Assembly: GCA_022822085.1 (NCBI GenBank) | Contig: JAJECK010000010.1 | Span: 1-32,759 of the forward strand | Source of the DNA: Candidatus Poribacteria bacterium | GTDB lineage: Bacteria > Poribacteria > WGA-4E > WGA-3G | Length of the DNA: 32,759 nt | Reading direction: 5' to 3' | Part shown: positions 1-32,759 of the stretch, in pieces | Layout of the letters: every line of letters begins with the position of its first letter | Position numbering within the stretch: position 1 is the stretch's first letter | Notes under the pieces: generated by a model | What the model was told of the DNA's origin: nothing | Seen by the model: the letters and a program-made list of their open reading frames with translations, nothing else | The model's database searches: none | Program-made: the position numbers and the translations under genes

Positions 1-168
1 GTGAAAACTAACACCATTTCTAATTATTTTTGGACCATTCTTCCGTTGGTCGGGTAGTGGCACGAAACCCGACATGATAACCACAATCAATACTTGTCGG
101 GTTTCGTGCCTCTACCCGACCTACGGAAGAATGGTCCAAAAATAATTAGAATTGGTATAAGTTTTCAC
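1..168. repeat. Large near-perfect palindrome (MITE-like inverted repeat)
   Basis: Bases 1-74 pair with the reverse complement of 95-168, with five mismatches (near positions 10, 12, 17, 47 and 58) and a 20-base loop at 75-94. The core reads TGTCGGGTTTCGTGCC in one arm and its complement in the other. There is no ORF inside, so if mobile it would be a non-autonomous element or a long REP-type palindrome. The left arm begins at base 1, so the repeat may extend beyond the window. A separate short palindrome AATGGACGTCCATT follows at about 170-183. Confidence 0.85.
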
Positions 169-427
169 CAATGGACGTCCATTGAGAATATATTAATCAG
201 CATTTTCATAACCTCATATTGAGAGTAAGAGATCGTTGATAGATATTGGCTTCTGAGTGCTTTTGAGAAATACAGTTGTAGTGATTTACTTGACTTTTCG
301 GTGTACTGGTGTTATCCTCTAATTGTGTTTAGGGTCTGATATTACATTTATCAATACTATCGAAATTTTCGTCAATCACAAGTAAAATAATGGGAATATC
401 TCATTACTACTAATTCGCACCAGAAAT
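169..427. other. Intergenic, AT-rich, no gene seen
   Basis: After the palindrome I see no ORF with coding character on either strand. The stretch is AT-rich and presumably carries the promoter of the small-gene pair downstream, but I cannot point to a convincing -35/-10 pair. Confidence 0.5.
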
Positions 428-673
428 GTGAGCATACTGAATAATAAATCCATGATGATGGCAGAGAAAGGACGAAATGTACTCCTTAAAATCATCGGTT
501 TTGTCACCGGCACGATTGCTACAATCGTCGCAGTATCTTTCTTAGGAACTACCGCACTCCTCATCATCACAGGCGGCTGCATCACACTCGCTATAAGTAG
601 AACACACAAAAGACTCACAAATGAAATCGAACACCTTAAGAAAGAGATAAATAAACTCAAAGAGAAAAACTAA
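428..673 (+). CDS. Small membrane protein with C-terminal coiled coil, unknown function
   Basis: The 81-residue reading starts at a GTG; an ATG at 452 is an equally plausible start and would remove the first eight residues. Residues about 18-56 form a long hydrophobic stretch, rich in I, V, T and G, that could be two closely spaced membrane helices. The last 22 residues (HKRLTNEIEHLKKEINKLKE) form a heptad-like charged coiled coil. The stop codon overlaps the ATG of the next small gene (TAATG at 671-675), which suggests translational coupling. The layout of membrane hairpin plus coiled coil recalls small phage-lysis or PspB-type proteins, but I recognise no family and assign no function. Confidence 0.55.
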   Translation: MSILNNKSMMMAEKGRNVLLKIIGFVTGTIATIVAVSFLGTTALLIITGGCITLAISRTHKRLTNEIEHLKKEINKLKEKN

Positions 674-818
674 TGGATGCCGTAATCGCCTTTGGAGCAT
701 GCCTCTTTATCGCATACATCATAGTAGACCACAAAAAAATAGAGATAAACTCAAAAAACTCGAAAAACAGATGGAAACTCTAAAAAATGAAATACAAGAA
801 ATAAAGCGGAAACAATGA
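673..818 (+). CDS. Small membrane/coiled-coil protein interrupted by an apparent -1 frameshift at an A7 run
   Basis: The frame opened by the ATG at 673 gives one membrane helix (MDAVIAFGACLFIAYIIVDH) and then stops at 781-783 after 36 residues ending in an unremarkable tail. In the -1 frame, from just after the seven A's at 733-739, the sequence continues as RDKLKKLEKQMETLKNEIQE and ends at the TGA at 816-818. This is a clean coiled coil much like the end of the upstream neighbour. Joined, the product would be about 48 residues: one helix plus a coiled coil, PspB-like in layout. The shift could be a sequencing or assembly error, a real mutation, or slippage on the A run; the sequence alone cannot separate these. 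The start overlaps the preceding stop. Confidence 0.45.
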
Positions 819-921
819 AACACTTTTTGATAAGTCCTACTGCTGACGCTTATCATACTCCATCCAATTTTTAGCCACTTTTGGACTGTGCTGACACAGC
901 AGAATATCACGAGGAATAATA

Positions 922-1518
922 ATGGAAAAACTACACGAAAACACGTTTGTTGTCCATGAACTGGAGCGTATCCTCAAAGAAGATTATCCATTCTTGGAAT
1001 ATGATGACCACATGTCTAAAAAATTGTCAGAAGATTTTTTGGAGCGAGTGAGAAATGATGAACTATATGTCCGAGTAAAACCCAAAATGGAGCGGACAGA
1101 AAGTGACAGAAGTGTTATTGAAGACATAAGTGATAAGTTATCTCAAGCGATAAATGTTCCACTTATGTCAGAAGTGTGCCCTCCAGCAAGGTGCTACAAA
1201 AGTGGTTTGGAAACATCTCGGCAAAATTTAGGGACCGAGTGGACTGCATTTCGTTTATACAAAGCGATGATAAACCAAGACCCCAACATTCACGGCGGCG
1301 AGCCAGTGTTTATCGGCACACGGGTACCGATAAAGTCGCTGATTGATCATCTTAAAGCAGGCGAGAGCCTTGATGACTTTCTTGATGGGTTCCCTTCTGT
1401 GTCGAGAGAGCAGGCAATCGCTTTTTTAGAGTTCGCGTTGGAAACGGTATTTGAGACATTAAACACGATAAAATCGAAAGACAACCACACATGCGTGTTC
1501 TACTTGACGGAAACTTAA
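922..1518 (+). CDS. DUF433-domain protein (putative antitoxin) with unusual N-terminal extension
   Basis: The C-terminal part, from about residue 116 (MINQDPNIHGGEPVFIGTRV) to about 180, matches the DUF433 pattern: an N-terminal strand, then the G-[G/K]-x-P-x-x-x-G-T-R-[V/I]-P signature, then a helix-turn-helix-like segment (SLDDFLDGFPSVSREQAIAF). DUF433 proteins are usually 70-80 residues long and are paired with DUF5615 PIN-like proteins, as here. Residues 1-115 are acidic and helical and I do not recognise them. An ATG at 1267 would give a normal 83-residue DUF433 protein but has no evident ribosome-binding site, whereas the ATG at 922 is preceded by GAGGAA. The 3' end overlaps the toxin gene by 28 bases. 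The likely role is neutralising the neighbour and autoregulating the pair (family-based inference). Confidence 0.75.
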   Translation: MEKLHENTFVVHELERILKEDYPFLEYDDHMSKKLSEDFLERVRNDELYVRVKPKMERTESDRSVIEDISDKLSQAINVPLMSEVCPPARCYKSGLETSRQNLGTEWTAFRLYKAMINQDPNIHGGEPVFIGTRVPIKSLIDHLKAGESLDDFLDGFPSVSREQAIAFLEFALETVFETLNTIKSKDNHTCVFYLTET

Positions 1519-1829
1519 ACTGGCAATTGATCCGATATTTTGATGCCGATTTCCAAGTGACAACTATGGATCGCCAAAGATGGAAAGGAAAGCAAAATGG
1601 CGAACTCCTTGAGCAAGCCGCAGAAACGTTTGATGTGCTGGTGACTATGGATAAGGGCTTTGAATATCAACAGAACATCAGTAAATATGCTATCGGTGTC
1701 ATTATCATCTTTGCTAAAAGCAATAAACTACAAGACATTCAACCAGCTATGTTGGAAGTGAATCAAGTGCTCAGAGACGTGCAACCGGGACAAGTCATCC
1801 ACGTGAATGCCGATGTTATAGCGCGTTGA
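1491..1829 (+). CDS. DUF5615 PIN-like protein (putative RNase toxin)
   Basis: The 112-residue protein has the DUF5615/Mut7-C-like PIN layout. It has an N-terminal MRVLLDGNLNW strand, a W-K-G-K-x-N-G-E-L-L segment at about 31-40, DVLVTMDKGFEYQQN at 48-62 with the conserved Asp48 and Asp54, a central hydrophobic strand (IGVIIIFAKSN), and a C-terminal PGQVIHVNAD. Length is normal for the family. The family normally has D-E-N near the N terminus; here it is D6-G7-N8, so a usually conserved acidic residue is missing. The gene starts inside the end of the DUF433 gene, the standard arrangement for this toxin-antitoxin-like pair. PIN-like proteins of this type are thought to be Mg-dependent ribonucleases; activity here is uncertain because of G7. 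Confidence 0.8.
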   Translation: MRVLLDGNLNWQLIRYFDADFQVTTMDRQRWKGKQNGELLEQAAETFDVLVTMDKGFEYQQNISKYAIGVIIIFAKSNKLQDIQPAMLEVNQVLRDVQPGQVIHVNADVIAR

Positions 1830-1929
1830 AACTCACAATAAAAAAGGTGATGTGAAAATAAGAAATCGGATATAAAGGCAACTACACCATCTGAAAAATA
1901 TAAACAAGCAGAAATAGAACGGAGGACAC

Positions 1930-2373
1930 ATGAAAGGAATTGATTATGTATTAAACGAGCTTCGTCTACAAGACATAGATGTTCACAGGGTTAATAACGT
2001 GAGTAACGATTGTGTGATTCGATTGAATAACCAAAATGAAAGTAAAATTAAGATATTAACGATCCGTGCTAAAAGTGATACAAACAGTGCCGCTCATTTC
2101 ACACAGGTTAAGCCGAAGCAGAATGAGTTCATCTTATTTTACGCTTCAGAGGTAGGTGATTGTGGCACTTATTGGATTTTCTCATCAGTTGAACTTGACA
2201 AGTTAGCCAAAGATAAGACCGTGGAAAATGTGCAGGACTATGCCAACGGAATAGATATTGATCTCGCTGAAAAGAAAGAACGTCGTTCCTGTCCGAAATC
2301 CCAATTTTATTCGTATGAAGTAGATTTGAGTAACTTACTCGACAGGTTGAGGGCGAAGAAAACTATTCAATGA
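1930..2373 (+). CDS. Hypothetical protein, possible degenerate PD-(D/E)XK nuclease fold
   Basis: This 147-residue soluble protein has no signal peptide or membrane helix, and a strong GGAGG ribosome-binding site sits about 5 bases before the ATG. The order of elements loosely recalls small PD-(D/E)XK endonuclease-like proteins: an Asp in a strand (DCVIRL, about 27-32), a strand ending in a Lys (KILTIRAKS, about 41-49), then a hydrophobic strand (FILFYASE), a Tyr-Trp-rich strand (GTYWIFSS) and a helix. The usual E/Q-x-K is R-A-K here, so this is a weak fold guess and not an assignment. A basic linker and C terminus (KKERRSCPKS, LRAKKTIQ) follow. It overlaps the next small ORF by ATGA and lies 100 bases after the toxin gene. 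Confidence 0.6.
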   Translation: MKGIDYVLNELRLQDIDVHRVNNVSNDCVIRLNNQNESKIKILTIRAKSDTNSAAHFTQVKPKQNEFILFYASEVGDCGTYWIFSSVELDKLAKDKTVENVQDYANGIDIDLAEKKERRSCPKSQFYSYEVDLSNLLDRLRAKKTIQ

Positions 2374-2510
2374 CGGAGGTAGGTAAGGCTTTTTTTATAA
2401 AGATTTATGAGGACGCGATGAAAGTTGATGACCGGGAAATGATAGCGTTCTGCCATGATATTTTCAATATCTACGACAAACACGATATAGATGGGCATAT
2501 AAAGGTATGA
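2370..2510 (+). CDS. Small hypothetical protein (46 aa) overlapping the upstream gene
   Basis: The start codon shares ATGA with the upstream stop (2370-2373), and the reading runs 46 codons to TGA at 2508-2510. The product is acidic and helical (KIYEDAMKVDDREMIAFCHD) and ends in a His/Asp-rich tail (YDKHDIDGHIKV). No family is recognised. The tight overlap suggests translational coupling to the 147-residue protein, possibly as a partner subunit, or it may be the start of a truncated gene. Confidence 0.4.
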   Translation: MTEVGKAFFIKIYEDAMKVDDREMIAFCHDIFNIYDKHDIDGHIKV

Positions 2511-2621
2511 CAATTGACACGCTAAGCCTTAAGGAAAACCAATGATGCAAAATATTGTCCCGATTGATCACCCAAGTAATCTACAACTCACCGATGAGGA
2601 TAAATTAGGAACGGAAAACGG

Positions 2622-5561
2622 ATGCAAAACTCTGAGCCAGCATTAGAACAACTTCTCGCGAATGAACTTGAGGGAGAGGTGCGTTTTGACGCATACTCAA
2701 AGGCACTCTATAGCACGGATGCAAGTCTCTACCAGATTGAACCGATAGGGGTTGTTGTTCCCAAACACAAACAGGATGTAATCAGAACAGTACAGATCGC
2801 CGCTGAACGTAAAATCCCGATTCTTCCACGCGGTGGTGGAACAAGTCTTGCTGGTCAAAGTGTTGGCAAAGCAATTGTCCTGGACATGTCCAAGTATATG
2901 AATCAACTGATTGAGGTTAATGTTGCTGAGCATTGGGCAACCGTCCACCCCGGTATCGTTCTTGATGAGTTGAATCACCAGCTCAAATCACATGGACTGA
3001 TGTATGCTCCTGATGTAGCAACCAGTAGCCGTGCAAACGTCGGTGGCACTATCGGCAATAACTCAGCAGGTTCACATTCACTTATCTACGGTAAAACGAT
3101 TGACCATGTGATGTCGTTAGACCTTGTACTTGCCAACGGTGATGAGATAACAGCAGCCCCCCTATCATTTCCTGAAGTCGCCTCAAAAAAGCAGGGCGAT
3201 TCCTTAGAAGCACACATATACCAGGAACTCTGCAGAATCTGTGATGAGAATGCTGAGGAAATCCGTAAACGCTATCCCCAAATTTTGCGTCGAGTCGCAG
3301 GATATAACCTTGATGAATATGTTTCTGATGCCGGTTCAAAAGAGGTAACGCCCTACCGTCGAGATGGATGCGATGCCCACCGTCCGTTCAGTCTCGCGAA
3401 AATAGTTGTCGGGTCCGAAGGCACGCTGGCAACCACTGTTGAGGCAAAAGTTAATCTCGTTCCAATCCCAACAATGACATCTCTGTGCGTCGTACATTTT
3501 AAGTCTATCATCGCTGCTATGGAGGCGATGCAACCTATTTTAGATTGCAACCCTACTGCTGTTGAACTGATTGACAAAACAATACTTGGTATGGCACAAG
3601 GATCTTTGGAGTTTTCACGACTGACCAGTTTTATTGAAGGTGAACCGGAAGCACTCCTCGCTGTTGAATTTTACGGTGAAACAGAAACCGAACTGCATGA
3701 ACAAATTGACCACCTTGAAAAAACGTTGAAAAGTGCGGGATTCGGGTATGCGTTTGTGCGATGTTTTACCACTGAAGAAAAGGCACGGGTCTGGGAAACA
3801 CGAAAGGCAGGACTCGGTTTACTCATGGGAATGAAAGGTGACGCAAAACCGATTGGGTTTGTGGAAGATGCTGCTGTTCCCATTAAACATTTACCAGAAT
3901 ACGTCCAACGATTTGATGAAATAGTTACAAGACACGGGACGACCGCCTCTTATTATGCACACGCCAGTGTCGGGTTGCTCCACAACCGCCCAATTATCAA
4001 TCTCAAATCCGAAACAGATATTCATAAAATGCATAATATCGCACGTGAGGTGCGGGATTTACTGATGGACCTTGGCGGTGCAATGAGTGGAGAACACGGT
4101 GATGGTCTAGTACGCAGTGAATGGATTGAAAGCATGTTTGGTACCCAGATTTATCAAGCACTTCGCGAAGTCAAAAATGCATTTGACCCTGATGGGATTA
4201 TGAACCCCGGTAAAATTATTGACCCTCCGCCGATGACAGAAAATCTCCGATTCGGTGCAAAATACAACACCATTAAAATTGATACCTATTTCGATTTTTC
4301 TGCACAAGATGGGTTTGGTAGAGCCATTGAGATGTGCAACGGGGTCGGTGCGTGCCGTAAAACCCTGACTGGTACGATGTGTCCCTCCTTCATTGCCACA
4401 CGAGAAGAGGAACACTCTACACGTGGACGTGCCAACGCGCTGCGATCAGTGATCTCCGGTGCTTTGCCACACACAGATTTCACCAGTGACCGACTCTACG
4501 ATGTGCTTGATTTATGTCTCGGTTGTAAAGCATGTAAGGCAGAATGTCCCTCCAATGTAGATATGGCGAAAATAAAATATGAGATGCTTGCGCATTACCG
4601 CAAAGCAAATGGCCTCCCATTGCGTAATCGGCTTTTCGGTGAAATAGGATCGCTTGCAGTATTCGGTTCCGCATTTGCCCCGGTTTCAAATTGGGCAACA
4701 AATAACCCGATTTCCAAGTGGATTGCCGAAAAAATAATCGGTGTTGATCGCCGCCGAGATATGCCTACCTTTGTTCATAATACATTTGAGAAATGGTTTA
4801 AAAAACGTAAGTCACCACAAACTTCTGACAAAAAAGTTGTTCTATTTCACGATACCTTTATGAATTTTAGTGAGCCAAATATAGGGAAAGCAGCAGTACA
4901 CGTATTAGAATCTGCTGGATTTGAGGTAATCTTACCGCAGAAACGTTGTTGTGGTAGACCGCTTATCTCGGAAGGGATGCTCGACAAAGCTATTGAGAAC
5001 GCAAATTACAATATTGATCAGCTACATACTTACATTGCGGAAGGAATTCCAATTGTAGGATGTGAACCGAGTTGTACTTCTGCCCTAACCGACGATTATG
5101 TGGAACTTGTTAACACCCCACAAGCAAAACGGGTTGCAGAAAACACTTACGCACTTGAAGAATTCCTGCTTAAGGCACAGGAGAACAACGAACTGCCATT
5201 AACTTACGGTCCTGAACCTCGCGATATCTTGTTACACGGACACTGCCATCAGAGAGCACTTTCTGGTATCCATCCAATTCAACAAATGCTTGAATTACCG
5301 CCAACACATAACGTCACAGTGATTGATTCCAGTTGTTGTGGCATGGCAGGTTCATTCGGCTATGAAAAATCACATTACGAACTCTCTATGAATATAGGTG
5401 AACTCAGACTATTTCCAACTATCCGTGAACAACAAGGTGAGTTCACACTAACAGCATCAGGGTTTTCCTGTCGCCACCAACTTGAACATGGTACCGGTAT
5501 CATACCAAAGCATCCAATTGAAGTGCTAAGTGAAGCGATTTCATCAAATAACAATATATGA
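2622..5561 (+). CDS. FAD-linked 2-hydroxyacid dehydrogenase fused to Fe-S (GlpC/CCG-type) subunit, YdiJ-like
   Basis: The 979-residue protein joins a GlcD-like flavoprotein to a GlcF/GlpC-like iron-sulfur part. The FAD-binding PCMH domain is N-terminal, with PRGGGTSLAGQSVG at 69-82 and VGGTIGNNSAGSHS further on. The FAD-oxidase C domain ends with MSGEHGDGLVRSEW and the usual FDPDGIMNPGKI. Two ferredoxin-type cysteine motifs follow (about 570-590, and CLGCKACKAECP at about 632-643). Two CCG motifs (RCCGRPL at about 774; SSCCGMAG at about 902) complete the electron-transfer module. E. coli YdiJ, a D-2-hydroxyglutarate dehydrogenase, has the same architecture and similar length. It should oxidise a D-2-hydroxyacid (lactate, glycolate or hydroxyglutarate type) and pass electrons towards the respiratory chain; the exact substrate cannot be read. 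It opens a four-gene operon, with the next gene 11 bases downstream. Confidence 0.9.
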   Translation: MQNSEPALEQLLANELEGEVRFDAYSKALYSTDASLYQIEPIGVVVPKHKQDVIRTVQIAAERKIPILPRGGGTSLAGQSVGKAIVLDMSKYMNQLIEVNVAEHWATVHPGIVLDELNHQLKSHGLMYAPDVATSSRANVGGTIGNNSAGSHSLIYGKTIDHVMSLDLVLANGDEITAAPLSFPEVASKKQGDSLEAHIYQELCRICDENAEEIRKRYPQILRRVAGYNLDEYVSDAGSKEVTPYRRDGCDAHRPFSLAKIVVGSEGTLATTVEAKVNLVPIPTMTSLCVVHFKSIIAAMEAMQPILDCNPTAVELIDKTILGMAQGSLEFSRLTSFIEGEPEALLAVEFYGETETELHEQIDHLEKTLKSAGFGYAFVRCFTTEEKARVWETRKAGLGLLMGMKGDAKPIGFVEDAAVPIKHLPEYVQRFDEIVTRHGTTASYYAHASVGLLHNRPIINLKSETDIHKMHNIAREVRDLLMDLGGAMSGEHGDGLVRSEWIESMFGTQIYQALREVKNAFDPDGIMNPGKIIDPPPMTENLRFGAKYNTIKIDTYFDFSAQDGFGRAIEMCNGVGACRKTLTGTMCPSFIATREEEHSTRGRANALRSVISGALPHTDFTSDRLYDVLDLCLGCKACKAECPSNVDMAKIKYEMLAHYRKANGLPLRNRLFGEIGSLAVFGSAFAPVSNWATNNPISKWIAEKIIGVDRRRDMPTFVHNTFEKWFKKRKSPQTSDKKVVLFHDTFMNFSEPNIGKAAVHVLESAGFEVILPQKRCCGRPLISEGMLDKAIENANYNIDQLHTYIAEGIPIVGCEPSCTSALTDDYVELVNTPQAKRVAENTYALEEFLLKAQENNELPLTYGPEPRDILLHGHCHQRALSGIHPIQQMLELPPTHNVTVIDSSCCGMAGSFGYEKSHYELSMNIGELRLFPTIREQQGEFTLTASGFSCRHQLEHGTGIIPKHPIEVLSEAISSNNNI

Positions 5562-5572
5562 GGAAATGAATA

Positions 5573-7003
5573 ATGTCTAAATTTTTAGAACCGATTGATG
5601 ACTTTAAAACTGTTGACTTACCTGAGAAGCAATTGCCATTTTGGAAAATAGCAGGTCCAGGTGCCATTTTAGTCGGACTATCTATTGGCGCAGGGGAAAT
5701 CGTGATTTGGCCGCTAATCGCTGCAGAATACGGTGCAAGCATGGTCTGGGCAGCTGTACTCGGTGTTTTTCTCCAACTTTGGATCAACTTTGAGGTCGGT
5801 AGATGGACGATTGCTACCGGCGAAACCGTGTACACAGGTTACAGTCGCATCTGGAGAGGCTTTGCGCCGTTGTTTATTCTGCTTACTGTTGTTGGGTGGA
5901 TCGCACCCGGCTGGGCACGCGCATCAGGTCTTGCCCTTAAGGCACTTCTAATCGGTCCCGGCGGTTGGGGTTCAGATACATTCTGGACAGTAGTTACGTT
6001 CGCAGCTGTCGCACTAATTCTATTCGGTCCAAAAATGGTTTACAAATCTGTAGAAAGAACAGTTGAACTACTTGTCGCAATTGTTACAATTGGGCTGATC
6101 CTGGTCGTTATCGCTGTAGGTTCGCTTGATAAATGGAAACAATTGGGAGATGGCATACTTAATGTTGGGCATGTAGCAGAAGGAATGACTATCAAAAAGT
6201 TATTTATCGCGCTTGTTTTCGCTGGGGCAGGAGGAACAGCAAACCTATTTTATACCTTCTATCTACGGGACAAAGATATCGGTATGGGCGCGCGATTGCC
6301 ATCACTCCTAAATCCCTTACGAGGACGAGCCGAAACTGTACCTGCAACAGGATACCTATTTGAAGACACAGAAGAAAACCAACAACGTTTTTCCGCATGG
6401 TGGAAATATATAAAACAGGACCAAGTCATCTTCTTTTGGGCACTCAATACCGTTACAATCCTATTATTCATATTTGGAGCTCTCGCTGTTTTACACCCAC
6501 AAGGTATTGTCCCTCAAGAAGGGCAACTTATCTATGACGAAGCAAATATACTAAAAGATATCTGGGGAATGCCCGGGCAGTATATCTTTTTACTCGTCGG
6601 TGTAGCAACACTATTTGGAACACAACTCGCTCTGGTAGATGGCGTAGGAAGGTCTATATCTGATATAATCTATACTAATTTTAAAGGTGCAAAAAAACGT
6701 CCTTTGAGTTGGTGGTATCTTCTTATAGTTGGTATTTGGATCGTCGCTGGATGTGTGATAACTTTTGTGATGGAACAACTAAAAGTCAGTGAACTCGGAT
6801 TTCTTTTTAATGCAGCATATATGGGGGGTTTTGCTATGGCACTATACGTCCCACTCACACTATATATGAACCGCCGTTTCTTACCAAGTTTTGCTAAACC
6901 GAAAGCAATTTCTACGATCATGATGTTGATCGCATCAGCGATATATATCGGTTTTGCAATTTCAAGTATAATTTGGGAAATTAATCGACTCATCGGAGGA
7001 TAA
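5573..7003 (+). CDS. NRAMP-superfamily membrane transporter lacking canonical metal ligands
   Basis: The 476-residue protein has about 11 hydrophobic helices after a short cytoplasmic N terminus. The first helix begins WKIAGPGAILVGLSIGAGEI, the NRAMP-type opening. In metal-transporting NRAMPs helix 1 carries D-P-G-N; here the equivalent stretch is I-G-A-G-E. The helix 6 region reads AGAGGTANLFYTFYLRDK, where metal transporters have M-P-H. The usual Mn/Fe site therefore appears absent and the substrate is open: perhaps Mg, another ion or an organic solute. A soluble insert of about 60 residues (around 235-285) follows helix 6. The gene sits between a hydroxyacid dehydrogenase and a PhyH dioxygenase (3-base gap), so it may import the pathway substrate. 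That role is inferred from context only. Confidence 0.8.
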   Translation: MSKFLEPIDDFKTVDLPEKQLPFWKIAGPGAILVGLSIGAGEIVIWPLIAAEYGASMVWAAVLGVFLQLWINFEVGRWTIATGETVYTGYSRIWRGFAPLFILLTVVGWIAPGWARASGLALKALLIGPGGWGSDTFWTVVTFAAVALILFGPKMVYKSVERTVELLVAIVTIGLILVVIAVGSLDKWKQLGDGILNVGHVAEGMTIKKLFIALVFAGAGGTANLFYTFYLRDKDIGMGARLPSLLNPLRGRAETVPATGYLFEDTEENQQRFSAWWKYIKQDQVIFFWALNTVTILLFIFGALAVLHPQGIVPQEGQLIYDEANILKDIWGMPGQYIFLLVGVATLFGTQLALVDGVGRSISDIIYTNFKGAKKRPLSWWYLLIVGIWIVAGCVITFVMEQLKVSELGFLFNAAYMGGFAMALYVPLTLYMNRRFLPSFAKPKAISTIMMLIASAIYIGFAISSIIWEINRLIGG

Positions 7004-7006
7004 AAA

Positions 7007-7828
7007 ATGGACAAAAACGATCAAAAAGCCTTTTTTGAAAAGGAAGGCTACCTTGTTGTGGAAAACCTACTATCTTCTACAGAGGTAGAAGAATGTCAAG
7101 CAGAAATACAACTGATCCATGAGTTTGCTGCTGGACAGGAATCTGAGGAACAAAAGGAGCGTGCAGATGTCGCACGCAGACACGTCCAACGTGAACCTTT
7201 TGCTAAAGATGAAACACAAGGAGATGAATTACCCGTACTGCGAAAAGCAGAAAATACACGTCAGTATTCTGATGTGTTCAAGAATTTGGCGCAACATCCG
7301 AACCTTGTAGCAGTACTTCAAAACCTTATCGGAGAAGACCTACTGCTCTTTAGAAGCACCTTGATGTTTAAGCCTGCTTTCCACGGTTCATCACATGGAC
7401 TGCATCAGGATTCGGCATATTGGCCAATGGAACCCCCGAGATTAGTAACAGTAAGCATTTCCCTCAACGATGCCACCCCAGAAAATGGTTGTTTTAAAGT
7501 CGTTCCGCGCAGTCATTTATGGGGTGTTCAAGAGTGGGGCGGAATCGCACGGCAACAGGACGCAGAACTCACGGATCGCAAGGAGGTTGCTGAACAACAG
7601 ATGGATGTGCCGCTTACCGCTGGTAGTGCGCTGTTCTTCCACAGTCTGATGGTACACGGCTCCGGTCCCAATGCGACACCCAATCCGAGAAACACTGCCC
7701 TTTATGCATATTTTTCACCGAAAGTCAGGTATGTTACCAAAGACGGTACAGGAGAACGTAGTTTTCCTGTAGTGGCAGGACTAAACGGCCAAACGGAGAT
7801 GAAATTCACCGCCCAAAAAGCATCTTAA
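7007..7828 (+). CDS. Phytanoyl-CoA dioxygenase (PhyH) family protein
   Basis: The 273-residue protein belongs to the Fe(II)/2-oxoglutarate oxygenase PhyH family. The iron-binding triad is visible as H133-x-D135 (HGLHQDSAYWP) and H217 (SLMVHGSG). Arg228 (NPRNTALYAY) is the expected 2-oxoglutarate contact. The N terminus (FFEKEGYLVVENLLSSTEVE) is the typical PhyH opening. It should couple 2-oxoglutarate decarboxylation to hydroxylation of a small molecule; the family is far too broad to name the substrate. CGGAGGA lies just before the ATG, 3 bases after the transporter stop, so it is in the same operon as the transporter, dehydrogenase and SDR. Confidence 0.9.
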   Translation: MDKNDQKAFFEKEGYLVVENLLSSTEVEECQAEIQLIHEFAAGQESEEQKERADVARRHVQREPFAKDETQGDELPVLRKAENTRQYSDVFKNLAQHPNLVAVLQNLIGEDLLLFRSTLMFKPAFHGSSHGLHQDSAYWPMEPPRLVTVSISLNDATPENGCFKVVPRSHLWGVQEWGGIARQQDAELTDRKEVAEQQMDVPLTAGSALFFHSLMVHGSGPNATPNPRNTALYAYFSPKVRYVTKDGTGERSFPVVAGLNGQTEMKFTAQKAS

Positions 7829-7850
7829 ATGCTCAGTTGAAGGACGGCAA

Positions 7851-8645
7851 ATGAAAGTCGCACTTGAAGGACACGGAGCGATTGTCACTGGCGGTGCAAA
7901 CGGCATCGGTAAGGCTATTGTGCATGCACTCGTAGAAAATGGTGCGCATGTCGCAATTGTGGATATTGACACACAAGCAGGAACTCAAACGGCACAAGAA
8001 GTGCAGAACGGTGGAGGCACTTGTATATTCGTTGAAGCAGACGTTGCCAATCCGGAACAAATGGAAGCAGCTGCAAACGACATCGCTACGCAACTCAACG
8101 GAATACAGATACTCATAAATAATGCGGGTATCAACACAAAGAGTGAGCGCGTCCCGATACATCAATACACTTTAGACGATTGGCATCGCATCTTGCAAGT
8201 TGACCTAACAGGTGTATTTGTCGTTAGTCGTACCGTAATCCCTCACATGCTGAAAAATACGCCAGGACGCATTGTCAATATCAGTTCCATAGCAGGTTTA
8301 GTACCGCTACGATTACAAAGTGCTTTCGTCGCTGCAAAAGCTGGTGTAGCAAACCTCACAAGATCAATGGCATTGGAACTCGGACCGCAAGGAATACTTG
8401 TCAACGCAGTCGCACCGGGTTCTACATTAACGCGCGGTACAAAAGCACTCTTCTATGGTCCAGATGGAGCATACACGGAAAACGCAGAAAGCCTCCTATC
8501 ACACATCCCACTCGGACGACCAGGGAATGTGGAGGAGATCGCTGCAGCTGTGCTTTTTTTAGTCGCGCCAGAGGCGAGTTATGTCAATGGTGCAATACTA
8601 ACTGTGGATGGCGGTTGGACTGCGGGATACACACGAGACTGGTAA
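7851..8645 (+). CDS. Short-chain dehydrogenase/reductase with Phe at the catalytic Tyr position
   Basis: The 264-residue classical SDR shows the nucleotide-binding TGGANGIG at 13-20, Asp38 (VDID), which favours NAD, NNAG at 90-93, and the C-terminal VNGAILTVDGGW. Ser146 and Lys163 of the catalytic set are present (NISSIAG; FVAAK). The residue between them, 13 after the Ser, is Phe159, from a TTC codon, where the family has the proton-donating Tyr (usual YxxxK). The usual catalytic Asn is Asp118. The protein may be inactive as a dehydrogenase, or adapted to another chemistry, unless the TTC is a sequencing error for TAC. It is the last gene of the operon, 22 bases after the PhyH stop. Related SDRs act on sugar acids and deoxy-sugar acids. 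Confidence 0.88.
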   Translation: MKVALEGHGAIVTGGANGIGKAIVHALVENGAHVAIVDIDTQAGTQTAQEVQNGGGTCIFVEADVANPEQMEAAANDIATQLNGIQILINNAGINTKSERVPIHQYTLDDWHRILQVDLTGVFVVSRTVIPHMLKNTPGRIVNISSIAGLVPLRLQSAFVAAKAGVANLTRSMALELGPQGILVNAVAPGSTLTRGTKALFYGPDGAYTENAESLLSHIPLGRPGNVEEIAAAVLFLVAPEASYVNGAILTVDGGWTAGYTRDW

Positions 8646-8672
8646 GGAACAAAAACACCATCCACCCATACG

Positions 8673-9089
8673 TTACGGATTCGGCGGGGAAGTACAGATA
8701 AGTACTTCCAATGTCTCATCACCAGTATTCTCAATACCGTGCTCACACCAGGGCGGAAGATGAATAAATGTACCTGCCTGCACCGGCACCTTCTCATCTG
8801 CAATCGTCATAGTCCCTTCGCCGCGCATGATAACATAACACTCCTCTGTATGATGGCTTCCAGGTTCCAATACAACATGCGGTGGGACAAAAAACATCAC
8901 CATCCCTAAATTCTGTGCAGGAGCTTTTGGATTAGCAGGATGCACAACTCGCACACCAATTCCATCACACCCCGGATACTTTACTGGCACACCATCTTGA
9001 ACAGTTACGACATTGGCTTGCACCTGTCCTTTCGGTTTCGGAATCGGTGGTTCTCCTTCATACCCTTTAAACATCTTGATTTTTGCCAT
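8673..9089 (-). CDS. Single-domain cupin protein
   Basis: The 138-residue protein has one conserved cupin barrel. Motif 1 is PGSHHTEECYVIMRGEG, with H79, H80 and E83 as metal ligands. Motif 2 is AGTFIHLPPWCEHGIENTG, with H117. About 60 residues with several prolines precede the barrel. The protein is cytoplasmic, with no signal peptide. It lies 15 bases downstream of the FAH-family hydrolase on the same strand, so the two are probably co-transcribed, and they converge on the SDR gene. It may be a metal-dependent isomerase or dioxygenase, or a sensor of a sugar-like ligand; the sequence does not decide. Confidence 0.8.
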   Translation of the reverse strand: MAKIKMFKGYEGEPPIPKPKGQVQANVVTVQDGVPVKYPGCDGIGVRVVHPANPKAPAQNLGMVMFFVPPHVVLEPGSHHTEECYVIMRGEGTMTIADEKVPVQAGTFIHLPPWCEHGIENTGDETLEVLICTSPPNP

Positions 9090-9104
9090 CTCTCACCTCT
9101 ATCC

Positions 9105-9854
9105 TTATGCCACAATCGGATTACTTAAGACCCCAATACCTTCAATCTCAACTTCAACAACATCCCCAGCTTTCAATGCAGTTGTGGTACCAGGAGTTCC
9201 TGTATAAACCACATCGCCCGGTTCTAATGTAATCGCCTGAGAGATGAAACTAACAATCACTGGCACAGGAAAAATAAGATCACCTGTAGTTTGAGACTGC
9301 ACAACGTCATCGTTAATCCGTGTTTCTAACTGTAAGTTCCCGTAATCAACATCAGTCGCAATGAAAGGTCCCATCGGTCCAAATGTATCTGATGCTTTCG
9401 CACGCCACCATTGTAAATCATTAGATTGCCATGTGCGAGCACTGACATCGTTCCCACAAGTAACACCTAAGATATTCGCTGCAGCTTCATCGGGAGTAGC
9501 TTTCTGTGTGCGTTCCTTCATAATCACTACCAATTCACCTTCTGCATGTACATCGTCATCACCTGATGGCAGTACAACATCACCACCCGGATTGTTAATG
9601 CACGAAGGGGCTTTGAAGAAAATTTCTGGGTTTTGTGGCTCAGGAGCATCTCCTAAGTGACTCCGATAGTTCAACCCCACCGCTAACACTTTTGACGGTT
9701 TTGTCGGTGCAAGCAGTTTCACATCCTCTAAAGCAACGGTATCGCCTGTTTCATTAAAATCAGTAAATGGACATGCATCTAACGTTTTTATATTATTGCC
9801 ATCAACAATACCGTATCCAATTGTTCCATTCAATTCATATCGAGCAAGTTTCAT
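9105..9854 (-). CDS. Fumarylacetoacetate hydrolase (FAH) family protein
   Basis: The frame is open further upstream, but the ATG at 9854 (MKLARYELNG) is preceded by GGAGGAATT and matches the family's usual start, giving 249 residues. FAH hallmarks are KVLAVGLNYRSHLGD, EIFFKAPSCINNPGGDVVLP, the metal-binding HAEGELVVIMK and GNDVSARTWQ, and KASDTFGPMGP. The C terminus LEPGDVVYTGTPGTT is also typical. FAH-family enzymes cleave C-C bonds or hydrate and decarboxylate 2-oxo acids with Mg. Next to an SDR and a hydroxyacid dehydrogenase, a role such as 2,4-diketo-3-deoxy sugar-acid hydrolase is attractive (inference). It is followed by the cupin gene. Confidence 0.88.
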   Translation of the reverse strand: MKLARYELNGTIGYGIVDGNNIKTLDACPFTDFNETGDTVALEDVKLLAPTKPSKVLAVGLNYRSHLGDAPEPQNPEIFFKAPSCINNPGGDVVLPSGDDDVHAEGELVVIMKERTQKATPDEAAANILGVTCGNDVSARTWQSNDLQWWRAKASDTFGPMGPFIATDVDYGNLQLETRINDDVVQSQTTGDLIFPVPVIVSFISQAITLEPGDVVYTGTPGTTTALKAGDVVEVEIEGIGVLSNPIVA

Positions 9855-9952
9855 AAATAATTCCTCCATCACCATTTTCACATGAATCTCCCATTTTGTC
9901 AATTGTTTACTGAAATAATCCCTCAATTCTACTTGGCTTTTAGTATAATTTC

Positions 9953-10054
9953 ATGATACAATTCATATCGTTAGATGAATTTAGCAATCTAAAGGAAAGT
10001 AACCTTATTAACTTTGCAGTTTCGAATGAAGATAAAGTGGAGAAGCAGCGATGA
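9953..10054 (+). CDS. Possible small ORF (33 aa), unknown
   Basis: A 33-codon reading (start MIQFISLDEFSNLKESNLIN) ends at a TGA that overlaps the next ATG as ATGA (10051-10054). No ribosome-binding site is visible; a TATAAT at 9944-9949 is too close upstream to be its promoter. The only support is the overlap and a plausible soluble composition, so this may not be a gene. Confidence 0.25.
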   Translation: MIQFISLDEFSNLKESNLINFAVSNEDKVEKQR

Positions 10055-10311
10055 ACTATCATTATGGTGAAGCAAGGATACAAGTAGGTGCTCCTAAGCC
10101 TATTCGAGTAAACCCTGACATGATTGAAAATGATTCAGTTGAAGAGATTGAAATGTATTTGTTTGATGCTAAACTCATCCGGGGACGATTAGAAAAAACG
10201 TATTTCTGGCGTAAGTTGGATGGTACACAATCCCTTCCAGAGGTTCTTGATATGTGGATAACTATTGGCGATGAGCGAAGACATTTGAAATTTAAAGAGC
10301 ATCACTCATAG
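10051..10311 (+). CDS. Hypothetical protein (86 aa)
   Basis: The ATG at 10051 follows a GTGGAG-like ribosome-binding site. The product is small, charged and soluble, with alternating strands such as EEIEMYLFDAKLIRGRLEKT and VLDMWITIGDERRHLKF. It has no signal peptide, membrane helix or motif that I recognise. It is followed 7 bases later by the remains of a TPR gene, so both may be remnants of one accessory unit. Confidence 0.5.
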   Translation: MNYHYGEARIQVGAPKPIRVNPDMIENDSVEEIEMYLFDAKLIRGRLEKTYFWRKLDGTQSLPEVLDMWITIGDERRHLKFKEHHS

Positions 10312-10318
10312 TCCATTG

Positions 10319-10602
10319 ATGCGCTCTCTCAATAGTCAAGCGATTATTGAAGAAGCCATTACTGATTTTGATGAGGCTATTCGACTAAATCCAATTTCAA
10401 CACGGCTATCCGCTAAGAAAGAAATAGCACAGCCTTAGCCACTTACTACTATAAACGTTCACTTGCCAAGGATTTACTGGGACGTTTTGAAGAGACGAAG
10501 CATGATTTGCAAACAGCATTGAAACTTGCAACACAAGTACAAGATGAGAATCTTATACATCTAATTAAGACGAACCTTCGTAATCTCAGTCGCCAAAGTT
10601 GA
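10319..10602 (+). pseudogene. Broken TPR-repeat gene remnant
   Basis: From the ATG at 10319 the frame gives a TPR helix (EEAITDFDEAIRLNP) and then drifts to a stop at about 10436-10438. In another frame, open from 10417 to the TGA at 10600-10602, a second TPR-like pair continues: YYKRSLAKDLLGRFEETKHD and then LQTALKLATQVQDENLIHLI. One frameshift near 10410-10425 would restore about 94 residues of TPR repeats. It looks like the C-terminal end of a larger TPR protein, or a short TPR protein, that has decayed. No partner gene remains next to it. Confidence 0.7.
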
Positions 10603-10647
10603 AAACATGGATATGAATTACTAAAAGGGAACACTAAGGATAAAAAG

Positions 10648-11691
10648 ATGACAAAGATCGGAATTGTCGGCGCATCAGGCTATAGCGGCAGCGAATTACT
10701 CAGATTTTTAGTCAACCATCAAGGTGGACTAAAAATTGAACTCGCGACCTCCGAAACCTACGCAGGTCAACGCGTTGCCCATGTCTTACCACATCTGCGC
10801 GGATTCGTAGATATTGAGTTTGAACCGTTAAATATAGGTACGTTAAAAAATCGGGTAGATGTCGTCGTCCTTGCAGTCCCACACAAAGTTGCGATGACAT
10901 ACACTCCTCAGATACTTGCTCAAGGTTTGCGCATTGTTGATTTCAGCGCAGATTACCGTTTAGATGACGCGCAAACATACACCGAATGGTACCACGTTGA
11001 ACACACCAGTTCTGATCAGATGCAGCATGCAGTCTATGGGTTACCCGAACGCTACCGTGAGAAGATACGTGAGGCACAACTCGTCGCGAATCCTGGATGT
11101 TATCCAACCAGTTCAATCCTTGCCACAATACCTCTGCTAAACAATAGACTTATTGAATTAGATTCTATCATCATAGATTCAAAATCAGGCATTTCAGGTG
11201 CAGGACCTAAACCGAAGGACACGACACACTATCCAAATCGCGAATCAAATCTTGTCGCTTACAACATCGGAAAACACCGCCACACTCCTGAGATTGAACA
11301 AGAGTTGAGTGCAGTTGCAGATGAAAAGGTTACTTTGACCTTCACACCACATTTAGTTCCGATGACACGCGGTATTCTCACCACAGTTTATGCACGCTTG
11401 AAAAAACCGCTTGATACAGAGACACTACTTGAAACTTACTCTGCATTTTATAGTAACGAACCGTTTATCAGAGTTCTTGATAAAGACATTTATCCAGAAA
11501 CAAAAGCTGTTCTCGGAAGTAACTATTGTGATATAGGATTAGAAGTAGATGTAAGAACACAACGCGTTGTTGCAATGGCAGCACTGGATAATCTTGGTAA
11601 AGGTGCCGCGGGTGCCGCTTTACAAAACCTTAATCTGATGTTCGGCTACAACGAAACAGATGGACTCAAATCACCGGGTTTAATGCCCTAA
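10648..11691 (+). CDS. argC: N-acetyl-gamma-glutamyl-phosphate reductase
   Basis: The 347-residue length is normal for ArgC. The NADP-binding GASGYSGSELLR is at 8-19. The catalytic Cys151 lies in NPGCYPTSS. SKSGISGAGPKP, the HRHTPEIEQEL segment and the C-terminal DNLGKGAAGAALQNLNLM are all diagnostic. The enzyme reduces N-acetylglutamyl-5-phosphate to the semialdehyde, the third step of arginine synthesis, in the cytoplasm. A weak AAGGA lies upstream of the ATG. The gene is followed after 47 bases by lpxB and lpxK on the same strand, an unusual pairing of arginine and lipid A genes. No other arg gene is in the window. Confidence 0.95.
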   Translation: MTKIGIVGASGYSGSELLRFLVNHQGGLKIELATSETYAGQRVAHVLPHLRGFVDIEFEPLNIGTLKNRVDVVVLAVPHKVAMTYTPQILAQGLRIVDFSADYRLDDAQTYTEWYHVEHTSSDQMQHAVYGLPERYREKIREAQLVANPGCYPTSSILATIPLLNNRLIELDSIIIDSKSGISGAGPKPKDTTHYPNRESNLVAYNIGKHRHTPEIEQELSAVADEKVTLTFTPHLVPMTRGILTTVYARLKKPLDTETLLETYSAFYSNEPFIRVLDKDIYPETKAVLGSNYCDIGLEVDVRTQRVVAMAALDNLGKGAAGAALQNLNLMFGYNETDGLKSPGLMP

Positions 11692-11738
11692 ATACGGTAG
11701 CATGTACACTCCTTATGGTGTCATATTCACGATTCCTG

Positions 11739-12893
11739 ATGAAAATAATGATTGTGGCAGGTGAACCCTCTGGTGACCTGCACGCCTCACATGTCGTCCA
11801 AGCACTCAAAAGACAATGCTCAGATATATCACTTTACGGCATGGGTGGTGACATGTTGGAGGCGGAGGGTGTTTCTTTAAGCATTCACATACGCGACTCC
11901 GCAGTCATGGGATTTGCCGAGGCATTAGTTGCCCTTCCAAAGTTTCTAAAAAAACAAAACATATTAAAACAACACCTCCGTGAGAAACGACCGGCTGCTT
12001 TACTTCTCGTAGATTTCGCTGAGTTTAACACACCTTTAGCAAAATATGCAAAAACACAAGGTGTCCCAGTTATCTACTATATTCCACCGAAAGCATGGGC
12101 ATGGCGTCCAGGTAGGGCAAAAAAACTCGCAAAACGGACAAACGTCATCGCATCAATCTTCCCATTTGAAACAGAATTTTATCAAAAGGCAGGGGCAAAC
12201 GCTGAATTCGTCGGACACCCATTAGTTGACTTTGCAAAGACTCATCTATCCATGACGAAAGCCCGGAAGAACCTTAATCTAAAAGAACATACTACAGTCA
12301 TTGGGCTGATGCCGGGCAGCAGACGTTCAGAAGTCCAACGGATTTTCCCTATCATGCTAAAAGCAGCTGCAAACATATCACAAACCATTCCAACGACAGA
12401 ATGGATTCTACCGATTGCACCAGGCATCTCTGAGGAGTTAATATCAGACTGTAAGGAAGGCATAGAAGGTATTCCTAAAATTCATATTTTGTACGATGAG
12501 ACTTATACTGCAATGCGTGCTGCAACCTTAATGCTGGTCACTTCTGGAACAGCGACCCTTGAAACAGCATGCATCGGCACCCCGATGCTTATACTTTATC
12601 GCACATCATGGCTCAATTGGAAGATTATCAATGCCCTAACACCGTTGGAACACAGTGGATTGCCAAATCTCATTGCGGGGAAACGCATTGTTCCGGAACT
12701 CCTACAAAACGATTTGTCAACCGATTCACTGACAGAACACGCATTAGACATGCTTAATGATCCCAAAATATGGGTTGCGCAACGGGAAGCACTTGAAGCA
12801 GTCCATCAACAATTAGGAGAGTCCGGTGCAGCAGAAAGAACTGCAAAGTTAGTATTAGAACAGGCCGCATCAGCAAATAATCCAACCCAATGA
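11739..12893 (+). CDS. lpxB: Lipid-A-disaccharide synthase
   Basis: The frame is open from an ATG at 11715, but the ATG at 11739 (MKIMIVAGEPSGDLHASH) matches the usual LpxB start and gives 384 residues. Family marks are GEPSGDLHA at the N terminus, VMGFAEAL, YIPPKAWAWRPGR, GLMPGSRRSEV and TSGTATLE near the UDP-sugar site. LpxB condenses UDP-2,3-diacylglucosamine with lipid X to make the lipid A disaccharide at the inner face of the inner membrane. The stop overlaps the lpxK start by ATGA. Neither start has a clear ribosome-binding site, so translation may depend on readthrough from argC. It indicates an outer membrane with lipid A. Confidence 0.93.
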   Translation: MKIMIVAGEPSGDLHASHVVQALKRQCSDISLYGMGGDMLEAEGVSLSIHIRDSAVMGFAEALVALPKFLKKQNILKQHLREKRPAALLLVDFAEFNTPLAKYAKTQGVPVIYYIPPKAWAWRPGRAKKLAKRTNVIASIFPFETEFYQKAGANAEFVGHPLVDFAKTHLSMTKARKNLNLKEHTTVIGLMPGSRRSEVQRIFPIMLKAAANISQTIPTTEWILPIAPGISEELISDCKEGIEGIPKIHILYDETYTAMRAATLMLVTSGTATLETACIGTPMLILYRTSWLNWKIINALTPLEHSGLPNLIAGKRIVPELLQNDLSTDSLTEHALDMLNDPKIWVAQREALEAVHQQLGESGAAERTAKLVLEQAASANNPTQ

Positions 12894-13990
12894 TAACTAC
12901 ACTCTACAGCTTCATCACGAAAAAACAGCGCGGTTTCCTTCCAACTTTGTTACGACTGCTGTTAGGACCGTGGTGTTGGCTATATAGTGTCATCGTCCGT
13001 ATACGAAATTTCTGTTTTGATGTTGGTTTCTATAAACAGAAAAGACTCCCGTGTACTGTAATCAGCATCGGTAATATCGTTGTCGGAGGAACAGGCAAAA
13101 CACCGACAGTTACTACAATCGCTAAACTGCTACAGAGTTCAGGATTAAGTGTTGCAGTGCTTCTCCGTGGTTATAAACGTCAAAGCGGAAAAAAAATAGT
13201 GATTGTATCGGATGGTAAAAACGGACTATGTTCAAGGGAAGAAAGTGGAGATGAAGCACACATGCTTACACATCAACTCTCTGGTATTCCAATCATCGTT
13301 GGAAAACACCGCTATCTCACAGGTGAAGCTGCCATTAGCAAATTTAGTAGTGATGTCCTAATCCTTGACGATGGGTTTCAACACAGACAATTAGAACGGG
13401 ACCTCAACGTTCTAACAATTGATGCGACACAACCCTACGGCACTGGAGCACTACTTCCACTTGGAACATTGAGAGAACCAATATCTTCCATAAACCGTGC
13501 AGACATCATCATTTTGACACGGACTGATGCAGCTGGAAATAACATCGCAGAATTAAAGGCAGAACTGAATCAATTAGCTCCGAATATACCTATCCTTGAG
13601 AGTATCCACAAACCTACATCGTTGTATTGGCTAAATCCAACAGATATTGACACCCTACTACCACTACACAAACTAACAAATAAACGACTTCTCGCTGTAT
13701 GTGCAATCGGCAATCCTAACGCTTTTATAGCAACACTTGGGAAGTATAATCCGGAGTCTGTTGAATTGTTCGCATTTCCAGACCACCATGTCTATTCCGA
13801 GTCCGATATACAACAGATCGAACATCAGATGGTACAGTGCAAGTCAGAATGGATTATCACAACACAAAAAGACGAACAGAAATTAACGGATCTCAATACA
13901 GACCTACCGATATTAGTATTAACGATAGAATTAGCAATCACCGAAGGTGAGAAAGTGATTTTAGATAAATTACAAATCGAAAATAAATGA
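12890..13990 (+). CDS. lpxK: Tetraacyldisaccharide 4'-kinase
   Basis: The 366-residue protein has the LpxK order. A membrane-associated N-terminal helix (LLRLLLGPWCWLYSVIVRIR) comes first, then the Walker A segment ISIGNIVVGGTGKTPTV at about 60-76. LRGYKR, GDEAHML and the diagnostic LDDGFQHRQLERDLNVLTID follow. The C-terminal half has FPDHHVYSESDI and TTQKDEQKL, also typical. The enzyme phosphorylates the 4' position of the lipid A disaccharide using ATP at the inner membrane. Its ATG overlaps the lpxB stop, so the two are translationally coupled, as expected for consecutive pathway steps. It converges on the aminotransferase gene with a single base between the stops. Confidence 0.94.
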   Translation: MITTLYSFITKKQRGFLPTLLRLLLGPWCWLYSVIVRIRNFCFDVGFYKQKRLPCTVISIGNIVVGGTGKTPTVTTIAKLLQSSGLSVAVLLRGYKRQSGKKIVIVSDGKNGLCSREESGDEAHMLTHQLSGIPIIVGKHRYLTGEAAISKFSSDVLILDDGFQHRQLERDLNVLTIDATQPYGTGALLPLGTLREPISSINRADIIILTRTDAAGNNIAELKAELNQLAPNIPILESIHKPTSLYWLNPTDIDTLLPLHKLTNKRLLAVCAIGNPNAFIATLGKYNPESVELFAFPDHHVYSESDIQQIEHQMVQCKSEWIITTQKDEQKLTDLNTDLPILVLTIELAITEGEKVILDKLQIENK

Positions 13991-13991
13991 T

Positions 13992-14897
13992 CTACTCAGG
14001 TATCGGAACACCTTCCCGTGCAGTCATATCAGCATATAGCTCCTGCAAACGTGCTGTCATCGGACCAGGACTCCCAGTCCCAATTTGTCTGCCATCCACC
14101 TCTAACACTGGACTTAACTCCCCTACAGTCCCTGTCGTGAACATCTCATCTGCAGTGTAGACCTCTGTCAAAGAGACGTTTCGCTCCACCATAGGAATCT
14201 GTGCCTGTCGTGTGAGATGGATAACATTACCGCGTGTAATCCCTGGTAGACAACTATCCGCATGTGAGGTAATCACTTCTCCTCGTTTCACGATAAAGAT
14301 ATTCGTAGCATTTGTTTCAGAGACAAACCCGAATATATCAAGCATAATCGCATCGTCCACTCCAGCAACATTTGCTTCTATTTTTGCCAGAATGTTATTG
14401 ATCAGGTTGTTATGATGGATTTTTGAATCGATACACTGGGCAGGATTTCTACGTATTGCTGATGTAATCAGACGAACTCCTGTACTTGCATAAATCGGTG
14501 CTTTCCATTCTGCCAACACAATTAAACATGTGCCGTACTGATTAACGTGTGGGTTCATGCTTGAGGTCACCTTTTTCCCACGACTCAACGTCAGACGTAT
14601 ATGCACTTCATTGCGCATGCCGTTTGCTTGCAGCGTTTCAAAGATCGCCGACTTGATTTCTGCCCGAGTCGGTATCCCTTCAAACGCCATCGCGTGTGCC
14701 GAATCGATCAATCGGTCAAGGTGAGCATCCAGTGCAAAGATCTTTCCATTATAGATACGTAAACCTTCCCAAACACCGTCTCCACCTTGAACAAGACTAT
14801 CAAATACTGATATTTTTGCATCTTCACGCGGCAGCAATTCACCACCTACGTGGATAAGTATATTTTCATTACGCGCATCAGGTAATTTCGGTTGCAT
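13992..14897 (-). CDS. ilvE: Class IV aminotransferase, branched-chain amino acid type
   Basis: The 301-residue PLP enzyme is of fold type IV. The catalytic lysine is K159 in SKIHHNNLINN. Other marks are VFDSLVQGGDGVWEGLRIYNG near the N terminus, FVSETNATNIFIV, the LPGITRGNVIHL phosphate-binding loop, and ADEMFTTGTVGELSPV. These fit branched-chain aminotransferase, which transfers amino groups between Leu/Ile/Val and 2-oxoglutarate. D-amino-acid aminotransferase and aminodeoxychorismate lyase share the fold and cannot be fully excluded. GGAGAAT precedes the ATG and a good promoter lies about 60 bases upstream. It appears to be a single-gene unit. Confidence 0.85.
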   Translation of the reverse strand: MQPKLPDARNENILIHVGGELLPREDAKISVFDSLVQGGDGVWEGLRIYNGKIFALDAHLDRLIDSAHAMAFEGIPTRAEIKSAIFETLQANGMRNEVHIRLTLSRGKKVTSSMNPHVNQYGTCLIVLAEWKAPIYASTGVRLITSAIRRNPAQCIDSKIHHNNLINNILAKIEANVAGVDDAIMLDIFGFVSETNATNIFIVKRGEVITSHADSCLPGITRGNVIHLTRQAQIPMVERNVSLTEVYTADEMFTTGTVGELSPVLEVDGRQIGTGSPGPMTARLQELYADMTAREGVPIPE

Positions 14898-14955
14898 TCA
14901 TTCTCCTTTTACTTTTATCTTCTTTACAACTATAATCTAATATTCTTACTATTAT

Positions 14956-14984
14956 ATAATACCAAAACCACATCAAAATGACAA
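14956..14984 (-). promoter_or_regulatory. Probable sigma-70-type promoter of the aminotransferase gene
   Basis: On the minus strand TTGTCA (14984-14979) and TATTAT (14961-14956) are separated by 17 bases, each hexamer matching the consensus at five of six positions. Transcription would start near 14949, about 50 bases before the ATG at 14897. Confidence 0.55.
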
Positions 14985-15002
14985 TCTTCTTGATAGACAA
15001 AA

Positions 15003-16934
15003 TCAAATCCAACTATACACAGCAGATCGCAATACCAGGCTCAATAACGGCCAGAAACATCCCATCAATGCCTCACCCAAAACCAACCCAATGAAAAACG
15101 GGATTGCCCGCCGATACGCTTTGATTCCACCATTCCGCAAGATAATCCATTTCGTTACCATTGCAATCAGCAGTGGGAACCAGATGATATCTGTAGTTCC
15201 AGGCGCAACACCGATAACATATCCAGCAGGATGCAAAGGACACCACATAAAGCGCGAGCGTAAAAACATGACACCTAAATTCGCAAGAAATGTGAACCCA
15301 AGTACTGTTGTTGCTAACCAATCCATCGGTTTCGGATTTACCAACCACGACGACAGGAAATTATATGTATCTGCACCGCCAGCATGAATCTGCTCTGAAC
15401 CTGCTGCAACTCCCTCTCTATATATCGTATACGGATAGAGTATCAGACTTGACAAGACACCGACAAGACTTGCTATAACTAACACCGTGAACATCGTTCG
15501 GTTACGCACTCCTGTCCGTTCTCCAAGTTTAAACGATTCCAACTGATCAGGCATCGGGTGCGTGCGGAATGACGCATAGCTTGCGCCACTAAGCCAATTC
15601 AACAAGGATAGCATTGTCAGATTACCTGCACGTAACCTACGTGTACCAAGCAGTGAAATCATCATATATTGCGGTGTCAGGTAACCGATTGCATGTATCG
15701 GTGGTCCAAGTTCCGCACGCATACGCGTGAGTCCGACAACAATCATCAAATAGATACCGATGAAAACAGAAAATGCCCATAATGACATTCCACCTCGTAC
15801 ACATAAGACGGCAAGCAGGAGAAGGGATAAACCGAGTGTAATGATTGTGCTGCGAGGAGATATCGCCTCCTTCCGTGAAGCATCACGATCTTGGCGGATT
15901 ACCTGTGAAAACACATAAGCAAAATGCTTCCTACCATGCCAACATGCAATAGCAAGCAGGGCAAGCAACGCACCGGCTCCCTGCTCTCCTAAAAACGGAT
16001 ACCCTGGAACTTTCGACACACCTGTTGCACTGCCGAATATAAGCTGCACCTTCTTCATCAAATAGAAAAATGCGCACGAAAATGCTAAATCCAATGGCAA
16101 GATAAATGAAAACCCTATCAGATACGGATGAAATCGAAGCGGAGTGTTACCAATGGCATCCCACGGTTTCTGTGTAAAATAAATATTCAGGTTATACTTT
16201 TTCACCGGTATCTCAGGTAGGACAGGATAAAAGTATTGGAGCCCATTGAGCAGATTTATCCCAAATGCTATACCGAACCCTATCCATAACAGACGGTTCC
16301 TAAAAATACGCCGATTGGTGGTTATCTCAAGCGGAATCTGGATAATTGGATAAGCGAGTTTTTCGTTCTCTATCCACTGCTTCCTAATTAAAGATGTCAG
16401 GCAGAGGAAAATCAGCATCAACAAAAAGATTACTGCAGACCACGCAAGTATTGGAACAATCCAATGTTGCACGTATCCTTCAGTGAAAAAGTTGACATTA
16501 CCCTCATAGAAATCGTTTACTGTCTTCGGATCTTTGACCACAAGCCATTCAGGAAGATGATGAAAAAGCAGTGCTTCCCAATCATTCTCAGCAGTAGCAA
16601 AGCGGAAAGCATAAGGAATCAGCCCCATAAGACGGGGCATACAATCGTGTCCAGAAAATGCACTCCCGACAGCGAGCATGCTATAGACAATTATCAAATC
16701 GCGTTGTGAAAGGGCAGCATTCGGTGCGATACTACGGACCCACATATTCAGCATCGTTATCACAAAGATACCGAACATCACATTTACAGACATCGCAACA
16801 GTTGTCAGATGAGCAGTATGCCAGATCATCTCAACATAAGCAATCCAATAACTGTTGCCGATAATCAGAACAGTACCAATCAAGACTGCCCGTTTAGCAA
16901 TAGGAGAGGTAGGTTGTATGTTAGTTTGACGCAT
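15003..16934 (-). CDS. Polytopic membrane protein, DUF6785/DUF6784-like
   Basis: The 643-residue protein has about 14 hydrophobic helices and long loops. It has a conserved-looking acidic/aromatic segment (GHDCMPRLMGLIPYAFRFAT) after the third helix. ENEKLAYPIIQIPLEI sits at the cytoplasmic end of a helix and resembles the oligopeptide-transporter (OPT) pattern. RMRAELGPPIHAIGYLTPQY is in the second half. I associate this pattern with the DUF6785 (N-terminal) and DUF6784 (C-terminal) membrane proteins of Planctomycetes, Poribacteria and relatives, which may be OPT-related transporters. The substrate is unknown. It is transcribed alone, divergently from the dnaN pair, with no strong ribosome-binding site before its ATG. 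Confidence 0.7.
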   Translation of the reverse strand: MRQTNIQPTSPIAKRAVLIGTVLIIGNSYWIAYVEMIWHTAHLTTVAMSVNVMFGIFVITMLNMWVRSIAPNAALSQRDLIIVYSMLAVGSAFSGHDCMPRLMGLIPYAFRFATAENDWEALLFHHLPEWLVVKDPKTVNDFYEGNVNFFTEGYVQHWIVPILAWSAVIFLLMLIFLCLTSLIRKQWIENEKLAYPIIQIPLEITTNRRIFRNRLLWIGFGIAFGINLLNGLQYFYPVLPEIPVKKYNLNIYFTQKPWDAIGNTPLRFHPYLIGFSFILPLDLAFSCAFFYLMKKVQLIFGSATGVSKVPGYPFLGEQGAGALLALLAIACWHGRKHFAYVFSQVIRQDRDASRKEAISPRSTIITLGLSLLLLAVLCVRGGMSLWAFSVFIGIYLMIVVGLTRMRAELGPPIHAIGYLTPQYMMISLLGTRRLRAGNLTMLSLLNWLSGASYASFRTHPMPDQLESFKLGERTGVRNRTMFTVLVIASLVGVLSSLILYPYTIYREGVAAGSEQIHAGGADTYNFLSSWLVNPKPMDWLATTVLGFTFLANLGVMFLRSRFMWCPLHPAGYVIGVAPGTTDIIWFPLLIAMVTKWIILRNGGIKAYRRAIPFFIGLVLGEALMGCFWPLLSLVLRSAVYSWI

Positions 16935-17251
16935 TCTTTTAGCGAGGTGAGAATTTAGGTCGATGTGTCGTAAAAATTGAGGCTAATATATCACATTTTT
17001 ATGGATATATTTTCTATACTATGTTATACTAAACAATCAGAAGTCTGTCAAGGTGAAAATAAGAATAAACCCATAGAAAACTGCTAATCTTATACGTTCA
17101 TAATGGGTTGATTTTCCCAATATGTTCTCACATTTTGTACACCTGACAATGGATTTCAACGATTTATATGACAATTCTGAGAAGAAATTTGGCACTTAAC
17201 AGAAAGACATTTTTAAATGACTAAATATAATTCAAATTGGGAGCGACAAAT
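16935..17251. other. Divergent intergenic region between membrane protein and first dnaN
   Basis: About 317 AT-rich bases hold the promoters of both divergent genes. I see two TATACT hexamers near 17023-17036 and a 7-base inverted repeat AACCCAT (17068-17074) / ATGGGTT (17103-17109), but no convincing complete promoter. No DnaA boxes (TTATCCACA type) are evident, so there is no sign of a replication origin despite the dnaN genes. Confidence 0.5.
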
Positions 17252-18373
17252 ATGCAACTAACTTTTCAAAAAGATGAACTCTTATATACACTTCAAATGG
17301 TACAGGGAATAGCAGGTGGACGGAATACCTTGCCAATTTTATCAAATGTCCTCATACGTGCACAAGATGGGAACATTGAATGTGCTGCGACCGATTTAGA
17401 AGTCGGAATAAGAATAAAAGTTATGGGTACCATCAAAGAGGAAGGGGCGATTACCGTTTCTGCCAAAAAGATAGCAGACATCGTTAGAGAATTGCCTGAC
17501 GAACCCATTGAACTCGTTACGACTGCAAATGACAGAGTTGAACTGACATGTGGCGAGGGTGTCTATAAAATTATCGGACTTTCCGATGAAGAGTTTCCTG
17601 ATCTCCCCGCTGCAGATGGATCAGGGATACCTATTGAAGGTGAAACATTATGTTCTGTTATCAACAAAACACAATTTGCTGCATCTCAGGAGGAAGTACG
17701 ATACACATTGAATGGATTGTATTTCAACCTTATGGACGACAAAACTGAAGTGGTTGCAACGGATGGTACAAGACAGCTTGCTTTAACCTATTGTCCTCCA
17801 CTTAAAAGTTCTGATGATGTAACAGGTCTAATCGTTCCATTAAAAACGATTAGAGAGGTTGCAAGAATTTTCGCTGAATCAGCCGAGATAAAGATTTCTC
17901 ACCAAAAAAATCAACTCCTTTTTGCAGATGAAAACACAACCTTAACAACACGTCTGGTAGAAGGTGAATATCCGCCATATCAGAAACTATTTCGTGATTC
18001 TTCCGATGGACGTACAGTGATCTCAAAAGAGGCGATATTGCGCGCAGCACGACGGGTCTCTTTGCTTTCAGACCCAAAGAATTTTTTAATCTGCTTAGAA
18101 ATCGACACAGAACAGATACGTATTTCAGCAAAGACACCCGAACTCGGGGAAGCACATGAGACCGTCTCTGTGGAATCAGGAACTGGAAGCGTCCGGATTG
18201 GCTTGGATGCGCGTGTACTATTAGATGTATTGGCGCATATTGAAACAGATTCGCTCATTTTTGAGTTCACTGGAGAGTTTATACCGTTGATCGTAAAACC
18301 AATCGGTGATAATGAACATACCTGCTATATCATGCCGATGCGTTTAGAACCCGCTTCGCCATTGGAATCTTAA
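17252..18373 (+). CDS. dnaN: DNA polymerase III beta subunit (sliding clamp), copy 1
   Basis: The ATG at 17252 has GGGAG 8 bases upstream and gives 373 residues starting MQLTFQKDELLYTLQ, as is normal for the beta clamp; an in-frame TTG at 17237 is less likely. The three clamp domains are present: the GRNTLPILSNVLI segment of domain 1, VRYTLNGLYFNL with VVATDG of domain 2, and the C-terminal CYIMPMRL that forms part of the partner-binding pocket. The clamp tethers polymerase III and repair proteins to DNA. The usual ATDGHRLA segment is ATDGTRQLA here, with one extra residue. A close paralogue follows 193 bases downstream. Neither dnaA nor recF, the usual neighbours, is nearby. Confidence 0.93.
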   Translation: MQLTFQKDELLYTLQMVQGIAGGRNTLPILSNVLIRAQDGNIECAATDLEVGIRIKVMGTIKEEGAITVSAKKIADIVRELPDEPIELVTTANDRVELTCGEGVYKIIGLSDEEFPDLPAADGSGIPIEGETLCSVINKTQFAASQEEVRYTLNGLYFNLMDDKTEVVATDGTRQLALTYCPPLKSSDDVTGLIVPLKTIREVARIFAESAEIKISHQKNQLLFADENTTLTTRLVEGEYPPYQKLFRDSSDGRTVISKEAILRAARRVSLLSDPKNFLICLEIDTEQIRISAKTPELGEAHETVSVESGTGSVRIGLDARVLLDVLAHIETDSLIFEFTGEFIPLIVKPIGDNEHTCYIMPMRLEPASPLES

Positions 18374-18447
18374 TTCTCTCAATAATTTTAATACGAATAA
18401 TTTGGGACTATAGTAGATTTTAGGATTTATTTTACTTTAGACAATTG

Positions 18448-18509
18448 TAGGAGCGAAATCTGATTCCCAGTTATCACTGAGTTAAACCGAGATTCGGAGA
18501 TCGCTCCTA
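18448..18509. repeat. REP-like palindrome (TAGGAGCG family)
   Basis: TAGGAGCG at 18448-18455 is mirrored by CGCTCCTA at 18502-18509, with further imperfect pairing inside the 62-base unit. It lies between the two dnaN genes. Related units occur at about 25566-25632 and 27237-27298. Confidence 0.65.
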
Positions 18510-18566
18510 TAGGTGAGATGTCTATTTATCAAAATACTTCACCATAAATATATAGGAGATTTCTTA

Positions 18567-19676
18567 ATGGAACTTTCCTTCGAAAAAGACGAACTCTTAG
18601 ATAACCTACAAACAGTGCAAGGTGTAGCAAGTGGTCGTAACACATTGCCAATTCTGTCAAACATACTCATTCGTGCACAAGATGAGGGGATTGTATGTGC
18701 TGCCACAGATTTAGAAGTTGGTATCAAGGTAAAAGTAGATGGCACTATAACGGAAACAGGTGAAATTACCGTTTCCGCCAAAAAATTAGTTGACCTCGTC
18801 CGAGAATTACCAGATCAACCAATTAAACTCGTTACGACTGCAAATGATAGAATTGAACTCACATGCGGAGAAGGCATTTATAAGATAATCGGTCTATCAA
18901 GTGAGGAATTTCCATCCGTTCCATCTGCTAATGGAGAAGGATTAACCATTGAAGGTGAAACGTTAAACGCAGTTATTCGTAAAACTGTATTCGCGGCATC
19001 TACAGAGGAAGTACAATTTCTTCTCAACGGTCTATATTTCAACCTACTTGAAGAAAGGACGGAGGTTGTTGCAACTGACAGAAACTATCTGGCAATAGCA
19101 CATTGCGATCCACTTCAAAAACCTGATGATGTGGAGGGATTTATACTTCCTTTGAAAGCGGTTAAAGAAATTCAACGCACCTTTGCAAATTCAGAAAAGG
19201 TGAGGATTTCTTTCCAAAATAACCAACTTCTTTTTTCAGATGAAAACGCTACATTGATGACACGATTAGTAGAAGGTCGATATCCCGAATATCAAACGAT
19301 TATCCCAGATTCCACCGAAGGACGGACTGTTGTGGCAACGGATTCTATTTTGCGTGCAGCACGGCGTGTTTCCTTACTTTCCAATCCGAAGAATTATGCG
19401 ATCTGTTTAGATATAGATACAGAACGGATTCACTTTTCCTCAAACACCCCAGAACTTGGTGAAGCACATGAAACGATTGCAGTGGAATCTGGCACTGGAA
19501 GTGTACGGATAGGTTTGGATGCTCGCATGTTAACAGATGTGTTGTCGCATATTGAAACCACATCTCTTATATTAGAATTCTCAGATGAAGCATCACCCTT
19601 CTTGGTCAAACCAGAAGGTGATGATGGCCATCTCTGCATCATTTCTCCGATGCGATTAGATGCCATTCACCAATAA
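18567..19676 (+). CDS. dnaN: DNA polymerase III beta subunit (sliding clamp), tandem copy 2
   Basis: The ATG at 18567 follows TAGGAG and gives 369 residues; the frame is open upstream, but the added 18 residues have no counterpart in copy 1. By eye 45 of the first 60 residues are identical to copy 1, so this is a tandem duplication. Clamp features are GRNTLPILSNILI, VQFLLNGLYFNL and PMRL at the end. The partner-binding pocket differs from the standard clamp: ATDGHRLA is ATDRNYLA, and the terminal M-P-M is S-P-M. The copy may have changed its binding partners or may form mixed clamps with copy 1. A short REP-like palindrome separates the two, and copy 2 has its own ribosome-binding site. Confidence 0.92.
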   Translation: MELSFEKDELLDNLQTVQGVASGRNTLPILSNILIRAQDEGIVCAATDLEVGIKVKVDGTITETGEITVSAKKLVDLVRELPDQPIKLVTTANDRIELTCGEGIYKIIGLSSEEFPSVPSANGEGLTIEGETLNAVIRKTVFAASTEEVQFLLNGLYFNLLEERTEVVATDRNYLAIAHCDPLQKPDDVEGFILPLKAVKEIQRTFANSEKVRISFQNNQLLFSDENATLMTRLVEGRYPEYQTIIPDSTEGRTVVATDSILRAARRVSLLSNPKNYAICLDIDTERIHFSSNTPELGEAHETIAVESGTGSVRIGLDARMLTDVLSHIETTSLILEFSDEASPFLVKPEGDDGHLCIISPMRLDAIHQ

Positions 19677-19757
19677 TATATGAACATGTCTTAAATCTTA
19701 ACATCAGATCTACTTTAGCTGCCTGATATCAAACAGTCAAAGGCTTAAATAGGATTT

Positions 19758-20225
19758 ATGAGAAATACAAATCATTTATTTGCTTTTTTGATGGTAGTTC
19801 TAACTTTTAGTATACCTTTTACCACACTTGCGCAGCCAAATTGGGTTGTGCATCAGGCTAAAGCCGATGCTGAAGTCGATGCGAATAAAGATGTTAATAA
19901 ACTAATATGGTTTGGTACTGGGTGTGTGCTTTCGGGACTCGTGCTCGTGTCTATACCTTTACTACCTGGTATATATACAAGTTGTCTTTTACCGCCAGCA
20001 GGAATTGCTGGAACTTATTTCTATCAACCGGATCCTCCAGTTTCGCGTTTTCTTGGGAAAGAGCCGGAGTATGTATCTATCTACACATCCACTTACAAAT
20101 CCAGGAGAGGTCGTATTCAATCCGACATGTCATCTATAGGATGTGCGACGGGGTGTGGCATACTTGGATTGACACTCGCTGTCGTTGGATTTGCATTGGG
20201 TGAATTTCAAGAACCATTAGAGTAA
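19758..20225 (+). CDS. Exported small membrane protein, unknown function
   Basis: The 155-residue protein begins with a signal peptide (MRNTNHLFAFLMVVLTFSIP then TTLAQP, likely cleavage after AQ). Residues about 30-46 (VVHQAKADAEVDANKDVNKLI) are Ala/Asp-rich, then a long hydrophobic span from about 50 to 86 contains CV and SC cysteines. A conserved-looking segment follows (PVSRFLGKEPEYVSIYTSTY then KSRRGRIQSD). A last hydrophobic helix (SSIGCATGCGILGLTLAVVG) precedes an acidic tail. The pattern DAxxDxNKxxWF ... GKxPEYVxxYTxxYKxxxRxIQ ... GCxxGC recurs, as far as I recall, in small lipoprotein-like proteins of environmental bacteria, but no function is known to me. It stands alone after dnaN copy 2. 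Confidence 0.75.
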   Translation: MRNTNHLFAFLMVVLTFSIPFTTLAQPNWVVHQAKADAEVDANKDVNKLIWFGTGCVLSGLVLVSIPLLPGIYTSCLLPPAGIAGTYFYQPDPPVSRFLGKEPEYVSIYTSTYKSRRGRIQSDMSSIGCATGCGILGLTLAVVGFALGEFQEPLE

Positions 20226-20300
20226 ATTTACTAACCCTAATTATTAGGAGGTATCACGCACTGCCAAAAGTAATTTATCTTTGGAGCACTTGCTGTCAAG

Positions 20301-23051
20301 TTAGTCATATTTATGGTCTATCTCCCAGAGAAGCACAGTGCCATCATCACTACCACTAATGAGGGTTTTTCCATCTGGACTGAAGGCAACATTGTTAACC
20401 CAACCTGTATGCCCAGTCAGTGTTTTCTTGTGTTTACCGGTGTGTGCATCCCAGAGGCGAATGTCGTTGTCCCTGCTGCCACTTGCGAGGGTTTTACCAT
20501 CTGGACTGAAAGCCAAACTGGAAACCACGTGTCTGTGTCCAGCAAGTGTCATTTTACTTTTACCTGTGTCTATATCCCATAAGTGGATGACGGACCTACC
20601 ACTGCCACTTGCAAGGGTTTTACCATCCGGACTGAAGGAAATACTTTCAACACTCTCACGTCCTATGGGCTCCCCAACATTTGCGTTGAAAGTCATTTTG
20701 GTCGCGCCAGTATCAACATCCCATAGTAATATCGTATGATCCTCGTTGCCGCTGGCGAGGGTTTTACCGTCAGGACTAAAGGTTACGCTATAGACTTTTT
20801 GTTTGTGTTCCTTGAGCGTTTTCTTAAGTTCACCAGTAGGCATGTCCCATAGACGGATAGTTTTGTCCTCACTACCGCCCGCGAGTGTATTTCCATCTGG
20901 ACTAAGTGCAATACTATGGATACTCGACATATGTTCAAAATGTATTATTTTGTGTTCATCAGTGTGTACGTTCCACAGATAGATGTTTTCACCAATTTCA
21001 CAAACAAGTTTTTTTCCATCCGAAGTGAACGTCAAACTATCTACATAATCTTTTGACTCTTTGAATGTTTTTATGTGTTTTCTGGTGTCTACATTCCATA
21101 ACCGAATGTAACCATCACTATATCCACATGCGATTGTCTGTCCATCGGGGCTAAATGCGACACTCTCAGCATAATCCGTATGTCCAATAAATTCAATTTG
21201 TTGGTTGTCTGTGGACGCATCCCATAAACGGATAGTGCCATCACCACTTCCACTTGCGATTGTCTGTCCATCTGGACTAAATGCTAAACCCAGAATATCT
21301 CCTGTATGTCCAGTGAGCGTTCGCTTGTGTTCACCAATGTTTGCATCCCATAGTCGGATTGTTTCATCTACATAAGATGCGCTTGCGAGGGTTTTTCCAT
21401 CTGGACTGAAAATTAAACAGTTCACATCCCCCGAATGTCCGCTGAGTTTAAACATGAGTTCACTCGTGTTTAAGTCGATGATGTAAATATTACCATCTAT
21501 ATCACCGCTACCCACTGCGATTGTCTTTCCGTCAGGACTAAGGGCTATTCCCCATATAGAAGCTGTATGATCTACATCTACAATTGTCTTTTTAAGTTTA
21601 CCTGTGCTCGTATTCCACAAACTAATTAGTCCACCCCAATTAACACAAACAATTGTTTCACCATCCGGTGTAAAATATAAGAAGTTATTGGTCTCAATCG
21701 TAAGGTTGGTAAGCGTAGATATTAGTTCTCCTGTGGTTGCATCCCATAATCGAATAGTATCGTTATTTCCGCTTGCCAAGGTTTTTCCATCCGGACTGAA
21801 TGCAATGTTCAAGTCTGATCTTAAATCTCTGTGCGCGTTAAGCGTTGTCTGCGTCCCTGAGCTTCTATCCCATAACAGTATAGTGCTATTATCTTTACTT
21901 ACACTTGCAAAAAAGCGTCCATCTGAACTGAATGCAATTCTGGAGACTGCACTCGTATGTTCTGTAAGTAAGGCGATCTCTTGATGTGTTTTTGTATCGT
22001 AGAACCAAATACCAATATTACTCGCCACTGCAAGTATTGTTCCATCTGGAGAATACTGTATCTGATTTATCCTACCTTTACCGAGACGTGCTTTGGCATC
22101 CTCTGGCAGGTTCCATTGCGTTGTGTCTTGTGCTAAGTTGTTTTCCACAGTTTTTGTTCCTTTTGTTAGACCGTTGTTACTATTTTCGCTTTGATTCGTA
22201 CCACCAACTCGGTTTTGTAATTCTGGTTTTGATTGGATATCAAGAACAACTGGCGCGTCAACGATTTCAATAACGTGTTCTGATGTCGCATCAAGACTAT
22301 ATGGCTTCTGAAAATTAGCGGTGAATTGCTTGCTTGCACCCATCAACAAAATAACCAAAATAACAGATGCACCTAAAGCTGCAAATGGTAGCAACGGTTT
22401 GCCTCCTGATGGAGACGTTTGTTCCATTGTGTCGATGCGCCGCATAATGCTTTCGGTTAAATCTGGTCGTAACGAGACACTTCCGAGTGTTTCCCGAATT
22501 ATGTGTTCTTCGTTCTGTAAACGTTCTCGTGCACGTTTAAGCCGACTTTTAACCGTGTTCGGAGATACACCTAAAAACCTGCTAATTTCTGCACAGTTCA
22601 TTTCTCCGAGATAGTAAAGGACCATTACTGTGCGTTCACTCTCTGGGAGTTTTTCCATGAGTTTTTGCACGATTTTACGTCGGTGTTCAACGGCTGCATC
22701 CTCGCGCTGTTCACATGCATAGTCCGCATAAGCGGCTTTTTCAAGTGTTTCTACACTCGTGGCTTCAAGCGATTGTGTCCGTAGTTTTTTCTTCCGAAAC
22801 CATGCTTTGCAACGCCGATCTGCAATTACGTAGAGCCATCCGGCAAACTGACTCGGATTTTTCAGTGTGCTAAGTTTGTTGTGTGCTTGCAGAAAAGTGT
22901 CCTGTGTGATTTCTTCGGCGATATGGAAATCACCGATTTTCCGCCATGCAAGTGCGTGAACACTCTTTTGGTATTTCTTAATTAAATCGCTGAAAGCAGC
23001 TTCATCACCTGATAGTGTTCTGTGGATCAGTTTAACGTCATCTTTTTCCAT
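20301..23051 (-). CDS. ECF sigma-70 factor fused through a membrane helix to 14 WD40 repeats
   Basis: The 916-residue protein has GGAGGTTT before its ATG. Residues 1-180 are a complete ECF sigma factor: region 2 has DEAAFSDLIKKYQKSVHALA and AEEITQDTFLQAHNKL, and region 4 has MNCAEISRFLGVSPNTVKSR then LKRARERL. A short linker and one hydrophobic helix (about 219-239) follow. A polar stretch of about 85 residues comes next, then from about 326 to the end 14 WD40 repeats of about 42 residues, most with FSPDGKTLASGS and IRLWD. Fourteen repeats suit two seven-bladed propellers. If the helix is inserted, the sigma part faces the cytoplasm and the propellers face the periplasm, suggesting a one-protein sensor-regulator. 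No separate anti-sigma gene is next to it. Sigma-WD40 fusions are, as I recall, known from Planctomycetes-like genomes. Confidence 0.92.
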   Translation of the reverse strand: MEKDDVKLIHRTLSGDEAAFSDLIKKYQKSVHALAWRKIGDFHIAEEITQDTFLQAHNKLSTLKNPSQFAGWLYVIADRRCKAWFRKKKLRTQSLEATSVETLEKAAYADYACEQREDAAVEHRRKIVQKLMEKLPESERTVMVLYYLGEMNCAEISRFLGVSPNTVKSRLKRARERLQNEEHIIRETLGSVSLRPDLTESIMRRIDTMEQTSPSGGKPLLPFAALGASVILVILLMGASKQFTANFQKPYSLDATSEHVIEIVDAPVVLDIQSKPELQNRVGGTNQSENSNNGLTKGTKTVENNLAQDTTQWNLPEDAKARLGKGRINQIQYSPDGTILAVASNIGIWFYDTKTHQEIALLTEHTSAVSRIAFSSDGRFFASVSKDNSTILLWDRSSGTQTTLNAHRDLRSDLNIAFSPDGKTLASGNNDTIRLWDATTGELISTLTNLTIETNNFLYFTPDGETIVCVNWGGLISLWNTSTGKLKKTIVDVDHTASIWGIALSPDGKTIAVGSGDIDGNIYIIDLNTSELMFKLSGHSGDVNCLIFSPDGKTLASASYVDETIRLWDANIGEHKRTLTGHTGDILGLAFSPDGQTIASGSGDGTIRLWDASTDNQQIEFIGHTDYAESVAFSPDGQTIACGYSDGYIRLWNVDTRKHIKTFKESKDYVDSLTFTSDGKKLVCEIGENIYLWNVHTDEHKIIHFEHMSSIHSIALSPDGNTLAGGSEDKTIRLWDMPTGELKKTLKEHKQKVYSVTFSPDGKTLASGNEDHTILLWDVDTGATKMTFNANVGEPIGRESVESISFSPDGKTLASGSGRSVIHLWDIDTGKSKMTLAGHRHVVSSLAFSPDGKTLASGSRDNDIRLWDAHTGKHKKTLTGHTGWVNNVAFSPDGKTLISGSDDGTVLLWEIDHKYD

Positions 23052-23347
23052 CAGAAACCTCCATAATCAATAATTGCCTACAATCTATAGTGACGCGATT
23101 TTGTGGAAGATGGGTTGCAAGAATGTCAAAGTTGAAAGAAAAAATCTGAATTTTAAAGAAAATACCCAATCAACAAGATTAATCCTGGTAATTGGGTAAT
23201 AGTCAAGAGGGGATTGGAATGTTGGCAGGAAACTTCTATAGGCTGACAATTTAGTCTGATAGAACGGTAAGGTATATCTTCTATGACGTTTCCATTGAAC
23301 TAAAGATAACAGTGAAACGTTTACTAAAAAACTACTTTCATGCGAGA
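23052..23347. other. Upstream region of the sigma/WD40 gene, with a short inverted repeat
   Basis: There is no ORF here. An 8-base inverted repeat TACCCAAT (23163-23170) / ATTGGGTA (23191-23198) with a 20-base loop lies about 110 bases upstream of the sigma/WD40 start and could be an operator or part of a terminator. No convincing ECF-type (GAAC ... TC) or sigma-70 promoter was recognised. Confidence 0.4.
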
Positions 23348-24265
23348 CTAACTCACCTCTGTGCCAGACATCTGCTCTAACGCTAACACCAACGCTTGCG
23401 TGCCTAAACGTCCATGTCCTTGCGCTTGTACAGCAGTATAAAGTTGATGTACCAAGGCAAGTCCGGGTAAGCTCAGATTCATTTTTCTTGCTTCATCCAG
23501 GGCAATGCTCATATCCTTGATGAAGTGTTCCACAAAGAAACCTGGGTCAAAATCACGCTTGAGAACACGCGGTGCTAAATTATCCAGCGACCAACATGCA
23601 GCGGCACCACCACTGATGGAAGATAGCATCGTCTCTAGATCCAAACCGGCTTTATGACCATAGATCAATCCTTCACACACACCGATCATCGTACCAGAAA
23701 TAGTGATCTGATTGCACATCTTAGTGTGTTGCCCCGCGCCGGCACCCCCTTGATGGACGATGTTTTTTCCCATTGCAGAGAATAGCGGCATAATTGCTTC
23801 TACTGCCGCGTCATCCCCACCTACCATAATAGAGAGTCGTGCCTCCCGCGCACCCACATCCCCACCTGAGACGGGGGCATCCACAGAAGATACATTTTGT
23901 TCACTTGCCGCAGCGTATATCTCCTGTGCAAGAGAGGGTTCAGTTGTCGTCATATCCACGATAATACTACCAGGCTTTGCGCCTTTCAGTGTACCATTAT
24001 CACCAAGGTATACCTCACGCACATCGGGTGGAAACCCAACGATAGTAAAGATGACATTGGAAGCAGCAGCAACTTCACTTGGTGAATCTGCCCATGTTGC
24101 ACCATCATCAATGAGCGGTTGTGCTTTTGATTTAGTCCGGTTATAAACCGTCATTTCATATCCAAGATCCATCAGATGTTGACACATCCAACGTCCCATC
24201 ACGCCAGTTCCTATCCAACCTAATTTCGTTTTTGTAGGTTCTACACTCATTACTTTATCTGCCAT
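23348..24265 (-). CDS. NAD(P)-dependent beta-hydroxyacid dehydrogenase (3-hydroxyisobutyrate / tartronate semialdehyde reductase type)
   Basis: The 305-residue protein starts at an ATG preceded by GGAAGGAG. The nucleotide-binding motif [12 protein letters not shown] is at 16-27. The family signature [20 protein letters not shown] is at 128-147, and the catalytic Lys182 sits in [18 protein letters not shown] after the second strand suggests NADP preference, because Arg43 could contact the phosphate. Enzymes of this family (MmsB, GarR, GlxR, succinic semialdehyde reductases) oxidise or reduce beta-hydroxy acids; the substrate cannot be told apart from motifs. It may supply a sugar-acid or valine-breakdown step. 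A perfect 11-base inverted repeat lies upstream at 24314-24349. Confidence 0.88.
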
Positions 24266-24313
24266 GATTCTCCTTCCTATAATAAACCTAAATTGCTAAC
24301 TATGTAGCACAAT

Positions 24314-24349
24314 CTTTTAGTTTGTGCATGTCAAGACGCAAACTAAAAG
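24314..24349. promoter_or_regulatory. Perfect 11-base inverted repeat (possible operator or hairpin)
   Basis: CTTTTAGTTTG (24314-24324) and CAAACTAAAAG (24339-24349) are exact complements with a 14-base loop. It lies between the flippase-like gene and the dehydrogenase, both on the minus strand. The loop carries TTGACA on the minus strand (24334-24329), but no good -10 follows at 17 bases. No T-run follows on either strand, so an operator is at least as likely as a terminator. Confidence 0.5.
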
Positions 24350-24391
24350 TTCACGCCACAATATTCAAGAATAATAAACTTTTTTATAAGT

Positions 24392-25474
24392 TCAAACCTG
24401 TGACATCGCGTCTTTCGCTAAGTCGTTCTTTCTATTTTTATAATCCTTTGCTAATTGTAATCCAATCACTATTCCACCAACAACAACTGTAATATAAACT
24501 GTGAAAAATCGAGTTAAAAGTACAAAGGGGGTTAAAAACATCCCACTGAGCAGGCTTTTCATCAATAGAGTCGTCATAGTTTCTGCCACACCACTTGCAC
24601 CCGGTGTCGGTGCAAACAGGACAATGAAGTTTAACAACATCAGGACAACACCGAGATCCCAAAATGTAACATGTTCATTGAACGCTTTAACAATGAAATA
24701 ACTACCAATGATCCGTGCAACAAAGAAACCACAAGTTAGAAGTATACTCAAAAAACACGTAAATTTGTGTTCGCGGAGAAGTGTCCTTGCAAATGTTTTA
24801 TGTTCAATGATTAACTGCTCTATTTTCAACGTTGCACGTTCAATAAAAGAGGAAATCGGTTTAAACCTTCGTTGTGTGACATTATTTAACCAATGGAAAA
24901 AACCGAGAACAATATCCGGCTTGAATAGCAACAGTAGAAAGGTGATAAAAACCAAACTGAAGATAAAAAAACTGAAAAAACTAACTAACGTTGTTTCATC
25001 TGGCAGGGAATCTGGATTGATGAGTAGAATGCCAGCTGCTGAAAGAATAAGAACGGTTAAGGTAGATAGAAAGGCAATGATACCCGCAGTAAGTGCCCCT
25101 GACAACGGAACCCCAGAACGGGTGTAAATATAAAGATGCCCAACGCCTCCTGTTTGAAATGGCGTAATTGCAGAAACACAGAATGTCGCTAATACTGCCC
25201 GAAAACTATCTCGCAATCTAATCGTCGGTGTCACCACCCGAACAAAAATGTGGAATCGCACCCCGGCACATATCCAATCCACAAACATACAAACACATAC
25301 AATAAGCAGATATTCATATTTCATATCCAGAAATACCTGCTTTAAACCTTCTGCTCCACTTTTTAAATCTTGTGTATCACTCCAAAAGAAACTGAACAAT
25401 AACCCTACTAAAGTAAATAACGTGAAAAGAATAACACCGCGAATTATATTTTCACGGCTCAAATGTGATTGCAT
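24392..25474 (-). CDS. Flippase-like / lysylphosphatidylglycerol-synthase TM-domain membrane protein (UPF0104 type)
   Basis: The 360-residue protein has about eight membrane helices. Family features are SFRAVLATFCVSAITPFQTG leading into GVGHLYIYTRSGVPLSGAL, and the later APTPGASGVAETMTTLL, which match the P-x-x-x-G-x-x and P-x-P-G-x-x-G-x-x-E motifs of this superfamily. The soluble lysyltransferase domain of MprF is absent, so it is the membrane part alone. Such proteins are proposed to move lipid-linked or isoprenoid-linked molecules across the membrane; some are next to glycosyltransferases, which is not the case here. It is upstream of the dehydrogenase, with a 126-base gap containing an inverted repeat, so the two are probably separate transcripts. 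Confidence 0.8.
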   Translation of the reverse strand: MQSHLSRENIIRGVILFTLFTLVGLLFSFFWSDTQDLKSGAEGLKQVFLDMKYEYLLIVCVCMFVDWICAGVRFHIFVRVVTPTIRLRDSFRAVLATFCVSAITPFQTGGVGHLYIYTRSGVPLSGALTAGIIAFLSTLTVLILSAAGILLINPDSLPDETTLVSFFSFFIFSLVFITFLLLLFKPDIVLGFFHWLNNVTQRRFKPISSFIERATLKIEQLIIEHKTFARTLLREHKFTCFLSILLTCGFFVARIIGSYFIVKAFNEHVTFWDLGVVLMLLNFIVLFAPTPGASGVAETMTTLLMKSLLSGMFLTPFVLLTRFFTVYITVVVGGIVIGLQLAKDYKNRKNDLAKDAMSQV

Positions 25475-25565
25475 CGCTCTATGTTTCCTCTGTCAGGACA
25501 AGATAAGGCACGGCTTTCACCTACTTTACCATTTTTTGTTAATTATACATTATGTATACACATTC

Positions 25566-25632
25566 GCCTATAGGCGCGATTTCCAATTCTCTACCAAACC
25601 CATTGATAGTCGGCAATCGGAGTTCCCTCGGA
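25566..25632. repeat. REP-like palindrome (related to 18448-18509 and 27237-27298)
   Basis: Read on the minus strand this contains GAGGGAACTCCGATT at its start and AATCGCGCCTATAGG at its end. It shares the GAGGGAACTCCGATTxCC block with the unit at 27237-27298. A perfect 12-base palindrome CGCCTATAGGCG lies at 25565-25576. It occupies the gap between nadC and the flippase-like gene. Confidence 0.55.
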
Positions 25633-25645
25633 CAATACAATTATC

Positions 25646-26485
25646 TCATTTAAGTGTTAATGTTAAACTTATATCCATCGGCATAGCAGAATGTGTCAAG
25701 GCACCGACAGAAATATAGTCTACACCTGTTGATGCAACTGACTTCACTCGATCCATGGTAATCCCCCCAGAAGCTTCTGTGACTGCCAGGTCACCAACCA
25801 TTTGTACAACTTGCTTCATCATCTCAAGCGACATGTTATCAAGCAGTAAAATATCTGCTTTTACTTCAAGTGCCTCATTGACCTGTTCAAGAGTTTCTAC
25901 TTCCACCTCAATCTTTGCAGTATGTGGGGCAGTCTTCCTTGCACGTTGAACAGCAGGAGTTATCCCACCAGCAGCAACTATATGATTATCCTTTATGAGA
26001 ACACCGTCATATAGTCCGAATCGGTGGTTATGTCCACCCCCAACACGGACTGCGTATTTTTGAATTGCACGCCACCCAGGTGTTGTCTTTCGTGTATCAA
26101 CTATTTTCACATCATAGTCGGCAACTGCATGCACAAACTGTGACGTTAACGTTGCCACACCAGAGAGCCGTTGTAGAAAATTAAGGGCAGTCCGCTCAGC
26201 AATAAGAATTGACTTAGCAGCTCCCTGTACCTCCCCGATAGGAGTCCCTGAATTAATTGCATCACCATCGTTAACTAAGGCACGAAAAATAAGTTCAGAA
26301 TCCAATTTCAGAAAGACACGTTCTGCAATAGGTAAGCCAGCGATAATGCCATCACTTTTGGCAAGAAGCGTCCCAACACCTCTTTGCGTGGATGACACCG
26401 TTGACTCTGTAGTAATATCACCTATTCCGATGTCTTCTTCAAAAGCAAGTTCGATTAAGGCATCTATTGAACGCAGGTTAAGCAT
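25646..26485 (-). CDS. nadC: Quinolinate phosphoribosyltransferase (nicotinate-nucleotide pyrophosphorylase)
   Basis: The 279-residue length is standard for NadC. The N-terminal ALIELAFEEDIGIGDITTES, the ERTALNFLQRLSGVATLT helix, and DTRKTTPGWRAIQKYAVRVG running into GGHNHRFGLYDGVLIKDNHI are diagnostic and include the Arg, His and Lys residues that bind quinolinate and PRPP. KIEVEVETLEQ and LLDNMS follow, and EASGGITMDRV supplies the C-terminal phosphate site. The enzyme makes nicotinate mononucleotide from quinolinate in de novo NAD synthesis. nadA and nadB are not in the window. No strong ribosome-binding site precedes the ATG. REP-like repeats flank it on both sides, so it is probably monocistronic. 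Confidence 0.95.
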   Translation of the reverse strand: MLNLRSIDALIELAFEEDIGIGDITTESTVSSTQRGVGTLLAKSDGIIAGLPIAERVFLKLDSELIFRALVNDGDAINSGTPIGEVQGAAKSILIAERTALNFLQRLSGVATLTSQFVHAVADYDVKIVDTRKTTPGWRAIQKYAVRVGGGHNHRFGLYDGVLIKDNHIVAAGGITPAVQRARKTAPHTAKIEVEVETLEQVNEALEVKADILLLDNMSLEMMKQVVQMVGDLAVTEASGGITMDRVKSVASTGVDYISVGALTHSAMPMDISLTLTLK

Positions 26486-26588
26486 TATATAAATCGTATC
26501 GTGTTTTTAAATTCCGGAGGATACGAATTTTTGATGTTATCCTCCATTGTATGCATTTAGGTGTCAATTTTAGATATTTGCACCCTGG

Positions 26589-26659
26589 TAGGAGCGTTTA
26601 CAAAACGCGCCGTTGTTGTCTGAGCTGCTGACGAGGCGGGGAATGCCTAAATGGCATTC
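26589..26659. repeat. REP-like repeat region with hairpins
   Basis: TAGGAGCG at 26589-26596 opens the unit, with CGTTTacaAAACG pairing just inside it. A 7-base hairpin GAATGCC / GGCATTC (26641-26647 and 26653-26659, loop TAAAT) lies further on. A similar TGCCTAAAT block recurs at about 31206-31214. The region separates nadC from the basic hypothetical gene. Confidence 0.5.
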
Positions 26660-26725
26660 ATACCGTTGATTTCTTCCTAACCTCGCTGGTGCAACAGGAA
26701 ACACTCAAAATGAAAACATTTATTT

Positions 26726-27181
26726 CTAATACTCGATTATCTCACCGTTAATATTGCCTGCTTCGTCAATTGTAATGAATGCCAATCCAAGTGCATTTGC
26801 CAGATCAAAACCTGCTCGCCAAGATGCTTCGGAGATTTCCGAACCTTCTATATACTCACTAATAGGTTCCGAGTTATAAGTAGCTATACCAAGGTCAAGT
26901 AATTCTTCCGGTGTTGCATCTTCGTAGTTAGCGATGACATTCAAGCCGAGTTTCCATTCTCGTTCTAATTCGTTCCGATCTGCGTTTGACAGCGGATACC
27001 GTTCGAGGACGTTTTCATAACATTCCCGAGTTTCTTCTTCAAGTTCCTTTAGTCGATGCAGTCTACGTTCTTGTTCATGCCAAAGAATTTCACTGATTCG
27101 CTCATGCACGAGATTCTCTCGGACCCGTGCGCGAGATGCCGCGCCTCGCTTCCGTTTTTTCGGCTTCCTACCTTTCTTCAC
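26726..27181 (-). CDS. Hypothetical protein with strongly basic N terminus
   Basis: The 151-residue product starts at a GTG at 27181, with only a weak AAGG upstream. The first 20 residues are very basic (KKGRKPKKRKRGAASRARVR). A charged helix (LVHERISEILWHEQERRLHR then LKELEEETRECYENVL) probably forms a coiled coil, followed by a further helical part (NADRNELEREWKLGLNVIAN) and an acidic middle. The C-terminal part reads ISEASWRAGFDLANALGLAF and ITIDEAGNINGEI, compact and fold-like. No family is recognised. The basic tail could bind nucleic acid (inference from charge only). It is flanked by REP-like repeats and is a single-gene unit. Confidence 0.6.
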   Translation of the reverse strand: MKKGRKPKKRKRGAASRARVRENLVHERISEILWHEQERRLHRLKELEEETRECYENVLERYPLSNADRNELEREWKLGLNVIANYEDATPEELLDLGIATYNSEPISEYIEGSEISEASWRAGFDLANALGLAFITIDEAGNINGEIIEY

Positions 27182-27236
27182 TGGTCGATACCTTATTTTA
27201 TGGTAGATTTTGAATTTATTAGACAGTATTGAACTG

Positions 27237-27298
27237 TAGGAGGGAACTCCGATTCCCGTCTATTCCTATGTTCCATCGCGATTTTGAGATCGCTTGGA
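27237..27298. repeat. REP-like palindrome (TAGGAGGGAACTCCGATTCCC unit)
   Basis: The unit begins TAGGAGGGAACTCCGATTCC and ends with GCGATTTTGAGATCGCTTGGA, giving imperfect terminal pairing over about 20 bases. It is related to the units at 18448-18509 and 25566-25632. Confidence 0.55.
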
Positions 27299-27338
27299 CA
27301 GAGGAAATGTAGAATTATTTCTATAATCCACTATAGTA

Positions 27339-27359
27339 GGCGCGGTTTGAAACCGCGCC
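27339..27359. repeat. Perfect GC-rich hairpin
   Basis: GGCGCGGTTT and AAACCGCGCC are exact complements around a single central G. No T-run follows on either side, so it looks like a REP element and not an intrinsic terminator, although it lies 21 bases after the stop of the isomerase-like gene. Confidence 0.6.
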
Positions 27360-27379
27360 ATTTCTGAAGCGTAAAATTC

Positions 27380-28294
27380 CTAATATCTCTCCAAATATGG
27401 TGTAAGAAATTTCTTAGCGTCTTCCGTGACATCCCATGCGTTTGCCCAGAAACAGAGATCAATGGAGAACCACTCGCCATCATAACCCGTTTCATCCATG
27501 ATAACAGGAATGATAGCATCAAAGTCAAGCACACCATCACCGAAAGGTGCGTGCGTACTCGTATGGTCATCGTGAAGTGTATTATCAGAATCAATGAGAT
27601 GGAAATGCCCTATCTCACCTTTCAATTGACGTGCAAGTTCAATAACGCCGTTATCACCTAATGTCTCCTTCTCACCGACTTGCCGTGAACCGACAGTAGC
27701 ACACATCTGTGCGTGGCACGTGTCAAACATTACCTTGAAATTAGGATGATCCACTGCCTTCGGCAAATTAATTATATCACTCGGTTTATTGAACATAAAA
27801 CCTGGCTCGAATTCCCAAAGCATCAACACACCATGATCTTCAGCGACCTGTGCACATCGTCTCCAAAGTGATACGATACGATCCCACGCTTTTTCACGTT
27901 CAACCCCTGGGACTTCTTCTTCAGCATCAGATACAGTGTCTACACGGATAGAGGGTGACCCAAGATCGAGAGCAAGCTGCAGATTTCGCCTAAATAACTT
28001 AAAGTAAAAATCATCTTCCTGTGCTTCATCTGAACCAGGGCCAGGGTGCGACCAGAAATCTGCTGCCAATCCAGAGACTTCCAAACCGTAATAACTGATC
28101 AACCCTTTGACGGCATCCCGATCACTTTTCATCGGATAATCGTTAATGTCAATATGCGGTTTAAATGCACCAATTTCAACGCCATCAAATTCAAGCTCTC
28201 CCAACCGTTTCACAACATCGTCGAATGGCACAGGATTATCTTCATAGGGTCCAAATGCATAAGCCCAACTCCCAATTGACAATTTTTTTGCCAT
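27380..28294 (-). CDS. Sugar phosphate isomerase/epimerase family TIM-barrel protein
   Basis: The 304-residue protein has the xylose-isomerase-like (AP endonuclease family 2) TIM barrel. The first strand is LSIGSWAYAFGPYEDN. LEFDGVEIGAF carries the typical first-barrel Glu. LMLWEFEPGFMFN, FKVMFDTCHAQM and IGHFHLIDSD carry the expected metal-binding Glu, Asp/His and His residues, and YDGEWFSIDLCFW closes the barrel. The family includes sugar isomerases, epimerases, IolE/IolI dehydratases and hydroxypyruvate isomerase; substrate is not assigned. TAGGAGGAAA lies directly before the ATG. It is transcribed after the acyltransferase gene, with a 90-base gap, and may belong to sugar catabolism along with the mannose-isomerase-like protein upstream. 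Confidence 0.85.
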   Translation of the reverse strand: MAKKLSIGSWAYAFGPYEDNPVPFDDVVKRLGELEFDGVEIGAFKPHIDINDYPMKSDRDAVKGLISYYGLEVSGLAADFWSHPGPGSDEAQEDDFYFKLFRRNLQLALDLGSPSIRVDTVSDAEEEVPGVEREKAWDRIVSLWRRCAQVAEDHGVLMLWEFEPGFMFNKPSDIINLPKAVDHPNFKVMFDTCHAQMCATVGSRQVGEKETLGDNGVIELARQLKGEIGHFHLIDSDNTLHDDHTSTHAPFGDGVLDFDAIIPVIMDETGYDGEWFSIDLCFWANAWDVTEDAKKFLTPYLERY

Positions 28295-28384
28295 GTTTTC
28301 CTCCTATAGGATATAAATGTAATTTTCTATATTGATATGCGGTATCTAACCGCACTTTGTAGCAAAACTTTTATTTTTTCCCGT

Positions 28385-29599
28385 TTATATACCAGCAACC
28401 AAATTCCGAACTTCTGTCTCAAGCTCAGTCGTAATTCGTTCTACCGTCTCTTTCTTCTGTGTTTTATAGGTATCATAGTTCTCCAAAAGATTGATCGGTT
28501 CACCTGCGCGTATAGAGGCAACGCGCGGTCCCTGCATACTTCCTTTACCAAACACTTCTTTTTCCAACCTAAATATCACTTCAAGGTAGCGTTCTGGAGA
28601 GGGTTCCTCAGCAACATATCCATCCGTAATAGCGATGAAATTTATTAATCGGTCTAAATCAGGATAAAATCGCTGGAATTTCTGAAGTTGTTCCTCATGG
28701 ATTTTCCGTTCATACGCTGTCATCTGATCAATATCTCTGTAAACCTCTGCATCAACAATGTTCTTCAACGCGCGAATACGGGTAAGGACATCGTTGTCAG
28801 ATTGGATACCTAATATCTTTTCAACGTGCGATAAAATCTGTTCCTTGAGTCCTTGAATTAGATCGTTGAGCGGCGCGGAAGGTTCTACTTTATATTGATA
28901 TTCATCTGCTAATGTTGATAAAATAGCGATGCCAATTCGCCTAAGTCGTTCATACCTTTCAACTGATGTGCGTGATTCAGACGGAAGTATATTTCGTTCT
29001 AAGTTAGTTAGGGCAGTATCAATCACGTTCCACATATCTTGTGTATAACGATATTTAATACCAAGGGGAAAAACATAAAGCGGTTTGTCAATCTCCCCCT
29101 TTTTCATATCGTCTATTGCCCAAAAACAGAGTTGAACAACACCCCTTTCAAAACGCATCACGGTGTCATTCTGGTGTGATATTTCCCCTTCTCCAAAGAT
29201 GACAAGCGGCCATTTCCCTTCAGATAATACTTCACGAGTCGTTCTGAAAGCGTTTCTATCCGCAGTCCCACGTACTACAGAATATGCTCCACACCACTGC
29301 ATCACTGCACTGCGCATGCCACCGAATCTACCTCTATCAAATACTTCTCTTGCCGCCATATAGTAAAACGGTTGCGCAATATGTTTTGACAATAGAAACA
29401 TGGTATAAGGATCGTCAGATGCCGCATGGTTGGGAGATATTAATGTGGGATTGCCACGTGTCGATTCTATTCTTTCTATTGTCTCCGAATCTATGTCTAA
29501 GGTCATTCCCTTCAAATAAAACCGGTTGACAATTGGCATAATGGCATTGACAACCTTTATCGCACTCAGATTCGGTTTAGGGGGTTTGAAGTCTAACAT
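28385..29599 (-). CDS. PlsC-type 1-acylglycerol-3-phosphate acyltransferase family protein
   Basis: In this 404-residue protein the acyltransferase signature HxxxxD is His58 to Asp63 (SPNHAASDDPY). A FGEGEIS motif at 135-141 stands in for the usual FPEGTRS. The intervening YYMAAREVFDRGRFGG and MQWCGAYSVVRGTADRNAFR are typical of the family. The C-terminal half (from about 200) is long and helical, with several coiled-coil-like stretches, and is not part of the standard PlsC domain. The enzyme should transfer an acyl chain to a lysophospholipid or related acceptor at the membrane, although the first helix (VVNAIMPIVNRFYL) is only weakly hydrophobic. It is followed by the isomerase-like gene and preceded, 73 bases away, by the mannose-isomerase-like gene. 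Confidence 0.83.
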   Translation of the reverse strand: MLDFKPPKPNLSAIKVVNAIMPIVNRFYLKGMTLDIDSETIERIESTRGNPTLISPNHAASDDPYTMFLLSKHIAQPFYYMAAREVFDRGRFGGMRSAVMQWCGAYSVVRGTADRNAFRTTREVLSEGKWPLVIFGEGEISHQNDTVMRFERGVVQLCFWAIDDMKKGEIDKPLYVFPLGIKYRYTQDMWNVIDTALTNLERNILPSESRTSVERYERLRRIGIAILSTLADEYQYKVEPSAPLNDLIQGLKEQILSHVEKILGIQSDNDVLTRIRALKNIVDAEVYRDIDQMTAYERKIHEEQLQKFQRFYPDLDRLINFIAITDGYVAEEPSPERYLEVIFRLEKEVFGKGSMQGPRVASIRAGEPINLLENYDTYKTQKKETVERITTELETEVRNLVAGI

Positions 29600-29672
29600 T
29601 ACGGACTGCCGTTTTGGTATTCGGAGTGTCCCTAACGCAATATGTTATTGCACACTACGTGTTATACTATTC

Positions 29673-30779
29673 TTAAATGTTCGGAGGATAACAACAGATT
29701 ATTTCCAGCGGTTCATCACTAGTACTAACGATGGCATAACTGGATAAGCATCTTGGAATGAAGAATGACTTACCACGTTTGAGGGAAATATCTTCAAATT
29801 CACCACGCAAAACACCTTCACCACCTAATGTAACAAGGACATAAAACCCCTTACCTGCAGGCATACTGAGTGTTGAAGTTACCGTCAAACGTGAACAGCC
29901 AAAGTATTGTAACGCTTCTTCAGGCACAATGCGGTCTTCTCGGTTATCCCCTTCTGCTCTCACAAGTTCGGGAGACCGTCTAATGTAGTTGTTGAGATAG
30001 TCTAACTCAAGTTTGTCAAATTCAGCAGCATCTACAGCCAAATCCCATCCAAGCCCGAGGTGCCCATCTTCCTTATCATAAGGAAAGCCTTCCCATTCAG
30101 CAAGTATATTCCAATCTGTTGGTTCTTGTGGTTCAAGTACGCAAAGTCCTGTTCCGAGTGAATGCACAATCGGTGTTCGCAAGAAATAGACCTCGCCGAC
30201 CTTCGGTTCTACGACATGCATAAGACTTCGCAATGTTTCAATATCTTGTGCTTCCATTAAACGTCGGAATTCGGATTTTTCAATCGCATCTTTCCAGCCA
30301 ATCCATGCCTTTGCCCCCGGGCGAGTCCCAATCAATATCCACGCTTCGTTCTTGCCAAACGGTGAGTTTAGGTGTTCTTTAGAAAAATCTGGGTTCGGAT
30401 GCCAGTGGATTGGAATGTGTGCTCCTTCACCAACATCAAATATCTTGAGCAGCACGCCTAAGTCAGTCCCGAATTTCTCAACGTGCACACTCCCAAGTGT
30501 GTCTTCAGGAAAGGCATCTAATAACTCTTTTAATAAAACTATTTCTCCACTCGGGAGTTGAATCAGACTAAAACCTTTTTCTGGAGGGTTATCTCTACCG
30601 GGGGTAATCGCTCTATTTGTAGAAAAAATCCATTCTTCTGAATAATAATCATCTTTCGGATCGGGTTCACCCATAAATTCAGCACGAAGTTTCCCACCGT
30701 TATAGAAGTGCAAGTATGTGTTCGGTGCTAAAGCGATGGGTGCATTTAACATTGACTTTAATTCTGTTTGTGTTGCCAT
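29673..30779 (-). CDS. Type I mannose-6-phosphate-isomerase-like protein
   Basis: The 368-residue protein shows the phosphomannose isomerase pattern. It has YYSEEWIFST near the N terminus (usual AEEW), IPIHWHPNPDFSKEHLNSPF leading to GKNEAWIL with likely zinc ligands H125 or H127, H136 and E145, and VHSLGTG as the later His site. The C-terminal third forms a second cupin-like barrel (LSMPAGKGFYVLVTLGGEGV). Classical ManA interconverts mannose-6-phosphate and fructose-6-phosphate; this is a divergent member and could act on another sugar. The ATG at 30779 is preceded by AAAGAGAGGA. It is the first gene of the minus-strand series with the acyltransferase and TIM-barrel genes. Confidence 0.8.
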   Translation of the reverse strand: MATQTELKSMLNAPIALAPNTYLHFYNGGKLRAEFMGEPDPKDDYYSEEWIFSTNRAITPGRDNPPEKGFSLIQLPSGEIVLLKELLDAFPEDTLGSVHVEKFGTDLGVLLKIFDVGEGAHIPIHWHPNPDFSKEHLNSPFGKNEAWILIGTRPGAKAWIGWKDAIEKSEFRRLMEAQDIETLRSLMHVVEPKVGEVYFLRTPIVHSLGTGLCVLEPQEPTDWNILAEWEGFPYDKEDGHLGLGWDLAVDAAEFDKLELDYLNNYIRRSPELVRAEGDNREDRIVPEEALQYFGCSRLTVTSTLSMPAGKGFYVLVTLGGEGVLRGEFEDISLKRGKSFFIPRCLSSYAIVSTSDEPLEIICCYPPNI

Positions 30780-31173
30780 ATTGCTGTCCTCTCTTTATCT
30801 TTATACTATAATTTTATCATTATAGAGGCGTTTTGTCAAGAGTCTTTTAGAGAGAGTCAGGGTGATTAGTTTTCGGTATTTTATCACAAATGTTATATTT
30901 CAGGAATGAATTATCAGGGGTTGGGATGAGTACAAGCGGTCCTCATAACTGTCAACTTAAGAAGATAGATCCGCTTTAGGGATGTCTTCAGTCTCGTCCG
31001 GACGGGACTAAAAAGGGTTCCCAAAATAGAAATTCCTTAATATGATATAAACTTCTTGTTACACCCATTCAACAAATATTCATAATACTAAATAACCCTG
31101 CATGGTTAGAGTTTGAATTTTCAGCGTGCTTTTGTTAAGATAAGTTGTTCCGATGCTGGTAAAAAACGGAATC

Positions 31174-31236
31174 GGGGTTGAAAACCCCTCCAACAAAAGG
31201 TAAGATGCCTAAATTGACGTTCATGGTGCATTTAGG
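31174..31236. repeat. REP-like hairpin cluster
   Basis: GGGGTT/AACCCC pairs at 31174-31188, and CCTAAAT/ATTTAGG pairs at 31208-31214 and 31230-31236. The TGCCTAAAT block and a nearby GGTGC are shared with the repeat near 26640-26705. Confidence 0.45.
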
Positions 31237-31281
31237 AAACCGCACCAACAACTCAAAAACTAAATTATCGTATTAACAAAT

Positions 31282-31311
31282 TTGACAAAATTAACCCTTT
31301 AATGCAATAAT
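31282..31311 (+). promoter_or_regulatory. Candidate sigma-70 promoter for the second PhyH gene
   Basis: A perfect TTGACA (31282-31287) is followed after 18 bases by AATAAT (31306-31311). This would give a leader of about 100 bases before the ATG at 31419. A lone TATAAT at 31362-31367 lacks a matching -35. Confidence 0.45.
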
Positions 31312-31373
31312 TGCGTCACCTTATAGGTAACATAGAGTGATTTGATCTAACACATTTTCATTATAATAGTGAC

Positions 31374-31410
31374 TTCGGTGTAACAACATTATCAAAGCAC
31401 CGAAAGGAGG
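31374..31410 (+). promoter_or_regulatory. Hairpin abutting the ribosome-binding site of the second PhyH gene
   Basis: TTCGGTG (31374-31380) pairs with CACCGAA (31398-31404); the second arm runs into AAAGGAGG (31403-31410), a near-perfect Shine-Dalgarno 8 bases before the ATG. Folding could partly hide the ribosome-binding site. Confidence 0.4.
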
Positions 31411-31418
31411 AAATGTAA

Positions 31419-32594
31419 ATGGACGCTAATGATTCACCGACTACGGAAACCTATCGTGCACCCGCTTATGCAGATTTCAACCCTGAGCATTCGGCACCGG
31501 GTGCCACACCAGAACGGTTAGAACACATGAAGGAACACGGTTTTGTAATTATCAACGACTTTGTTGGCAACCCTTGGATTCCTAAACTACGGGAGGCAGG
31601 TCGACGTGTTACAGAGGCATGTGCACCTGAAAACAAATACGACGTAATTGACTGTTCAAAGGGATATGTCCATCGGACAGGACAAGAACAACCTTGGGCA
31701 ATTCGCGGTATTATACATCCTGCCTTTGGCGAGCCCAGTTTCAATGAATTTCACGGCTCAACCGATTTCTTAGATTTTATCGCATCTTGGTGTCATGGAC
31801 TTCAACCGGAAGACCTTACGTTTAGAGGTACTCTACTATGGGCAAATCCGCGTACACACGAAAATAAACTCGGATGGCACAGAGATGTAACATGGTGGGG
31901 AACTGGAAAAGCATACTTCGCGCAAAAAGAGGTACGAGGTGACGGACCTGAAGCATACTCTGAAGAGGTAGAGAGAATTCGTTGGAAAGAAATACAGGAA
32001 AATAACGCCAAGAATCTCAAAGAACGTAATGGCGTGAGTATGTTTTTGGCTTTGGCTGATGACGAATGTCACGAACTTGTCCCCGGCAGCCATGACCGGT
32101 GGCGAACCCCGTTCGAACATGATGTTTTATTACCGAAGTCCATGAAAGACGCAGGTATACCGTATACACCCAGTTGGAATGGCAGCGACCCATTACCCGG
32201 TCAGGTTGCAATTCGCCTGAAGGCAGGGGAAGCTCTGATACGAAACGGAGCAACGATCCATACAGGACATACCGTCCCTGAACGTGAACGCAATACCTTG
32301 TCTATTGGTTGGTCAAAATGGTCAGGAGAATCCGAAGACGAACCTTCAGTAGCAGATGTTCGGCATGCATGGCAACTTGATCCAGCTGTCAGAGATGCAC
32401 TCCCTCATAAATGGATGCAAACTGCATGGGATCGTTGGGCAGCAACACAAAAACTCGGGGATACCCTTGAAGACCGCTACACTGGGTTTGATATCAATCA
32501 TATCAAATCTGGAATGGTGCTCGGATGGCGGGGAGAACTTGAAAAGGAAACCGCTGCCGCTGCGACTGAGAGCTCAGACGCTGACTCTGAATAA
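31419..32594 (+). CDS. Phytanoyl-CoA dioxygenase (PhyH) family protein, longer form
   Basis: In this 391-residue protein the Fe(II) ligands are H154 and D156 (LGWHRDVTWWG), with the distal His at H281 or H284 (IHTGHTVPERERNT) and Arg289 or Arg291 as the likely 2-oxoglutarate contact. LEHMKEHGFVIINDFV is the typical PhyH opening. An insert of about 45 residues (165-210; acidic and basic, EEVERIRWKEIQENNAKNLK) separates the HxD from VPGSH. A C-terminal acidic tail (ESSDADSE) ends the protein. It differs enough from the PhyH at 7007 to be a separate subfamily. AAAGGAGG precedes the start. The neighbours do not reveal its substrate; it appears to be monocistronic. Confidence 0.88.
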   Translation: MDANDSPTTETYRAPAYADFNPEHSAPGATPERLEHMKEHGFVIINDFVGNPWIPKLREAGRRVTEACAPENKYDVIDCSKGYVHRTGQEQPWAIRGIIHPAFGEPSFNEFHGSTDFLDFIASWCHGLQPEDLTFRGTLLWANPRTHENKLGWHRDVTWWGTGKAYFAQKEVRGDGPEAYSEEVERIRWKEIQENNAKNLKERNGVSMFLALADDECHELVPGSHDRWRTPFEHDVLLPKSMKDAGIPYTPSWNGSDPLPGQVAIRLKAGEALIRNGATIHTGHTVPERERNTLSIGWSKWSGESEDEPSVADVRHAWQLDPAVRDALPHKWMQTAWDRWAATQKLGDTLEDRYTGFDINHIKSGMVLGWRGELEKETAAAATESSDADSE

Positions 32595-32684
32595 ACCATC
32601 TTAGGATATAACCTATTATAACGACTTGTGCCAGTTATTTCTTTTTATGTAATATTAGATTTCACATATTTAATTTTTTTCTTT

Positions 32685-32759
32685 TCCTAAATCCACCCTT
32701 ATGTTATCCTTTATAGTAAATCCCTTCACTAAAGGAAACATAAGGATGGATTTACAGGA
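32685..32759. repeat. Long inverted repeat at the window end, covering the next start codon
   Basis: Bases 32685-32713 (TCCTAAATCCACCCTTATGT and on) pair with the reverse complement of 32730-32759, with a few mismatches and small gaps and a 16-base loop. The repeat runs to the last base and may continue. It could be the end of a transposable element (hairpin-ended or MITE type) or a regulatory leader of the next gene. Confidence 0.65.
32746..32759 (+). CDS. Possible 5' end of a gene cut by the window
   Basis: An ATG at 32746 preceded by AAAGGAAACATAAGG opens a frame (M-D-L-Q) that leaves the window. The ribosome-binding site is good, but only four codons are seen and they lie inside an inverted repeat. 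Confidence 0.25.

Follow-up and report, generated by a model that had tools for sequence, protein, structure and literature searches.

In the Candidatus Poribacteria family studied here, the beta-clamp gene dnaN moved away from the dnaA-recF locus at the base of the family and, in the genus of the genome under study (g1), was duplicated in place. The two resulting copies are probably specialised, as judged from their residues, and the reading that we favour, with somewhat better than even confidence, is that in this genus one copy of the relocated gene encodes a conventional replicative clamp (copy 1) and the other a clamp for other partners (copy 2). The pair lies in what we call the window, that is, the whole stretch of 32,759 nucleotides that was analysed. 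Both genes are on the plus strand and start with ATG: dnaN1 (copy 1; 17252..18373, 373 aa) follows a GGGAG ribosome-binding site (17239..17243) located 8 nt 5' of its ATG at 17252, and dnaN2 (copy 2; 18567..19676, 369 aa), beyond a gap of 193 nt, follows an AGGAGA site (18554..18559) located 7 nt 5' of its ATG at 18567. In each, the three Pfam clamp domains (PF00712, PF02767 and PF02768) are matched end to end, and both score well above the 138-bit cut-off of TIGR00663, the NCBIfam DnaN equivalog (274 bits for dnaN1 and 269 for dnaN2). An earlier sequence-only reading of this DNA had described tandem full-length clamp paralogues with separate ribosome-binding sites, and this description holds, as both frames are intact with three domains each; its by-eye count of 45 identical residues among the first 60 was matched exactly on recount, within an overall identity of 249/369 (67%). 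The clamp fold of dnaN2 is predicted by an AlphaFold model (pLDDT 86.6) to which PDB clamps match at TM 0.86–0.93, while that of dnaN1 is assigned by sequence. Both copies are thus like the DnaN clamp described by TIGR00663 in length, in having three domains over approximately 366 residues, in their ring residues and in fold, but differ from it in occurring as two tandem copies, in not lying beside dnaA and in the altered pocket of copy 2. Because no convincing terminator was found in the 193-nt gap, co-transcription of the two genes is possible. The gap also holds a dispersed 62-nt palindromic repeat of no assigned strand (18448..18509), REP- or MITE-like, with 25-nt arms and 22 matching places in the genome.

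The usual, although not defining, place of dnaN is between dnaA and recF. The absence of replication-initiation genes nearby, as reported before, is upheld: none is found in the window, and the single dnaA of the genome (G000, a metagenome-assembled genome, 96.5% complete) lies on another contig, directly followed by a gene that we take, from its sequence, to be RecF-like, with no dnaN between them. The same order without an intervening dnaN was seen in 11/11 family members checked, which span four genera, and dnaN adjoins dnaA in four outgroup genomes (G058, G060, G063 and G066). A second, weaker DnaA-domain match (frames of 386–439 aa) is present in these same outgroups and absent from all eleven family members searched. 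In a relative assembled as a single contig (G010), and on the assumption that this contig is circular, dnaA and the tandem pair lie about 1.8 Mb apart the shorter way round.

Synteny places the family locus of dnaN between a DUF6785 gene and a group of HIBADH, flippase and nadC genes. In the window, the upstream neighbour, conserved in all four family genera, encodes a DUF6785/DUF6784 membrane protein (15003..16934, minus strand; Pfam and synteny), and the downstream neighbour conserved in the family is a HIBADH-like gene (23348..24265, minus strand), whose product we presume from its sequence to be 3-hydroxyisobutyrate dehydrogenase-like. Between dnaN2 and these conserved downstream genes, both in the window and in G010, sits a gene for an ECF sigma-like domain fused to a WD40 propeller (20301..23051, minus strand), a member of a large set of ECF paralogues. 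By synteny, the genus g1 carries two or three dnaN genes at this locus, and a single one is found there in the sister genera g2 (copy B), g3 and g4, as seen in G020, in G019 (where the DUF6785 side only was seen) and at the g2 B locus. Since the sister genera hold a single gene where g1 holds a tandem, the duplication is local and genus-specific, and the relocation is older. The sequence-only reading was correct in placing the locus away from dnaA and in regarding the duplication as real; what it missed is that a dnaN already relocated was duplicated in place.

Two checks envisaged earlier, a whole-genome count of dnaN and a tree, were carried out. The count returned two intact clamps, dnaN1 and dnaN2, and a third that has a frameshift and is joined to a sigma-factor domain, so that the earlier account of two clamps stands for the window and lacked the third, ECF sigma-fused one, which lies outside it. 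In a tree of 61 sequences, copy 1 and copy 2 each cluster with their counterparts from G010, G002, G015 and G011, and form separate orthologous clades across five species; the duplication is old. The deep nodes uniting the first copies and uniting the last copies are weakly supported, and trees in which these groups were forced to hold together were neither rejected nor favoured (AU p of 0.09 and 0.08). An assembly artefact can be rejected: a third of the residues differ between the copies, and orthologues of both are present in separate assemblies, one of which is a single-contig chromosome.

The suggestion that the clamps might be specialised gained support from the partner-binding pocket. 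Departures were scored at positions where thirteen reference clamps (from the outgroups, g3 and g4, plus copy B of g2) have a conserved residue, with the pocket positions, and the E. coli clamp sequence used for numbering, taken from established knowledge. In copy 2 they cluster in the pocket (7/18 pocket positions vs 9/148 other conserved positions; Fisher p=0.00034), whereas in copy 1 they do not (2/18 vs 14/148; p=0.69), and ten last-type copies from other g1 species behave as copy 2 does (7/18 vs 10/148; p=0.00054), with the caveat that these p-values are indicative only and overstate independence because the sequences are related. Copy 2 is non-canonical at R152, G174 and M362, among other positions; copy 1 retains the key methionine, M362 of E. 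coli, where the last copies have S, A or G. The pocket of copy 1, near-canonical overall, is also non-ancestral in part, with a one-residue insertion in a pocket loop and other small changes, and in G017 both of the copies found lack M362, so that a canonical copy is not visible everywhere. On the other hand, R24, which we take to be a DNA-facing arginine, and most of eight positions presumed from established knowledge to make dimer contacts are retained in both copies. A ring that keeps these residues and has lost canonical pocket residues could also be an antagonist or decoy, loaded without recruiting polymerase and slowing replication under symbiotic growth. The replacements in copy 2, however, are particular residues that stay the same within a clade (S in one, A in another), a pattern that hints at a new ligand more than at simple loss, and we regard a decoy as very improbable.

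Purifying selection on both copies is strong. When G000 is compared with G010, copy 1 has a dN/dS of 0.046 and copy 2 one of 0.060, and over all pairs the values range from 0.046 to 0.115 and from 0.060 to 0.089, respectively. Decay of one copy, which the earlier reading had listed among the findings that would count against it, is rejected by these values. At synonymous sites the copies have diverged almost to saturation, and recent gene conversion between them was also rejected, as no near-identical stretch exists in the window genome, where identity is 60–78% throughout. As to expression, a paper on a sponge metaproteome names no more than six proteins of Poribacteria, which it describes as oxidoreductases. 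The similar strength of selection on the two copies, together with the fold, R24 and dimer positions that they have in common, is what would be expected if they were redundant and kept for dosage, with pocket differences that are drift tolerated by the partners. We consider this unlikely, because the changes in copy 2 are about 6-fold concentrated in the partner pocket and are shared as fixed differences by five species, which is not so in copy 1, and because near-saturated synonymous divergence represents a long time for pure redundancy.

Archaea have PCNA1/2/3, and some bacteria carry extra dnaN genes; the Poribacteria resemble both in having several clamp paralogues per cell. By analogy with the archaeal PCNA heterotrimers, which have three subunits, copy 1 and copy 2 could assemble, always or by preference, into a heterodimeric ring in which one pocket is normal and the other altered. 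The tandem, same-strand layout with a short gap, retained across the genus, and the conservation of dimer-contact positions in both copies are consistent with such a ring, but the interface positions examined display no complementary asymmetry, and the sister genera manage with a single copy at this locus, so that we find this explanation quite improbable. The reading that we prefer, and the simplest mechanism, is a division of labour between a replicative clamp and a clamp for other partners. Synteny shows that dnaN left the dnaA-recF locus for a place with the DUF6785 gene on one side and the HIBADH-like gene on the other, and was next duplicated there in the window's genus. Copy 1, with most of the usual pocket kept, would most likely be the replicative processivity clamp. 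Copy 2, which keeps the clamp fold, the DNA-facing arginine and the dimer-contact residues but has a remodelled partner pocket, would most likely be a ring binding another subset of partners, for example repair, mismatch-repair or translesion factors, and the two may possibly join in a mixed ring. Accounts of bacterial replication normally have a single all-purpose clamp, and a genus in which a conventional clamp stands beside one with an altered pocket offers a natural experiment on how a hub protein divides its partners.

The same lineage keeps yielding further clamp paralogues, including ECF sigma-clamp fusions that would probably tether a sigma factor to a DNA ring, a function suggested by their architecture. 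The third clamp of the window genome, on contig C81 (G000:C81:26632-28372; L004:8133-9873), has an ECF sigma domain upstream in the same frame and is frameshifted inside the clamp by an 8-base unit present in three tandem copies. In relatives the fusion is intact: a single frame of about 580 aa encodes sigma regions 2 and 4 (PF04542 and PF08281) and, after them, the complete clamp with its three domains. An extra domain behind regions 2 and 4 is the layout of an ECF sigma factor with a C-terminal extension. Full-length fusions of the main type were found in 29 genomes (3 of g1 and 26 of g2) and a second type in 6 further g2 genomes, which gives 35/59 family genomes for both types together; none was found in 24 genomes from other families of the class. 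Shorter ECF::clamp frames of about 461–466 aa, with the end of the clamp missing, occur in G044:C1:5385314, G050:C28, G021:C44 and G026:C299. Purifying selection on the fused clamp is weaker than on the free clamps but clear (dN/dS of about 0.2–0.3), and dN/dS of the sigma part is mostly 0.06–0.19. Among 30 distinct fusion sequences, a Shine-Dalgarno-like motif precedes the first clamp methionine in 30/30, compared to 17/270 other in-frame methionines, and persists though the encoded residues vary; this motif could be either left over from a time when the clamp had its own gene or part of an internal start from which free clamp is made as well. Because N-terminally fused clamps exist among solved structures (6p81 is a clamp with an N-terminal protein fusion), the sigma-clamp arrangement is sterically plausible. 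At least two ECF types are fused to clamps, and a single origin of all such fusions is disfavoured (AU p=0.0116). We also rejected a phage or plasmid origin: no phage record covers 80% of the fusion, the sole plasmid match at 80% coverage consists of two separate genes, and a scan of IMG/VR for the fusion gave no match.

In the late transcription of phage T4, the sigma factor gp55 acts with the co-activator gp33 and the clamp gp45, which tethers RNA polymerase to DNA (PMC7892883, PMC2988020, PMC9690074); there a short clamp-binding peptide motif links sigma factor and clamp (PMC7892883), and the clamp, a trimer, is a protein of its own. In the Poribacteria fusion, too, a protein of the sigma family is physically joined to a DNA sliding clamp, but here a chromosomal ECF sigma domain is covalently fused to a DnaN-type clamp. 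The analogy suggests that the sigma-clamp protein may be a cellular counterpart of clamp-activated transcription in T4. If these fusions work as their domains suggest, they would be the first chromosomal analogue of that system known to us, and would allow a direct test of coupling between gene expression and replication. The ECF core with a fused C-terminal domain is also seen in ECF57 proteins with WD40 repeats (PMC8999054), and the Poribacteria genomes themselves hold many ECF-WD40 proteins; in contrast to ECF57, what is appended here is a replication clamp, FtsZ, or FtsZ together with DnaE. In that ECF review (PMC8999054), a word search found neither clamp nor FtsZ, and the open literature that was searched, with the main ECF classification paper outside it, held no report of sigma-clamp or clamp-FtsZ fusions, and nothing relevant on bacteria with multiple dnaN genes. 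The stronger novelty is the fusion family, not the tandem pair.

Other fusions of this kind were seen. In G000, G010 and G020, the second FtsZ forms one protein with an ECF domain (loci L178 and L179 in g1; L192 in g4), and ECF sigma::FtsZ::DnaE occurs as a single frame in G044 and G037, the triple fusions being 1434 aa (L180:2778-7079) and 1366 aa (L181:2967-7064) long; DnaE frames of similar length are present in G001, G003, G015 and G035. A beta clamp::FtsZ fusion is found in genus g3 (L108:3929-6010 in G019; L193 in G022). Ordinary ftsZ and dnaE genes exist besides the fused copies. The ECF paralogues number tens per genome, and most of the others seen carry WD40 or other extensions. The repeated fusions indicate that clamps, FtsZ and DnaE are recurrent, and perhaps sensory, partners of the ECF family. 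A wider scheme, which we offer tentatively and as a possibility more than an expectation, is that an ECF sigma-clamp with an internal start would form a mixed ring carrying sigma along DNA and tying its regulon to replication, that the FtsZ and DnaE fusions would do likewise for the state of division and of the polymerase, and that the tandem dnaN genes would be the unfused part of this diversification of clamps.

Two further features of the window lie far from the clamp genes. At about 25–150, near the start of the contig, there is a long imperfect inverted repeat (CGGGTAGTGGCACGAAACCCGACA ... TGTCGGGTTTCGTGCCTCTACCCGACC), and at 922–1829 a DUF433 and a DUF5615 gene overlap and resemble a toxin-antitoxin-like pair.
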